DNA of 64,000 bases, taken from assembly GCA_025359135.1 (NCBI GenBank), contig JANYHJ010000168.1:1-64000 (forward strand), read 5' to 3'. Source of the stretch: Gemmatimonadota bacterium (GTDB lineage Bacteria; Gemmatimonadota; Gemmatimonadetes; Gemmatimonadales; Gemmatimonadaceae). Of this stretch, positions 1-64,000 are shown in pieces. Made by a program: the position numbers and the translations under genes. The notes beneath the pieces are model-generated. The model did no database searches. It worked only from the letters and a program-made list of their open reading frames with translations, and was not told where the DNA came from. The first letter of the stretch is position 1; the number at the start of each line of letters is the position of its first letter.

Positions 1-586
1 TACGATGCCGATCGTCATCGACGCCGACCGCCGCAGCGACATCGAGGCCGCGCTGCGCATTGCCAAGGAGTACAAGCTCCGCTTGATCCTCTCCGGAGGC
101 GCGGAGGCGTGGATGGTCGCCGACCAGCTGGCGGCCGCCAAGGTGCCGGTCATCACCGGCGGGATCCTCAATATCCCGCGTTCGTTCGCCACGCTTGGAC
201 AGCGCAGCGACAACCTCGCCCTGCTGCGCAAGGCGGGCGTCAACGTGATCATCATCTCCGACTCGTACGCGAGCGGTGGCGGATTCAACGCCGGCAACGT
301 GCGCTACGAGGCGGGCAACGCCGTCTCGAGCGGGCTCGGCTGGGACGATGCCCTGCGTGCGCTCACGCTCGCGCCAGCCGAGGCCTTTGGCGTCGGTGAC
401 AAGGTGGGAGCACTCGCAGCCGGGATGGACGGCAACGTGGTGGTCTGGAGCGGCGACCCGTTCGAGTTTGCGACGCGGGCCGAAGCGGTGTTGATCAAGG
501 GACGGCGGGTCGAAGGCCCGAGCCGTCGTGACCAGCTCCAGCAGCGCTACCGCAACCCGGCGGCGGCGAGTTCGACCAAGCCGTGA
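1..586 (+). CDS. Amidohydrolase family protein, C-terminal part (partial)
   Basis: This is the C-terminal roughly 195 residues of a metal-dependent amidohydrolase. The reading frame is open to the window edge, so the gene starts upstream and the ATG at position 5 is probably internal. The text fits the end of an imidazolonepropionase-like TIM barrel: a 'GGAEAW' segment, 'ITGGI', 'NVIIISDSY', and the closing 'GVGDKVGALAAGMDGNVVVW' strand typical of the returning composite beta-sandwich. The substrate cannot be told, and the metal ligands of the N-terminal half lie outside the window. Its stop overlaps the GTG of the next gene (GTGA), so the two are translationally coupled and probably serve the same degradative or exported-enzyme function. 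Confidence 0.85.
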   Translation, partial: TMPIVIDADRRSDIEAALRIAKEYKLRLILSGGAEAWMVADQLAAAKVPVITGGILNIPRSFATLGQRSDNLALLRKAGVNVIIISDSYASGGGFNAGNVRYEAGNAVSSGLGWDDALRALTLAPAEAFGVGDKVGALAAGMDGNVVVWSGDPFEFATRAEAVLIKGRRVEGPSRRDQLQQRYRNPAAASSTKP

Positions 587-1611
587 CGTTCTCGCGCATG
601 GTCCGCGCGGCGGGATGGATGCTGGCGATCGTGCCGGCGCTCCTTCTCGCCGCGCGGCGCGTTGACGGCCAAGGCAGCGCGCCCACCACCACGCGCTGGT
701 ACAAGGGCAACACGCACACGCACACGCTCAATTCCGACGGCGACACGTCGCCCGACGACGTCGCGCGCTGGTATCGGCAGCACGGCTACCAGTTTCTCGT
801 GCTCTCCGACCACAACGTGCTCACGTCGGTCGATGGCCTCAACGCCCTGCTCGGGATGGACGAGCAGTACCTGCTCATCCCGGGCGAGGAAGTCACCGAT
901 CGCGTGGACGGCAAGCCGTTGCACATGAACGGCCTTGCCGTCGAGCGAGTGGTGCTGCCGGCCGGCGGCGCCACGATGGCCGAGGCGATCCAGCGCGATG
1001 TCGATGCGATCCGTGCCGCGCACGGACTGCCCCACCTCAATCATCCGAACTTCGGCTGGGCGGTGACGGCCGCCGACCTCAAGCGCGTCGAGCGCGACCG
1101 GCTCTTCGAGATCTTCAACGGTCACCCGTCGGTGAACAACGAAGGCGGCGGCGGAATGCCCTCGCTCGAGGAGATCTGGGACGACATCCTTTCGTCGGGG
1201 AAGCTGCTCTATGGACTCGCCACCGACGACGCGCACCACTTCACGCGGCCGTGGGATCCAACCGCGGCACGCCCCGGACGCGGCTGGGTCATGGTGCGTG
1301 CCGCGCACCTCGAATCGGGCGCGATCATCTCGGCACTCGAGCGCGGCGACTTCTACGCGACCACGGGGGTGGTGCTCGCGGAGTACGAGGTCTCGCCGCG
1401 CGAGATCCGGATCGTGGTCAAGCCCGATGGGACGACGCGCGTTCGTGTGCGCTTCACCGGGCGCAATGGTCGCCTGCTGCAGGAGTTCACGACCAACACG
1501 GCGGTCTATGCGATCCGCGGTGACGAGGGCTACGTGCGGGCCAAGGTCATCGATTCCAACGGACTCGTGGCGTGGACGCAGCCCGTGATGCTGGGCCCGG
1601 CGCGCAAATAG
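583..1611 (+). CDS. CehA/McbA-type PHP-domain metallohydrolase, exported
   Basis: 342 residues from a GTG that overlaps the previous stop; the ATG at 598 is an alternative. A hydrophobic leader (about residues 6-28) followed by 'VDGQ' suggests export. The body shows PHP metal-binding motifs: 'NTHTHTLNSDGDTS' (HxH), 'LSDHN', 'HLNHPNFGWAV' and 'ATDDAHHF'. These match the CehA/McbA branch of PHP phosphoesterase or carbamate-hydrolase-like proteins. Those enzymes bind two or three metals and hydrolyse phosphoesters or aryl carbamates; the substrate here is unknown. Coupling to an amidohydrolase gene suggests joint processing of an extracytoplasmic substrate, which is an inference. Confidence 0.85.
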   Translation: MTFSRMVRAAGWMLAIVPALLLAARRVDGQGSAPTTTRWYKGNTHTHTLNSDGDTSPDDVARWYRQHGYQFLVLSDHNVLTSVDGLNALLGMDEQYLLIPGEEVTDRVDGKPLHMNGLAVERVVLPAGGATMAEAIQRDVDAIRAAHGLPHLNHPNFGWAVTAADLKRVERDRLFEIFNGHPSVNNEGGGGMPSLEEIWDDILSSGKLLYGLATDDAHHFTRPWDPTAARPGRGWVMVRAAHLESGAIISALERGDFYATTGVVLAEYEVSPREIRIVVKPDGTTRVRVRFTGRNGRLLQEFTTNTAVYAIRGDEGYVRAKVIDSNGLVAWTQPVMLGPARK

Positions 1612-1631
1612 TCACGCAGCTCCTGAATAGC

Positions 1632-1671
1632 CCAAGCGCCGTGCGGCCAACCTGCTCCGCACGGCGCTTGG
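1632..1671. terminator. Bidirectional hairpin terminator between convergent genes
   Basis: A perfect 15-bp stem (1632-1646 with 1657-1671, CCAAGCGCCGTGCGG) with a 10-base loop lies between the stop of the PHP hydrolase at 1611 and the stop of the convergent PEP-CTERM gene at 1695. There is no long T tract. The stem is very stable, so it can serve both strands. Confidence 0.7.
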
Positions 1672-1694
1672 TGATTCCCCCCCAGGAATCGATT

Positions 1695-2444
1695 CTATCG
1701 CTGCTTCTTGCGGCGGCGCGTGACAAGGCCGAGGCCAAGGAGACCGGTGCTCATCAGCGCCATCGAGGCCGGCTCGGGGACCGTGGTCATGAATTCCTGC
1801 GTGCCGCCGACGAGCGGGTTCCACGTGGCGCCAATGCCGGCGCCGGACTCGAGCTGGTCGGAGATGATCGCGAAGCGGTTCCAGTACGTGGCGTCGGTGG
1901 CGTCGATCTGCGCGACCGCGGCGCTGGCGTCAGTCATCCAGACCTGCGCGGCGTTCCAGACATTCTGGTCGCCGTAGCCGGCCACCGGGATCGCGTCGAG
2001 TTGCGCGCTGGTGAAGGTGCGCCAGATCGCCGTGTGGATCGCCTGAACCGCGAGCGAGCCGCTGGCCTTGCCCTTGAACTGGTCGCTCAACCAGGCCGCT
2101 TCCTTGTAGCGCGTGTACCAGTCGCCGTAGCCACCCCAGCGAAGCAGCGAACGATTCATCGTCGCGGAGAGGCGCTGCTCCCACGCGTGGTAGGTCTGCC
2201 CGTAGGAGACGTCGTTGAGCATGTCGACGCAGACGATGTCGATCAGGTTGCCGCCGACGTAATTGTTACCAGTGAGCGTCCCGCCCGCCTGCGCCGTGTA
2301 GACGCCAGCCCAGACGTTGCCGACAATCGCGTTCGGGCTGCCGATGCCGATGAACTTCATGTCGGTGGCAACCACCTGGGCGCTGGCAACGGACGCGGAG
2401 AGTGCGAGGGTCAGGCCAGCAACCGCGGAGCGAAGAACGCGCAT
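1695..2444 (-). CDS. PEP-CTERM sorting domain protein
   Basis: 249 residues. A signal peptide (about 1-22, ending 'SASVASA') is followed by a mid region of no recognised fold rich in Trp and Tyr. The C-terminus is a textbook PEP-CTERM tail: 'VPEP', a hydrophobic helix ('ALMSTGLLGLGLV') and an arginine/lysine-rich end ('TRRRKKQR'). PEP-CTERM proteins are recognised and cleaved by an exosortase and delivered to the cell surface or exopolysaccharide matrix. No exosortase or polysaccharide gene lies in this window, so it is an unlinked substrate. It faces the PHP hydrolase convergently and has a roughly 300-base leader region with several inverted repeats. Confidence 0.88.
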   Translation of the reverse strand: MRVLRSAVAGLTLALSASVASAQVVATDMKFIGIGSPNAIVGNVWAGVYTAQAGGTLTGNNYVGGNLIDIVCVDMLNDVSYGQTYHAWEQRLSATMNRSLLRWGGYGDWYTRYKEAAWLSDQFKGKASGSLAVQAIHTAIWRTFTSAQLDAIPVAGYGDQNVWNAAQVWMTDASAAVAQIDATDATYWNRFAIISDQLESGAGIGATWNPLVGGTQEFMTTVPEPASMALMSTGLLGLGLVTRRRKKQR

Positions 2445-2745
2445 TCAGTGAACCGGTTCGGGAAGGGACGACGCCGTGCAGGGCTGCGTCGATGACACCA
2501 CCCCTAAGGGCATCAATCAGGCCAGTCGAGTGTGAGCTGCGTCATACCGCGCCGTAACTGGTGACCGCACAATGGTTTGGACTCCAAATCGGCGTACAAC
2601 GTGCATCGGAAATGTTCAGTTCCGGGGAGCCTCATGAAACAGCCCCTGCCAACCGCGTGACACCGCCTGTTGCTTGGGAACCACAACGCTGTTCCCTTCC
2701 CACCGCACTTCGGCGCGTATGCCGCCTCCCACGACACGACCCATC
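2445..2745. other. Intergenic region with three inverted repeats
   Basis: About 300 bases separate the divergent PEP-CTERM and DUF2177 genes. I see no coding region. Three short inverted repeats stand out: TTTGGA-C-TCCAAA (2576-2588), CGGAA-N8-TTCCG (about 2607-2624) and GGGAAC-N9-GTTCCC (about 2677-2697). They could be operators or RNA hairpins. No clear promoter hexamers or sigma-54 element were found. Confidence 0.45.
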
Positions 2746-3138
2746 ATGATCGCGCGCTATCTCCTGATCCTCGTGCTCTTCGCGTGTCTCGATGCGGCCT
2801 GGTTGCTCGTGGTCGGAGCAAGCTTCAATCGCGCGCAGTTCGGCCACCTGATGCGGCCGGATACGGTGTGGAGCGCGGCAGTGCTCTTCTATCTGATCTA
2901 CGGTGGAGCCGTGCTGGCGCTCTGCGTGCAGCCGGCGCTCGCGAGTGGCCGAACCTTGGACGCGACGTGGCGCGGTGCGCTGCTCGGCCTCGCGGCCTAT
3001 GGCGCCTTCGACCTCACGAGCCTCGCGCTCTTCAAGGACTTTCCACTGACGGGCGCCATCGTGGACATGGCGTGGGGCACGAGCGTGACGGCGGCGGTGA
3101 GTGCGCTTGGTGCACGTCGCGTGCGCGCGGGCGCGTAG
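2746..3138 (+). CDS. DUF2177 family membrane protein
   Basis: 130 residues, almost entirely hydrophobic, with about four membrane helices (roughly 3-22, 44-66, 80-100 and 108-123). The pattern 'LDAAWL', 'YLIYGGAVLALCVQPAL', 'AYGAFDLTSLALFKDFP' and a Trp-Gly-Thr in the last helix is that of DUF2177, an inner-membrane family of unknown function. The in-frame ATG at 2746 is chosen because it directly precedes the first helix; earlier ATGs (2674, 2719) would add a proline-rich N-terminus unlike the family. It stands alone between a divergent PEP-CTERM gene and convergent rtcB. Confidence 0.82.
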   Translation: MIARYLLILVLFACLDAAWLLVVGASFNRAQFGHLMRPDTVWSAAVLFYLIYGGAVLALCVQPALASGRTLDATWRGALLGLAAYGAFDLTSLALFKDFPLTGAIVDMAWGTSVTAAVSALGARRVRAGA

Positions 3139-3193
3139 CGCGACGCTCGGAGACGCAACCGCGGCCGCGCGCGGCTCGCGTGCGCAAGACACG

Positions 3194-3227
3194 ACGAGCC
3201 GGCACCGGGGCCCCGGCACCAGCTCGT
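3194..3227. terminator. Possible hairpin between convergent DUF2177 and rtcB
   Basis: ACGAGC (3194-3199) pairs with GCTCGT (3222-3227) around an inner palindrome CCGGGGCCCCGG (3205-3216). It lies in the gap between two convergent stops. There is no T tract, so the call is tentative. Confidence 0.35.
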
Positions 3228-3231
3228 GTGC

Positions 3232-4476
3232 TCAATCCTTGTACGGGTCGAACTCGTCGGCGCCCGCCATCACCACGATGAGCGGTTCAAGCGTGTGCAC
3301 GACCCGCACGGTGCTGCCCTGCGCGGCGAGCACCTCGGGGAGCCGCCGGTACGCCTGCGGCGCCTCATCGAGTCCACCACCCCGCAGGATCACACCCTTG
3401 GGACCGAGCCACTCGTGAAGCATCTCCCACGAGATCTTGCCAGGCGCAACGATCTTCGCCCGCTTGCCCCAGCCCCGCTTCTTGCCGGCCGCTTCGGTCC
3501 GCGACATCACCCGGCCGGCACCATGCACCGTCGAGAAGAGCGCGTCCTTCATCTGTTGCGACACCGCCTCATCCGGCGAGAGCGTCCCCTCGAGGATCAC
3601 GGCGTTGTCGCCCATCGAGCCGCCCACGAAGCCCCGCTGTCCCGGGAAGGCCGGCGTGGCGCCCTTCCGGATCACGACGAGCTCCTCGGCGCCATCGATC
3701 GTCTCGTGCGTCTCCCGCCACGCGAAGTTGTGGTGGTTGTGCACGAGCTCCAGTTCGCTGCCGCCCAGGATCGAGACCACCTTCCGAGCGACCCATTCCC
3801 GGCCGGCGTAGGCGTACTGCCCGGCGAGGTTCATGAGCGCCCAGTAGGTGGCGCCGATCTCCGCGTCGAGCGGCAGGAGCACTTCCCGCTCCGGCACCCG
3901 CGCACCCCACGCCGCGCCCTGACTCAAGGCGAGGCAGCCGGACGCGATGGTGTGGCCAAGCCCCCGGCTGCCGAAGTGCACGCCAACCCAGAGCATCCCC
4001 GCCCCATCGGCGAAGACGTCCACGTAGTGGTTGCCGGAGCCGACGGTACCGAGCTGCGAGCGCGCCTTCTCCTTGAGCACGTGCGCCTTGGCGCCCGCAG
4101 GGAGCGCGCTCCACGCGGCATCCTCGAAGAGGGGATGATCGACCGGGGCATCGTCGTCCCGGTTGCTCCGACCGACGCCGAAGCTGATGGTGGCCGCGAT
4201 CTCGTTGGCGATGGCCTCGAGGTCGGCCCGCGACAGCGCGTGGAGCGCGACGTCGGTGCGGATGGCCGCGTTGCCGCAGGCGATGTCGAAGCCGACACCG
4301 ACGACGGAGACCTGGTTCCGGTAGCCGGCGACGCCGCCGATGGGCATGACGTAGCCCACGTGACCGTCGGCCATGAGCGCGGCCTTGGTGGCCCGTGAGG
4401 CGACGTCGTTGAGCTGGGCAATGGTCTTGGGCTCGTGCGTGCCGAAGATGACGGGGGTCGTACCGTGCTGTTCCAT
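3232..4476 (-). CDS. rtcB: RtcB-family RNA-splicing ligase
   Basis: About 414 residues, near the family's usual 400-410. RtcB joins RNA 2',3'-cyclic phosphate (or 3'-phosphate) and 5'-OH ends using GTP and Mn2+. Visible motifs are 'DGHVGYVMPIGGV', the metal-binding cysteine region 'GVGFDIACGNAA' (Cys67), 'GSGNHYVDVF', 'HNHHNFAWRE', 'GSMGDNAVI' and the guanylylated-histidine region 'VHGAGRVMSRTEA'. The cysteine motif reads ACGN where the classic enzyme has GCGM, so this may belong to a divergent RtcB subgroup. I prefer the ATG at 4476, which has GGAG six bases upstream, over the ATG at 4488, which has none. No archease or RNA cyclase gene is adjacent. Confidence 0.9.
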   Translation of the reverse strand: MEQHGTTPVIFGTHEPKTIAQLNDVASRATKAALMADGHVGYVMPIGGVAGYRNQVSVVGVGFDIACGNAAIRTDVALHALSRADLEAIANEIAATISFGVGRSNRDDDAPVDHPLFEDAAWSALPAGAKAHVLKEKARSQLGTVGSGNHYVDVFADGAGMLWVGVHFGSRGLGHTIASGCLALSQGAAWGARVPEREVLLPLDAEIGATYWALMNLAGQYAYAGREWVARKVVSILGGSELELVHNHHNFAWRETHETIDGAEELVVIRKGATPAFPGQRGFVGGSMGDNAVILEGTLSPDEAVSQQMKDALFSTVHGAGRVMSRTEAAGKKRGWGKRAKIVAPGKISWEMLHEWLGPKGVILRGGGLDEAPQAYRRLPEVLAAQGSTVRVVHTLEPLIVVMAGADEFDPYKD

Positions 4477-4531
4477 TGGGAACTCCATGCTGCACCCGGC
4501 GCACGTCCCACCGCGCGCACGAGTCCTCGGG

Positions 4532-4568
4532 AAAAAAAACGCGCCGTCACCACGAAGGTGACGGCGCG
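4532..4568 (-). terminator. Rho-independent terminator of rng-rplU-rpmA
   Basis: On the minus strand, a 12-bp perfect stem (4557-4568 with 4540-4551, core GCGCCGTCACC) and a five-base loop are followed by eight Ts (4539-4532). It sits 29 bases after the rpmA stop and is the only textbook T-tract terminator found in the window. Confidence 0.92.
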
Positions 4569-4597
4569 AAGGACTGCGCTCGGACGGAGGTGGCGCC

Positions 4598-4876
4598 TTA
4601 CGCGGCGCTCGTCACTCCGGCCGGCGCAGGATACACGCTGACCTTGTAGCGGGCCTTGCTCTTGTGCTCGAACTTCACGACGCCATCAATGAGGGCGTAG
4701 ATCGTGTAGTCGGTGCCGAGCCCGACGTTGTTGCCCGGGTGCCACTTCGTACCGCACTGGCGGACGAGGATGTTCCCGGCGCGCACGACTTCGCCACCGT
4801 ACTTCTTGATGCCGCGGTACTTCGGATTGGAGTCGCGCCCGTTGCGCGACGAGCCTACGCCTTTCTTGTGTGCCAT
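4598..4876 (-). CDS. rpmA: 50S ribosomal protein L27
   Basis: 92 residues starting [16 protein letters not shown], the standard L27 N-terminus that reaches toward the peptidyl transferase centre. The conserved '[38 protein letters not shown]' region is intact. There is no Firmicute-type cleaved N-terminal extension. It follows rplU after a 19-base gap and ends just before a strong terminator, the near-universal rplU-rpmA arrangement. An upstream start would fuse it with rplU sequence, so the ATG at 4876 is secure. Confidence 0.97.
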
Positions 4877-4895
4877 GATCCTGTCTCCTGAAGGC

Positions 4896-5213
4896 TCAAC
4901 CGAGGGTGATCTGGTTGACGCGGATTTCGGTGAAGCCCTGACGGTGGCCTTGCTTGCGCGCGTAGTTCTTGCGGCGCTTGAACTTGAAGACGACGATCTT
5001 GTCGCCCAAGCCCTGCTTGATGATCTCGGCCGTGACCTTGGCGCCGCTGAGCGTGGGGACGCCCGCGCGCACGTTGGTGCCGTCGGAGCCGAGGAGCACC
5101 TCGTTGAACTCGACCGCGGTGCCGGCATCGCCGGGGAGGCTCGGAATCCGCAGGGACTTGCCCGGCTCGACCTTGAACTGCTTGCCGCCGGTGCGGATGA
5201 TGGCGTAGCTCAT
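4896..5213 (-). CDS. rplU: 50S ribosomal protein L21
   Basis: 105 residues, the usual L21 length. Motifs include '[16 protein letters not shown]', 'VLLGSDG' and the C-terminal RNA-binding '[26 protein letters not shown]'. L21 binds 23S rRNA in the large subunit. The ATG at 5213 gives the canonical N-terminus [12 protein letters not shown]; a longer frame to 5291 has no family support. No clear Shine-Dalgarno precedes the ATG (a CA-rich leader). It lies between rng and rpmA, an order also seen in other bacteria. Confidence 0.97.
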
Positions 5214-5302
5214 GAAATGCTGCCTGTTGGTTGTTGTACGAAGTAGCCTCACAACGTACCCGGTCCGACCCCCCATATCAAGGGGGGCCATGGGGTTAGC
5301 CG

Positions 5303-6982
5303 TCAGGCCACCGCGTACTGCTGGGTCACGTCCCGCATCGCGCCCTTGACCACGATCTTGAACTCGTCGGGGTTGAGGAGCGGGTCATCCCGGAGCTCGA
5401 TCGAGAACCCAGCCACCTTCTCCAGCTTCTTGGCCAGGTCCTGCTCCTGCTCGAGCACGTAGAGGGCCACGTCCGGGTGGATGCGGACGATGAGGGGATC
5501 GCGGCGCCCCTCCACCGCGACCCGCTTGACCGAGCGCTCGACCCGGCGGACGACCGTCTCCGGCGTGAAGACGCGGCCGGTGCCGTGGCACATGGCGCAC
5601 GGCTCGGTCATCTGCTGGAGGTGGCTCTGCCGCACGCGCTGGCGGGTCATCTCGATCAGCCCGAGGTCGCTCACGGCGAAGGCCTTGGTGCGGGCTCGGT
5701 CGCGCGAGAGGTGCGTGCGCAGCTCCTGCAGCACCCGGTCGCGGTTCTGCTTGGACTCCATGTCGATGAAGTCGCAGACGATGATGCCGCCGACGTCGCG
5801 CAAGCGCAGCTGGCGCGCGACCTCGCGCGCCGCCTCCATGTTCGTCCTGAGGACCGTCTTCTCCGGATCCTTCTTGCCCGTGTAGCGCCCAGAGTTCACG
5901 TCGATCGAGACGAGGGCCTCGGTGGGCTCGACGATCAGGTAGCCGCCCGAGGGCAGGTCGCAGCGCCGCTTGAACAGGTCGCGGATCTCGACCTCGATCT
6001 CCGCCTTGTCGAAGAGCGGCGCGGGCTCCTCGTGGAGGCGCACGCGCTCGAGCAGCTCGGGCGCGATTCCCTTGAGGTACTCCGTGATCTCGTTGTAGAC
6101 CTGCTTCGAGTCGACCGTCACGTTGTCGACCTTGGTGCTGAAGACGTCGCGCATCAGCGACCGCGTGAGCGACGTCTCGCGATGGATGAGCGAAGGGGCG
6201 CGCACGAACCGTTTCTTCTTGTTGATGCGGTTCCACTGCCCGATGAGCGTCACGAGCTCGCGCTCGAACGTCTCCTTGGTCACTTCTTCGCCCACCGTGC
6301 GCACGATGACGCCGCCGGCGTCCTTGGGGAGCACGGCCGTGACCATCTCGCGGAGCCGGGCACGCACCGCCTTCTCGCCGATCTTGCGGCTCACGCCGAC
6401 GCGGCGCGGGGCAAAGGGCATGTAGACGAGGAAGCGACCGGCCAGCGAGACCTGCGCGGTGACGCGCGGCCCCTTGGTGCTGATCGGCTCCTTGGTGACC
6501 TGGACAATGAGTTCCTGCCCCTTCTTGAGCACGTCCTGGATCGGAGGCGCCTTGGCGCGGGAGCGGCGGCCGCGACCAGCGCCACCAGCAGCGGGCTTGC
6601 CGTCCTTCCCTTCCTTGCCGCCGTCCCTGGATGTGTCCTTGCCCTCGCGGCCGCCCTTGGTCTCGACGGGTTCCGGGGTCGCGTCCTGCGGATCGTCGGC
6701 CTCGACGGCGTCGTCCTCGCCTTCGTCGTCATCGTCATCGTCGTCACCGCCATCATCGAAGACGAGGTCGGTGGCATGCAGGAAGGCGCTCTTCTCGGTG
6801 CCGATGGCCACGAACGCGGCCATCAAGCCCGGCTGGACGGCTTCGACCCGGCCGACGTAGATGTCGCCGACCATGCGGCGCGCATCGGGTCGTTCAACGA
6901 GCAACTCGGAGAGCTGCCCATCCTCGAGAATCGCCACGCGCGTCTCGCGCGCCGTGGCGTTGATCAGGATCTCGCGCTTCAT
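5303..6982 (-). CDS. rng: Ribonuclease E/G family endoribonuclease
   Basis: 559 residues. RNase G/E cuts single-stranded RNA in rRNA maturation and mRNA decay. It shows the N-terminal RNase H-like start 'KREILINATARETRVAILEDG', an S1 domain split by an insertion, and the catalytic DNase I-like region with 'VSIDVNSGRYTG' and 'GGIIVCDFIDM', whose aspartates bind Mg2+. The Zn-link is 'CAMCHGTG'. The odd part is a low-complexity stretch within the S1 domain (about residues 75-140), first acidic with runs of Asp, then Lys/Gly/Arg-rich. There is no long C-terminal degradosome scaffold, so RNase G is the better name. It is upstream of rplU-rpmA and probably co-transcribed. Confidence 0.93.
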   Translation of the reverse strand: MKREILINATARETRVAILEDGQLSELLVERPDARRMVGDIYVGRVEAVQPGLMAAFVAIGTEKSAFLHATDLVFDDGGDDDDDDDEGEDDAVEADDPQDATPEPVETKGGREGKDTSRDGGKEGKDGKPAAGGAGRGRRSRAKAPPIQDVLKKGQELIVQVTKEPISTKGPRVTAQVSLAGRFLVYMPFAPRRVGVSRKIGEKAVRARLREMVTAVLPKDAGGVIVRTVGEEVTKETFERELVTLIGQWNRINKKKRFVRAPSLIHRETSLTRSLMRDVFSTKVDNVTVDSKQVYNEITEYLKGIAPELLERVRLHEEPAPLFDKAEIEVEIRDLFKRRCDLPSGGYLIVEPTEALVSIDVNSGRYTGKKDPEKTVLRTNMEAAREVARQLRLRDVGGIIVCDFIDMESKQNRDRVLQELRTHLSRDRARTKAFAVSDLGLIEMTRQRVRQSHLQQMTEPCAMCHGTGRVFTPETVVRRVERSVKRVAVEGRRDPLIVRIHPDVALYVLEQEQDLAKKLEKVAGFSIELRDDPLLNPDEFKIVVKGAMRDVTQQYAVA

Positions 6983-7464
6983 CCTGTCCGGCGATCACGC
7001 CCCGGCGACTCGAATCGGGACGGACCGGCGGCCCTGCGACAAAGAGAGAGCGATGTGCGCCCGGTCGGGTACACATGCTTCGAAGGCGGTCACTTTCGCG
7101 AGACCCGGTTCACGCCATCGGTCCGCCTGTTCCGGCCCGCCCTCCGCCGCGGCGTGGTCACCCGGGGCCCGGGATCGCACGACGTGCACGAGGGGGCGGC
7201 AGTCCGCCGAAGCCCAGCGCGATGGGTGCTGCGCCCAGCGGGCGCGGCACGAAACCAGGAGCCGAAAGCGCGAGGTTGCGAGGGCGTGCCACTGCGTCGT
7301 GGCCCTGACTCGCCTCCTCAGGCACGACGTCCCGCGAGTCGCTCGGGGAGAGGCGTGCCGGTTAGCAGTAACGCAACGCTGTACAGTTACTGACGCCCGC
7401 ACGTTTCCGCAATCCCGACAACGCTTTACCTCACGTTCGCCGTGCGCTCGCCGACAAATGCGAC
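6983..7464. other. Long intergenic region upstream of rng
   Basis: This stretch (about 480 bases to the next hairpin) holds no open frame with a credible protein composition. It should contain the promoter of rng-rplU-rpmA. A short inverted repeat AGTAAC-N13-GTTACT lies near 7368-7392. I could not place a confident promoter. Confidence 0.4.
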
Positions 7465-7492
7465 GGCCGTCCCGCAATTGAGCGGGACGGCC
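7465..7492 (-). terminator. Hairpin terminator after acyl-CoA dehydrogenase gene
   Basis: An 11-bp perfect stem (GGCCGTCCCGC at 7465-7475 with 7482-7492) and six-base loop AATTGA lie 28 bases beyond the stop of the minus-strand acyl-CoA dehydrogenase gene. There is no T tract. Confidence 0.7.
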
Positions 7493-7519
7493 GAAGGTGC
7501 CGTTGCTTCCGGTCGGCGG

Positions 7520-8737
7520 TCAGTCCTGCAGCTCGCGCAGCAAGTGACGTGCGATCACGAGGCGCTGGATTTCGCTCGTGCCCTCGCCGATTTCGCAGAT
7601 CTTGGCGTCGCGGAACATGCGCTCGACGGGATAGTCCTTGGTGTATCCATAGCCACCGTGGATCTGGATGGCCTTGGTGGTGGCGCGCATGGCGAGCTCC
7701 GAGCAGAAGAGCTTGGCGATGGCTGCTTCCTTGGAGAACGGCTTGCCGTGTTGCGCGAGCCAGGCGGCGTGGAACATGAGATGACGCCCCGCCTCGATCT
7801 CGGTGGCCATGTCCGAGAGCTGGAACTGTACGCCCTGGAAGCCGGCAATGGCCTGGCCGAACTGCTTGCGCACCGACGCGTACTTGAGGGCGGCCTCGAA
7901 CGCGCCCTCGGCGAGGCCGAGTGAGAGCGACGCGAGCCCGATGCGTCCCGCGTCGAGCGTGCGCATGAAGTTGATGAATCCCATGCCCTCAGCGCCGAGG
8001 CGATTCTCGACCGGCACTTCGACGTCCTCGAAGATCAGCTCGCGTGTGTCGCTCGCACGCCAGCCGAGTTTGTCTTCCTTCTTGCCGGCGCGAAATCCCT
8101 TGAGGTTGGGCAGCGAAGCATCGTGTCCGACGCCGACCGCCTTGGTCGCGGCGAGGTCGACGGTCTCCTTGGTGATGATGAAGGAGCTGATCCCCTTCGT
8201 CCCCTTGCCCGGATCGGTGACAGCGGTGACGACGAAGATCTCGCCGACACCGGCATGCGTGATGAAGCGCTTGGTGCCGTTGAGCAGGTAGTGACTTCCC
8301 TTCCGCACGGCGGTGGCCTGCGTACCACCGGCGTCGGAGCCCGCGCCGGGTTCCGTGAGGCCGAAGCCGCCGAGCACCGAGCCGCTTGCGAGCTTGGGTA
8401 CGTAGGCGCGCTTCTGCTCGTCAGTCCCGAAGTGGACGATGGGACTGGTACCGAGCGTGGTGTGCGCGCTGACGGTGATCGAGTGCGAGGCGCAGACCTT
8501 GGCGAGCTCGTGGATCGTGATCATGTAGGCGATCGTGTCGAGCCCGGCGCCGCCCATCTCCTCCGACCACGGCACGCCGAGAAGTCCGAGCTCGCCCATG
8601 CGCTTGATGGTCGGCCACGGGAATTCGGACGACGCGTCGTACTGCGCGGCGATGGGGGCGATCTCGGTCTGCGCAAACGAGCGCACCATCTCGCGAACCG
8701 CGAGGTGCTGCTCGCTGAAGTACAGGGTATCGTCCAT
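7520..8737 (-). CDS. Acyl-CoA dehydrogenase
   Basis: 405 residues, FAD-dependent, catalysing alpha,beta-dehydrogenation of acyl-CoA thioesters. The N-terminal helical domain starts '[20 protein letters not shown]'. The middle domain has '[15 protein letters not shown]' and '[11 protein letters not shown]'. The C-terminal domain has '[22 protein letters not shown]', '[24 protein letters not shown]' and the catalytic glutamate region '[11 protein letters not shown]'. This layout is that of short/branched-chain or isovaleryl-type enzymes; the exact substrate cannot be fixed. The ATG at 8737 is chosen because the 16 residues before it are family-unlike. It is single, with its own terminator, and may feed the acyl-CoA cluster 10 kb away. 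Confidence 0.93.
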
Positions 8738-8778
8738 GACATGTCTCGGTGAAGCCGCGCGGCATGCACAGCGCTGCA

Positions 8779-8807
8779 ATATCACCGGAGTGTTACGCGA
8801 GAAGCAA
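8779..8807 (-). promoter_or_regulatory. Candidate promoter of acyl-CoA dehydrogenase gene
   Basis: On the minus strand TTGCTT (8807-8802) and TGATAT (8784-8779) are separated by 17 bases, about 40 bases upstream of the ATG at 8737. The -10 match is weak. Confidence 0.35.
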
Positions 8808-8847
8808 CGCTACGGATTTCAAGCACCGAGCGTTGTGTCGACTTGCT

Positions 8848-10362
8848 TCAGCGGGTGCCTTCCCGCGCCCGTCGGACGGTTTCGCGCAGGTCGGCACGAA
8901 GTGCCTCGGCGTCGAAGACGATCCCCTTCTTGATCGTGAACTTCACGCCACCCTTGTGCACCATCTTGCCGCCCTCGGCGACCTCGACGCCGGTCGCATA
9001 GAGCACCTTGAAGTTGTGGAGAGGATTGGCGTCGACGATGAGGAGGTCGGCGTCGAAACCGACCCGGATGACGCCCGTGTTCTGGAGGCCGAGGGCCTGC
9101 GCGCCGTTGTACGTGGCGTTGCGGATGACCTCGAGCGGGGTGAAGCCGGCCTCCTGCTGGAGTTCGAGTTCGCGGATGGTGCAGAAGCCGTAGAGTTGCC
9201 AGATGAAGCCGGCATCGGAGCCGACGGTGACGTTGCCGCCGCGCCGCGAGTACTCGCGCACCGCCTGCATCCAGATGCGGTAGTTGTTGCGCCAGCGGAT
9301 TTCGTCGGCAGTGGTCCAGTCGAAGAAGTACGAGCCGTGACGCGCCGGGTCGGCCTCGAAGTGCTCGAGCATCTGTGGCAGCGCGTAGTCCTTCATCCAG
9401 GGTTGATTGCGGGCGCGCGTGATGTCGCGGTTGGCGTCATAGATCGCGAAGGTCGGGTCCCACGTGACCTTGTGCGCGATCATCGTATCGAGCACGGCGG
9501 AGAGCCGCGCCGGATCGGCCTGTCGCCAGAGGTCGCCCGCCCAGCGGAAGCGGTCGAGTTCATTGTCGTAGTTGTACGTCTCGGGCCATTCCTGCCGGCC
9601 GCCGATGGCGGCGTCGGGAATGCCGTACCAGTGCTCGATGGAACGCACGCCCCAGCGGGCGGCGTCGATCGCGTTGGCGTACTGGATCTTCATGTCGGTG
9701 GCGATCGGGAGTCCCTGCGTGCGGGATTCCTCGGCGATGGCCTGCCAGACGTCGGGATAATTGATGAAGACCTTGAGACCGACGGCGCCCTTGGCCTTGA
9801 GGGAGCGGATGAGCGCGCGCGCTTCGGCCGGTGTTGCGGCGCCGGCGGTGGCGTACGGGATGATGGTCGGCGCGTTGATGCGGTTCTCGTCGGAGAGCTT
9901 CGCGTGAGCGACCACCGTGTCGATGCCGTCCATCGAGCCGGGTTCACGGACGGTCGTGATGCCGTGCGCGAGCCAGAGCTTGTAGACGTAGTCCTTGGGC
10001 AGCGGCTTGCCGCCGCGCGTGAACTGGATGTGCCCGTGCATGTCGATGATGCCGGGCATGACGAAGAGTCCCGTGCCGTCGATGGTGCGATCGGCCGCCC
10101 GCTGGGCGGGGGCGTTCGAGATCGTGCTCCCGGAGAACTCCTGGTCGCGGCTCGGCTGGATGCCGATGATCCGGCCGTTCTCGATGGTGAGATCGAGCGG
10201 ACCACGCAACGGATTGCCCATGCCGTCAATCACCGAAATGTTGGTGATGAGCAGGCGTCCCACCTTCTGTCCGATGGAGGGCGTGGGGGCCTGCGCGGCG
10301 AGCGGCAGCGCGGCAAGGAGCGTGATGACGAGGGCGAGTGAGCGGCGCAGGATGACGGTCAC
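8848..10362 (-). CDS. Exported amidohydrolase, imidazolonepropionase-like
   Basis: 504 residues from a GTG. A signal peptide (about 5-24, 'LALVITLLAALPLAAQA') predicts a periplasmic enzyme. The metal-dependent hydrolase barrel carries 'MPGIIDMHGHIQF' (the HxH pair), 'GAVGLKVFIN' (candidate carboxylated lysine), 'IEHWYG' and 'VTVGSDAGF' (metal aspartate), and closes with 'GFDADLLIVDANPLHNFKVL'. Members of this group hydrolyse cyclic amides or dipeptides and the like; the substrate is unknown. It is a second member of the family whose fragment begins the window. It lies 30 bases downstream of recQ on the same strand. Confidence 0.9.
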   Translation of the reverse strand: MTVILRRSLALVITLLAALPLAAQAPTPSIGQKVGRLLITNISVIDGMGNPLRGPLDLTIENGRIIGIQPSRDQEFSGSTISNAPAQRAADRTIDGTGLFVMPGIIDMHGHIQFTRGGKPLPKDYVYKLWLAHGITTVREPGSMDGIDTVVAHAKLSDENRINAPTIIPYATAGAATPAEARALIRSLKAKGAVGLKVFINYPDVWQAIAEESRTQGLPIATDMKIQYANAIDAARWGVRSIEHWYGIPDAAIGGRQEWPETYNYDNELDRFRWAGDLWRQADPARLSAVLDTMIAHKVTWDPTFAIYDANRDITRARNQPWMKDYALPQMLEHFEADPARHGSYFFDWTTADEIRWRNNYRIWMQAVREYSRRGGNVTVGSDAGFIWQLYGFCTIRELELQQEAGFTPLEVIRNATYNGAQALGLQNTGVIRVGFDADLLIVDANPLHNFKVLYATGVEVAEGGKMVHKGGVKFTIKKGIVFDAEALRADLRETVRRAREGTR

Positions 10363-10391
10363 GGGAATCCCGGTGGAGTGATGGACGGCGG

Positions 10392-12137
10392 CTAACGTAC
10401 GCGTTTCTTGCGTGCCGCGCTGACTCGGGTCGCCTTGGGCGCGATTTCGCCGAAGCAGCGGTCGCAGCTGCCGCAGTTGCTGCGCCGGTTGGCGTCAGGG
10501 TCACCGAAGTAGGAGAGCAGCACCTTGCGGCGGCAGCCGGTGGCGTACGCGTAGCGCTGCATCGCGTCGAGCTTGGCCGTCTCGGCGGCGCGGCGCCGGT
10601 CGAGCGTCTTCCAGTCGACGTCGGGCGTATCGACGAGCAGGCGCATCGCGGCACCCGCGCGTTCCCATGTCACGAACTGGCGCGCCTGCAGTGCGTCGAG
10701 GGCGCGCCCGATGTCCGCGGGCGAACCGAGCCCGGGCGGAAGTCCGGCGAGATCGACAACGGCCCCCTCGGCCACGCGGCCGCGCGTCCCCTTCCAGAGG
10801 GCCCGGAGGAGGCCGAGTTCGAGGGATGCGCCGGTGCTGAAGCTCTCGCGGATGCGCTCCGGTGTCGCGAGCAGTCGGACGAGCGCTCGGGCGCCGTCCT
10901 GCGCGGGGGGCAGCAGCGCTCCCGCCTCGGCGAAGAGCCGGAGGGCGCGCTCGACGACGCGCACGTTGCCCTTGGGAATCTTGAGGGAAATGTCCTCCGC
11001 GTCGGCGCGGACCGAACCGTCGGTCAGGGCCATGGCACGCAGCCGCTTCCAGACGGTCTCCACCTGCGACCTCTCCGGGTGCGCGTTCTTGATGAAGAAC
11101 TCGTGCGTGAAGCGATCCGGGTAGGCGTGCAGCAGCACGCAGCTTGCGGGCTGGCCATCTCGCCCGGCGCGGCCCGCCTCCTGATAGTAGGCCTCGAGCG
11201 TGCCGGGCATGGCGTGGTGCACGACGAGGCGCACGTTCGGCTTGTCGATGCCCATGCCGAAGGCGCTCGTGGCGACGATGGCGCGGAGCGACTCGTTCAT
11301 GAAGGCGTCCTGCACGTTGGCGCGCTCGCGGTCCTCGAGGCCCGCGTGGTACGCCCGTGCCTTGACCTTCTTGCGCCGCAGCGTGTGCGCCACGCGCTCG
11401 ACCTCACGCCGAGTGGTGGCGTACACGACGGCCACGCCCGAGTCCATCTCGCGCAGGGCCGCGGCGAGCGCGTCGTCCTTGGCGGCCTGGTTGGGCGCAG
11501 GCTGCACGCGATAGGTGAGGTTGACGCGATCGAACCCGGCGACGATGACGGCCGCGTCGCGGAGGCCGAGTTGCGCGACCACGTCCGTGCGCACGTCGGG
11601 GGTGGCCGTGGCCGTGAGCGCGATGGTGGGCGGACCACCGATGGCGTCGCGGATGTGCTTCACGCGCCGATAGCTCGGGCGGAAGTCGTGTCCCCACTCG
11701 GAAATGCAGTGCGCCTCGTCGACGGCGAGGAGGCGGACGCCGGCGCGCGCGAGTCGGTCCGAGGTGCGGCCACCCTCGAAGCGTTCCGGCGCCAGATAGA
11801 GCAAGCGGATTTCGCCACGCTCGACCTGCGACCAGCGGGCGTTCACCTCGTTCTGCGAGAGGGTGCTGTTGAGGTAGGTCGCGGCAATGCCCCGACGAGC
11901 GAGCGCGTCGACCTGATCCTGCATGAGCGAGATGAGCGGGGAGAGCACGACCGTCAGGCCGCCTTGCACGAGAGCGGGCACCTGGAAGCAGAGCGACTTG
12001 CCACCACCGGTGGGCAGGACGACGAGCACATCGCGCCCTTCCATGACCTGACGGATGGCATCGGCCTGGCCGGGGCGGAAGTCGCCGAAGCCGAAGTGCC
12101 GGGTCAGGGTGGCGCGAGCGGTGGCGAGCGTCGACAT
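10392..12137 (-). CDS. recQ: ATP-dependent DNA helicase RecQ
   Basis: 581 residues. A 3'-5' DNA helicase acting in recombination and fork repair. Motifs are 'LPTGGGKSLCFQVPAL' (Walker A), 'AVDEAHCISEWGHDFRPSYRR' (DEAH), 'ATSAFGMGIDKPNVR' and 'YYQEAGRAGRDG'. The zinc-binding cysteines ('YATGCRRKVLLSYFGD', then 'CGSCDRC') lie at the very C-terminus, about 165 residues beyond the helicase core. In E. coli RecQ they follow the core directly. No HRDC domain remains after them. The intervening stretch looks helical and winged-helix-like. The sensor-kinase gene begins 119 bases away on the other strand. Confidence 0.94.
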   Translation of the reverse strand: MSTLATARATLTRHFGFGDFRPGQADAIRQVMEGRDVLVVLPTGGGKSLCFQVPALVQGGLTVVLSPLISLMQDQVDALARRGIAATYLNSTLSQNEVNARWSQVERGEIRLLYLAPERFEGGRTSDRLARAGVRLLAVDEAHCISEWGHDFRPSYRRVKHIRDAIGGPPTIALTATATPDVRTDVVAQLGLRDAAVIVAGFDRVNLTYRVQPAPNQAAKDDALAAALREMDSGVAVVYATTRREVERVAHTLRRKKVKARAYHAGLEDRERANVQDAFMNESLRAIVATSAFGMGIDKPNVRLVVHHAMPGTLEAYYQEAGRAGRDGQPASCVLLHAYPDRFTHEFFIKNAHPERSQVETVWKRLRAMALTDGSVRADAEDISLKIPKGNVRVVERALRLFAEAGALLPPAQDGARALVRLLATPERIRESFSTGASLELGLLRALWKGTRGRVAEGAVVDLAGLPPGLGSPADIGRALDALQARQFVTWERAGAAMRLLVDTPDVDWKTLDRRRAAETAKLDAMQRYAYATGCRRKVLLSYFGDPDANRRSNCGSCDRCFGEIAPKATRVSAARKKRVR

Positions 12138-12255
12138 GGGCGCATGTTATCGACGCGCCTTCGCGAACACGCCATTGCGTTCTTGCGTATTACAACGTCC
12201 TATTGCAGCGGGCCATGAAGCCCGCGCATGCGAGTCCGCCCCCCCACGGTCTCCG

Positions 12256-14505
12256 ATGCCCGTCGATACCGTCTTCGTGACGTCGTACCTCGTCCAGGCG
12301 CTCCTAGCCGGGACGTACGCCATTGCCTTCTGGGGCTTCTGGCGGCTGTATCGGCAGCGCTACTTGCGCGACTGGGCGTACGCGTGGCTCGCGTACACGG
12401 TCTACGCGCCGGCTGAGGGCACGGCCTACTGGCTGGCGCTCGTTGCTCCGCTCTCGCTGCCGCGCGCGACCGCCTCCGTGTTCGCGATCATCGGCGGCTT
12501 CACGTTCGCGTTGCTCCTGCTGCGCGGAATGAACGCGGCCACGCAGCGCGCGCGGATCGGCACGCGCGCCCTCTGGCGCCTCATCTTCGCGGTTGCGGTC
12601 CTCGCCGTGGTGATCGTGGTGCTCACCGCGCCCCTCGAGGTGAGCCGCACGATGCGTGTGATGTTCCGCGTCACCCTGCTGCAGGCCGTGATGGGCTGGG
12701 CCGCTGTGTACGCCGGGTTGCGCGCGCTACAGGAGGGGCGCGACCAGGAGTGGTTCGGCCTCCGTCTCCTGGGCAGCGTCCTGATCGCATTCGGGCTCAA
12801 GCAGGCGTTGGGCGGATTGCTGCTGAGCCTCGCCGTCACTGCGCGCGTGCTGGCGCCGGCCCTCACGGTGATCGACGCGATCATGGTGCCGGTGGTGGCG
12901 TCGTGCATGACGGTCTCGCTGCTCGTGATCGAACGGGCGCGTGCCCGGCAGGCGGCGCGCGACGCGGAGCGTGCGCAGGAGGCGCTCGCACACAGCGAGG
13001 CGCGGTTCCGGTCGGTGCTCGATGGCACCTCGGACCTCATTCTCACCCTGTCGGCGACGGGGGTGATCGAGTTCGTCTCGCCGTCGGTGACGCGGCGTTT
13101 CGGGTGGGTGGCGAGCGACCTGCTCGGACGCTCCGCCTTCGAGTACGTGCATCCCGCTGACCTCGACGCCACGCGGCTCGCCATGGAGCGCACCCTGGCG
13201 GGCGACAAGCACGTCTCGGCGCTCGAGGCGCGATTCCGCACATCGACGGACGGTTGGGTGCTCGTCGAGGCGCTCGGCACCCTCGGCCTGTCTCCCGAGG
13301 GCGCGCCGATGATCGTGATCAGTGCGCGCGACCTCTCGGAACGGCTGGAGCTCGAGGCGCGGTTGCTGCAGGCGCAGAAGTTGGAGAGCATCGGCCAGCT
13401 CGCGGGTGGCGTGGCGCACGACTTCAACAACATCCTCACGTCGATCCTGGGCCACGTCAGCATGGCGCGGCTGGGGGCACCGTCGGATCCGCAGTTGCAC
13501 GCGGAACTCGACGACATCCAGCGCTCCGCCGATCGCGCCGCGGAGCTGACCAGGCAGCTGCTCGCGTTCGCGCGTCGCCAGGTGATCGAGCCCGTGGTGC
13601 TCGACATGAACACGCTGGTGGACGGCATGCGTCGTCTGCTCTCGCGCATCATCGGCGAGCACATCGCCCTGACCACCGAGCTCAGCTCGGGGCTCTGGCC
13701 GGTGAAGGCCGATCCTGCGCAGATCGAGCAGGCGATCGTGAACCTCGCCCTCAACGCGCGCGATGCGATGCCGAGGGGCGGGCGGCTGTTGCTGACGACC
13801 GCGAACGTGCAGCTGTCGGAGAGCGAGGCGCTGGCACATGGCCTTCACGCCCCGGCGGAGGTCGTGCGCCTCGTGGTGCAGGACTCGGGACTTGGCATGG
13901 ATGAATCGACACGCGCCCGCATCTTCGAGCCATTCTTCACGACGAAGGGGCAGTCGGGTGGCACCGGGCTCGGGCTCGCCATGGTCCATGGCGTCGTGGC
14001 GCAATCGGGTGGTGGCATCGCCGTGTTCTCGTCACCCGGCGCTGGCGCGCGCTTCAGCGTGCTCCTGCCGCGCTTCACTGGTGTCGTGGCGGTGAAGCCC
14101 TTGCCGGTGGTGCCGAGAATCATCACCCCCGAGCGCGCGGCGACCATTCTGCTGGTCGAGGACGAGCCGCAGGTGCGCGCCGTCGCGTCGCGGGTCCTGC
14201 GCAGCGGGGGCTACACCGTGATCGAGGCGGGCGACGGCGCGGACGGAGTGCGTCGTGCGATGGGTTTCGCCGGCCGCATCGACCTGATCGTGAGCGACCT
14301 CGTGATGCCGCTGCTGAGCGGGCCGGCCATGTGGGGGCAGATCAAGCCCACGCGTCCGGAAACCCGCGTGCTCTTCATGTCGGGCTTCAGCGCCGATACG
14401 CTGCCCGACGGCGGCACGGTGCCGGATGACGCCGCCTTTCTCGACAAGCCGTTCACGGTGGATCAACTGCTGGCGAAGGTGCGCGATGAACTGCGCGCGG
14501 GCTGA
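12256..14505 (+). CDS. Membrane PAS hybrid histidine kinase with receiver domain
   Basis: 749 residues. The N-terminal 225 residues contain about seven hydrophobic helices. A short coiled coil leads to a PAS domain (about 250-365), then HisKA with phospho-accepting His388 in 'GGVAHDFNNILTSILGH'. The HATPase follows ('NLALNARDAMPRGG', 'DSGLGMDEST', 'FEPFFTTKG', 'GGTGLGLAMVHG'), then a receiver (about 628-745) with phosphorylatable Asp681 in 'DLIVSDLVMP'. This is an orphan hybrid kinase with no partner regulator next to it, so output may go to a remote Hpt or response regulator. The ATG at 12256 fits the first helix; longer frames overlap recQ. A GCGGGC/GCCCGC hairpin (12208-12225) lies in its leader. 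Confidence 0.92.
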   Translation: MPVDTVFVTSYLVQALLAGTYAIAFWGFWRLYRQRYLRDWAYAWLAYTVYAPAEGTAYWLALVAPLSLPRATASVFAIIGGFTFALLLLRGMNAATQRARIGTRALWRLIFAVAVLAVVIVVLTAPLEVSRTMRVMFRVTLLQAVMGWAAVYAGLRALQEGRDQEWFGLRLLGSVLIAFGLKQALGGLLLSLAVTARVLAPALTVIDAIMVPVVASCMTVSLLVIERARARQAARDAERAQEALAHSEARFRSVLDGTSDLILTLSATGVIEFVSPSVTRRFGWVASDLLGRSAFEYVHPADLDATRLAMERTLAGDKHVSALEARFRTSTDGWVLVEALGTLGLSPEGAPMIVISARDLSERLELEARLLQAQKLESIGQLAGGVAHDFNNILTSILGHVSMARLGAPSDPQLHAELDDIQRSADRAAELTRQLLAFARRQVIEPVVLDMNTLVDGMRRLLSRIIGEHIALTTELSSGLWPVKADPAQIEQAIVNLALNARDAMPRGGRLLLTTANVQLSESEALAHGLHAPAEVVRLVVQDSGLGMDESTRARIFEPFFTTKGQSGGTGLGLAMVHGVVAQSGGGIAVFSSPGAGARFSVLLPRFTGVVAVKPLPVVPRIITPERAATILLVEDEPQVRAVASRVLRSGGYTVIEAGDGADGVRRAMGFAGRIDLIVSDLVMPLLSGPAMWGQIKPTRPETRVLFMSGFSADTLPDGGTVPDDAAFLDKPFTVDQLLAKVRDELRAG

Positions 14506-14528
14506 CGCTCGAGCCAGCGCCGCGAGCG

Positions 14529-17006
14529 CTACACCGCGCGCGCGAAGTGTCCGCGCGTGAACTCTCCCTGCAGTGATTCGCGGACGCGCGCCGGTCGCGG
14601 TGTTGCGCCGCTCGCCAAGTCGTCGACCAGCGTGCGATAGGCGGCGACAGTGTCGTGCACGGTGTCGCCGGGCACGTTGAAGAGCAGGCGGAAGTGCCGG
14701 ATGCCCGCTTGCCAGAGGCGCGGCGTCCAGGCCGAGCCGTCCACCGGGCGCGAGTGCAGCAACCGGTTGCGGCACGCCGAATCGGTGGCGACGGGAAAGG
14801 TGTAGCCTGCCGGATCGGTGAGTCGCGTGTCGGTGTGCGTCCGCGTGCAGAGATCGCGACAGTGCGTGGTGACGCGATTGAACGCCGCCGAGAGCACGCA
14901 GTGTTCGAGGGTCATCCCCTCGGGACGGCCGTGGATCACCACGTCGAAGCCACGGCCATTCCACGGCGTGCTGACGGCGATCATTTCATCCGCGGTGAGT
15001 TCGATGGAAAGGGTGAGGCGGCGGGCGCCGAGCGCGAAGAGCTCACCGGCCGTGTGCTCGTTGAAGGCATTGAGCGCGTAGTCGCCGGTCACGTCGTGGC
15101 TCCGTGCGCCGAGCTCGGCGAGCAACCCGACGTGTCCGGTCATGACGGGAAGGCCGAGTGCGAGCCACTTGTCGACCACGCGCCGTTCTTCCGGGCGCAC
15201 GATGGTGGGCGTCCGCAAGCGCAGCGCGACACGCTGCTCCGCCAAACGCGCAGCGAGCGCCCGCACCCGACTCACGGGTGGCGTCGGATGGCGTAGAAAG
15301 AGGTCGAGCACCACTTCGTTCGCCCCGGCCGCGGCCGCCGCGTCGGCGTCTTCGATGCGCCAGACGTCAGCGGAGAGGATCGCGCGGTCGTCGTCGTCGC
15401 TCGTGCGCCGCGCGACCGGCACCGCCGCAATCACCCGCGCGATCTGCTCGTCGCGCCCCGCCATGCGCGCCTGCTCGGCCCAATCGCGATGCAGCAGCAA
15501 CTCCTCGACCGCGGCCTGCCGCACGCGATTGAGTTCGCTGACGGGCAGGAACAGTCCGGCGCCGAGACCGCTCATGTCCAGGGCACCGAGGCGGAACGGC
15601 GTTTCGCCAAGCCGTCCGAGCTGCTCGCGCAGCTGCGGCACGTCGAGCGCGCGCTTGCTGGCGGGCGCGAGCGGCACCTCGCTACGCGCCGTCACTTCGT
15701 CTCCGTCGGCGGTCGCGATGAGCTTGAGCGGGCCGCCTGCGCTGCCGAAGAGGCGGACGTCCATTCGCACGCGCGGAGCGTCAACCGGTTGGCTGGCGAA
15801 GGAGGCGCGGGCGCGTTCGAGCAGTGCCGCGTGCGAGCTGCGCACCACGACCCATCCCGCGGGCACGCGCTCGCGAGCAACGATAGCTTGCTCGATGACG
15901 CCGTCGCGCGTGCCGATGGTGCGCACCGCCTGCACCGAGAAGCCCGTGGAGCCATGCGAGCTGCCGTCGGGATGTTCGAAGCCGAGGCCGTCGCCCAGTT
16001 CGATGGGACTCTTGACCGCCACGACGATCTCGCTCGCATTGCGCTCGATGACGACGCCGAGTTCGCGGCCGCGATTGTCGGGCTGCGCACGCGTGATGTA
16101 GTCGCGTCCAGCGCGGCCGCCGTACATGCCGCCCGTGAAGCCGCGCGAGAAGATCTGCACGAGCGGCTCCGTCTCGGCGTCGGTGGGCGGCGTCCACGTG
16201 CCGTCGGCAACGCGGTCGAGGAAATGCCGGTAACTCTGCGTGACCGTCGCGACGTACTCCGGCTTCTTCTTGCGGCCCTCGACCTTGAGGCAGCCGATGC
16301 CCGCCTCGGCGATCTCCTTGAGGTGCTCCCACGCACCCAGGTCCTTCGCGGAAATCAGGTAGCCGCGATCGAGCTCAGCGCCCGTGTCGTGATCGGTGAG
16401 GACGTAGTCCTTGCGGCACGACTGCGCGCAGGAGCCGCGGTTGGCGCTGCGCTCGCTGATCATGCCCGACATGAAGCACTGGCCGGAGTAGGCGATGCAG
16501 AGCGCACCGTGCACGAACGACTCGAGGCCGAGGTCCGGGACGGCGGCGCGAATGGCGCGGATGTCGTCGAGCGTGTTCTCGCGCGCGAGCACGACGCGCT
16601 CGACGCCGAGCTGCTGCATGACGCGCGCGCCGGCGCCGTCGTGCACGGTCATCTGCGTGGAGCCGTGGATCTCGAGCGTGGGGTAGAGGGCGCGGATGAG
16701 GCGCACCGCGCCCACGTCCTGCACGATGGCGGCGTCGATGCCGACATCGACGGCTTCGCCCAGATGCTTGAGGGCGTCGGCCAGCTCGGACGGCTTGAAG
16801 AGGATGTTGAACGTGAGGTAGATGCGCACTCCCTTGGCGTGCGCGATGCGGCACGCCTCCGCGACCTCGCCCATGGTGAGCTGGGCGCCTTCGTCGCGGG
16901 CATTGAAGCGCTCGGCGCCCAGATAGACGGCGTTCGCGCCATTGGCCACGGCGGCGCGGACGGCGTCGAGCGAGCCGGCGGGAGCGAGGAGTTCGGGGAC
17001 GCGCAT
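14529..17006 (-). CDS. U32 family protein, RlhA-like (U32 plus DUF3656)
   Basis: 825 residues. The N-terminal U32 domain runs from 'PELLAPAGSLDAVRAAVANGANAVYLG' through 'VHGALCIAYSGQCFMSG' and the cysteine cluster 'NRGSCAQSCRKDY'. A DUF3656-like middle follows. The end shows a second barrel-like part with 'VVIHGRPEGM' and more cysteines ('HCRDLCTRT'). Such proteins are iron-sulfur enzymes that hydroxylate RNA using prephenate-derived chemistry: RlhA modifies 23S rRNA C2501, and TrhP acts on tRNA. The name 'peptidase' is historical. The DUF3656 region favours RlhA over TrhP. The protein is longer than the E. coli enzyme (about 650 residues), as in many other phyla. It follows a small membrane-protein gene by 47 bases. 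Confidence 0.85.
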   Translation of the reverse strand: MRVPELLAPAGSLDAVRAAVANGANAVYLGAERFNARDEGAQLTMGEVAEACRIAHAKGVRIYLTFNILFKPSELADALKHLGEAVDVGIDAAIVQDVGAVRLIRALYPTLEIHGSTQMTVHDGAGARVMQQLGVERVVLARENTLDDIRAIRAAVPDLGLESFVHGALCIAYSGQCFMSGMISERSANRGSCAQSCRKDYVLTDHDTGAELDRGYLISAKDLGAWEHLKEIAEAGIGCLKVEGRKKKPEYVATVTQSYRHFLDRVADGTWTPPTDAETEPLVQIFSRGFTGGMYGGRAGRDYITRAQPDNRGRELGVVIERNASEIVVAVKSPIELGDGLGFEHPDGSSHGSTGFSVQAVRTIGTRDGVIEQAIVARERVPAGWVVVRSSHAALLERARASFASQPVDAPRVRMDVRLFGSAGGPLKLIATADGDEVTARSEVPLAPASKRALDVPQLREQLGRLGETPFRLGALDMSGLGAGLFLPVSELNRVRQAAVEELLLHRDWAEQARMAGRDEQIARVIAAVPVARRTSDDDDRAILSADVWRIEDADAAAAAGANEVVLDLFLRHPTPPVSRVRALAARLAEQRVALRLRTPTIVRPEERRVVDKWLALGLPVMTGHVGLLAELGARSHDVTGDYALNAFNEHTAGELFALGARRLTLSIELTADEMIAVSTPWNGRGFDVVIHGRPEGMTLEHCVLSAAFNRVTTHCRDLCTRTHTDTRLTDPAGYTFPVATDSACRNRLLHSRPVDGSAWTPRLWQAGIRHFRLLFNVPGDTVHDTVAAYRTLVDDLASGATPRPARVRESLQGEFTRGHFARAV

Positions 17007-17053
17007 GGCGTGAAGCTAACGGGGCCGGAGCCACCGTGGCTTCGTGCGGTGTG

Positions 17054-17218
17054 CTACTGTCGCCCCGAGAGCCGCCCGACGAGCCGCACCACGAGCGCCC
17101 CGCCGATCAACCCGATGCCGATGTAGCGATACGTATCGCTTCCGGTGCGGATGCCGAGTCCGAAGCAGAGCATACCGCCGACGAGCAGCAGCAGCCGGAA
17201 GAGCACGAGCCCGTTCAC
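17054..17218 (-). CDS. Small membrane protein, 54 residues
   Basis: A short gene below the usual length cut-off. Its GTG (17218-17216) overlaps the stop of the upstream AtuA C-domain gene (GTGA), the same coupling used throughout this run. The product is two hydrophobic segments, 'GLVLFRLLLLVGGMLCFGLG' and 'YIGIGLIGGALVV', split by a polar turn 'IRTGSDTYR', and ends in a basic tail 'RLVGRLSGRQ'. This fits a two-helix inner-membrane hairpin with both ends on one side. I recognise no family. The precise overlap and clean transmembrane pattern argue that it is real. Confidence 0.65.
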   Translation of the reverse strand: MNGLVLFRLLLLVGGMLCFGLGIRTGSDTYRYIGIGLIGGALVVRLVGRLSGRQ

Positions 17219-17568
17219 GGCGCGTCCGGCAGCCCCAGGGCACGCGCCTCGGCGTCGGGCACGTCGAGCACGATGCGCAGCATCGACGTCGAGAACACCT
17301 TGCCCTGCGCGTCGGTTCGGAGCGAGAGCGTGCCGCCGCCGTCGAGCGCGCCGTGGAGCAGGAAGTTCAACGCGTGCAGGTTGGCGAGCTCGAAGCGCTC
17401 CACGCGTCCCTTGATCGCGCCTGCGTAGTGTGCCGCCACACGATCAGCGGTCAGTTCACGCGCGATGAGCGGATACCACTCGGGCTTGAGCGCGATCACG
17501 CCGACGTTGGCGATGTTCCCCTTGTCGCCGCTCCGCGCGTGCGCGATGTCCACGAGGCGCACCTTCAT
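17215..17568 (-). CDS. AtuA C-terminal-domain protein
   Basis: 117 residues. It resembles the C-terminal domain that in longer AtuA (DUF1446) proteins is fused to the main body: 'VRLVDIAHARSGDKGNIANVGVIA' with the GDKGN motif, then 'FELANLHALNFLLHGALDGGGTLSLR'. Here it is a separate gene 40 bases downstream of the AtuA-like gene, so the pair likely forms one two-subunit enzyme. The biochemical role of AtuA proteins is not firmly established; they are linked to acyclic terpene and branched acyl-CoA breakdown. Confidence 0.85.
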   Translation of the reverse strand: MKVRLVDIAHARSGDKGNIANVGVIALKPEWYPLIARELTADRVAAHYAGAIKGRVERFELANLHALNFLLHGALDGGGTLSLRTDAQGKVFSTSMLRIVLDVPDAEARALGLPDAP

Positions 17569-17608
17569 CGCAGCGACTCGGACTTGTGGGGGCGTGCCAT
17601 GCGGACGC

Positions 17609-18976
17609 TCACTGGAGCACCTCGACGCTCACCGTCACGGCGTCACGGCGAATGAGCGCCGGCCAGAACGCCACGACTTCCTCGACCTTGCCGCGCGCCT
17701 GCGCGTACCCCGTGACGGACGGCGGTCCGTTGAGCACGAGCGGCGCCACCTCGCGCGTGAAGCGCTCGACGTGCGCCTTGTTCATGCCGCGCACGCCGAT
17801 GCGGTACATCACTTCCGGCGCGTCGTCGCCCGCGTGCGTCGGCGTGACCGCGCCGTGCGCCGCACCAGCCCCCACGAACTCGCTCACGATCTCGTCGAAC
17901 CTGAGGCCGAGCCGCTCGAGCCGTTCACGCAACACGCGGTCGGCCATGCGCGCCTTGTCGGCCGCGTCGGGCCAAGCGTAGGTAAGCGTGCCGAATGCCT
18001 TCCAGCCGGCTTGGTACGCCACCGACACCTTGAGCATCTCGGGCTTGGGCGTGCCGCGCGCGCCCGTCATGCGCACGCGATCGGGCGCCGACTGCTCGAG
18101 CTGCAATCCGGTGAAGTCGCAGACGACGTCGGGCGTCATGTATGCGCGCGGATCGCCGATCTCGTAGACCAGCTGCTCCGTCACGCTCGGCACGCTCACG
18201 CGGCCGCCAGTGCCATCGGGCTTGGTGAACACCACCGAGCCGTCGTCGCTTACTTCAGCAATCGGGTAGCCGATGTTCGCCATGTCCGGAATCGTGCGCC
18301 AGTCGTGCAGGCAGTTGCCGCCCGTGCACTGCGCGCCGCACTCGATCACGTGTCCCGCGATCATGCCGGCCGCCATGCGCGCCCAATCGTCGCCGCCCCA
18401 GCCGAAGGCGTGACGCAACGGCGCGAGCGTGAGCGAGGCATCGGCGCAGCGACCGGTGACGACCACGTGCGCGCCCCGGGTGAGCGCCTCGAGGGGTCCG
18501 TCGGCGCCGATGTACGCGTTGGCGGCGACTACCCTGTCACGCACGGACGAGAGTGGCGCGCCCGTTTCCATGTGGGCGAGCGCATGACCGGCAGCCAGCA
18601 GTGCGTCGAGACGCGGCAGGAGGTCGTCGCCCGTGACGACGCCCACGCGCAGCCTTCCGCCCGCGCCCGCCTTGGCCGCGGCCGCGATCGTCGCCTCCGC
18701 GCAGCCGCGCGGGTTCACGCCGCCCGCATCGGCCACAACCTTCACGCCGTGCTCGAGAATGGGGCCGAGGATGCCGGCGACGGTCGCGGGAAAATCGCGC
18801 GCGTACCCGGCCGACGGATCACGCGACCGCTGCTTCTGCAGGATCGACATCGTGACTTCCGCCAGATAGTCGAGCATCAGGTAGTCGAGCTGCCCGCGTT
18901 CGGCCAGTTGGCGCGGCGCGTCGAGATCGTCGCCCCACATGCCGGCCCCGCAGCCGACGCGGACCGTGCGGCTCAC
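17609..18976 (-). CDS. AtuA-like (DUF1446) acyl-CoA catabolism protein
   Basis: 455 residues from a GTG overlapping the upstream carboxyltransferase stop (GTGA). It has the DUF1446 pattern: 'VGCGAGMWGDDLDAPRQLAERGQLDYLMLDYLAEVTM', 'VVADAGGVNPRGCAEA', 'VVTGRCADASLTLAPLRHAFGW', 'GHVIECGAQCTGGNCLHDW' and 'GYPIAEVSDDGSVVFTKPDGTGG'. Family members lie in acyclic terpene utilisation (atu) operons beside geranyl-CoA carboxylase, and more widely beside acyl-CoA carboxylases. A hydratase-like role has been suggested but I know of no firm proof. Context here is identical: carboxyltransferase upstream, detached C-domain downstream. Confidence 0.88.
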   Translation of the reverse strand: MSRTVRVGCGAGMWGDDLDAPRQLAERGQLDYLMLDYLAEVTMSILQKQRSRDPSAGYARDFPATVAGILGPILEHGVKVVADAGGVNPRGCAEATIAAAAKAGAGGRLRVGVVTGDDLLPRLDALLAAGHALAHMETGAPLSSVRDRVVAANAYIGADGPLEALTRGAHVVVTGRCADASLTLAPLRHAFGWGGDDWARMAAGMIAGHVIECGAQCTGGNCLHDWRTIPDMANIGYPIAEVSDDGSVVFTKPDGTGGRVSVPSVTEQLVYEIGDPRAYMTPDVVCDFTGLQLEQSAPDRVRMTGARGTPKPEMLKVSVAYQAGWKAFGTLTYAWPDAADKARMADRVLRERLERLGLRFDEIVSEFVGAGAAHGAVTPTHAGDDAPEVMYRIGVRGMNKAHVERFTREVAPLVLNGPPSVTGYAQARGKVEEVVAFWPALIRRDAVTVSVEVLQ

Positions 18977-20592
18977 CGATCGGCTCCCATCACGAGCGCA
19001 GCAGGCAACACGAAGGCGCCCAGGTGCGGCCCTTTGTTCTGCAGCGTGGCGCGGAACGCCATCGCGAGCACGTCGCGCGTCTCCTCCGGGTAGACGATGG
19101 CGTCGATGAAGCCGCGCGCACCGGCGTGACGCGCATCGAGCGCCGTCTCGTAGTCGACGCGCATCTGGTCCGTGGCGGCGACGAGCTCCGCCGACGGCTT
19201 CTTGCCCGCCGCCTTCGCCTTCTCGAGGGCGGGCCCGTGCACGGCCTGCACGGCCGCCTCGCCTTCCATCACCGCCATGCGGCCTGTGGGCCAGCTGAAG
19301 ATGAAGTCGGGATCGAAGCCCTGCCCCGCCATCGCGTAGTAGCCCGCGCCCGAGGCGTGGTTGACCGTCAGCACGATCTTGGGCACGAGGGCCGTGGCCA
19401 TGGCCTCGACGAAGCGCGCGCCGGCGCGGATGATGCCGTCGTGCTCCGCGTCCTTGCCCACCATGAAGCCCGAGACGTCCTGCACGAAGAGGATCGGAAT
19501 CCCCTGCCGGTCGCAGCGATCGATGAAGAACGCGACCTTGTCGGCGCTCTCGGCGTAGATGATCCCGCCGAAGCGCGGCTGCGAGCCGTCCTTGGGACGC
19601 ACGAGGCCGCGCTGGTTCGCGATCACGCCGACGGTGATACCCTCGATGCGCGCGTCGCCGCAGATCATCTCCCTGGCCAGCTGGGGCTGGAACTCGTCCA
19701 GCGCGCCCTCATCGAGGATCGCCTTGAGGACCGTGTGCATGTCGTACGACATGCGGTGGTCCGCCGGCAGCAGGTCGTAGAGCGTGTCCGGGTCGGGCGC
19801 GTGCTCCACGTGATAGAACCCCGCCTCGACGCCGGTGCGCGGCAGGCGATCGACCTGGTCGCGCAGCATGCGGAGCGCGTGGTCATCGTCGTCGGCCATG
19901 TAGTGCGCGACGCCCGAGAGCTCCGTGTGGGTGGCTGCACCGCCCAGCGATTCGCCGTCGACGACTTGTCCGGTCGCACCCTTCACGAGATTCGGCCCGC
20001 CGAGCCCCATGAAGCTGGTGCCCTTGACCATGATGATGGTGTCCGAGAGCGCGGGCAGGTACGCACCGCCTGCGATGCACGGTCCCATCACCGCCGCCAG
20101 CTGCGGAATGCGCAGGTGGCGCCGCATGATCGAGTTGTAGTAGAAGATGCGCGCCGCGCCGTACTGCCCCGGAAAGACGCCTTCCTGGTACGGCAGGTTG
20201 ACGCCCGACGAATCGACGAGGTAGACGATCGGAATGCGGCAGCGCATGGCGATCTCCTGCGCGCGCAGGATCTTGCGGATCGTCTCGGGCCACCACGAGC
20301 CGGCCTTGACGGTCGCGTCGTTGGCCACGATCACGACTTCGCGGCCGTGGATCATGCCAACGCCGGTAACGACGCCGGCGGCCGGCGCCTGCGCGTCGTA
20401 CTGGTCGTGGGCCACGAGGAGGCCCACCTCGATGAAGCGTGACTTGGGGTCGGTGAGCCGCTCGATCCGCTCGCGCGCGGTGAGCTTGCCCTGACCGTGC
20501 TGCCGCTCGACCTTGTCGGGGCCGCCACCCATGCGGAGGCGGGCTTCGAGCGCGCGCACCTCCTCGCTGAGGGCGCGCAATCGGGACGTCAT
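18973..20592 (-). CDS. Acyl-CoA carboxylase carboxyltransferase (beta) subunit, MCC/GCC-like
   Basis: 539 residues, biotin-dependent carboxyltransferase of the crotonase-like double-domain type. '[25 protein letters not shown]' starts the N-terminal half. '[30 protein letters not shown]' and '[40 protein letters not shown]' are closest to 3-methylcrotonyl-CoA and geranyl-CoA carboxylase beta chains. Propionyl-CoA carboxylase is less likely. The substrate call is an inference supported by the adjacent AtuA genes. No biotin carboxylase/BCCP alpha subunit is in the window, so the partner must be encoded elsewhere. The gene overlaps its neighbours on both sides by four bases. Confidence 0.92.
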
Positions 20593-21002
20593 GCCTCTTG
20601 ACGCTCCTTGGCGAACCAGTCGCGGATGTAGGCGATCAGGTCGCCCGTGCTCGTGCCGGGGCCGAACAGCTTGCCGACCCCCATGGCCTGCAGGGCGTCC
20701 ATGTCTTCCTTCGGGATGATGCCGCCGCCCGTGAGCAGGATGTCCTCGCGCCCGTCCTTCTTGAGCAGCTCGTGGACGCGCGGAAAGAGCGTCATGTGCG
20801 CGCCGGAGAGAATCGAGAGGCCGACCACATCCACGTCCTCCTGGATGGCGGCCGTGGCGATCATCTCGGGCGTCTGGTGGAGCCCCGTGTAGATGACCTC
20901 CATGCCCGCGTCGCGCAGGGCGGCGGCGACGACCTTCGCCCCCCGGTCATGGCCGTCGAGGCCGGGCTTGGCGACAAGGACTCGAATGGGACGATCAGGC
21001 AT
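20589..21002 (-). CDS. Cobalamin-binding small subunit of acyl-CoA mutase
   Basis: 137 residues from the ATG at 21002 (a GTG at 21008 is possible). A stand-alone B12-binding domain with the base-off/His-on motif '[12 protein letters not shown]' (His18 would replace the lower ligand of cobalamin), then '[11 protein letters not shown]' and 'LLTGGGIIP', the GG motif contacting the nucleotide tail. Length and form match McmA2 of archaeal-type methylmalonyl-CoA mutase or IcmB of isobutyryl-CoA mutase. The large subunit is 1 kb upstream in the same direction. Given the residues in that subunit, IcmB is the better guess. It overlaps the carboxyltransferase gene (ATGA). Confidence 0.9.
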
Positions 21003-21065
21003 GGCCACACCCGCTTCGGTCGGAGACGATGGAAACTATCCGGGCAGACGGGAGCGCCACAACCT

Positions 21066-21830
21066 TCATTCGTCCTTCCGGAAGACGAGCGTCATCTCGC
21101 TCGAACGCCGCCGCACCGGGCGGCGGCTCCATCCGTCGAAGGCGCCCACGAGCGTGAGTCCTGCCTGCGCCGCCAGCGACGCGAGCGCGGTGGGCGTGTA
21201 GAGTCGGATGCGATGCTCGCGCTCGCCCGTCCCCTTCGGTCCGCGCCAGGTCGACCGAACCGTGAGGATCCCCGACACCGCGTCGAAGGCGCGCTCCTGT
21301 CCGATCATCGTCCCGGCCTCGGACATCCACCAGTCGCGCTTGAGCAGCTTCGCTGCGACGCCGTCACGGTCACCGCCATTCCAGACGAACACGCCACCGC
21401 GCGCGAGCACGCGCGCCATTTCGCGCATCGCCCTCGCGTCGTCGGACGGTGTGAGGAAGAAGCCGAATGACGTGAAGAGGTTGACCACCGCGCCAAACCG
21501 GCTCGTCCACCTACTCGGCAGCTTCCTCATGTCCGCCTCGGTGTAGCGCAGGCGCGCGCCAGTACCGCGCGCCCTCGCCGCCTTGAGCAAGGCGGCCGAA
21601 TAGTCCACGCCGTCGACGTCGAAGCCAGCTTCCGCCAGCAGGTGCGCATGACGTCCCTGTCCGCACGCGCAGTCGAGCACACGCGAGCCTTCGGGCAACT
21701 CCAGCAGCTCGATCAGTCGCGCGACTTCGGTGCGACTCGTGGCGAGCCCCTGCACCGGCGCCCATTCGCGCAGGTACGTCCCGTCGAAGTGGTCCACCCA
21801 CCACTCGGTCGTGCGCGTGCGTGCAGTCAC
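21066..21830 (-). CDS. Class I SAM-dependent methyltransferase
   Basis: 254 residues from a GTG. Rossmann methyltransferase with motif I 'GSRVLDCACGQGRHAHLLAEAGFDVDGVDYS', an acidic 'YTEADMRKLPSRW' and 'GAVVNLFTSFGFF' motif II region. The C-terminus 'TGEREHRIRLYTPTALASLAAQAGLTLVGAFDGWS' matches UbiE/COQ5-like small-molecule methyltransferases. The substrate is unknown. It lies between the mutase large and small subunit genes and is probably in the same transcription unit, 57 bases upstream of the B12 subunit gene. Confidence 0.87.
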   Translation of the reverse strand: MTARTRTTEWWVDHFDGTYLREWAPVQGLATSRTEVARLIELLELPEGSRVLDCACGQGRHAHLLAEAGFDVDGVDYSAALLKAARARGTGARLRYTEADMRKLPSRWTSRFGAVVNLFTSFGFFLTPSDDARAMREMARVLARGGVFVWNGGDRDGVAAKLLKRDWWMSEAGTMIGQERAFDAVSGILTVRSTWRGPKGTGEREHRIRLYTPTALASLAAQAGLTLVGAFDGWSRRPVRRRSSEMTLVFRKDE

Positions 21831-21978
21831 GGTGTGAAACGAGGTCTGGGCTACGGAACGATCGGCCGCACTGAAGAAACGAGCAACGACGTGCGCCCTT
21901 GAACATCAAATCCACCGAAGAGAATCCGCGGTGGCTCGCGGTACCGCCGCCACGCGGTGCCGAGCCCTCCTCCGCGGG

Positions 21979-22022
21979 CCTCTGTGCGCCTCTGTGCCTC
22001 TGTGCCTCTGTGCCTCTGTGCG
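21979..22022. repeat. Short tandem repeat CCTCTGTG
   Basis: Four perfect tandem copies of CCTCTGTG (21989-22020) are preceded by a fifth copy at 21979-21986 offset by two bases. A degenerate copy lies near 22029. It is in the 238-base gap between the mutase large subunit and methyltransferase genes. The unit is not a multiple of three and does not lie in a coding frame. Confidence 0.85.
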
Positions 22023-22068
22023 CACGCTCCTCTCTGTGCGCTCCCTCTCCTCCGAACCCGCGACCAAC

Positions 22069-23766
22069 CTAGAAGAACACCGGCTCCCGGTACGCCCCGA
22101 AGACGCTCTCGAGCGCCGCGCGAATCTCGTACAGCGTGCAGTACGCCCGCGCGCAGTCGAGGATGTGCGGCACCGTGTTCTCGCTCCCGCGCGCCGCCTG
22201 CCGCAACCCGTCGAGGCGCCGCGCACAGAGGTCGTTGTCGCGCGTGGCGCGCAGCGTGGCGAGGCGCGCCCGCTGCCCGTCCTCGGCTTCCTTGCCCACC
22301 ATCAGCAGCGGAATCGAGAGCCCCTCTTCGTTGGGCGACACGAACTCGTTGACGCCGACGACCAGCTTGCGGCGCTGCTCGATCTCCCACTGCTGCCGTG
22401 CCGCCGACTCCGCGATCTTGCGCTGCAACCAGCCCGTCTCGAGGCACGCCACCACGCCGCCGTGCGCATCGATCTCCCCGAAGAGCGCCTCCGCCTCGCG
22501 CTCGAGGTCGTCTGTGAGCTGCTCCACGTAGTACGAGCCGCCGAGCGGGTCCATGACGTTCGGCACGCCCGTCTCGTACGCGAGCACCTGCTGCGTGCGA
22601 AGCGCCACCTGCACCGCCGCTTCCGTCGGCAGCGCGAGCGTCTCGTCCATCGAGTTGGTGTGCAGCGACTGCGTGCCGCCGAGCACCGCGGCCATCGCCT
22701 GGTACGCGACGCGCACGACGTTGTTCATCGGCTCCTGCGCCGTCAACGTCACGCCAGCCGTCTGCGAGTGGAAGCGCATCATGCACGAGCGCGGATCCTT
22801 GGCGCCGTAGCGCTCCTTCATGTGGCGCGCCCAGATGCGGCGTGCCGCGCGCAGCTTGGCGATCTCCTCGAAGAAATCGTTGTGGATGTCCCAGAAGAAC
22901 GAGAGGCGCGGTGCGAAGTCGTCCACCTTGAGCCCGCGCGCGATGCCCCGCTCGACGTACGTGAAGCCATCCGCGAGCGTGAACGCCAGCTCCTGCGCCG
23001 CCGTCGATCCCGCCTCGCGGATGTGGTAGCCCGAGATCGAGATCGTGTTCCACTTGGGCGCATGCTGGGCACACCAGTCGAAGCCGTCGACGATCAGGCG
23101 CAACGCTGGCTCGATCGGGAAGCACCAGGCGTGCTGCGCCATGTACTCCTTGAGGATGTCGTTCTGCACCGTCCCCTGGAGCTTGGTCGCCGGCACTCCC
23201 TGCTTCTCCGCCGCGGCGATGTAGAAACACAGCAGGATGATCGCCGGTCCGTTGATCGTCATCGAGGTCGAGACGTCGCCGAGCGGGATCCCCTCGAAGA
23301 GCGCCTCCATGTCGGCCAGCGAACTGATCGCCACGCCGCACTTGCCGACTTCGCCCTCGGACCGCGGATGGTCCGAGTCGTAACCCATCAGCGTCGGGAA
23401 GTCGAACGCCACCGAAAGCCCCGTCTGTCCATGGGCGAGCAGGAACTTGTAGCGCTCGTTGGTCTCCTTGGCCGTGCCGAACCCCGCGAACTGGCGCATC
23501 GTCCAGAGCTTGCCGCGATAGCCGCTCGGATGGATGCCGCGCGTGAACGGATAGACGCCGGGCACGCCGATCGTCGCCGGGTCCTGCTCCTCGACGTCGA
23601 GGGGCGTGTACAGTGGCGCGACTTCGCGCGCCGAGTTGGTGAAGTTCGTGTCGCGAAGCGCACTCGCGCCGTACTTCGCGCGCCACGCGGCCACCTCGGC
23701 CCTGAGTGCATCGAGTTCTGCGTCGCCGTGGCGCGTCAGCGCGCCCATGCCGCTCGTCGAGGTCAT
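22069..23766 (-). CDS. Isobutyryl-CoA-mutase-type acyl-CoA mutase large subunit
   Basis: 565 residues, B12-dependent carbon-skeleton mutase barrel without its own B12 domain: '[19 protein letters not shown]', '[19 protein letters not shown]', '[10 protein letters not shown]', '[11 protein letters not shown]', '[16 protein letters not shown]', '[14 protein letters not shown]'. Automated annotation would say methylmalonyl-CoA mutase. Two residues argue otherwise. MCM Tyr89 (RQYAGF) is Phe93 here (RQFAGF), and MCM Arg207, which binds the carboxylate, is Gln211 (EYMAQ). Phe plus Gln is the published signature of isobutyryl-CoA mutase, which interconverts isobutyryl- and n-butyryl-CoA. The ATG at 23766 overlaps the meaB stop (ATGA). 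Confidence 0.9.
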
Positions 23767-24881
23767 GCCGTCCCCCGGGTCATGAGCTCGCCGCTCTGCG
23801 CGAGGAGCTCGTCTGCCACCGCGAAGGGCGTACCGCCCCCCGTTTCGAGTCTCGGCAGCTGCGCGTCGAGCCACGCATTCGTGGCCGCGTCGCGCCAGAG
23901 CCGCCGCTTGAGCCTGTCCTCCACGATCTCGACCACGCGCTCGCGCAACCGCGAGAGGCGCCGTGAGCGGAGCGTGCCGCTGCGCTCAAGATAGGCGAAG
24001 TGCCGGTCGAGGGCGTCCAGCAACTCCACCACCCCCTCGTCCTTGGCGCCGATCGTGCCCAGTACGGGCGGCGTCCAGTGCTCGGCGTCATCGCGCTGGG
24101 CGGCGGCGCGCGCCGCCTTGGCCGGCTGCATGGCCTCGCGCAGCGCATCGCGATCCGCGATGGCACGCAGGTCCACGCCATGGTGCGCGGGCACGTTGTT
24201 GGTCGCGCCCATGCGGAGGCCGAGCATCAGCTCGATCTCGTTGCGCAGGCGGTCGGCGCCAGGCCGGTCTGCCTTGTTCACCGCGTAGAGGTCGGCGATC
24301 TCCATCAGGCCGGCCTTGAGCGTCTGGATCGAGTCACCGCTCTCGGGCACGAGCACCACGAGCGTCGTGTCCGCCGTACGCGCGATGTCGAGCTCGCTCT
24401 GGCCGACGCCGACGGTCTCCATGAGGACCAGGTCGAAGCCGAACGCGTCGAGCACGTCGGCTGCTTCGCGCGCCGCAGCCGCGAGTCCGCCCAGCGAACC
24501 GCGCGTCGCCATCGAGCGGATGAAGACGCCCGGGTCGAGCGCCACCTGCTCCATCCGGATGCGGTCGCCGAGCAGCGCCCCTCCAGTAAATGGCGACGTC
24601 GGATCGACGGCGAGCACACCCACCGTCAGGCCACGCGCGCGTGCGTGCTTGGCGAGCAGCGTGGTCAGGGTGCTCTTGCCCGCGCCCGGCGGGCCCGTCA
24701 CGCCAACGCGACGCGCCCGGCCGATCTTCGGGTGCAGGTGCGCGAGCAGCAGGTCGAAGCCGGCGCGATGGTTCTCGACGATCGACACGGCGCGCGCGAG
24801 TGCGGCGAACTTCCCCGCCTCGAAGTCGGTGATCAGGCGCGTGAGCGCTGGAGACATCGCTGGGGTCGCCGAAGCCGTCAT
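23763..24881 (-). CDS. meaB: MeaB/ArgK-type G-protein chaperone of B12-dependent mutase
   Basis: 372 residues. A P-loop GTPase that gates delivery of adenosylcobalamin to, and protects, methylmalonyl- or isobutyryl-CoA mutases. Motifs are Walker A '[20 protein letters not shown]', '[23 protein letters not shown]', switch region '[15 protein letters not shown]', '[14 protein letters not shown]' and '[12 protein letters not shown]' (the NKxD base motif). It directly precedes and overlaps the mutase large subunit. This confirms that the mutase is cobalamin dependent and lacks a fused G domain such as that of IcmF. Confidence 0.95.
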
Positions 24882-24892
24882 GGCGTCGGAAG

Positions 24893-25879
24893 TTAGTCGC
24901 CCGCCATGCCGCCGGAACGCGCCGGCGGCTCGTCGTGCTCGTCGCGGATTTCGCCGACCAACTCCTCGATCAGGTCCTCGAGCGTGACGATGCCGGCCAC
25001 CGCGCCATCGACTCCGCGCACCACCGCGAAATGGCGTCGCGCACTCAGCATGCGCGAGAGCAGCGTCTTGCAGCCATCGGTCGTGATCGCGTCGGCCACG
25101 GGCCGCAGGAGGGGTAGCGATTCGCCGTCACCCTTGAGCACGTCGAACGAGAGGATGATGCCGGTGATGTCGTCCAGCGTGCCACGGTAGACCGGCACGC
25201 GGCTGTAGGCCGCTGCGGCAATGCGCGCTGCCGCCTCGCGGGCCGGTGTGGCCGCGTCGAGCGCAAAGATGTCGGCACGCGGGGTCATGACCTCGCCGGC
25301 CGTACGGTCCGCGAACCTGACCACGCCCGAAATGAGCGCGAGCTCGTCCTTTCGCCCGACCCCTTCGAGCTCCCCCTCCCGCAGCACGGCGGCGAGTTCA
25401 TCGGTGATCGGCGAACCCTTGCCCCGCCGCTTCCGGATCGGCGCCACCAACGGCAGCACCAGCCATCGCACGGGCTCGCCCAGGTCGAGCAGCGCCGCCA
25501 CGAGCGGCGAGAAGAACGACGCCATCGGGATCGGCCAACGGCGCCCGATGGCGCGTGGCACCAGTTGCCCGAAGAGCACGAACACCATCGCCCAGAGCGC
25601 GACGCGGAGCGTCACCAGCCAGCCCGACTGCGCCTCGGCGTCGACGCCGATGTCCGCCACGAGCGCGCCCGTCGTGAAGGCCGCCGCCGCCACGGCGGCG
25701 CCCGCGGCGACCGTGACGCGTTGCGGTCCCTCGAGGAACTGCTGCGCCACGTTGCGGCCCAGGCCACCCAGGTCGGCCCGGTGGCGCAACCAGATGCGGC
25801 TCGCCGTGCTGAACCCGCCGAGCGCAGCGTTCACGCCGGCCACCAGCGCGAGCGCGAGGAGGAGGAGGAGGTACGTCAT
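24893..25879 (-). CDS. CNNM/CBS-domain membrane protein, second paralogue
   Basis: 328 residues. An N-terminal DUF21-type membrane domain with about three to four helices (1-150) is followed by a CBS pair: '[18 protein letters not shown]', '[26 protein letters not shown]', '[36 protein letters not shown]'. Family proteins are implicated in Mg2+/Co2+ efflux or tolerance. It stops right after the CBS pair and lacks the C-terminal CorC_HlyC domain found in its neighbour. It overlaps that neighbour's stop (ATGA), so the two may form a heteromer. Confidence 0.88.
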
Positions 25880-27141
25880 GCCGTCACCGCCTCCGCGTCC
25901 GCATCGGGTTCGGGCGCGATGCGCTCGATGTGCACGCGCGACACGGCGCGCCGGCGCACCTGCTCGACGATGATGCGAAATCCCTCCAGCTCGAGCTCCT
26001 CCCCGGGCGTGGGCAGCCGGCCCAGCGCCTCCATCACGAGTCCGCCGATCGTCGCGACGTCCACGCGCTCCCAGCGGTGCGCCGTGAGCTCCGTCAGGTC
26101 ATCGAGCGAGAGCCGTCCCGGCACCCAGAACCGCACGCCGTCCTCGCGGCGCACCTCGGGCTCGGCGTCGTCGTACTCGTCGCGGATCTCGCCGACGATC
26201 TCCTCGAGGACGTCCTCGATCGTCACCATGCCCGCCGTGCCGCCGAACTCGTCCACCACGATGGCGATGTGCGTGCGGCTCGCGCGGAACTCGCGCAGCT
26301 GGTCGTCGATGCGTTTGGTGGTCGGGATCAGGAGCGGCACTCGCGCGAGCCGCTCCCAGCCGCCGGCGGGCTCCTCATCGGTGAGGACCGCCCCGAGCAG
26401 GTCCTTGGCATACAGGACGCCGCGGATGTCGTCGATCGTCCCATGATAGACCGGCAAGCGCGCATGCTCGGATGCGCGCACGCGCTCGAGCACGGTGCCC
26501 CACGGGGTCCCCGCCTCGACGCCGAGAATGTCGACGCGCGGCACCATGATGTCGCGCACCTCGATCTCGCGCAGGTGCAGGATGCGCTTGAGCAGCTCCT
26601 CCTCTTCCTCCGACACCTCCGCCTCAGCCGCCACCACTTCGCTGAACTGGTCGACCTTCAGGTCGCGCGACTCGCGGTCGGCGGGGGGAGGAGGCAGCAA
26701 CTCGACGAGGACGCGGTCGACCCAGCGCGAGAGCGCAAGCGCGGGCATGGCCGCGACTTCGAGCGCGACCACCACGGGCTCGAGCACGCGCAGTCCCGCG
26801 ACGCCCACGGCGTCACCAAGGGCGAGCGAGAAGCCCTCGATCACGACGACCGAAAGCGCGGCCCCCGCCAGCGCGATGAGCAGCGCGGGCAACGTAGGGC
26901 GATCCGCGAGCGCGAGCGGCACGGCCATCGCTGCACCGGCCGCCAGTTGCAGCAGCCGGCGTGCAAAGACGAGTGCACGCTGCACCGGTTCGCGTCGAGC
27001 GAGGAGGGCGCGCAGTCGCGCAGGTGTCGCCGGCGCGGACACATGTTCGAGCGGCACCGACTGCAGCGCGCCGTCGGCTATGGCGCTCAGCATCGCCAGC
27101 ACCGCGGCGGTGAGGGCGATCGCGAGCACGAGGGGTGTCAT
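25876..27141 (-). CDS. CNNM/CBS-domain transporter, CorC-like
   Basis: 421 residues. An N-terminal membrane domain (helices within 1-150, the first at 4-20) is followed by a CBS pair: 'EVRDIMVPRVDILGVEAGTP', 'HARLPVYHGTIDDIRGVLYAKDLLG', 'RTHIAIVVDEFGGTAGMVTIEDVLEEIVGEIRDEYDD'. A C-terminal CorC_HlyC domain ends in 'EGFRIIVEQVRRRAVSRVHIERI'. This is a divalent-metal homeostasis protein. The start at 27141 overlaps the ybeY stop (ATGA). The order phoH-ybeY-corC matches the E. coli ybeZ-ybeY-ybeX cluster, linking metal homeostasis to rRNA maturation. Confidence 0.9.
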   Translation of the reverse strand: MTPLVLAIALTAAVLAMLSAIADGALQSVPLEHVSAPATPARLRALLARREPVQRALVFARRLLQLAAGAAMAVPLALADRPTLPALLIALAGAALSVVVIEGFSLALGDAVGVAGLRVLEPVVVALEVAAMPALALSRWVDRVLVELLPPPPADRESRDLKVDQFSEVVAAEAEVSEEEEELLKRILHLREIEVRDIMVPRVDILGVEAGTPWGTVLERVRASEHARLPVYHGTIDDIRGVLYAKDLLGAVLTDEEPAGGWERLARVPLLIPTTKRIDDQLREFRASRTHIAIVVDEFGGTAGMVTIEDVLEEIVGEIRDEYDDAEPEVRREDGVRFWVPGRLSLDDLTELTAHRWERVDVATIGGLVMEALGRLPTPGEELELEGFRIIVEQVRRRAVSRVHIERIAPEPDADAEAVTA

Positions 27142-27578
27142 CGTGATCCGCGGCCCCGGAGTCGATCGAGCAGCCGCTCCTGTCGCTGCCACATCGGCGA
27201 CGCCATGCGTGCCGCTCCTGCGGGATGATCGTGGCCGAGCACGTGGAGTGTGCCGTGCACCACGAGCCGTGCGAGCTCCTCGCGCACTCCCACCCCGAAT
27301 GCCTTCGCGTTCGCGCGCGCCACGCCGGGCGCCACGTAGATGTCGCCCACGAGGTGCGTCCCGTCGCGGAAGGCGAACGCGATCACGTCGGTCGGTCCGG
27401 CGTGGCCCAGGTGCTGCGCGTTGACCCGCGCGATCGCCTTGTCGCTCACGAACGCCACCGACACGAAGGCCTCGCGCGACTTCTCGGCCTTCAACACGCC
27501 ACGCACGAGCTCGGCGACCCGCGCGCGGCTCACCCCCACGCGCACGCCATCGGTCATCACGTCCACCACGAGCGCCAT
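27138..27578 (-). CDS. ybeY: Endoribonuclease YbeY, rRNA maturation factor
   Basis: 146 residues. A zinc metalloenzyme needed for 16S rRNA 3'-end processing and 70S quality control. The signature HxxxHxxxxxH is present as 'VHGTLHVLGHDHPAG' (His108, His112, His118), preceded by 'GPTDVIAFAF' and 'LVGDIYVAPGVA'. The length is typical. It is three bases after phoH and overlaps the CNNM gene. Confidence 0.96.
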   Translation of the reverse strand: MALVVDVMTDGVRVGVSRARVAELVRGVLKAEKSREAFVSVAFVSDKAIARVNAQHLGHAGPTDVIAFAFRDGTHLVGDIYVAPGVARANAKAFGVGVREELARLVVHGTLHVLGHDHPAGAARMASPMWQRQERLLDRLRGRGSR

Positions 27579-27581
27579 CGG

Positions 27582-28535
27582 CTACGACTCCGCGTCGGCC
27601 GCGTACGCCCTGATGATCTCGCGCACGAGCCGGTGCCGTACCACGTCGGACTCGTCGAAGTAGTGGATGCCGATCCCCTCGATCCCTGTGAGGATGCGCT
27701 CCACCTGCAGCAGCCCGGACTCCTGGTGCTTCGGGAGGTCGACCTGCGTCTTGTCGCCCGTGATCACCGCGCGCGAGTTCGAGCCGAGCCGGGTGAGGAA
27801 CATCTTCATCTGGAGCGACGTCGCGTTCTGCGCTTCATCGAGGATCACGAACGCATCGGCCAGCGTGCGCCCGCGCATGTAGGCCAGCGGCGCGATCTCG
27901 ATCGTGCGCGTTTCGAGCGCGCGCTGCATGCGCTCCATCGGCATCATGTCCTCGAGCGCATCGTACAGCGGTCGAAGGTACGGATCCACCTTGGCCTGCA
28001 TGTCGCCCGGCAGGAAGCCGAGGCTCTCGCCCGCTTCGACCGCGGGACGCGCCAGCACGATGCGCCGCACACGACGGCGCGCGAGCGCGTCCACGGCCGC
28101 CGCCACCGCGAGGTAGGTCTTGCCCGTGCCCGCGGGCCCGATGCCGATCACGATGTCCTGGTCCTGCAGCAGGCGCAGGTACGCGGTCTGACCGGGGGTC
28201 TTCGCCTGGATGACCTTGCGCACGCCTGGCAAGACGATGCGCGCTTCGCCGTCGGGCACGGCGCCGTCGCGCTGGACTTCCAGCGTCAGGCGCAGCACGT
28301 CGTCCGCCTCGAGCGGCACGCGCTGTCGCGCCGCGTCGATCATCCGCTGCGCTACCGGCGCCGCGCGTTCGACGGCCTCGGCTGGCCCCGCGAGGGTCAT
28401 CGCATCGCCGCGGAGCGACACGCGCGCGCCCGTCTGCCGGGTGAGCTCGATGAGGTTCGAGTCATTCACGCCGGCAAGCGTGAGCGGATCGGCGCCTTCC
28501 GCCGAGAGGCGCTGGATCGTCTGGTCGTCGGCCAT
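27582..28535 (-). CDS. PhoH-like P-loop ATPase (PhoL/YbeZ)
   Basis: 317 residues. An N-terminal KH-like segment ('[18 protein letters not shown]') precedes the PhoH ATPase: Walker A '[21 protein letters not shown]', '[35 protein letters not shown]' and Walker B '[23 protein letters not shown]'. PhoH-like proteins are putative RNA helicases or nuclease partners acting with YbeY in rRNA processing. The ATG shares its last bases with the aspS stop (ATGA-type overlap). Confidence 0.94.
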
Positions 28536-30325
28536 CAGTCGGCGATCGGCGCGATGTGGAGCGCCTTCAAGTCTGGCGCGGCGATCGGCGTCGGCGCGCC
28601 CTCGAACAATGCGCGCGCGGCCGTCGTCTTCGGAAAGGCGATCACGTCGCGCAGCGAACTGCTGCCGGCGAGCAGCATCGCGATGCGGTCGAAGCCCAGC
28701 GCGAAGCCGCCGTGTGGCGGCGCGCCCGCCGCCAGTCCGTCGAGCATGAAGCCGAACCGCTTCTGCTGGTCGGCGTCGCTGATGCCCAACAGCTTGAAGA
28801 CCGTGCTCTGCAGCGCCGGGTCGATGATGCGGATCGACCCCGAGCCGAGCTCGTTGCCGTTGTACACGGCGTCATAGTGCAGCGCGCGGCAGCGGTCGGG
28901 TTCCGTTTCGAGGAAGGCGCGATCGTCAGGATGTGGCGACGTGAACGGGTGATGCGCGAAGACGCGCGCTCCGGTCTCGGCGTCCGGCTCGAAGAGTGGA
29001 AAGTCGACGATCCAGCAGAAGGCATGCTTCGCCTCGACCTCCACGTTGGGCCGCTTGATCGCGAGCATCCGCACGTTGTGCAGGGCCGGGCTCGTGACGT
29101 GGTCCGGCCCGCTCACCGCGAGCAACAGGTCGCCCACGGCGCCGCCGATCTTCTCGAGCGCCGAGGCACCGATGGCCTTGACCCCCTGCCCTTCCCAGCC
29201 AGCCTCCGTCCGCTTCGCCCAGATGAGTCCGCCGGCCTTCGCGTCCTTCGCGGCCGCGGCCATCACGTCGATCTCCTTCCGCGACATGTCGGCCGCGTTC
29301 GCGAGCTTGAGCGCGCGCACCCGCCCGCCCGCAGTGATCGCATCGCGCACGAAGCTTGCCGCGTCATCGCCCACATGCGCCGTCACGTCGCTCAACTGCA
29401 GCGACGCGTAGCGCAGGTCCGGCTTGTCCACGCCGTATTTCTCCATCGCGTCGTGCCACTTCATCCGCAGGAAGGGCGCACTCACCGATTCGCCCGCCTC
29501 GGCCCACAGGTCCACCAGCACCTGCTCGACCACGCGCTGCACGTCGCGCTGCTCGATGAAGCTCATCTCGAGGTCGATCTGCGTGAACTCGAGCTGGCGG
29601 TCGGCGCGCAGGTCCTCATCACGGAAACAGCGCGCGATCTGGAAGTAACGGTCGAACCCCGCCACCATCAGCATCTGCTTGTAGATCTGCGGCGACTGCG
29701 GCAGCGCGTAGAACTCCCCCGCGTGCACCCGGCTCGGCACGAGAAAGTCGCGCGCGCCCTCCGGCGTGGGCTTGGTGAGGATCGGCGTCTCGATTTCGAA
29801 GAAGCCCATCCCGGTCATGCTCGAGCGTGCGCGCTGCAGCAGCCGGTGGCGCAGCATCAGGTTGGCCTGGAGCTCCGGACGGCGCAGGTCGAGGAGCCGG
29901 TGCTTGAGGCGCAATTCCTCCGCAGGCAACTGCGCGCCCTTGCCGCGCGCGACGGGAATGGCCGGCGTCACCGCAGGTCCGACCACGCGAATCGAGGTCG
30001 CCTTCACTTCGACCTCGCCGGTCGCCATGTCGCTGTTGCGCATCTCGACCGGTCGCAGCGACACGGTCCCCTCGATGATGACCGTGCTCTCGAGCCCGGC
30101 GGCCTGTGCGCCGGCAATCACGTCGGGCGACGCGAACTTGGGGTCGAATGAGACCTGCACCAACCCGAGGCGATCGCGCAGGTCAAGGAAGGCGATCCCG
30201 CCCAAGTCGCGGCTGCGATGCACCCATCCACCCAGCACAACCGTGTGTCCGTCGTGATCGGCGCGGAGGGCGCCACAAAGATGCGTTCGAAGTGAAGTCG
30301 CGAGCGGGTCTTGGGGTTCGGACAC
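28535..30325 (-). CDS. aspS: Aspartyl-tRNA synthetase
   Basis: 596 residues from the GTG at 30325. An ATG at 30427 is open but would add 34 residues absent from the family. The N-terminal OB fold binds the anticodon ('[30 protein letters not shown]'). Class II motifs are '[25 protein letters not shown]', '[29 protein letters not shown]' and motif 3 '[28 protein letters not shown]'. A bacterial-type GAD insertion lies in the middle. It heads the aspS-phoH-ybeY run and is divergent from rlmN. Confidence 0.96.
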
Positions 30326-30480
30326 GGTGCGTGGGACGGGGAAAGGGTCGAGACTGGTCAACGCGGTCGTTCGCGGCGCTTGGGTCGACAACGGAGGAGT
30401 AGCTCCTGCGCTCCGCACAAAGCACAAACGGAAAACGTGGAAATCTATGCGGGACAGCGACTTAGGGGTAGCACACCTGA

Positions 30481-30509
30481 TTGACTAAACGACTCGACCC
30501 GACTAGAGT
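30481..30509 (+). promoter_or_regulatory. Candidate sigma-70-type promoter of rlmN
   Basis: TTGACT (30481-30486) and TAGAGT (30504-30509) are separated by exactly 17 bases. They lie about 90 bases upstream of the rlmN ATG in the aspS-rlmN divergent region, giving a leader of roughly 80 bases. Confidence 0.6.
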
Positions 30510-30597
30510 TAACCCCAAGTGGGACTTTGGGTTGCGCGTGTGCGTCGCCCGCCGGTCTGGCCGGCGATCCCGTCACACCTTGGTATCCGAAGGGCTT

Positions 30598-31656
30598 ATG
30601 GCCGCGCGCATCAACCTCCTCGACTTCACCCCCGCCGAGGCCACCGAGCGTCTCAAGGCGTGGTGTGCCGAGCATGGTGAGGCCGCGTACCGCGCCGATC
30701 AAGTCGTGCGCCACCTTTGGGTGCAGCCAGCTGCGGACTTCGACGGCATCAGCACCCTTCCCAAGGCGCTGCGCGCGAAGCTCGCCGAGTTCTTCTACAT
30801 CGGCCGTCTCGAACTTGTCGCGCGCCAGACGTCGGAAGACGGCACGCAGAAGTTCCTCTTCAAGCTGTTCGACGGCGAACAGATCGAGACCGTGGCCATC
30901 CCCGATGGCGACCGCATGACGCTCTGCGTCTCGTCGCAGGCCGGCTGCGCGCTCAAGTGCGCGTTCTGCGCCACCGGCGCGATGGGGTTCGTGCGCAACC
31001 TCACGGCCGGTGAGATCGCCGGACAGGTGCGCGAGCTGCGCCTGTTGGCCGAGGGCCCGATCACGGCCACCAACATCGTCTTCATGGGCATGGGCGAGCC
31101 GCTCATGAACTGGAAGGCGGTCGAAAAGGTCCTGACCATCTTCAACAACGAGCTCGGCTTCGGTATCGGCGCGCGCCACATCACGATCTCCACCGTGGGC
31201 GTGCTGCCCGGCATCGTCGCGCTCGGCAAGCGCCCCGAGCAGTTCCGTCTCGCCATCTCCATCCACGCGCCCATGGATGACCTGCGCGCGCGCCTCATGC
31301 CGGTCAACACCAAGTATCCGCTCTCGGACGTGATCGAGGCAGCCAAGGTGTTCGACCGCCGCGTCACCTTCGAGTACGTGATGCTGGGCGGCGTCAACGA
31401 CGGTCCCGAGCACGCGCTGCAGCTGGCCAAGCTCGCCACGGATTGCGCCGCGTTCGTGAACCTCATTCCACTGCATCCTGGCGGCGGTCAGGGGTTCAGG
31501 CCGACGCCGCGTGAGGAGATCGTCAAGTTCGCGCGCGAGCTGCGCAAGCAGGACGTCGAGACCGCCATCCGCAAGAGCCGCGGCATCGACATCGCCGCGG
31601 CCTGCGGCCAGCTCAAGACGGAGCGGTTGGCGAAGCGGGAGAAGGCGCCGGCGTAG
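30598..31656 (+). CDS. rlmN: Dual-specificity 23S rRNA/tRNA C2-adenine methyltransferase RlmN
   Basis: 352 residues. A radical SAM enzyme that methylates A2503 of 23S rRNA and A37 of some tRNAs. The cluster motif is 'SSQAGCALKCAFCATGAMGF' (CxxxCxxC). Further RlmN blocks are 'NIVFMGMGEPLMNW', 'RHITISTVGVLPGI', 'LAISIHAPMDDLRARLMPVN' and 'PLHPGGG'. The ATG at 30598 gives the standard N-terminus ('INLLDFTPAEATERL'); an in-frame ATG at 30481 would overlap the promoter. Single-gene unit. Confidence 0.96.
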   Translation: MAARINLLDFTPAEATERLKAWCAEHGEAAYRADQVVRHLWVQPAADFDGISTLPKALRAKLAEFFYIGRLELVARQTSEDGTQKFLFKLFDGEQIETVAIPDGDRMTLCVSSQAGCALKCAFCATGAMGFVRNLTAGEIAGQVRELRLLAEGPITATNIVFMGMGEPLMNWKAVEKVLTIFNNELGFGIGARHITISTVGVLPGIVALGKRPEQFRLAISIHAPMDDLRARLMPVNTKYPLSDVIEAAKVFDRRVTFEYVMLGGVNDGPEHALQLAKLATDCAAFVNLIPLHPGGGQGFRPTPREEIVKFARELRKQDVETAIRKSRGIDIAAACGQLKTERLAKREKAPA

Positions 31657-31688
31657 TTCGGCTCATCGCGGCTGCGGTGTGCCGACTT

Positions 31689-32225
31689 CTACGGTGCATC
31701 CACGCGCACGTCGAGCGACACCGGTTCCCAGCGACCCGGAATCGCGGAACCGACGAAGAGTCCGACGATCGATCCGAAGAGGGCCCCGACCGCCGCCCCT
31801 TGCAACCGGCGACTGACTTCGCCGGTGGAACAGTCAACCGAAGGCTGTCCCACAATCTGCCCGGTGGCAGGACAGCTCGGCGGTCCGAACATGCTTGTGC
31901 CCATCAGTCCGCCAGCGATAACGCCCGCAATCGCGCCTGCGATGACGCCCCGCCTCACTTCGGTGCGACCATTCGCGTCGTGCCACACGTCGAGTGATGC
32001 CAGCCTCCGAACGGCCACGGACCGCCGGGCACCGTCCTCGACGAAGACGAGGGAATCTGGCGTGTTGCTGGCGAGCACGACCGCACTGCGCGCGGGGTCC
32101 GCGATTCCGCGTTCCATGAAGCGGATGCTATCGCCAACCGCCACCTTCAACTGCGCCGCGGCCGGATGGGCCATCAAGCAACAGGCGAGCATGACGACGA
32201 TGCCACGAGCGTGATCTGTCCGCAT
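31689..32225 (-). CDS. Secreted or outer-membrane hypothetical with glycine-zipper helices
   Basis: 178 residues from the ATG at 32225, which has GGAGG five bases upstream. A signal peptide (about 1-24, ending 'AHPAAAQ') is followed by a small beta-rich domain ('VAVGDSIRFMER', 'DSLVFVEDGARRSVAVRRLASLDVW'). Two glycine-zipper segments come next, 'GVIAGAIAGVIAGGLMG' and 'GAAVGALFGSIVGLFVGSAIPG', flanking a loop with two cysteines. Glycine zippers suggest membrane association or oligomerisation. I do not recognise the family. It is 97 bases downstream of the YqeK-like gene on the same strand. Confidence 0.75.
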   Translation of the reverse strand: MRTDHARGIVVMLACCLMAHPAAAQLKVAVGDSIRFMERGIADPARSAVVLASNTPDSLVFVEDGARRSVAVRRLASLDVWHDANGRTEVRRGVIAGAIAGVIAGGLMGTSMFGPPSCPATGQIVGQPSVDCSTGEVSRRLQGAAVGALFGSIVGLFVGSAIPGRWEPVSLDVRVDAP

Positions 32226-32321
32226 GGCGACCTCCACGAAATCCGACAGAGCGCGCGCGCTCGCCGGTTCCTCCTCCCTTCGATTCGAGGCATTCGCGTC
32301 GTCGCGAGCTCGCCTCGCTGC

Positions 32322-32894
32322 CTACCGCACCGCGTTCCACATCGCGACCGTCTGCGGAAAGAACGCCTTGCCCTCGCGTAGTGTCCACTCGAAGCGGTGA
32401 CGTACCACTTGCCGGAACACGCCGTCGAAGTCGAGCACGACGTGCTGTGCGAGGAAGCTCCGGTCTGCCACGGCGAACGGGCGACCAGGCTCGAGATAGT
32501 CGGCCATGTAGAGCGCCCTGCCCGTTCGCCCCCACGTGCCGCTGCCGGTCGTGTGCCAGCGGATCGCGTCGAGCACGTCACGGCGCGCCTCGCCGAGCGA
32601 TTCGAGCTTGTTGGCGGCCGCGGGACCGTGCAGCGTGCCGAACGGGCTCTCGGCGTCGCCCGTCGCGGCGCGCAGCGTCGCTTCATCGCAGTCGCGCAGC
32701 GCATCGTGCCAGCGGCCTGCGTCGTACCACGCCTGGGCCTCGGCGGAATCCAGGTGCAACGCCCTCGCCCAGAGATCGAGCAACCGCGTGACGCGCCCGA
32801 TGTGCGCGCGCCGCCGCTCCGACACGACGGCCCACGCGGGAAGCTCCACGGCGGGTGCCGGCGGCGCGGAATCGGGCAACGGCATGCCCGTCAT
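32322..32894 (-). CDS. Divergent YqeK-like HD-domain hydrolase
   Basis: 190 residues. The HD-superfamily pattern of YqeK (bis(5'-nucleosyl)-tetraphosphatase, symmetrical) can be traced: '[20 protein letters not shown]' (first His), '[11 protein letters not shown]' (HD pair), '[11 protein letters not shown]', '[12 protein letters not shown]' and '[14 protein letters not shown]' (final metal Asp). The N-terminal proline-rich 20 residues are extra. The usual partner nadD is absent. It overlaps the sensor gene upstream (ATGA). If it is a real YqeK it would control Ap4A levels; this is an inference from motifs only. Confidence 0.72.
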
Positions 32895-34975
32895 TGCGCC
32901 TCGGTGATACGACGTGCCAGGTCCTCGAGCGTGTGCGCCACTTCGCGCAGCTCCTGCGTCGCGCCCTCCATCTCGCGCATCGCGAGCGCTTGGTTGCGCG
33001 CGCCCTCGGCCACCGACTGTGCGCTGTCCTGGTTGCGGCGCGAGATCTCCGTGATGCGCGCCACGCGGTCGCGGAGTCGCGCGAACTGCTCCTCCTGGTC
33101 GCGCGACGTGACGGCGATGCGCTGCACGCCCTCCGCGCTCGAGCTTGTCGCCTCGAGAATGCCGAGCAGTGCTTCCTGTGCCGAGGCTGCGAGCGTCTCC
33201 ACGTCGCGCACCATCACCTCGCCGCGCTCCATCTGCCGCGCCACGAGGCGCGTCTGCTCGCTGAAGCCGTAAACCAGCTCGCCCACCTCTGCCGCGGTTT
33301 TGGCGCTCGCGGCCGCAAGCTTGCGGACTTCGTCGGCGACGACGGCGAAGCCCATGCCCTGCTCGCCCGCGCGCGCGGCCTCGATCGCCGCGTTGAGCGC
33401 CAGCAGGTTGGTCTGGTCGGCCAGTTCGCGGATGTCGCCGATGAAGTCGGTCACGCGCTGCGTGCTCTTGCTCAGCTCGGTGACGTGGGTCGCGCTCTCC
33501 GAGATGAACCCCTTGGCGCCGACCAACCGCTCGAGCGCGATGCCGATCGTGTCGCGGTGCTCGAGTGCCGACTCGCGGGCGCGCACCGCCGCGCCGGCCG
33601 CGAAGCTCCCCTCGCGCACCACGTGATCCGTGGCGTTCGCCATCTCGCGCGTCACGTCGAGCGCGTGCAGCAGCTGCTCCCCTTCCTCGCCGATGGCCCG
33701 CGTGATGTCAGCGACGGTCCGCGCCACGGATTCGCCGCCGGAGCGCAGTTGCCTCGCGGACTCGGCGAGCGTGCTGATCTGCCGGCCGAGCCGCACCACG
33801 GCGTCGAGCAGCGGTTGGCGCAGGTCGTGGATATGGAGCGTGGTTGCCAGCTGCGTGCTGAAGCGGCGCACGAGGTCCAGCTCCTTGTCGCGGTACATCG
33901 ACGGCTTGACGTGCTCGATCTCGAGCAGCCCCACGTTGCGGTCGCCGAAGCGGAGCGCCGCCATCGCGATCGAGCGCACGTTGGACGGCCGCACGCGCAC
34001 CCGCGGGTCGCGCCGCGCGTCGGATACCGCGATCGGCGTCGCGGACTCGAGGGCGAGTCGCCGCAGTTCGCGCCCCATTTCCGGCTCGGGCTTGGCCACG
34101 GCCACCGTGCGGCCATTCCCCTCGTAGAGCAGCGTCAGCTGTTCGCCGCTGACGCGCCAGATGCGGAGCGCCGTCCAGTCCACGAGCCGGCGCGCGAGCC
34201 CCTCGATGCGCCCGAACGCCTCCTCGAGCGTGGCGTCGGATGCCACCACCAGCTCCATCGCGAGGATCTTGTTCAACTCCTCGGCGGCAATCGACTCCTC
34301 GAGGATGCGCTTGAGCAGCAGTCCGGCGAAGCCCAGCACGAGCGACACCACCAGCGCGCCCACCCATCCCACGGTCTGGATCGTGACGAGCCCGATGGTC
34401 ACCGCGGCCGTGCCTGCACCGAAGGTGATGACCTCGTAGCGCAGGATGAGCGAGCGTTCCTCGGCGTAGAGCTTGTCGCGCGCGATGAGCGTGAAGTACA
34501 GGAGCCCGCGGCTGATCAGGAAGTGCGCGAAACAGAAGAGCGCGAACGCCGGCAGCGTCTCCGTCGAGAGACCGCTGAAGCGCTGCTCGCCCGTCGCGGC
34601 TGCCGTGGCGGCGTAGAACCCGTACGAGGCGTAGAGCGCGATGACTTCGCGTCCCGAGTTGATCACCGACGGACGCAGCGGCTTGCCGAGGATGAGCCGG
34701 TCCGCGATCAGGATGCCGAAGTAAAGCGCGAGCGCCGTGCCGCTCGCGCCGACCACGAGCGAGCCGCCCACCGCGATCATGGAGAGCAGGTTGAGCGCCG
34801 AGTACTTGGTGGTCGGAATCTGGAACGCCCGCAGCGCGCCCGCCGCGAGGAAGATGAGCAGGACGCCGTATCCCGCTTCGAGGCTCCAGTGGCTGGACGT
34901 GGCGAGCGCGGCCAGCAGCAGAAGGAAGCCGCCGACCGTGACCGCACCGGGATACCAGGCGAGCAGTCGGCCCAT
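32891..34975 (-). CDS. Polytopic membrane GAF/methyl-accepting chemotaxis-type sensor
   Basis: 694 residues. The N-terminal 225 residues hold about six to seven membrane helices with short loops, unlike the single periplasmic-sensor layout of ordinary chemoreceptors. A GAF-like domain follows (about 235-385). The C-terminal 300 residues form an MCP coiled-coil hairpin with the conserved tip '[20 protein letters not shown]' and '[13 protein letters not shown]', the region that binds CheW and CheA. There is no HAMP domain and no che gene in the window. It begins three bases after trpA. The role is signal sensing, but the ligand is unknown and output through a remote CheA is only inferred. Confidence 0.85.
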
Positions 34976-34978
34976 GAA

Positions 34979-35779
34979 TCAGCCTTCGTCGAGGGCGGCG
35001 CGCAGGGAACGCACGAGGGCGATGGCCTCGTCGGTGGAACGGCCGGCAGCGGCCACGAGTGCGGACCCGACGACGACGCCGTCGGCGATGCGGCCGATCT
35101 CGCGTGCCTGACCGGGCGTCGAGATGCCGAAGCCGACGCACACCGGCAATGTCGTCGTCGCCTTGAGCCGTGCGACGGTGGCCGGCAGCTCGGCTGGCAC
35201 CGACGCACTCACGCCGGTCACGCCGAGCCGGCTGATGAGGTACACGAAGCCGCTGCCGTGTCGCGCGATCTCAACCATGCGCTCGCTCGGCGTCGTCGGC
35301 GCCACGAGTCGCACGAAGGCCAGCGGACTCGCGCCCACCCACGCTTCGCGCTCCGCATCCGCGCCAACGGGGAGGTCGGTCACGAGGAGGCCGCTGATGC
35401 CGGCCCGTGATGCGCGCTCGAGCACGTCAGGGCCGGCGGCGATGAGCGGATTGAGGTACGTGAAGAGCACGAGCGGCACGTCGACCTTGGCATCGCGCGC
35501 GAGGGCGAGCGTGCCGTCGAGTGTCATGTGGTGGTCGAGCGCGCGCTGCGAACTTGCCTGAATCACCGGCCCATCGGCCAGCGGGTCCGAGAACGGCACG
35601 CCCAGCTCGATCACGTCAGCCCCGGCCGCCGCGACGCCACGCACCAGGGCCAGCGACGTCGCGGGGTCGGGATGCCCGGCGGTCAGGTAGCAGACCAGGG
35701 CGCGGCGGTTCTGGCGTCGGAGCGCGTCGAAGCGCGCGGTCAGGGCATCAGCGGAAATAGTCACCGATGCGGATGCCAT
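34979..35779 (-). CDS. trpA: Tryptophan synthase alpha chain
   Basis: About 266 residues. It cleaves indole-3-glycerol phosphate to indole and glyceraldehyde 3-phosphate. The motif 'AGADVIELGVPFSDPLADGPVIQ' holds the catalytic Glu and Asp. 'PLVLFTYLNPL', 'GLLVTDLPVG' and 'FGISTPGQAREI' complete the barrel. The start is uncertain: ATG at 35779 (weak GGAG four bases upstream) or GTG at 35764. Both lie inside the end of the HD-GYP gene, so translation is coupled to it. It is separated from trpB by two signalling genes, which is unusual because trpB and trpA are normally adjacent. Confidence 0.94.
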   Translation of the reverse strand: MASASVTISADALTARFDALRRQNRRALVCYLTAGHPDPATSLALVRGVAAAGADVIELGVPFSDPLADGPVIQASSQRALDHHMTLDGTLALARDAKVDVPLVLFTYLNPLIAAGPDVLERASRAGISGLLVTDLPVGADAEREAWVGASPLAFVRLVAPTTPSERMVEIARHGSGFVYLISRLGVTGVSASVPAELPATVARLKATTTLPVCVGFGISTPGQAREIGRIADGVVVGSALVAAAGRSTDEAIALVRSLRAALDEG

Positions 35780-37277
35780 AGCGCTCCGGATTCTCCGTCT
35801 TGATGATCGTGCGGGTGAAGTTGTCCTCGAAGTCGCGCTCCCCGAGCGACACTTCGAGTCCGGGGTAGAGCACGTTGCCCTGCGCGTCACTCACGATCAG
35901 CACTGTGGGGCGCGAGGCCATTTCCGGATCCGCGTCGGCCGCCTGCACCACGGCGAGCTCGAAGGTGTCGAGCATGACGAGCGTGCCGACGGGATAAATG
36001 CCGAGCATGGCCACGAACGCCTTGACCAGTGTCGGGTCCATGCCACGTCGCGGGTTGTCGCGCATTTCCTGCAGCACGATCGCCGGCGCCACCGGGTTGG
36101 CGTACGCACGTTGTGTCGTCGCCGCGTCGAAGCCGTCGGCGATCGCCACGATCTTGCTGAAGATCGAGAGGTCGCGCTCACGCAGCGTCCGCGGGTAGCC
36201 CGTCTGGTCGATGCGCATGTGGTGCTCGTACGCCACCACCATCGAGCGGTACGGCATCTCCGTGGTGCTCTTGAACTGCAGCAGGGTGAGCAGGCCGCGC
36301 CAGGTGTGCGTGGTCAGCATCCGCCACTCGTCCTCGGACAGCTTCTCGGTCTTGTTGAGCACCTCGAGCTGGATGCGCGCCTTGCCGATGTCGTGGAAGA
36401 GCGCGGCCATGCCGAGGTCGTAGAGCTGCAGCTTGTCGAGCAGCAGGCGCCGACCGAGCGCCACGGAGAAGATGCAGACGTTGAGCGAGTGCACGAAGGT
36501 GTACTCGTCGTAATCGCGGATGGTGGTCAGCCCCACGAGCGACGTTTCGTCGGCGAGGATCTGATCGACGATCGTCTGGACGACGCGCTTGACCCGCTTG
36601 AGTCCGCCCGACCGGCCCATGCGCACCGAGTTCACGACGTCCTTCGTGACCGCGATGCCCTGCGCGTAGACCCGCTTGGCCGCTTCCTTGGCCTGCGCCT
36701 TGGTCTGCCGCTCCTCTCCCGTTTCGGATGGCGGACCGACGGCGAAGCTGCGCACCCCGGCGTCGGCGAGACGCTGCAGCATCCACTCGAGCCGCTCCTC
36801 GGCCTCCTTCGGTCCCTGCATGTCCTGCTGCAGGGTCGAGAGCAGCACGATGTAGTCGCGCGGCAGTGGCGGCGACTCGACCTGCATCTCGCCGATGCCG
36901 TTGGCACGCAGTTTATCGTTGACGCTCTTGAAGGCGGCAAAGTTGTCGGCTTCGAGCCGCAGCTGCGCGCCGTTCATGAAGAGCGCGTCGCCCGAGAGGC
37001 GCAGGTCGATCTCCTGCGAGTGGCGCAGGATTTCCGACGTCACGTTGACGAGGTCGAGCACCGCCTTCTGCACCGCGGCGTTTTCCACCGGATAGAGCTT
37101 GACGGCGCGCATCGCACCGAAGAATGCGAGCACGTAGAGACGACCGAGTCGCTTGAGGTCGCTGCCCTCGCCTGCCTCGGTGATGGCCGAGAGCAGCTGC
37201 GACGTGCGCGGGCCGCCCGGTTGTTCCACGGCGCGGAAGTTGCCCGAGGGCCGCGGAGGCGTGTTGGAGCCGCTCAT
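35748..37277 (-). CDS. HD-GYP domain protein with novel N-terminal module
   Basis: 509 residues. The C-terminal HD-GYP domain, the type that hydrolyses cyclic di-GMP, has 'DEYTFVHSLNV', the HD pair in 'ALFHDIGKARI' (His295-Asp296), 'HTWRG' and 'EHHMRIDQTGYP' (GYP at 360-362). The last block deviates from the usual HHExxDGxGYP. The N-terminal 45-155 region is a module also seen in the adjacent HEAT protein: an 'AVKLYP' start, then 'EIDLRLSGDALFMNG', a Phe-Lys segment and 'DYIVLLSTL'. The ATG overlaps the HEAT gene stop (ATGA), and its end overlaps trpA. Activity against cyclic di-GMP is likely but unproven. Confidence 0.88.
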   Translation of the reverse strand: MSGSNTPPRPSGNFRAVEQPGGPRTSQLLSAITEAGEGSDLKRLGRLYVLAFFGAMRAVKLYPVENAAVQKAVLDLVNVTSEILRHSQEIDLRLSGDALFMNGAQLRLEADNFAAFKSVNDKLRANGIGEMQVESPPLPRDYIVLLSTLQQDMQGPKEAEERLEWMLQRLADAGVRSFAVGPPSETGEERQTKAQAKEAAKRVYAQGIAVTKDVVNSVRMGRSGGLKRVKRVVQTIVDQILADETSLVGLTTIRDYDEYTFVHSLNVCIFSVALGRRLLLDKLQLYDLGMAALFHDIGKARIQLEVLNKTEKLSEDEWRMLTTHTWRGLLTLLQFKSTTEMPYRSMVVAYEHHMRIDQTGYPRTLRERDLSIFSKIVAIADGFDAATTQRAYANPVAPAIVLQEMRDNPRRGMDPTLVKAFVAMLGIYPVGTLVMLDTFELAVVQAADADPEMASRPTVLIVSDAQGNVLYPGLEVSLGERDFEDNFTRTIIKTENPERYGIRIGDYFR

Positions 37278-39034
37278 CTCGGCTGGTCTCCGCGAAGCGC
37301 ACGATTGACCGCCGTGCGCACGACGACGTCCTTGTCATCGACCGCCTTGCGCAGCGACTCCTGCGCCTTGCTGGTCGCCGCGCGCCCGAGTCCTGCCGCG
37401 GCACAGACGCGAACCTCCGCGTCCTCGCGCCGGCCGAGGAATCCCTTGCTGTTGAGCAGGCCGTCGAGGAGCGTCACCGCCTGGTCGCCGCCCGTGGCGC
37501 CATACGCCTCGAAGACGGCCATCATCTCCGTCTTGTCGCGCTCGCGCAGCTCCTTGCCCTTCACGATACCGTCGAGCCGTGCAAACGACGCCCGGTACTT
37601 CGCCGCGGTGACCGCCCGCGCGGCGCTCAAGCGCACATCGCGATCGCCGTCGGCCAGCGCCCGCTCCAGCAGCTGCATGGCGCCGGCCGAGCCGATTTCG
37701 GCGAGCGCCGTCACGCACGCGCCGCGCACTTCGGCGTCGCCGTCGGAGAGCAGCTTGCCCATCGGCGCCACCGAGGCTGCGGTCTTCAGTGCACCAGAGC
37801 GCCGGATCGCCTCGAGGGCCACGATCCGGTCGCTGCTCGCGATGAGTTTCACGAGCTCGATCGTGTTCGAGCGCGCGATCCGATCGGCCGCCGTCTCGAG
37901 CATCGCCTTGAGCGGGGCCTGCTCGAGCTTGTGCAGCCACGCGAGCACGGTGCCGAGCGCGGTGACGCGCAACTGGTCGAAGAGTGCGAGCAGCTCGTCC
38001 TGTGACGGGAGTTGCGTCGCCAGGTCGAGTCCCTGCAGCACCTGCGCGAGTGCTGCGGGCTCGCTCAGCCGATCAGGCAGCCGCATCAGGCGATCCTTGT
38101 GCGCCTGCTGCAGGTCGGGCGCGCGGCCGCCGGCGAGGGCCGATTCGCGCAGCAGGTAGGCCACCGTCTTGAGATCGCCTGCGGAGAGCAGCGTGAGGAC
38201 GAACTGCTCGAGGAGTTCGCACGTTTCGTCGCGCACCTCGGGCTCCGTCTGCAGCTCGAAGGTGTCGAGCAGCATCGTGATCACCGTTAGCCGATGATCG
38301 CGCGAGTACTCCTGCGCGAAGGCGCGCCTCAGCGACTCGAGTTCGGTTTCGTCGAGGAAATAGAGCGAGCTGTCGAAATCGGCGAGATTGACCACGCCGC
38401 TCTTCCGCTGCTCCTCGGCGTCTCCGCTTCCCTCGCCAGCCTGCGCGGCGTCGCCCTCTCCAGTGAGCACCGCCTGGGCGCGCCCAGAACGGCCCTCGAG
38501 GTCGTCGCTCCAGCGGGCGGGCGGTCCCATCTGGTCGTCGAAGGCCGGACCGTCACCGCCGATCTCGACGTAGCGGTACTTGAGATACCCGAACGCAGAC
38601 TCCCAGAGCAGGGTCAGGAGGTCATCATCATCGACACCACCACGACGGACGCGTGGCAGCAGCTCGATGACCTTGATCCACTCCTCGACCTCGACGCCGC
38701 GCGCCAGCGAGAGCGCGCGCACGCCGTCCTTGTAGAAGAGCCACGCCAGCGAGTCGCTGCCCTTGCCCTCCTCGGCGTACACCACGTTCGGACCGTAGCG
38801 AATGTCCGTCTCGCCGATCGTGAGCGTGACCTCGTCCTCGTGCGCCCAGACGCCCTTGAACGACCCCTGCACGACTTCGGCCGCCCGCAACCACGTGGGA
38901 TTGTTGCCCGGGTACAGTTGGCGCGCCTTGAGCGCCTTCGCCGTGTTGCGCAGCAATTCCTCGAGGGCGGCGGGCGGAACTTGTCCGTCGAAGTCCTCAT
39001 CGACCACCGGAATCGGCCGCGATGGCGTGCTCAC
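37274..39034 (-). CDS. HEAT-repeat protein with shared N-terminal module
   Basis: 586 residues from a GTG overlapping the trpB stop (GTGA). Residues 25-125 form the module shared with the HD-GYP protein ('[12 protein letters not shown]', 'DEVTLTIG', '[21 protein letters not shown]'). A low-complexity linker rich in Gly, Glu and Asp follows (about 165-200). The rest is helical repeats: '[27 protein letters not shown]', '[23 protein letters not shown]', '[27 protein letters not shown]' and '[13 protein letters not shown]', typical HEAT/PBS-lyase-type scaffolds. It probably binds proteins. Its fixed place between trpB and HD-GYP suggests a partner role with HD-GYP; this is inference. Confidence 0.85.
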
Positions 39035-40239
39035 GGCGTGAACCCCTCCAGGGTGCTGATCTGCGCGACGTCCTTGTCGCCGCGGCCACTCACGCAGAGG
39101 AGCACGGGCTCGTCGCTCTTCCAACGGCCCTTCGCGCTCGCCATCCAGGCAATCGCGTGCGCCGTCTCGAGCGCAGGAATGATGCCCTCGAGCCGCGAAA
39201 GGATGCGCACCCCCTCGAGCGCGTCGCGGTCGTCGACCGCCACGTACTCGGCCCGGCCGCGCGTCTTGAGCCACGCATGTTCGGGCCCGACACCGGGGTA
39301 GTCGAGACCAGCCGACACCGAGTGCGCCGGATGCACCTGACCCGCGGCATCCTGCAGCAGCATCGAGAGCGCGCCATGCAGCACGCCGGGGGTGCCGACG
39401 GAGAGCGTGGCACTGTGACGGCCGGTGCTGATCCCCTCGCCCGCGGCTTCGACGCCGATGAGCTCGACGTCGGCGTCCTGCACGAACGGATGGAAGATGC
39501 CCATCGCGTTCGAGCCGCCACCCACGCAGGCGACGACGGCGCGCGGCAACCGACCCGTGAGCGCGAGCACTTGCGCGCGCGCCTCGTCGCCGATGATGCG
39601 CTGGAAGTCGCGCACCATGCGTGGGTACGGTGCGGGACCCACCACCGAGCCGATGATGTAGTGCGTGGCGCCGACGTTGGTCACCCAGTCGCGGATCGCC
39701 TCGGTGGTCGCGTCCTTGAGGGTGCGCGTGCCACTCGTGACCGGCACGACCGTGGCGCCGAGCAACTTCATGCGGAAGACGTTGAGCGCCTGGCGGCGCA
39801 TGTCCTCCTCACCCATGTACACCACGCACTCAAGGCCGAAGCGGGCGCAGATCGTGGCCGTGGCCACTCCGTGCTGGCCGGCGCCCGTCTCGGCGATGAT
39901 GCGCGTCTTGCCCATGCGGCGCGCGAGCAGCGCCTGTCCGATCGTGTTGTTGATCTTGTGCGCACCCGTGTGGTTCAGGTCCTCGCGCTTGAGCAGCACG
40001 CGCGCGCCGACCAGCATGGAGAAACGCGGCGCTTCGGTGAGCGCGCTGGGTCGCCCGACGAAATCGCGCAGGAGGCCGTCGAGGTCCGCACGAAAGGCGC
40101 GATCCCGCATGGCCGACGCGTACGCCTCTTCCAGTTCATCGAGCGCCGGAATCAGCGTCTCGGGGACGTACCGTCCGCCGAACGGACCGAAACGTCCGGC
40201 GTCGGTGTCCGGCGGCGACTCTGGAAGGACGGCGGTCAT
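39031..40239 (-). CDS. trpB: Tryptophan synthase beta chain
   Basis: 402 residues. A PLP enzyme condensing indole with serine. Starts '[19 protein letters not shown]'. PLP lysine is Lys95 in '[17 protein letters not shown]'. '[14 protein letters not shown]' gives the catalytic glutamate region and '[12 protein letters not shown]' the phosphate-binding loop. The sequence is of the common TrpB1 type that works with TrpA. It overlaps trpF (ATGA) and the HEAT gene (GTGA). Confidence 0.97.
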
Positions 40240-40892
40240 TCGCGAGAGAACGGGCTGGAGGTGGCGACGGCGCGGACGAACGCCCGCATGCGATCGGGCG
40301 ACTTGATGCCGGGCGCATCTTCAACTCCAGACGAGACATCCACCACGTCGGGAGCAAGGGTGCGCACCGCATCGGAAATATTGTCGGAAGTCAGGCCGCC
40401 AGCCAGCACGAGTCGGCCTTTTCCTCGGGCAGCGCTCAGGGTGCTGGCGTGCTCGTTCCAGTCGAACCGCTGGCCGGAGCCGCCGAGTCCGCTGGCCACG
40501 AGGTGGTCGACGAGCACGGCATCCGCGGCCGCAAAGAGATCGGCGAGATCGCCGCGCGTCGGGTTTGCCCCGAGGCGCACCACCGCCCAGATGTCGCCGT
40601 TCCATGCGCCGCGCAGCGCCCGGATCTGTTCAAGGGTCGGGTCCGCGTGGACCTGGAGGATATCGGCCCCGGCGTCCCGTCCCTGGTTCGCCATGAGGTC
40701 GGGCGTGGTCAGCTTCACCACCGCAACCCGTCGCGGGCCGACGGCCGCGGCGAGCACGTCGCGGGCTGCCGCGGGGGTCAGCACGCGTGACCCGCCGACG
40801 AGTATGGCACCAACGAACGACGCGCCCAGCGACGCTGCGAGCGCAGCATCGTCCGGGCGCGTCAGCCCACAGAACTTGATCTCAGCCGGCAC
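40236..40892 (-). CDS. trpF: Phosphoribosylanthranilate isomerase
   Basis: 218 residues from a GTG that lies within the end of trpC (11-base overlap). It carries out the Amadori rearrangement of PRA to CdRP. The catalytic cysteine is in '[12 protein letters not shown]' (Cys8). 'ILQVHADP', '[19 protein letters not shown]' and the phosphate-binding '[14 protein letters not shown]' plus '[18 protein letters not shown]' are standard TrpF blocks. Confidence 0.96.
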
Positions 40893-41712
40893 GACCGCGG
40901 CGGGTCACTCCGGTCAGGGTTCGCACGGCGGCCGCAGGTTCGGTCGACGACGAGATGCTCGAGCCCACGAGGACGGCGTCGGCGCCGTGCGAGGCCGCCA
41001 GCTCCACCTGTGAGCGTTCGGCGATTCCGCTCTCGTGGATGGCGATGCGGTCCGCGGGGATGTGCGGCAGAATCCTCTCGGCCGTGGTGTGGTTGACGAC
41101 GAGCGTCTCGAGGTTGCGATTGTTGACGCCGATCATCGGGGCCGCCGCGACCGCGAGTGCCACGGCGCGGGCGAGTTCGTCTTCGTCGCGCACCTCGACG
41201 AGCACCTCCAGCCCCAACTGATGGGCCTCGCCGGCCAGGTCCTCGAGGCGCGAGGGCTCGAGCGCACGCGCGATCAGGAGCAGCGCGCTCGCGCCGATTG
41301 CGCGGGCCTCGAGCACCTGGATCGAATCGACGTGGAAGTCCTTCTTGAGGAGCGGCAGCTCGACGCGGCGACGGATATCCACGAGGTCCTGCACGCCGCC
41401 CTTGAAGTGCTCGGGCTCGGTGAGGACCGACAGACAGGCCGCGCCGCCGTCGGCGAATGCGCCGGCGAGTGCCACGGCGCTCACCCCGGGGTTGATCGGT
41501 CCCTTCGAGGGCGAGGCTCGCTTGACCTCGGCGATCACGGCCACGTCCTCCCTGAGCAGAGCCGTCGCGAACGGACGCGCGGCCGGGGTATCGGCGGCCA
41601 ACGCCATGAGGTCCGCGCGGCGGCGCTCGAGGAGCACGGCCCGCTGCCGGGCCTCGTCCATCAGCTTTCCGAGGGTCCCCGTCGGGGGACGCCATTGCTT
41701 CGATGCTTGCAC
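40882..41712 (-). CDS. trpC: Indole-3-glycerol-phosphate synthase
   Basis: About 276 residues. It converts CdRP to indole-3-glycerol phosphate. Motifs are 'VIAEVKRASPSKGPI', 'LSVLTEPEHFKGG', 'LLKKDFHVDSIQVLEARAIGASALLLIARAL', 'VNNRNLETLVVNHTTAERIL' and 'IHESGIAERSQV'. Two GTG starts are open, 41766 and 41712. I choose 41712 because the protein then begins just before the conserved 'GTLGKLMDEAR' helix. Neither has a clear ribosome-binding site. First gene of the trp run, divergent from lexA. trpE and trpG are not in the window. Confidence 0.95.
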   Translation of the reverse strand: MQASKQWRPPTGTLGKLMDEARQRAVLLERRRADLMALAADTPAARPFATALLREDVAVIAEVKRASPSKGPINPGVSAVALAGAFADGGAACLSVLTEPEHFKGGVQDLVDIRRRVELPLLKKDFHVDSIQVLEARAIGASALLLIARALEPSRLEDLAGEAHQLGLEVLVEVRDEDELARAVALAVAAAPMIGVNNRNLETLVVNHTTAERILPHIPADRIAIHESGIAERSQVELAASHGADAVLVGSSISSSTEPAAAVRTLTGVTRRGRAG

Positions 41713-41748
41713 TTCGGGATTCGTTCGGCTAACGTGTGGTGAGATTCG

Positions 41749-41785
41749 GGAAACGTTCGGGAGCACCGAATCGTCTTGGAAACGT
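41749..41785. promoter_or_regulatory. Candidate LexA operator region (direct repeat)
   Basis: GGAAACGT occurs at 41749-41756 and again at 41778-41785. The surrounding 100 bases, between divergent trpC and lexA, also repeat CGTTCGG and ATTCGG. LexA usually regulates its own gene, so these are operator candidates. They match no consensus that I can cite with confidence. Confidence 0.3.
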
Positions 41786-41812
41786 ACGCATCCGCCACCT
41801 CAGGGGCCACCC

Positions 41813-42421
41813 ATGCCGCTTACCCGGCGCCAGCGCGAGATCCTGGACTATCTCAACGATTACACGGCCGAGCACGGGTATGCCCCGAGCTTCGACGAAA
41901 TCGCGGAGCAATTCGACTACGCCTCCCTCGCCACGGTGCACGAGCACCTGAGCAACCTCGAGCGGAAGGGGTACATCAAGCGCAGTTACAATGAGAGTCG
42001 TGCCATCGAGATCCTGCCGTCCGACGTCTTTCCCAAGGCGGTCGAGCTGCCACTGCTCGGCGCCGTCGCGGCCGGCCTGCCCCTCGAGGCCCAGACCACC
42101 GGCGAGACGGTCAGCGTCCCGGACTCGTTCGTCCGGCGCCCGGGCAACCACTACGTGCTCAAGGTGCGCGGCCAGTCCATGATCGACGCGCAGATCGCCG
42201 ATGGAGATTTCGTGGTCGTGCAGGACAAGTCGGCCGCCGACAACGGCGAGATGGTCATCGCCATGCTCCAGGATTCTTCCGCGACCGTGAAGCGATTCTA
42301 TCGCGAGCGGGATGGACGCATCCGGCTGCAGCCCGCCAATGACACGATGCAGCCGATCTACGTGAACGAGAACGAGATCTCGGTGCGCGGCGTGGTCGTC
42401 GGCGTCCTCCGCCGCTACTAG
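41813..42421 (+). CDS. lexA: SOS-response repressor LexA
   Basis: 202 residues. The N-terminal winged-helix DNA-binding domain starts 'LTRRQREILDYLNDYTAEHGYAPSFDEIAEQF'. The self-cleavage site is Ala87-Gly88 in 'GAVAAGLPLEA'. The serine-lysine dyad is Ser122 in 'VRGQSMID' and Lys160 in 'SATVKRFYRE'. It represses DNA-damage genes and self-cleaves on RecA filaments. The ATG at 41813, preceded by AGGGG, gives the standard start; the longer open frame overlaps trpC antisense. Upstream repeats may be its own operator. Confidence 0.96.
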   Translation: MPLTRRQREILDYLNDYTAEHGYAPSFDEIAEQFDYASLATVHEHLSNLERKGYIKRSYNESRAIEILPSDVFPKAVELPLLGAVAAGLPLEAQTTGETVSVPDSFVRRPGNHYVLKVRGQSMIDAQIADGDFVVVQDKSAADNGEMVIAMLQDSSATVKRFYRERDGRIRLQPANDTMQPIYVNENEISVRGVVVGVLRRY

Positions 42422-42429
42422 GACACGCC

Positions 42430-42792
42430 ATGCTCGGGCTGCGCACGATTCTCTACCCCGCCCCGGACCTCGCCAAGGGGAAGACCTTCTATACAGAAGT
42501 GCTCGGGCACCCGCCGTACTTCGACGAGCCGTTCTATGTCGGCTTCGAGGCGTTCGGGTTCGAGCTCGGCCTCGTGCCGGATGCGATTCCCGGCAGCACC
42601 GGCGCGCGCGCGTACTGGGGCGTCGAGGACATCGAAGGGGAATGGAAGCGCTTGCTCGCGCTGGGCGCCGTGCCGCATGAGCCGATCCAGGACGTGGGCG
42701 AGGGCATCAAGCACGCAGCCGTGCTGGATCCGTTCGGCAACGTGTTCGGCATCATCGTCAACCCGCATTTCACGACCGACCGCGTACGCTAG
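42430..42792 (+). CDS. VOC-family (glyoxalase/bleomycin-resistance-like) protein
   Basis: 120 residues with one vicinal-oxygen-chelate fold: 'LGLRTILYPAPDLAKGKTFYTEVLG', 'ARAYWGVEDIEGEWKRLLALGA' and 'HAAVLDPFGNVFGIIVNPHF'. The pattern 'LDPFGNVFGI' is typical. The usual metal-binding residues are not all evident, so the reaction is unknown. It lies nine bases after lexA, so it may be co-transcribed and possibly SOS-influenced. Confidence 0.87.
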   Translation: MLGLRTILYPAPDLAKGKTFYTEVLGHPPYFDEPFYVGFEAFGFELGLVPDAIPGSTGARAYWGVEDIEGEWKRLLALGAVPHEPIQDVGEGIKHAAVLDPFGNVFGIIVNPHFTTDRVR

Positions 42793-42810
42793 CGCCGTCA
42801 GGGATGAGCA

Positions 42811-42843
42811 AACGGGGGGCGACCATCGCGGTCGCCCCCCGTT
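42811..42843. terminator. Bidirectional terminator between VOC gene and trpD
   Basis: A 14-bp perfect stem (AACGGGGGGCGACC at 42811-42824 with 42830-42843) with a five-base loop lies between the convergent stops of the VOC gene and trpD. There is only a short T run on either side. Confidence 0.8.
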
Positions 42844-42868
42844 CGCGTTGGTCCCGGCCACAGGCCGC

Positions 42869-43894
42869 TTACGCGGTGACGGCCCGCAACCGCTCGAGTG
42901 CGGTCATGGCATGGCCTTCGTCGATGGCTCGGCCGGCCAGGTTCACGCCCTGCGCGAAGTCCTTGGCTTGGCCGCCCACATACAGCGCCGCCGCGGCATT
43001 GAGCACGACCGCCGCGCGCGCGCCACGCGAGCCGCCGCCACGCAGCACGTCGACGATGATGCGCGCGCTGTCGGACGGTTCACCTCCGGCGAGGTCCTCG
43101 ACCTTCACGCCACCGAAGCCGAACGCCGTCGGGTCGATCGTCCAGTTCTTGCGCCGCCCCTTCACGATCTCGGTGACCTTGGTCGGACCGACGGGCGAGA
43201 CTTCGTCGAGTCCAGGCTCGCCATGCACCACGAGCGCGTGCACGCTGCCGAGCGCGAGGAGCGCGCCGGCGATGAGCGAGACGCGCCCCAGGTCCGCCAC
43301 CCCGACGACCTGGCGACCGGCCCCGGCCGGATTGGCCAGCGGTCCGACGATGTTCATGACCGTCGGAATGCCGAGTTCGCGTCGCACCGGACCGACGTGG
43401 CGCATGGCCGGGTGCATGAGCGGCGCGAACATGAACACGATACCGGCTTCGGTGAGCGCGCTCGCCATGACGTCAGGGGTGACGTCGATGCGCACCCCCA
43501 GCGCCTCGAGGACGTCCGCGCTGCCAGAGCGCGACGTGAACGAGCGGTTGCCGTGCTTCGCGATGCGCGCGCCCGCGCCGGCCGCCACGAACGCCGCCGC
43601 GGTCGAGATGTTGAACGTCGTGACCGCGCCGCCGCCGGTGCCGCAGGTGTCGACCAAGCTGTCCGGGTCGGCCGAGGGCAGGCGCACCATCGCCTCGCGC
43701 AGGGCGCGGGCCGCGCCGGCCACTTCGTCGGTGGTTTCGCCCTTGATGCGGAGCGCGGTCAGGAGCGACGCGACCTGCGCAACCGTGGCGTCACCGCGCA
43801 TGACGTCACCGAAGGCGGCGTGCGCTTCGTCCGCCTCCAGCGTGCCACCGTGCGCGAGCTTCCTGATTGCCCCGGCGACTGCCTCAGCGGGCAC
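42869..43894 (-). CDS. trpD: Anthranilate phosphoribosyltransferase
   Basis: 341 residues from a GTG. It transfers phosphoribose from PRPP to anthranilate. Motifs are 'SLVDTCGTGGGAVTTFNISTAAAFVAA', 'KHGNRSFTSRSGSADVLEALG', 'FMFAPLMHPAMRHVGPVRRELG', 'NIVGPLANPA' and 'VVHGEPGLDEVSP'. It is separate from the other trp genes by 1.1 kb of opposite-strand genes. It is co-directional with, and overlapped for 11 bases by, the upstream GAF gene, so translation of trpD depends on it. Confidence 0.96.
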   Translation of the reverse strand: MPAEAVAGAIRKLAHGGTLEADEAHAAFGDVMRGDATVAQVASLLTALRIKGETTDEVAGAARALREAMVRLPSADPDSLVDTCGTGGGAVTTFNISTAAAFVAAGAGARIAKHGNRSFTSRSGSADVLEALGVRIDVTPDVMASALTEAGIVFMFAPLMHPAMRHVGPVRRELGIPTVMNIVGPLANPAGAGRQVVGVADLGRVSLIAGALLALGSVHALVVHGEPGLDEVSPVGPTKVTEIVKGRRKNWTIDPTAFGFGGVKVEDLAGGEPSDSARIIVDVLRGGGSRGARAAVVLNAAAALYVGGQAKDFAQGVNLAGRAIDEGHAMTALERLRAVTA

Positions 43895-45194
43895 TGAGCG
43901 TCTCCAGCAGCCGCTCCGGGAGGCGCGAGTGCACGGCGATGAGCGACATGACGAGCGCGAGGATGCGCACGCGCTCGACGTCGTCTTCCACGAACACGCC
44001 GAAGCGTGAGCGGTTGGTCAGGTTCATGACGCCCACGAGATCGCCGCGATAGACGAGCGGCGACGAGATGAATGAGCCGGTGGTGAAGAACTCATCCTGC
44101 AGCAGCGCATGCGCCTTGGCGTCGTTGACGTCCTGCACGAGCAGGGTCTCGCGGGTACGCGCCACCTTGCCGGCCACGCCGGTGCCGAGCGGCACGCGCT
44201 GCCCCACTTCCACGCTCGGCGCAACACCACGCAACGCGGCGAGATAGAGCATGTCGGTGCCCGGCTCGACCAGCATGAGCGACGAGCGCTGGGCCTGCAT
44301 GTCGTCGCCGGCGAGGTTGAGCAGCCCCTCGGCCAGCGAACGCGGATCTTCCGCCTCGGCATCGAGGCCGAGCATGCGGTCGATGAGGTAGATGGTGCGG
44401 GTCTTGGCGCGCAGCGACTCCGAGCGGCGATGGAGTTCGAGGTGCACCTGTTCGAGCTGGCCAACGGCCGCGGTCACCTGCTGTTCGACTTTGTCGGCGC
44501 GGCGTCCGGCCTTGCGCGCCTCTTCCATGGCGTTCGCCGCTTCGCGTTCGAGATGCACGAGCTGCGAGACGTCGACGGTGCCGCTCTTGCGGACTTCGTC
44601 GCGCGCCTTGGAGAGTTCACCCTCCATGCCGGAGAGGCGGCGATCATACTCGGAGTGCACGCGCTGCATGACCGATTCGAGCGTCTGCACGGCCTCGTCC
44701 TTGGCCTCGCGCTCGAGATGGCGCCAGAAGGCCAACTCGAAGAGCGAGACGCTCGGCGCAAAGCGCTCGGCGGTGCGTGACCCGAAGATGCGACGCGATT
44801 CCTGCAGGGCGAGCACGGCCACGAGCAGGCCGTCGTGGCGCAGGCCGCGCAGCGAGAGCAGTCCGCCGTCGGGGAATGGCGTGAAACCGAGGAGGCGCAG
44901 GTACTCGGTGGACTTGTCGCCGAGGTCCACGAACGATCCGCCGGTTTCGATGGCGGGACGCGCGGTGGCGGGCAGGTGGTCGAAGGTGGTTTCGAGCGGC
45001 TGCGATTCGACGCTCAAGCCGCGCACGTGGAGCGCATCGGCGAGCATCTTGCGCTTGCCGTCCAGTCGCAGGAGCGCGACCTGCGCGGCGCGATCTACAT
45101 CCGCGAGGGACTCGCCAAGTGCCACAAGGGCAGCGTCCAGATCATGGGCGACGCTGAGGGCGTGGGCGAGACTGGCGAGGGTCTTTGGAGCCAT
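43884..45194 (-). CDS. GAF-coiled-coil-GAF signalling protein
   Basis: 436 residues from the ATG at 45194 (the frame extends to 45299, but the extra segment looks non-coding). An N-terminal GAF-like region (about 1-165), with 'VALLRLDGKRKMLADALHVRG' and 'LGFTPFPDGGLLSLRGLRHDGLLVAVLAL', is followed by a long charged coiled coil (about 165-275). A second, more typical GAF domain ends the protein ('SSLMLVEPGTDMLYLAALRGV', 'VGQRVPLGTGVAGKVARTRETLLVQDV', 'SFISSPLVYRGDLVGVMNLTNR'). No enzymatic output domain is present. It may be a sensor or scaffold acting through another protein. The last codons overlap trpD. Confidence 0.82.
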   Translation of the reverse strand: MAPKTLASLAHALSVAHDLDAALVALGESLADVDRAAQVALLRLDGKRKMLADALHVRGLSVESQPLETTFDHLPATARPAIETGGSFVDLGDKSTEYLRLLGFTPFPDGGLLSLRGLRHDGLLVAVLALQESRRIFGSRTAERFAPSVSLFELAFWRHLEREAKDEAVQTLESVMQRVHSEYDRRLSGMEGELSKARDEVRKSGTVDVSQLVHLEREAANAMEEARKAGRRADKVEQQVTAAVGQLEQVHLELHRRSESLRAKTRTIYLIDRMLGLDAEAEDPRSLAEGLLNLAGDDMQAQRSSLMLVEPGTDMLYLAALRGVAPSVEVGQRVPLGTGVAGKVARTRETLLVQDVNDAKAHALLQDEFFTTGSFISSPLVYRGDLVGVMNLTNRSRFGVFVEDDVERVRILALVMSLIAVHSRLPERLLETLSAR

Positions 45195-45309
45195 GGGCGG
45201 GTGCAGGGCGACAGGCAGCGCCCGCCGGGGCAAAGTGCCCGTGAATGCTGCTTCGCAATGTCGATAGCTACGTGACGACGTGTCAATGTGTTCGGTCACT
45301 TCGGATTGC

Positions 45310-45337
45310 TTGACCCGGGGGTGGCTGCGGCTACATT
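45310..45337 (+). promoter_or_regulatory. Candidate promoter giving a leaderless truA mRNA
   Basis: TTGACC (45310-45315) and TACATT (45332-45337) are spaced by 16 bases. The truA ATG begins at 45345, seven bases after the -10 element, so transcription should start at or next to the A of the start codon. No Shine-Dalgarno exists upstream. Confidence 0.6.
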
Positions 45338-45344
45338 TCTGTCA

Positions 45345-46121
45345 ATGACGCCCCGCCCTGTGCAGCTCGTAGTGCACTACGACGGGGCGGGGTTCGCCGG
45401 TTGGCAGGTGCAGCCCGGCCAACGGACCGTGCAAGGGGTGATCGAGGCCGCCATGGAGCGCCTGACACAAGCCCCGATGCGGGTCCAAGGCGCCGGTCGC
45501 ACCGATGCCGGGGTCCACGCACGAGGCCAGGCAGTGGGAGTGAAAGTGGCCGAGCGCTGGACGCCGGCCGAGCTCCGCCGGGCGCTCAACGCGATCCTTC
45601 CGTACGATGTCTGGATTGCCGCGGCGTTCGAGATGAAGCCGGAGTTTCATGCCCGATATAGCGCCACCGCCCGTCGCTACACCTACCACATCGCCACGGG
45701 TATCGACGCGGCGTCGCCCTTCCGGCGACGCTGGTCGTGGGGCGTGCAGCGCGCGCTCGATCTTGCGTTGCTCGAGGATTGCGCGCGAACCATCCACGGC
45801 GACCACGCGTTCTTCGGTTTCGCGGTGCGCGGAACGGCGCCCGAGAGCGACGACCACCGCTGTTCGGTGTCGAGCGCCGCGTGGACCTCGACTGGCACCG
45901 GCTTCGTGTTCGACGTGACGGCGAACCGCTTCCTCCATCACATGGTGCGCTTTCTCGTGGGCACGATGGTGGACGTGGCGTCGGGCAAGCGGCCGATCGC
46001 CGACGTCTCGCAGCTGCTCGTGGCCACGACCAATGACGAGGTCTCCCCGCCCGCACCGGCGCACGCGCTCTTTCTCGAGCAGGTCACCTATCCCCCTGAT
46101 CTCTACCTGGCTCCCGCATGA
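45345..46121 (+). CDS. truA: tRNA pseudouridine(38-40) synthase TruA
   Basis: 258 residues. It isomerises uridines 38-40 in the tRNA anticodon arm. The catalytic aspartate lies in 'VQGAGRTDAGVHARGQ'. Other blocks are 'LVVHYDGAGFAGWQVQPGQRTVQG', 'ARYSATARRYTYHI' and 'NRFLHHMVRFLVGTMVDVASGK'. The ATG at 45345 gives the family N-terminus. It is the first gene of a twelve-plus-gene plus-strand chain and its stop overlaps the next start (ATGA). Confidence 0.95.
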   Translation: MTPRPVQLVVHYDGAGFAGWQVQPGQRTVQGVIEAAMERLTQAPMRVQGAGRTDAGVHARGQAVGVKVAERWTPAELRRALNAILPYDVWIAAAFEMKPEFHARYSATARRYTYHIATGIDAASPFRRRWSWGVQRALDLALLEDCARTIHGDHAFFGFAVRGTAPESDDHRCSVSSAAWTSTGTGFVFDVTANRFLHHMVRFLVGTMVDVASGKRPIADVSQLLVATTNDEVSPPAPAHALFLEQVTYPPDLYLAPA

Positions 46122-46780
46122 AGCTGCTGGTTGCGTCCGCTGACCTGGCCGAGCTCTCCGCGTTGTGCGACGCGGGGTTGGCGGATGGCGTCTACACGAC
46201 GCCGTCCTTGCTGCACGCGGCCGATCCCGGTGGTGATCCGTTCACGCGCCTCGACGAGATCTGCCGGCTCGCGAACCGACCGGTGTACGCGATGGTTGGC
46301 GCCGCCACCACGGGAGACATCATCCGCGATGGGCGCGACCTCGCGCGCCTCTCGGACCATCTGGTGGTGCGCGTGCCGTTTGTCGAGGACGCGGTGCCGG
46401 CCATTGGCCGACTCTCCGCGGAAGGGGTGCGCGTCTGCGCGACCTTCGTGTTCAACGCGGCACAGGCGCTGCTCGCGGCCAAGGCCGGGGCCAAGGCGGT
46501 GTCGGTGCAGGTCGATGCCCTCGAGGCGCACGGCGAGGATGGCAGTGCGGTCGTGACTGGCATCCACGAGCTGTTCGCACGACATCACGTGCCATGCGAC
46601 GTGCTCGCGGTGCCGGTCACGAGCCCTGCACGGCTGCTCGCACTTTCTCGCGCCGGCGCCGACGTCGTGGCCATGACGGCGCCGGACCTTCGCGCCATGC
46701 TCCTCCATCCGCTCACCGATCGCGGCATGGACCAGCACTTGAGCGAGCTGTCGCGCCAGCGCGCCGGAGGCGCGGCGTGA
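46118..46780 (+). CDS. Transaldolase/FSA-like protein lacking the Schiff-base lysine
   Basis: 220 residues aligned over its whole length with the small transaldolase / fructose-6-phosphate aldolase fold: 'GVYTTPSLLHAA' in place of TTNPS, 'HLVVRVPFVEDAVPAIGRLSAEG', 'FVFNAAQALLAAKAGAKAVSVQVDALEAHGEDG' and 'VPVTSPARLLALSRAGADVVAM'. In FSA and transaldolases the strand reads VxVKVP, with the catalytic lysine (Lys85 in E. coli FSA). Here residue 85 is Arg. The catalytic Tyr of 'APYV' and the early Asp are also altered. It therefore probably does not act as an aldolase. The stop overlaps the htrA GTG. Confidence 0.82.
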   Translation: MKLLVASADLAELSALCDAGLADGVYTTPSLLHAADPGGDPFTRLDEICRLANRPVYAMVGAATTGDIIRDGRDLARLSDHLVVRVPFVEDAVPAIGRLSAEGVRVCATFVFNAAQALLAAKAGAKAVSVQVDALEAHGEDGSAVVTGIHELFARHHVPCDVLAVPVTSPARLLALSRAGADVVAMTAPDLRAMLLHPLTDRGMDQHLSELSRQRAGGAA

Positions 46781-48183
46781 GGGGCGAGCTGGTCACGCTG
46801 GCGTTGCTGCTGGGCGCCTGCGGTGGAGGCGACGCCGCGTCGCTCTCGCACGGCAGCTTTGGCGTGCCGTCGGCCACGGCGCAGTCGGCGTTGCCGGCCA
46901 ACTCGCCGCGTCGCACCGTCATCACCGATGCCGTGCAGAAGATCGCCCCTGCGGTCGTGACGGTGCAGACGGAAATGGTGGAGCGCGTGCCGATCGATCC
47001 GTTCGAGCGCTTCTTCGGCGGGCGCGGCGGCGAGCGGTCGAGCGCGGGCATCGGCTCAGGCTTCATCACACGCAGCGACGGCGTGATCGTCACCAATGCG
47101 CACGTCATCGCGGGCGCGACCAAGGTGTCGGTGGCGCTGCGCGACGGGCAGACGTACCAAGCCAGGATCCTCGGTTCCGACGAAGTCAACGACCTCGCCG
47201 TCCTCAAGATCGACGCCAAGGGGCTCCCCACCGCAAAGCTCGGCACGAGCGAGGACCTGCTCGTGGGGGAGTGGGTGATCGCCATCGGCAACCCGTACGG
47301 CTTCCTGCTCGGCAACTCGGAGCCGAGCGTGACGACGGGCGTGGTATCGGGGGTGGGACGCAACCTCGTGGGTCAGGGACAAGGCAGCGGCGTGTACGTC
47401 GACATGATCCAGACCGATGCCGCGATCAATCCGGGAAACTCGGGCGGCCCCTTGGTGAACGCGAACGGTGAAGTCATCGGCGTCAACTCGTCCATCTATT
47501 CGCCGACGGGCTCGTCGATCGGGCTCGGCTTCTCGATTCCGATCAACCGCGCCAAGCGCGTGACCGAGGACCTGCTTGAACACGGTGCAGTGCGTCGTCC
47601 GTGGGTCGGCATCAAGCCGACGATTGCCACGACGCCGGACGTGACGCGCTCGGCGCTCACTAAGGGGTTCACGGTGCAGACGGTCGTGCCGGGTTCGCCC
47701 GCAGCCAAGGCCGGCATCCGCTCGGGCGACCTGATCGTCAAGTCGCGCGCGCGGCAGCTGCGCAACGCCTACGACTGGGACGCGGAGCTGCTCGAACTGC
47801 GCGCCGGCGAAAAGCTGACGGTCATCGTGCGGCGCGAAGGGCGCGACATGCCGATCACGCTGACGGTTGCCGACCTGCCGGAAGTCAGCGCACCCAAGGT
47901 GCAGGTGTTGCGCGAACTCGAACTGGTCACGCTCACGCCAGCCATCCGCACGGAGCGCAACATCCGCAGCGCACGTGGCGCCGTCGTGTTCAAGGTGTCC
48001 GACCGCGTCTCCGAGGAGCTCGGACTGCAGCCGGGCGACGTGATCGTGCAGATCAACCGCACACCGATCGAGGACGCCGCGACCGTGGAGAAGGCGATCT
48101 CCTCGCAGGGCGGGCGCGGTGCGCTGCGGCTCTTCTTCGAACGCGGCGGCCAGGTCTTTTCCTCCGACTTCATGGTGCGATGA
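46777..48183 (+). CDS. HtrA/DegP-family serine protease, lipoprotein
   Basis: 468 residues from a GTG overlapping the previous stop. A lipobox 'LALLLGAC' puts the lipidated cysteine at residue 15. The trypsin-like domain has His109 ('TNAHVI'), Asp139 ('NDLAVLK') and Ser222 ('INPGNSGGPLVN'). Two PDZ domains follow (about 280-375 and 390-468; 'GFTVQTVVPGSPAAKAGIRSGDLIV', 'GAVVFKVSDRVSEELGLQPGDVIVQIN'). It is a periplasmic, membrane-anchored quality-control protease or chaperone. Most HtrA proteins have a transmembrane anchor or free signal peptide, so the lipoprotein form is a variant. Confidence 0.93.
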   Translation: MRGELVTLALLLGACGGGDAASLSHGSFGVPSATAQSALPANSPRRTVITDAVQKIAPAVVTVQTEMVERVPIDPFERFFGGRGGERSSAGIGSGFITRSDGVIVTNAHVIAGATKVSVALRDGQTYQARILGSDEVNDLAVLKIDAKGLPTAKLGTSEDLLVGEWVIAIGNPYGFLLGNSEPSVTTGVVSGVGRNLVGQGQGSGVYVDMIQTDAAINPGNSGGPLVNANGEVIGVNSSIYSPTGSSIGLGFSIPINRAKRVTEDLLEHGAVRRPWVGIKPTIATTPDVTRSALTKGFTVQTVVPGSPAAKAGIRSGDLIVKSRARQLRNAYDWDAELLELRAGEKLTVIVRREGRDMPITLTVADLPEVSAPKVQVLRELELVTLTPAIRTERNIRSARGAVVFKVSDRVSEELGLQPGDVIVQINRTPIEDAATVEKAISSQGGRGALRLFFERGGQVFSSDFMVR

Positions 48184-49607
48184 GCGGCCAGTGGACCTCC
48201 CCGCTCTCGGAGCGGTATGCCTCGAAGGCGATGCTCGAGTTGTGGTCGCCGTCGGTGCGCCACGGGCTCTGGCGCCGGCTCTGGCTCGCGCTCGCGGAGG
48301 CGGAGCAGGAACTCGGCGTCGAGATCCCGGCCGAAGCGCTCGCGCAGATGCGTGCGCACCTGGACGACATCGACTTCGCGGCGGTCGCTCGCTACGAGCA
48401 GCGGTTCCGCCACGACGTCATGGCGCACGTCCACGCCTTCGGCGACGTGGCGCCGGCAGCCAAGCCTTTCATCCACCTCGGCGCGACGAGCGCATACGTC
48501 ACCGACAACGGCGACCTCGTGCAGATGCGGCGCGCGCTGGTGCTGCTGCGCGACAAGGTGGCCGATGCGCTGCGCAGCCTTGGCACGTTCGCCCGCGAGT
48601 GGCGGCACGAACCCTGCCTGGGCTACACGCACCTGCAGCCCGCACAGTGCACCACCGTGGGCAAGCGGGCCGCGCTCTGGATGCAGGACCTGCTGCTCGA
48701 TCTCGACGACCTCGAGCATCGCATCAGCACCCTGCCCTTCCGCGGCGTGAAGGGGACGACGGGCACGCAGGCGACCTTCCTCGAGCTCCTCCACGGCGAT
48801 CACGCCAAGGTGCGTGAACTCGACCGGCGCGTCTGCGCGAAGCTCGGCTTCAGTGCGAGCATTCCCGTGAGCGGGCAGACGTACTCGCGCAAGGTCGACG
48901 CGCAGGTGCTCGGCGTCGTGGCCGGCATTGCGGCGAGCGCGGCCAAGCTGGCGTCGGATCTGCGTGTGCTGCAGGCGTTCGGGGAAATCGAGGAGCCGTT
49001 CGAGAAGGAACAGATCGGCTCGAGCGCGATGGCGTACAAGCGCAATCCGATGCGCAGCGAGCGCATCAACGCGCTGGCGCGCTTCGTGCTGGCGCTCGAG
49101 CCGAACGCGAACCAGACGCACAGCGTGCAGTACTTCGAGCGCACGCTCGACGACTCCGCCAACCGTCGCCTCACGATTCCCGAGAGCTTTCTGGCCACCG
49201 ACGCGATCCTCGTGCTCGTCGGCAACATCGTGCGTGGGCTCGAGGTGCATCCGGCGCGCATCCGCCGCCGGCTCATGGACGAGCTGCCGTTCATGGCCAC
49301 CGAGGAGCTGATCGTGCGCGCAGTGCGTGCTGGTGGCGACCGGCAAGTGGTGCACGAGGTGATCCGCCGCCACGCGATCGAGGCCGCGCGCGCGATGAAG
49401 GACGAGGGCAAGCCGAACGACCTGCTCGATCGATTGGCCGCGGATCCGGAGATGAAGGTGAGCGTGAGCGACCTGTCGACCGCCCTCGATCCCAAGCGGT
49501 TCGTAGGACGGGCGCCCGAGCAGGTGGATGAGTTTCTCGCGGAAGCCGTCGCGCCGCGCCTCGCGAAACTCACGGCCGTGGTGGAGCACGAGGAGGTGCG
49601 CGTCTGA
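48180..49607 (+). CDS. purB: Adenylosuccinate lyase
   Basis: 475 residues. It cleaves SAICAR and adenylosuccinate in purine synthesis. Fumarase-superfamily signature '[22 protein letters not shown]' holds the flexible catalytic-serine loop. '[17 protein letters not shown]' and '[21 protein letters not shown]' supply the catalytic histidine. '[19 protein letters not shown]' is the PurB-specific block, distinguishing it from argininosuccinate lyase. It overlaps htrA (ATGA) and purC (TGATG). Confidence 0.96.
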
Positions 49608-50527
49608 TGCCCGTCGCGACCACGGCGCTCCCGCTCCCGATGGTCCGTCGCGGCAAGGTGCGCGATGTGTACGAGGTCGACGACGCGCGCCTGCTGCTCG
49701 TGGCCACCGATCGCGTGAGCGCCTTCGACGTGGTGATGCACGAGGTCATTCCGTACAAGGGCGCCGTGCTCACGCAGGTCACGGCGTGGTGGCTGGCGCA
49801 GTTCGAGGGCCAGGTGGCGCACCACCTGCTGTCCGCGGACGCCGACGCGATCGCGCGCGAGGTGCCGTCGCTCGATGCACATCGCGATGCGCTTCGTGGC
49901 CGCGCGATGCTCTGCCGCAAGACGACCGTCTTCCCCGTCGAGTGCGTCATCCGCGGCTACATCGCGGGCTCGGCGTGGAAGGAGTATCGCGAGCGCGGCA
50001 CCTTGGCCGGCGAACCGCTGCCGGCGGGGCTCACCGAGAGTGCGCGTCTCGAGCACCCGATCTTCAGCCCTGCGACCAAGGCCGAGACGGGTCACGACGA
50101 GAACATCACGATTGCGCAGATGCGCACCGTGGTGGGCGAGTCGACGGCCACCGAACTCGAACGGTTGACTCGCCTCATCTACGGCCGCGGGCGCGAGATC
50201 GTCGCGCCGCGCGGCATCCTGATCGCCGACACGAAGTTCGAGTTCGGCCACGACGGCGAACAGATCCGCCTCATCGATGAAGTCATGACCCCTGACAGTT
50301 CGCGCTTCTGGCCGGCCGACGGGTATGCGGCCGGACGCTCGCAGCCCAGCTTCGACAAGCAGCCGTTGCGTGATTGGCTCGATGTCGAGCGACGGGCGGG
50401 ACGCTGGAATGGCGACGCGCCGCCTCCGACGCTGCCGAGCGAGGTCGTGGCGGCCACGTCGGCGCGCTACCTCGATGCGTTCCGTCGCGTGACCGGCTTC
50501 GCGCTCGATCTCGGAGGGCTGGCTTGA
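49607..50527 (+). CDS. purC: Phosphoribosylaminoimidazole-succinocarboxamide synthase
   Basis: 306 residues, the longer yeast-like SAICAR synthetase form. ATP-dependent coupling of CAIR and aspartate. Blocks are '[33 protein letters not shown]', '[15 protein letters not shown]', '[18 protein letters not shown]' and '[10 protein letters not shown]', plus '[14 protein letters not shown]'. It starts at the ATG overlapping the purB stop and ends overlapping psd (TGATG). Confidence 0.96.
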
Positions 50528-51171
50528 TGGTGGCGCGCGAAGGCATTCCGTTCATCCTCATCGCCGTTGCCATCGAGGCGCTGGCGCTGTTCGCGCTCGT
50601 GATGCGACCGGGCGGCTTCACGGCGATCACCGCCATCATCATGGCCATCCTCACCGTCTGGGTCGTCTGGTTCTTCCGCGACCCGGAACGCACGGGTCCG
50701 CGCGGGCCGAACGTGGTGATCGCGCCGGCCGACGGTCGCGTGGTGCAGGTGATGGAAGTCGACGAGCCCGCCTTCATGGGTGGTCGCGCAGTCCGCGTGG
50801 CGATCTTCATGAACGTCTTCAACGTGCACGTCAATCGCTATCCGGTGTCAGGGCGCGTGGCGTACCGGCACTACAACCCGGGCCTGTTCATCAACGCAGC
50901 GGACGACAAGGCGAGCCTCGACAACGAGCAATCGTCGGTGGGACTGGAGTCGGGCGGCCGCAAGGTGCTCGTGCGACAGATCGCGGGTCTCATCGCGCGA
51001 CGGATCATCACCTACAGCAAGGAAGGCGATGCGGCCACGCAGGGCGAGCGCTTCGGCATCATCCGCTTCGGTTCGCGCGTCGACGTGTACCTGCCCGTCG
51101 GCACTGACGTGAAGGTCAAGGTCGGCGAGCTCACCTCGGCCGGCACCACGCTGTTGGCGGAGTTCCGGTGA
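50527..51171 (+). CDS. psd: Phosphatidylserine decarboxylase proenzyme (short type)
   Basis: 214 residues, the short form common outside Enterobacteria. It decarboxylates phosphatidylserine to phosphatidylethanolamine in the inner membrane. Two N-terminal membrane helices (about 8-25 and 28-46) precede 'FFRDPER' and 'NVVIAPADGRVVQV'. 'FMNVFNVHVNRYPVSG' contains the key histidines. The self-cleavage site is Gly-Ser in 'IIRFGSRVDVYLP'; the Ser becomes the pyruvoyl group. The next gene, pssA, makes its substrate. Confidence 0.95.
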   Translation: MVAREGIPFILIAVAIEALALFALVMRPGGFTAITAIIMAILTVWVVWFFRDPERTGPRGPNVVIAPADGRVVQVMEVDEPAFMGGRAVRVAIFMNVFNVHVNRYPVSGRVAYRHYNPGLFINAADDKASLDNEQSSVGLESGGRKVLVRQIAGLIARRIITYSKEGDAATQGERFGIIRFGSRVDVYLPVGTDVKVKVGELTSAGTTLLAEFR

Positions 51172-52067
51172 GCGACGTCCCGCACCGTCCCGGCGTGCGA
51201 CGAGCCGTCGTGCTGCTGCCTAACGGGTTCACGCTGCTGAACCTGTTCTTCGGCATCTTCGCTATCGTCGCGGCCGCGCGCGGCGAGTACGTCGAGGCGG
51301 GTCAGTACATCGTGTGGGGCGGCATAGCCGACGCACTCGACGGTCGCGTGGCGCGCGCCACGCGCTCGGGTACCCGCTTCGGCTCCGAACTCGATTCGCT
51401 CGTTGACGCGATCTCGTTCGGCCTCGCACCGGCGATGATCATGTACTTCGCCGTGCTCAACCGCGGCGGATGGGACTGGATCTTCGTCTGGCTCTACTGC
51501 GCCTGTGCCGTGATGCGGCTGGCGCGCTTCAACGTCGAGCAGGCCGGGCGCGCCAAGACGTACTTCCGCGGGCTGCCAAGCCCGGCGGCGGGCATGACAC
51601 TGGCCACGTACTACTGGTTCAGCCAGACGCCGCTCTACTACTCCACGTTGCTCGGCTCGCTGCCCTGGGGCACCGTGCTGCGCTTCCTGATGATCGGGCT
51701 TTCCTTCCTGATGATCAGCAACGTGCCGTATCTCGCGGTGCCCAAGGTCGGGCTCAAGTCGTTGCGCGAGATCCTTGGCCTGATCGCGCTGCTGGCATCG
51801 ATTGCGGCGGTGATCTTCCTGCCGAAGGAATTCCTCTTCCCCGCGTGCGTCGGCTACGTGCTCCTCGGACTCGTGAATGCCGCCGTGCTCGGCTTGCTCG
51901 ACCGCCTGCCCGGCGCGTTCGAGGAGGGCGATGAAGCCGAGCGTGGCGATGACGCGGAAGCGCTCGCCACGGAAGCCGGCTTCGGCGCGCGCCGTCGCCG
52001 CCGTCGCCGGCGTCTCCCTCGCCCGAATCCCACCACACCTTCCACGTCCCCGGAGGACGTCGAGTGA
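51168..52067 (+). CDS. pssA: CDP-diacylglycerol-serine O-phosphatidyltransferase
   Basis: 299 residues from a GTG overlapping psd. The CDP-alcohol phosphotransferase motif (DGxxAR-x8-G-x3-D-x3-D) reads 'DALDGRVARATRSGTRFGSE' then 'LDSLVDAISFG'. About seven to eight membrane helices follow, with 'LPNGFTLLNLFFGIFAIV' first. The C-terminus (about 250-299) is a charged tail rich in Glu then Arg, with no family counterpart. Together with psd it makes phosphatidylethanolamine. The stop overlaps purS (GTGA). Confidence 0.95.
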   Translation: MSDVPHRPGVRRAVVLLPNGFTLLNLFFGIFAIVAAARGEYVEAGQYIVWGGIADALDGRVARATRSGTRFGSELDSLVDAISFGLAPAMIMYFAVLNRGGWDWIFVWLYCACAVMRLARFNVEQAGRAKTYFRGLPSPAAGMTLATYYWFSQTPLYYSTLLGSLPWGTVLRFLMIGLSFLMISNVPYLAVPKVGLKSLREILGLIALLASIAAVIFLPKEFLFPACVGYVLLGLVNAAVLGLLDRLPGAFEEGDEAERGDDAEALATEAGFGARRRRRRRRLPRPNPTTPSTSPEDVE

Positions 52068-52321
52068 CCCGCTACCGTGTTGCCGTGCACATCGTGCCCC
52101 GTCGCGGGCTGCTCGATCCCCAAGGCAAGGCCGTGGCCGACGCGCTGCGTTCGCTCGGCTTTCCTGGCGTCGAGGACGTCCATGTCGGGCGCCACATCGT
52201 CGCGGAGGTGCAGGCCGCCGATGCGGCGTCCGCCGAGCAATCGGTGCGTGCGATGTGCGCCAAGCTGCTCGCCAATCCGGTGACCGAAGACTTCGAGATC
52301 GCCGGAGTGAACGCGGCATGA
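52064..52321 (+). CDS. purS: Phosphoribosylformylglycinamidine synthase subunit PurS
   Basis: 85 residues from a GTG. The small structural subunit of the three-part FGAM synthase (PurS-PurQ-PurL) seen in Gram-positives and many other phyla. Typical text is '[30 protein letters not shown]', 'VEDVHVGRHIVAEV' and the end 'LLANPVTEDFEI'. It overlaps both neighbours by four bases. Confidence 0.95.
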   Translation: MTRYRVAVHIVPRRGLLDPQGKAVADALRSLGFPGVEDVHVGRHIVAEVQAADAASAEQSVRAMCAKLLANPVTEDFEIAGVNAA

Positions 52322-53007
52322 GGATCGGCGTCGTCACCTTTCCGGGCTCGAACTGCGACGAGGACACCGTGCTCGCCGTCGCGAAGGTCGGCGCAACGCC
52401 GGTGCGACTCTGGCACAAGGCGCATGATCTCGAGGGCTCGGAGATCATCGTCCTGCCCGGCGGCTTCAGCTACGGCGATTACCTGCGCTCCGGCGCGATC
52501 GCGCGCTTCAGCCCGATCATGCAGGAAGTGATGGCCCACGCCAACGCGGGCCGTCCCGTGATCGCGATCTGCAACGGCTTCCAGATCGCCTGCGAAGCGG
52601 GGCTGCTGCCGGGCGCGCTCTTGCGCAACGACTCGCTCAAGTTCGTGAGCGACATGGTGCCTCTGCGCGTCGAGAACGCCGACACGATGTTCACGCACAA
52701 GTATGCGAAGGGCCAGGTGCTGCGCATTCCGGTGGCCCATGGCGACGGCCGCTTCACTGCTGATGCGGACGTGCTCGCGCGCCTCGAGGGCGAGGGTCAG
52801 GTGGTCTTCCGCTACGTGAACGCGGGGGGCACCGCGGACGCCCAGAGCAATCCGAACGGTTCCATGCACGACATTGCGGGCATCGTCAGTGCCCAAGGGC
52901 ACGTGATCGGCATGATGCCCCACCCCGAGCGCGCGCTCGACCGCATGCTCGGTTCGACCGACGGCCTTCCGTTCTTCGAGTCGCTCCTCGCCCGTGTTGC
53001 CGCCTGA
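52318..53007 (+). CDS. purQ: Phosphoribosylformylglycinamidine synthase subunit PurQ
   Basis: 229 residues. The glutaminase subunit supplying ammonia to PurL. Starts 'MRIGVVTFPGSNCDEDTVLA'. The oxyanion strand is 'LPGGFSYGDYLRSGAIA' and the nucleophile elbow is 'VIAICNGFQIACEAGLLPGAL' (Cys). The His-Glu pair is 'MMPHPERA'. The ATG overlaps the purS stop; the longer frame into pssA is a shadow. Confidence 0.96.
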   Translation: MRIGVVTFPGSNCDEDTVLAVAKVGATPVRLWHKAHDLEGSEIIVLPGGFSYGDYLRSGAIARFSPIMQEVMAHANAGRPVIAICNGFQIACEAGLLPGALLRNDSLKFVSDMVPLRVENADTMFTHKYAKGQVLRIPVAHGDGRFTADADVLARLEGEGQVVFRYVNAGGTADAQSNPNGSMHDIAGIVSAQGHVIGMMPHPERALDRMLGSTDGLPFFESLLARVAA

Positions 53008-53020
53008 TCCTGGAGGAATG

Positions 53021-53374
53021 ATGCGCGTCCCCACCCTGCTCCTCGCCGCCGTCCTGGCGTCTGTCCCCGTCGTCGCCGGCGCACAGTCGATCGACCCCGG
53101 CTTCAGCCGCGCGCAAGTCGAGGCGCGCCTCGGCAAGCCGGCCGCCGAACGCACCGTCGGCGATTTCGCCTACCTGTTCTACAACAACGGCTGCGAGGTC
53201 ACGTGCGGCCAACACGACATCGTGACGCTCAAGTCCGGGAAGGTGAGCGACGCGATCTTCCGCGGAAAGGGCCGCACCTACACCGGCAAGAGCTCGAGCC
53301 CCGCGGGCCGCACGCCCAAGCACGAGCGTGGCAAGAAGCCGGCCGCCAAGAAGGCCGCTCCGCGTCCCGTCTGA
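53021..53374 (+). CDS. Small exported BamE/SmpA-like hypothetical protein
   Basis: 117 residues. GGAGG at 53012-53016 lies one base from the ATG at 53018 but four from the ATG at 53021, which I prefer. A signal peptide ('[17 protein letters not shown]') precedes a short alpha-beta unit '[20 protein letters not shown]' with '[12 protein letters not shown]', reminiscent of the SmpA/BamE 'GxxxxxVxxxLGxP' motif. Two cysteines (GCEVTCG) may form a disulphide. The C-terminal 35 residues are Lys/Pro/Ala-rich and basic. It is inserted between purQ and purL, with no obvious link to purine synthesis. Confidence 0.75.
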
Positions 53375-53394
53375 TCAATCCCATTTCCAGCAAG

Positions 53395-55683
53395 ATGAGC
53401 GCCACTCCACGTCCCGGCGATCCCGTCATCACAGCGGCCCTCGTGGCCGAGCACGGCCTCACGACCGATGAGTACGATCGCCTCGTCGCGATGCTGGGCC
53501 GCACCCCGACCTTCACCGAGCTCGGGGTGGTGAGCGCGCTCTGGAGTGAGCACTGTTCGTACAAGCACTCGCGCCCGTTGCTCAAGACGTTGCCCACCAA
53601 GGCGCCGTGGGTGCTGCAGGGGCCCGGTGAGAATGCGGGGGTGATCTCGGTCGGTGACGGGCTCGCGGTCGCGTTCAAGATCGAGTCGCACAACCATCCG
53701 TCGGCGGTCGAGCCGTACCAGGGCGCGGCCACCGGCGTCGGCGGCATCCTGCGCGACGTCTTCACGATGGGCGCGCGCCCGATCGCGCTGCTCAACTCGC
53801 TCCGCTTCGGCTCGCTCGAGTCGGCGCGCGTGCGCTACCTGTTCGCGGGCGTCGTGAAGGGGATCGGCGACTACGGCAACTGCATGGGCGTGCCGACGGT
53901 CGGCGGGGAGATCGTCTTCGATCCTGCCTACGAGACCAACCCGCTCGTGAATGCCATGTGCGTCGGCCTCATGCGCGAGGAGGAGCTGATCCTGGCCGTG
54001 GCCGAAGGGATCGGCAATCCGATCATCGCCGTGGGTGCACGTACGGGACGTGACGGCATCCACGGCGCCTCGTTCGCGAGCGAGGACCTCTCGCACGAGA
54101 GCGACGCGAAGCGGCCGCGCGTGCAGGTGGGCGACCCGTTCACCGAGAAGCTGCTGCTCGAGGCGTCGCTCGAGTTGATCCGCTCGGGCCACATCGTCGC
54201 GATCCAGGACATGGGCGCTGCGGGGTTGACGTCGAGTTCGGCCGAGATGGCGGCGCGTGGCGATGTGGGCGTCACGATCGACGTGACGAAGATGCCGCTC
54301 CGCGAACCCGGCATGACCCCGTACGAGATCCTGCTCTCCGAGAGCCAGGAGCGCATGCTGGTCGTCGCGCTCAAGGGGCACGAGGGCGAGGTCAAGCAGA
54401 TCCTGGCGAAGTGGGATCTCGCCGCCGAAGTCATCGGCGAGGTGATCGCGGAGCCGGTCTATCGCGTGACCGAAGGCGACCGGGTCGTTGCCGAATTCCC
54501 CGGGTCGCGCCTCGTCACCGATTGTCCGCAGTACCACCCGGCTGCCGCGGAGTCACCGGACGCCGTTGCGCGCCGCGCGCGCGACGTCCACGCCATCGCG
54601 GAGAAGCCCGAGGAGCGCGATCCGCTGTGGACTTTGCGGACCTTGCTCGCGGCGCCGACCATCGCGAGCAAGCGCTGGGCGTACCGGCAGTACGACTCGA
54701 CGGTACGCGCCTCCACGATGCAGGGTCCGGGCGGCGATGCCGCCGTGGTGCGGCTCCCCGGCAGCAACAAGTCCGTCGCGCTCGCCACCGACTGCAACGG
54801 GCGCTACGTCTACCTCGAGCCGCGTGTCGGTGGACGGATCGCCGTCGCGGAGGCGGCGCGCAACGTGGCATGCTCGGGCGGTCGCCCGCGCGCCATCACC
54901 AACTGCCTCAACTTCGGCAATCCCAAGCGACCCGAGGTGTTCTTCCAGTTCCGCGAGGCGCTCGCCGGCATGTCGGAGGCCTGCATCGCGCTCGAGACAC
55001 CCGTCACCGGCGGCAACGTGTCGCTGTACAACGAGAGCCCGAATGGCGCCGTGTATCCCACGCCGACGATCGGCATGGTGGGCATCGTCGACGAGCCGTC
55101 GCATGCGACACCGACGGCGTTCCAGCATGCGGGCGACGCCATCATGCTGCTCGGCGAGAACACGAACGAACTGGGCGGCAGCGAGTACCTGCTGACCGTG
55201 CACGGCGTGGTGGCCGGTGCGCCGCCCGCGTGTGACGTGGCGTGCGAGCGCGCCCTCATCGACGCGCTGCTCGACGCCATCCAGGCCGGCGCGGTACGCT
55301 CGGCCCACGACTGCGCCGATGGCGGACTGGCGGTGACGATCGCGGAGTGCTGCATCGTGAACCGGGAGCAGATGCTGGGCGCCACGGTGGACCTCGCGGC
55401 GTGGAGTGCCCTGCCCCGCCGCGCGTTGCTCTTCGGCGAGGCGCAGGGCCGCGTCGTGGTGTCGACGGCCGACCCGGCGCGCGTGCTGGCCGCCGCGCAA
55501 GCGCACGGCGTTCCGGCACGGCGGATCGGCACGGTCGGCAGCGCCGTCGATCCGCTAACGTTCAACCTCGGTGAAGGTCGTCACGTGGCACCGCTCGACG
55601 GACTTGCCGCGGCCTTTCACGACACGATTCCCTCGATCATGAGCGCCGGCGCGTTGCCCGCGGCCGCGCCGGAGCAGGCATAG
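53395..55683 (+). CDS. purL: Phosphoribosylformylglycinamidine synthase subunit PurL
   Basis: 762 residues, the small PurL type that needs PurS and PurQ. An AIR-synthase-like ATPase repeated twice. Blocks are '[19 protein letters not shown]', '[24 protein letters not shown]', '[20 protein letters not shown]', '[13 protein letters not shown]', '[17 protein letters not shown]', 'GNVSLYNE' and '[16 protein letters not shown]'. The ATG at 53395 gives the standard length. The stop lies three bases before purF. Confidence 0.97.
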
Positions 55684-55686
55684 ACG

Positions 55687-57051
55687 ATGTGTGGCATCTT
55701 CGGCATTCGCGGTCATCCCGATGCAGCGGCGCTCACGCAGCTCGGGCTCTACTCCCTCCAACACCGGGGCCAGGAGTCGTCGGGCATCCTCTCCGTCGAC
55801 GCGAACGGTGAGGCCCACCTCGAACGCGCCATGGGGCTGGTTTCCGAGGGGCTGCGCGTCGACCAGATGTCGCACCTGCCGGGCAGCCTCGCCATCGGTC
55901 ATACGCGCTACTCGACCGCCGGCAGCTCGACCATCGACAATGCGCAGCCGATTCTCGCGCGCACGCGCGGCCTGACCATGTCGCTCGCGCACAACGGCAA
56001 CCTCGTGAACGCGTACGAGTTGCGGAGCGACCTCGAGTCAGAGGGTGCGATCTTCAGCTCGACGATGGACTCCGAGGTGCTGCTTCACCGTCTCGCGCGG
56101 TCGCGTGCCACCACGCCCGAAGGCCAGATGGCCGAGGCGCTGCAGGGGGTCGAGGGTGCGTACTGCCTCGTCGTCACCATGGGCGACGCGATGGTCGTCG
56201 CGCGCGACCCGCGCGGCTGGCGTCCGCTCTCCATCGGCAAGCTGGGCGACGCGTGGGTGGCGGCGAGCGAGAGCTGCGCCCTCGACATCGTCGGCGCCAC
56301 CAAGGTGCGCGACATCGAACCGGGCGAAGTGGTCCGCATCGACAACGAAGGGCTGCACTCGATCTTCCCATTCGAGAAGAAGCCACTGTCGCGCTGTGTC
56401 TTCGAGCACGTCTACTTTGCGCGTCCCGACAGCCAGATCTTCGGCGGATCGGTCGACCGCGCCCGGCGCGCCCTCGGCCGGCGCCTCGCGAAGGAGCAGC
56501 CCGCGCGCGGGGCCGACTTCGTGTTCGCGGTACCCGATTCCTCGAATGGCGCCGCGCTCGGGTATTCCGAGGAATCGGGGCTGCCGCTCGAGTTCGCGCT
56601 CATCCGCAACCACTACGTGGGGCGCACCTTCATCCAGCCCACGCAGGCGGGCCGCGATGCCAAGGTCAAGGTCAAGTACAACGCCGTGCGCGAGCTCATC
56701 GAGGGCAAGACCGTCGTGATGGTCGATGACTCGATCGTGCGCGGCACGACGACCCGCGGCCTCGTGAGCATGGTGCGCGCCGCCGGCGCCAAGGCCGTGC
56801 ACATGCGCGTCTCGTCGGCGCCGATCACCGGGTCATGCTGGTACGGCATCGACACGCCGCAGAAGTCGGAACTGATCGCGGCCAGCCATGACGTGACCGA
56901 GATCGCCCGGCTGCTCGGCGTCGACACCCTCGGCTATCTCTCGCTCGACGGCATGCTCGCGGCGATGCCCGACGGTCCGGGTGGCTACTGCCACGCCTGC
57001 TTCTCGGGCCAGTACCCCACCGCGGCGCCCACCGGCGCCAAGCGCACCTAG
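55687..57051 (+). CDS. purF: Amidophosphoribosyltransferase
   Basis: 454 residues. First committed step of purine synthesis. The protein begins Met-Cys-Gly-Ile-Phe-Gly, so the nucleophilic Cys2 is exposed after Met removal and there is no propeptide. Glutaminase blocks are 'LQHRGQESSG', 'GHTRYSTAG' and 'AHNGNLVN'. The PRPP-binding motif is 'VVMVDDSIVRGTTTRGLV'. Cysteines 'SCWYGIDTP' and 'GGYCHACFSG' match the iron-sulfur-type (Bacillus-like) enzyme, although a propeptide is usual there. Confidence 0.96.
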   Translation: MCGIFGIRGHPDAAALTQLGLYSLQHRGQESSGILSVDANGEAHLERAMGLVSEGLRVDQMSHLPGSLAIGHTRYSTAGSSTIDNAQPILARTRGLTMSLAHNGNLVNAYELRSDLESEGAIFSSTMDSEVLLHRLARSRATTPEGQMAEALQGVEGAYCLVVTMGDAMVVARDPRGWRPLSIGKLGDAWVAASESCALDIVGATKVRDIEPGEVVRIDNEGLHSIFPFEKKPLSRCVFEHVYFARPDSQIFGGSVDRARRALGRRLAKEQPARGADFVFAVPDSSNGAALGYSEESGLPLEFALIRNHYVGRTFIQPTQAGRDAKVKVKYNAVRELIEGKTVVMVDDSIVRGTTTRGLVSMVRAAGAKAVHMRVSSAPITGSCWYGIDTPQKSELIAASHDVTEIARLLGVDTLGYLSLDGMLAAMPDGPGGYCHACFSGQYPTAAPTGAKRT

Positions 57052-57060
57052 AGGAGTTCC

Positions 57061-59730
<2,670 letters not shown>

Positions 59731-59902
59731 CGCCGGGTGCGGTCCGCGGGGTGTCGTGCCCGGCGGAAGTGTGACGTACGCCTCTTGTCGCGGCCCAACC
59801 GTGCCGAGAACTTCTCCTGTGGCTCCTTCGCCGCGAAGCGGGGTAGCCATGGCCTGGTGCCCCCATCGGGCCCGGGCCATTCCCCCGACTGCTGGAGTCT
59901 CC

Positions 59903-61204
59903 GTGACGCGTCCTGCCCCGTTGCTGCGTCTGCTCGTAGTGTCGTCCATCGCGATCGTCGCCGCGTGCAGCAGCTCCACGCCCACTACGCCGGCGGTGAC
60001 GGTGGTCGCGACGTCGCTCGCCGCACTGGCGAGCCAGGTCTCTGCGGGATGCTTCTCGCACGTGGTGCCGGACACGCCGATCGTGGTGCTCAAGGACGCC
60101 AACGGTGTCGTGGTGCCGAACGCGACGGTCACGTTCGCCATTGTCGCCGGCGGCGGGGCCCTCAGCGCGACCACGCGCACGACCAACGCGCAGGGACAGG
60201 CCGGCGTGTCGTGGACACTCGGCGCAACCGGCGCGCAGACCGTCACGGCGACTTCGGGCTCGCTCACGCCGGTGACCTTCGCGGCGACGGGTACCGGCTC
60301 CGGCAACTTCTGCGTCGAGCTGGTCTACACGGCAACCCCCGACCCGCTACTGCGCGCCGCCGCCGATAGTGCCGCGTTGCGCTGGGGGCGGATCATCACG
60401 AGCACGATGTCCACCGAGGTGGTCACGCAGCTCGCCTTCAGCTGCGCTGGCATCACCGGCCTGAACGTCGTCAACAAGTCGATCAGCGGCATCGTGATCT
60501 TCATGCAGCTGGCGCCGATCGTATCATCCACGCCGGGCCTCGTGACGCTCGGATCGTCCGGCCCCTGTTTCGTGCGTTCGGGCAACGGCTTGACGCTGCT
60601 GGGCGGCATGCGGCTCAATTCAGACTATCTCCTGCTCAACCTCTCGCCGCAGCAGCGGACCGACGTGGTGCTGCACGAGATGGGACACGCACTCGGCTTC
60701 GGTACGCTCTGGTCAGGCGTGCCATCCATTCCGGCCCTGCCGGTATTGCTCTCCGGGTCGACCAGCACATCGCGCGCCGGCAATCCCATCTTCACAGGCG
60801 CGGCCGCCCTCGCGCAGTACGTGGCGCTCGGTGCGACGGGCAGCCCGACCAGTGTTCCGGTGGAGAATTGTGGCGGCAGCGGCACGCTCAACGGTCACTG
60901 GCGGGAGGAGGGTGGCGTGGGACTCGGCTTCGGCACGGAGCTCATGACGGGATACATCTCCGCGCCTGCCGGATCGAAGAACCCCTTGTCGAAGGTGACG
61001 ATCGCCTCGATGAAGGACATGGGGTACACCGTCGACACCACGCAAGCGGATGTCTACGTGCTCAATACCCAGACCTGTCCGGCTCCCCTGCTCTTCGCGC
61101 CGGGCAACTCGATTGTCGTCGGCAATGACGTGGTCGCCGAAGAACTCACGAAGCCGACGTTCATCGTTCGCGGTGGACGGGTGGAAACCATCATCCGGAA
61201 GTAG
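59903..61204 (+). CDS. Lipoprotein with Ig-like domain and M8 (leishmanolysin-like) protease, copy 1
   Basis: 433 residues from a GTG with GGAG five bases upstream. A lipobox 'IAIVAAC' gives lipid Cys22. An Ig-like Big_1-type domain follows (about 45-135; 'PDTPIVVLKDANGVVVPNATVTFAIVAGGG', 'TNAQGQAGVSWTLG'). The peptidase comes next: 'VVLHEMGHALGFGTLW' (His258, Glu259, His262) and the distal His332 in 'LNGHWREEG', followed by 'ELMTGYISAP', the M8 metzincin-like layout. Cysteines are frequent and paired. A surface zinc metalloprotease; the substrate is unknown. It is followed three bases on by a paralogue. Confidence 0.88.
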   Translation: MTRPAPLLRLLVVSSIAIVAACSSSTPTTPAVTVVATSLAALASQVSAGCFSHVVPDTPIVVLKDANGVVVPNATVTFAIVAGGGALSATTRTTNAQGQAGVSWTLGATGAQTVTATSGSLTPVTFAATGTGSGNFCVELVYTATPDPLLRAAADSAALRWGRIITSTMSTEVVTQLAFSCAGITGLNVVNKSISGIVIFMQLAPIVSSTPGLVTLGSSGPCFVRSGNGLTLLGGMRLNSDYLLLNLSPQQRTDVVLHEMGHALGFGTLWSGVPSIPALPVLLSGSTSTSRAGNPIFTGAAALAQYVALGATGSPTSVPVENCGGSGTLNGHWREEGGVGLGFGTELMTGYISAPAGSKNPLSKVTIASMKDMGYTVDTTQADVYVLNTQTCPAPLLFAPGNSIVVGNDVVAEELTKPTFIVRGGRVETIIRK

Positions 61205-61207
61205 CCC

Positions 61208-62521
61208 ATGACCCCGCTCGCGCAGCGTACCGCTCTTGTCCTGGCGTTGATCCTCGGCGGGCTCACTGGCGCGTGCAGTGGCGGTGGCGGCGGCGGTACG
61301 GGAGCCTCGCTGGTTCCCGCTTCGATCGCTTCCGCCAATGGCACGGCACAGATGTCCGGATGCGGTGGTGCCGTCGTTCCGGACACGCCCGTGGTCGTCG
61401 TGAGGACGCCGTCGGGCGTGGCGTTGGCGGGCGCGATTGTGAACTTTGCCATCGTGGGCGGCGGAGGCGTCGTCAGCACGACCTCGCGCGTGACCAACAC
61501 GTTCGGACAGGCGGGCGTCTCGTGGACGCTCGGCACCGCCGGTGCGCAGTCGATGTCAGCGACGGTTGGTACGGTCGCGCCACTCGTCTTCTCGGCCACG
61601 CTCACGAGCACCGGGCCGTACTGTGTGGAGCTGGTGTACACGTCGAGTCCCGACCCCGTGCTTCGCACGGCAGCCGAGAATGCGGCGATCCGGTGGAGCT
61701 CGATCATCTCGGGGGCGGTGCCGCCGCAGCCGCTCAACGAGACGACGTACGATTGCGCCGGCGTCACGATTCCGGCCATGACCCGCACGGTCAAGTCGCT
61801 CGTCATCTACGTGGAGCTCGCCCCGATTCCGTCGACCACACCAGGCCTCATCACGCTCGGCCAGGCGGGCCCCTGCTGGATTCGAGACATCGGCGGCCTC
61901 ACCGTGGTGGGCGCCCTCAAGCTCAACTCCGACTACCTGATCAACAACCTGAACGCGTTCCAGCGTGAGGACGTGGTGCTGCACGAGATGGGTCACGTGC
62001 TCGGGTTCGGGACGCTCTGGGAACCGGTACCGCCGGTCACCGGGATGGCCACCCTGCTGGTGAATCCGGCACCAACCGGCAACCCGACGTTCGTTGGCAC
62101 CGCGGCGGCTGCGCAGTACGTATCGGCGGGCGCCGCCGCCGGTACCCTCGCGATTCCCGTCGAGAACTGTGGCGGTGGCGGCACGATCAACGGTCACTGG
62201 CGCGAGCAGTCGGGCGGGTCGCCGTCCACCATCGGCTTCGGCATCGAGCTGATGACCGGCTTCATCTCGGCGCCAGCGGGCCAACGCAACCCGTTGTCCG
62301 CCGTGACCATCGCCTCGATGGCCGACCTCGGGTACACGGTGAGCTACACGACGGCCGACGCCTTCTCGCTCGGCGGTCAGACCTGCCCCGCGCCCCTGCT
62401 GTACGCACCGAACCAGCCCGCCGGGCTCGTTCACGTGGGCAACGACGTGGTGCACGAGACGCTCGTGAAGCCGATCGGCGTCGTCGGGCGCGATGGTCGC
62501 GTGAGGCCGATCTACCGGTAG
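61208..62521 (+). CDS. Lipoprotein with Ig-like domain and M8 protease, copy 2
   Basis: 437 residues, a tandem paralogue of the preceding gene with the same layout. Lipobox 'GGLTGAC' with Cys23 and a run of glycines. The Ig-like domain spans about 45-135 ('GGAVVPDTPVVVVRTPSGVALAGAIVNFAIVGGGG'). The peptidase has 'VVLHEMGHVLGFGTLW' (His259-Glu260) and 'INGHWREQSGG', then 'ELMTGFISAP'. Differences concentrate in the loop between the Ig and peptidase domains ('GAVPPQPLNETTYDC'), so the two copies may differ in specificity. A strong terminator follows. Confidence 0.88.
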   Translation: MTPLAQRTALVLALILGGLTGACSGGGGGGTGASLVPASIASANGTAQMSGCGGAVVPDTPVVVVRTPSGVALAGAIVNFAIVGGGGVVSTTSRVTNTFGQAGVSWTLGTAGAQSMSATVGTVAPLVFSATLTSTGPYCVELVYTSSPDPVLRTAAENAAIRWSSIISGAVPPQPLNETTYDCAGVTIPAMTRTVKSLVIYVELAPIPSTTPGLITLGQAGPCWIRDIGGLTVVGALKLNSDYLINNLNAFQREDVVLHEMGHVLGFGTLWEPVPPVTGMATLLVNPAPTGNPTFVGTAAAAQYVSAGAAAGTLAIPVENCGGGGTINGHWREQSGGSPSTIGFGIELMTGFISAPAGQRNPLSAVTIASMADLGYTVSYTTADAFSLGGQTCPAPLLYAPNQPAGLVHVGNDVVHETLVKPIGVVGRDGRVRPIYR

Positions 62522-62544
62522 CAGGTAGCTCGCCGGGTGAACGA

Positions 62545-62580
62545 CGAAGGGCGGCATCCCTCACGGGGTGCCGCCCTTCG
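62545..62580. terminator. Hairpin terminator between M8 lipoprotein gene and tmRNA
   Basis: A 16-bp stem with one G-U pair (62545-62560 with 62565-62580, core CGAAGGGCGGCA) and loop TCAC lies between the convergent lipoprotein gene and ssrA. It can serve both strands. A short T run follows on the plus strand. Confidence 0.85.
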
Positions 62581-62598
62581 CATTTCGTGCGGATCAGG

Positions 62599-62953
62599 TG
62601 GAGGCGGGGAGAGTTGAACTCCCGTCTTGCATTGGATTGCTCACAGCGTCTACGTGCGTATCCTGCTGATTGATGTTCCCGAGAGCTGGCCAGCAGGCCA
62701 CCCACCCTCAGGTGAGCCGTCTAGTTTTCGCGAACCGCCCGACGGCGTGATGATCCGCTATCCCGGAACTATGATACCGACGAAGAACGCCCCGGGAGGG
62801 GCTCCCTTCGTGGCAACGCTACGCAACCCGAAGGTTACGCGGCGAGGGCCAGTTGAGTGTTGGCAGTTAGTGTTTTGCCGAAGGATTCACCAGGGTCCGG
62901 CACCTGAGCACGCAGCCACGAGGTCACCGACACAATCGAAGCCGGTCGCCCCC
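62599..62953 (-). ncRNA. ssrA: Transfer-messenger RNA (tmRNA)
   Basis: About 355 nt. The 5' end GGGGGCGACCGGCTTCGA (62953 inward) pairs with the 3' CGCCTCC to form the seven-bp acceptor stem, including the G3-U pair that marks alanine identity. The 3' T-arm reads GGGAGTTCAACTCTCCC. The CCA end is not encoded (CCT follows the discriminator A). An internal reading frame at 62879-62835 encodes the tag GKTLTANTQLALAA followed by TAA. With SmpB it rescues stalled ribosomes and tags proteins for proteolysis. smpB is not in the window. Confidence 0.96.
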
Positions 62954-62967
62954 TGAACTACTCCCCA

Positions 62968-62996
62968 ATGATATCGGCATGGTCCCGCTGAAGCAA
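62968..62996 (-). promoter_or_regulatory. Promoter of ssrA (tmRNA)
   Basis: On the minus strand TTGCTT (62996-62991) and TATCAT (62973-62968) are spaced by 17 bases. The mature tmRNA 5' end (62953) is 14 bases beyond the -10, leaving a leader of roughly seven bases for RNase P. Confidence 0.75.
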
Positions 62997-63007
62997 TGCG
63001 CCAGTGC

Positions 63008-64000
63008 TCAAGTGGTTGAGCCGCTTTCGCTTGCGTCGTGGGCGTTGACGCGGTTTCTCCCCTGCTGCTTGGACCGGTACAGCGCCTTGTCGGCCAGCGA
63101 GAAGAGTTCCGCCCGCGGAATCGGCACCGCGCCGCCGTAGGTCGCCACGCCGAGCGAGCACGTGACGGGTATCGCGTGCGACTTGGCTTGCACCGGCCGC
63201 GTCTCGATCGCCTTCCGCATTCGCTCGGCGAATTCCTTCGCGCCAGCGAGGTCGGTTTGCGGTAGCAGGCAGGCGATCTCCTCGCCGCCGTAGCGCGTCA
63301 CGATGTCCACGGTGCGCACGCCGTCCTTGAACGCCTTGGCCACGTACTGCAGCACCGAGTCGCCGACGTCGTGGCCGTACGTATCGTTGACCTTCTTGAA
63401 GTGGTCGAGGTCCGCCACCACCAGCGACACCGGTCCGCCGTAACGATCACACTCGTCGAGCAGTCGTTCGATCTGCTCCTCGAAGTAGCGACGGTTCGAG
63501 AGGCCCGTGAGGACGTCGGTGCGTGCCCGTCGCTCGATCTCTTCGTATTCGAACTGCGACTCGAGCGAGACCGCCGCAATGGCGCCGAGGAGCCGCAGGG
63601 CGCGCACCGACTCGCCGCGCACGCGGTTGATGTCGTCGCCCTCGACCACGATGGCGCCAACCACGCCCTCGGGCCGCACGAGCGGCACGACGCCGAGTGA
63701 GCTGACCGAGCGGCGCGGCTCGGCGCGACCGTAGACAACCGCCAGGCGCGACAGTTCGCGGGCGTCTTCCCACGTGAGCGGCGTCGCTTCGCGGCAGCTG
63801 CCACCAACCGCGGAATCATCGGTGACGACGAGTCCGACTCGCACCGGCGCCGTGGGGCTCGTTGCCTGCACTTCGCCCTTCCGCGAATCCGCATTCCAGC
63901 GGACGAGTGCCGCGTGCGCCGCGCCGGTCACGTCGAGCGCACTCTGGCAGATCTCCGCGCCCAGCGTCTCGATCGACCGGCTCTTCTGGAAGTCCGTGGC
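63008..64000 (-). CDS. GAF-GGDEF diguanylate cyclase (partial, 5' end outside window)
   Basis: At least 330 residues; the frame stays open to the window edge with GAF-like sequence ('IETLGAEICQSALDVTGAAHAALVRW'), so the start lies beyond. The GAF domain ends in 'LRLLGAIAAVSLESQ'. The GGDEF domain starts 'RRARTDVLTGLSNRRYFEEQI', has the metal aspartate in 'LVVADLDHFKKVNDTYGHDVGD' and the active-site 'RYGGEEIACLLP' (GGEEI variant of GGDEF). An RxxD inhibitory site (RTVD) lies five residues before it. An active, feedback-inhibited cyclic di-GMP synthase is likely. Confidence 0.93.
   Translation of the reverse strand, partial: ATDFQKSRSIETLGAEICQSALDVTGAAHAALVRWNADSRKGEVQATSPTAPVRVGLVVTDDSAVGGSCREATPLTWEDARELSRLAVVYGRAEPRRSVSSLGVVPLVRPEGVVGAIVVEGDDINRVRGESVRALRLLGAIAAVSLESQFEYEEIERRARTDVLTGLSNRRYFEEQIERLLDECDRYGGPVSLVVADLDHFKKVNDTYGHDVGDSVLQYVAKAFKDGVRTVDIVTRYGGEEIACLLPQTDLAGAKEFAERMRKAIETRPVQAKSHAIPVTCSLGVATYGGAVPIPRAELFSLADKALYRSKQQGRNRVNAHDASESGSTT

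Follow-up and report, generated by a model that had tools for sequence, protein, structure and literature searches.

A shared N-terminal module in adjacent HEAT-repeat and HD-GYP proteins encoded within the tryptophan operon of Gemmatimonadota

Introduction

In a conserved trp operon of Gemmatimonadota, genes for a HEAT-repeat protein and an HD-GYP protein stand side by side among the genes of tryptophan synthesis, which raises the question of what couples the two proteins and which pathway they serve. As a rule, an HD-GYP phosphodiesterase is controlled by a known sensor domain in its own chain. An earlier note on this DNA (a stretch of 64,000 nucleotides, here called the window) had read a common plan in the N-termini of both proteins, knew no named domain for it, and suggested that the products of the two coupled genes either assemble through this module or sense the same signal.

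Results

The window derives from a Gemmatimonadota genome and contains, on the minus strand at 34979–41766, an overlapping row of genes in the order trpC-trpF-trpB-HEAT-HDGYP-trpA-(GAF-MCP), with the HEAT and HD-GYP genes inserted between trpB and trpA. From the open reading frames and the sequence of the window, the gene for the HEAT-repeat protein (586 aa; HEAT_2, E 3.5e-16) was placed at 37274–39034 (−) and that for the HD-GYP protein (509 aa; HD_5, E 6.5e-19), a predicted c-di-GMP phosphodiesterase, at 35748–37277 (−), as the earlier note had them. These genes overlap by 4 nt, the HEAT stop codon lying over the HD-GYP ATG. Directly upstream in the same operon, the stop codon of trpB (39031–40239, −) overlaps the GTG start of the HEAT gene, and directly downstream the start of trpA (34979–35770, −; start codon approximate; Trp_syntA, E 7.9e-80) precedes the end of the HD-GYP gene. 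trpB is kept as a neighbour in 63 of 78 loci and trpA in 62, and the arrangement trpB-HEAT-HDGYP-trpA extends over much of the class (62/78 loci). A protein with GAF and MCP-signalling domains (32891–34975, −) is encoded downstream of trpA here and in 29 of the 78 loci, and a GGDEF protein lies at the end of the window (63008–63931, −; GGDEF match G000:C132:63050-63526).

The common plan of the two N-termini was confirmed, with about 115 residues found to be homologous by profile–profile comparison, HMM searches and AlphaFold2. Profiles were made from orthologues gathered within Gemmatimonadota and then aligned. The profile comparison called for by the earlier note gave a significant score, with hhalign matching HD-GYP residues 40–180 to HEAT residues 18–165, N-terminus on N-terminus, over 117 columns at a probability of 96.0% (E 3.8e-9); 60 column-shuffled, reversed and other-segment controls reached a probability of at most 2.6%. 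A second alignment set taken from named genomes by a contig scan, with records that were essentially all Gemmatimonadota, returned 95.6% (E 1.1e-8). When all six frames of the complete genome were searched at E<=10 with an HMM of the HEAT N-terminus, two places only were matched, namely HEAT itself and the N-terminus of the HD-GYP protein (E 3.1e-4). In the other direction, at least 39 of 80 named loci gave a match of the HD-GYP N-terminal HMM to the N-terminus of HEAT (best E 4.8e-9). An HMM built solely from carriers outside the trp operon recovered both trp-type N-termini in most carrier genomes, with best E-values of 2.1e-15 for HEAT and 3.7e-10 for HD-GYP.

Structure prediction, the other check proposed in the earlier note, gave two confident models whose elements follow one order. 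AlphaFold2 models were calculated from input alignments of 64 rows for HD-GYP residues 40–184 (36726–37160, −; core approximately 40–150; pLDDT 95.6, pTM 0.89) and for HEAT residues 18–170 (38525–38983, −; core approximately 25–125; pLDDT 91.5, pTM 0.85). The elements of the HD-GYP model are H2-22, H28-48, E51-56, E59-62, H71-86, E91-94, H100-111, H120-133 and E139-142, and those of the HEAT model are H4-23, H29-46, E51-56, E60-63, E66-70, H79-84, E88-94, H101-114, H122-129 and E134-138. Both follow the order H-H-b-b-(b)-H-b-H-H-b, and their three-state structure is identical at 95 of 119 residues (80%) when placed on the hhalign alignment. The module is built from two long helices joined by the LYPxxN/H loop, a small sheet and further helices. 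That the HEAT and HD-GYP N-termini are homologous and share the same predicted fold is thus shown by computation. An alternative to common descent is that short helical proteins with a biased composition have converged. This could explain an identity between the two modules of only 13–15% and a direct BLASTP search of the HEAT against the HD-GYP protein that returned no match, but it is very improbable given profile scores far above the controls, HMM matches to the E-values above and the common predicted topology.

Among the motifs from which the plan had first been read, three correspond between the two proteins: the LYPxxN loop, the strand IDLRL / VTLTI and the final helix. The strand, read as EIDLRL / DEVTLTIG, is E51-56 in both models. 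The proposed xxRA turn did not hold: NGIG of the HD-GYP protein aligns with DGVR of the HEAT protein, so the RA-on-RA likeness is due to chance and lies a few residues out of register. The LYPxxN/H loop is the best-conserved part of the module, and conserved residues are otherwise few.

The statement that no named domain covers this module holds for Pfam, NCBIfam, PDB sequences, PDB folds and viral folds. In the two proteins Pfam recognised only the HD domain and the HEAT repeats and left both N-termini blank, and among module members no Pfam or NCBIfam family recurred in more than two. Foldseek found no match at E<=0.001 in the PDB for either module model, nor in BFVD (viral) for that of HD-GYP. 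No Pfam GAF match was obtained for the module, and GAF entries appeared in Foldseek at E>=0.49 only, with a TM of ~0.2. Matches to PDB sequences from alignments A1, A2 and A6 (E up to 10) were judged to be chance, since either no stretch passed alone or only fragments were covered; the same judgement was made of 9l08, a cytochrome trimer construct matched along 34 residues at E 4e-4. A plasmid search with the module alone gave no match, and one with the whole HD-GYP protein matched chiefly the catalytic domain. We discounted a match in another class (G001:C60) as a false positive, since it has no LYP loop and gave nothing with profile A6. In the open literature, no paper was found that links HD-GYP with HEAT repeats in the sense of a pairing, or that deals with the trp operon or HD-GYP proteins of Gemmatimonadota.

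Downstream of the module, the HD-GYP protein carries an HD_5 catalytic domain (36027–36497, −) identified by its Pfam match and conserved residues. The metal ligands H263, H295, D296, H324, H352 and H353 are present in 100% of the aligned set and D381 in 94%, and the GYP motif (G360, Y361, P362) is invariant there. PmGH from Persephonella marina is a GAF-HD-GYP c-di-GMP phosphodiesterase of known active structure (PMC4159591). Like PmGH, the window protein has an N-terminal alpha/beta domain followed by the catalytic HD-GYP domain; the seven ligands above match 7 of the 8 in PmGH, and D257, K299 and D384 match its D183, K225 and D308. By this comparison the catalytic site is intact, and c-di-GMP would be its substrate. 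Unlike PmGH, the window protein has an N-terminal domain that is not GAF by Pfam and fold search, and it has an obligate HEAT partner gene. PmGH E185 is replaced by Y259, which places the protein in the Y/F subfamily, predicted to bind two metals. The full HHExxDGxGYP signature was not found at residues 352–362 (36192–36224, −), where the trp type reads HHM(K/R)xDxxGYP and the second pair type described below mostly HHIMxNGGGYP. The HHE glutamate is therefore lost in both types, to Met in the trp type and mostly to Ile in the second type, so activity should not be assumed. The protein shares the HD-GYP output domain with REC-HD-GYP response regulators (RpfG, NosR family), and its best NCBIfam match is the NosR model, far below the cut-off; unlike those regulators it lacks a receiver domain and carries the module in its place. 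In the HEAT protein, repeats from approximately residue 394 (37277–37855, −) exceed the Pfam cut-offs (HEAT_2, 59.7 bits versus 27.7; HEAT, 34.4 versus 23.5). Such C-terminal repeats are shared with bacterial HEAT_2 proteins (NblB / CpcE-like models), which match through the repeats alone, below the curated NCBIfam cut-offs, and have no N-terminal module.

The coupling of the two genes proposed in the earlier note is strongly supported by adjacency, co-occurrence, a second module-bearing pair and co-variation of the modules. HEAT followed by HD-GYP, adjacent and on one strand, was found in 78 of 78 loci, with the pair between trpB and trpA in 62 and outside trp in 15. With orthologue cut-offs of E<=1e-80 for HD-GYP and E<=1e-25 for HEAT, both genes occur together in 80 genomes and HEAT alone in one (G117, at a contig end); no HD-GYP orthologue without HEAT was present among the genomes listed. 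Mirror-tree partial correlations were calculated from distance matrices of 59 trp loci and corrected for trpB and trpC. The N-termini of the two proteins co-vary with a partial r of 0.52 (bootstrap 0.42-0.58) and their C-termini with 0.68; the value for the HEAT N-terminus and its own C-terminus is 0.28, and that for the N-modules and trpA is ~0 or below. The trp-type N-modules thus co-vary as much as domains within one protein. Because trpA and trpB flank the pair, this co-variation does not result from simple linkage. It could stem in part from joint replacement of the two genes, and co-variation can arise without contact, through shared history or shared selection.

These data support the interpretation in the earlier note in part. 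In PmGH, the dimer contact involves only the GAF domain at the N-terminus, together with its helix (PMC4159591), and by this analogy assembly of the two proteins is the most likely use of the module. In the main alternative, both proteins may have inherited a sensor of a ligand or signal and respond in parallel to the same cue with no contact through the module. Such a sensor would occupy the site at which GAF or REC sensor domains are found in other HD-GYP proteins (PMC4159591), and it would fit the concentration of conservation in the LYPxxN/H loop; however, neither a ligand site nor a Foldseek match to a known sensor fold speaks for it, the conserved residues are few, and contact accounts better for the strict pairing and the co-variation. 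Parallel sensing is accordingly rated as rather unlikely.

The earlier note had also called for a profile search for other proteins with the module, and this uncovered more carriers among 61 Gemmatimonadota genomes. With an HMM from the non-trp carriers, the module was detected in 41 of the 61, and further carriers mostly come in twos, approximately 2 kb apart. These form a second, diverged pair type, present in many genomes, in which a HEAT-like protein of ~700 aa is followed by an HD-GYP protein of ~400 aa, both with the N-terminal module. The repeats of the ~700 aa proteins are weak by Pfam, and those at L250 and L261 matched no family. The genome from which the window derives has such a second pair on another contig (C59, locus L271), with modules at 2.7e-50 and 4e-50, and four other HD-GYP genes, none with the module. 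Comparison of the module classes gave a probability of 94-98% in nine of ten cases, the exception being HD-B versus solo (31%). In a tree of HD domains, obtained by a quick search with a small outgroup with long branches, both pair types group together against few other HD-GYP domains with 97% SH-aLRT. The grouping of all HEAT modules together gave p 0.41 in an AU test, and the deep order of the module classes is not fixed by the tree, so duplication of the whole cassette in one step is our inference rather than a reading of the tree.

Several loci depart from the simple pair. In genome G033, two HEAT/HD-GYP pairs stand in tandem, with four modules in a row (L248, 3645-9896). At L251, L252 and L253, lone proteins consist of the module, a Pro-rich linker and HEAT repeats, with no HD-GYP neighbour detected; a partner is thus not indispensable for the module. 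A record titled Gammaproteobacteria bacterium Ww582 (L206) contains a typical Gemmatimonadota HEAT/HD-GYP locus and is probably mislabelled.

The position of 62 of 78 pairs between trpB and trpA, and the overlap of the genes in the window, would suit a pair that serves tryptophan synthesis as a scaffold or regulator of TrpA/TrpB, with the module incidental. However, genomes that lack the pair keep trpB in 16 of 16 cases and trpA in 15 of 16, so the pair is dispensable for tryptophan synthesis. In pair-less genomes outside family f7 with both genes on one contig, trpB and trpA are mostly 35-251 nt apart. A role in tryptophan synthesis is further opposed by the location outside trp of the second pair type and of 15 among the 78 pairs, by the lack of co-variation between the N-modules and trpA, and by the association of the module with GGDEF cyclases, and it is considered improbable. 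These cyclases are present in all 41 module genomes and absent from 11 of 20 module-less genomes (Fisher p 4e-7, uncorrected for kinship), the 11 belonging to families f5 and f7 only, both of which also have pair-bearing members. A GGDEF gene adjoins a non-trp pair at L103 (3121-4257), L135 (7830-8981) and L263 (2554-3504).

Discussion

Retention of the genes as pairs in genomes of this phylum indicates that the module probably couples the HEAT and HD-GYP proteins. The explanation towards which we lean, as somewhat better than an even prospect, is an obligate two-protein c-di-GMP phosphodiesterase unit held together by the shared module, with an enzyme that the HEAT solenoid would regulate or position. 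Within this unit, the HEAT and HD-GYP proteins would together degrade c-di-GMP. The module stands where other HD-GYP proteins have GAF or REC, and module-to-module contact, by analogy with PmGH, may join the HD-GYP to the HEAT protein. The HEAT solenoid would then gate or place the phosphodiesterase, control presumably running from the HEAT protein to the enzyme. A wider proposal, which we regard as plausible but hold more tentatively, is that HEAT/HD-GYP pairing is the specific task of the module, a novel domain with perhaps a novel fold, and that the cassette is a two-protein c-di-GMP switch inherited from an early stage of the class and duplicated whole.

What is new is the N-terminal module, undescribed and paired, together with the HEAT partner, on an otherwise known type of HD-GYP phosphodiesterase. 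The two foreign genes in a conserved trp operon would be explained as a passenger c-di-GMP cassette. A testable rule follows, namely that a module-bearing HD-GYP protein should have an adjacent partner with the same module. For a phylum that has been little studied, this also suggests what many of the entries named 'HEAT repeat' or 'HD domain' may do. In much of the class, two or more HD-GYP proteins seem to be controlled via a second protein with a homologous N-terminal domain.
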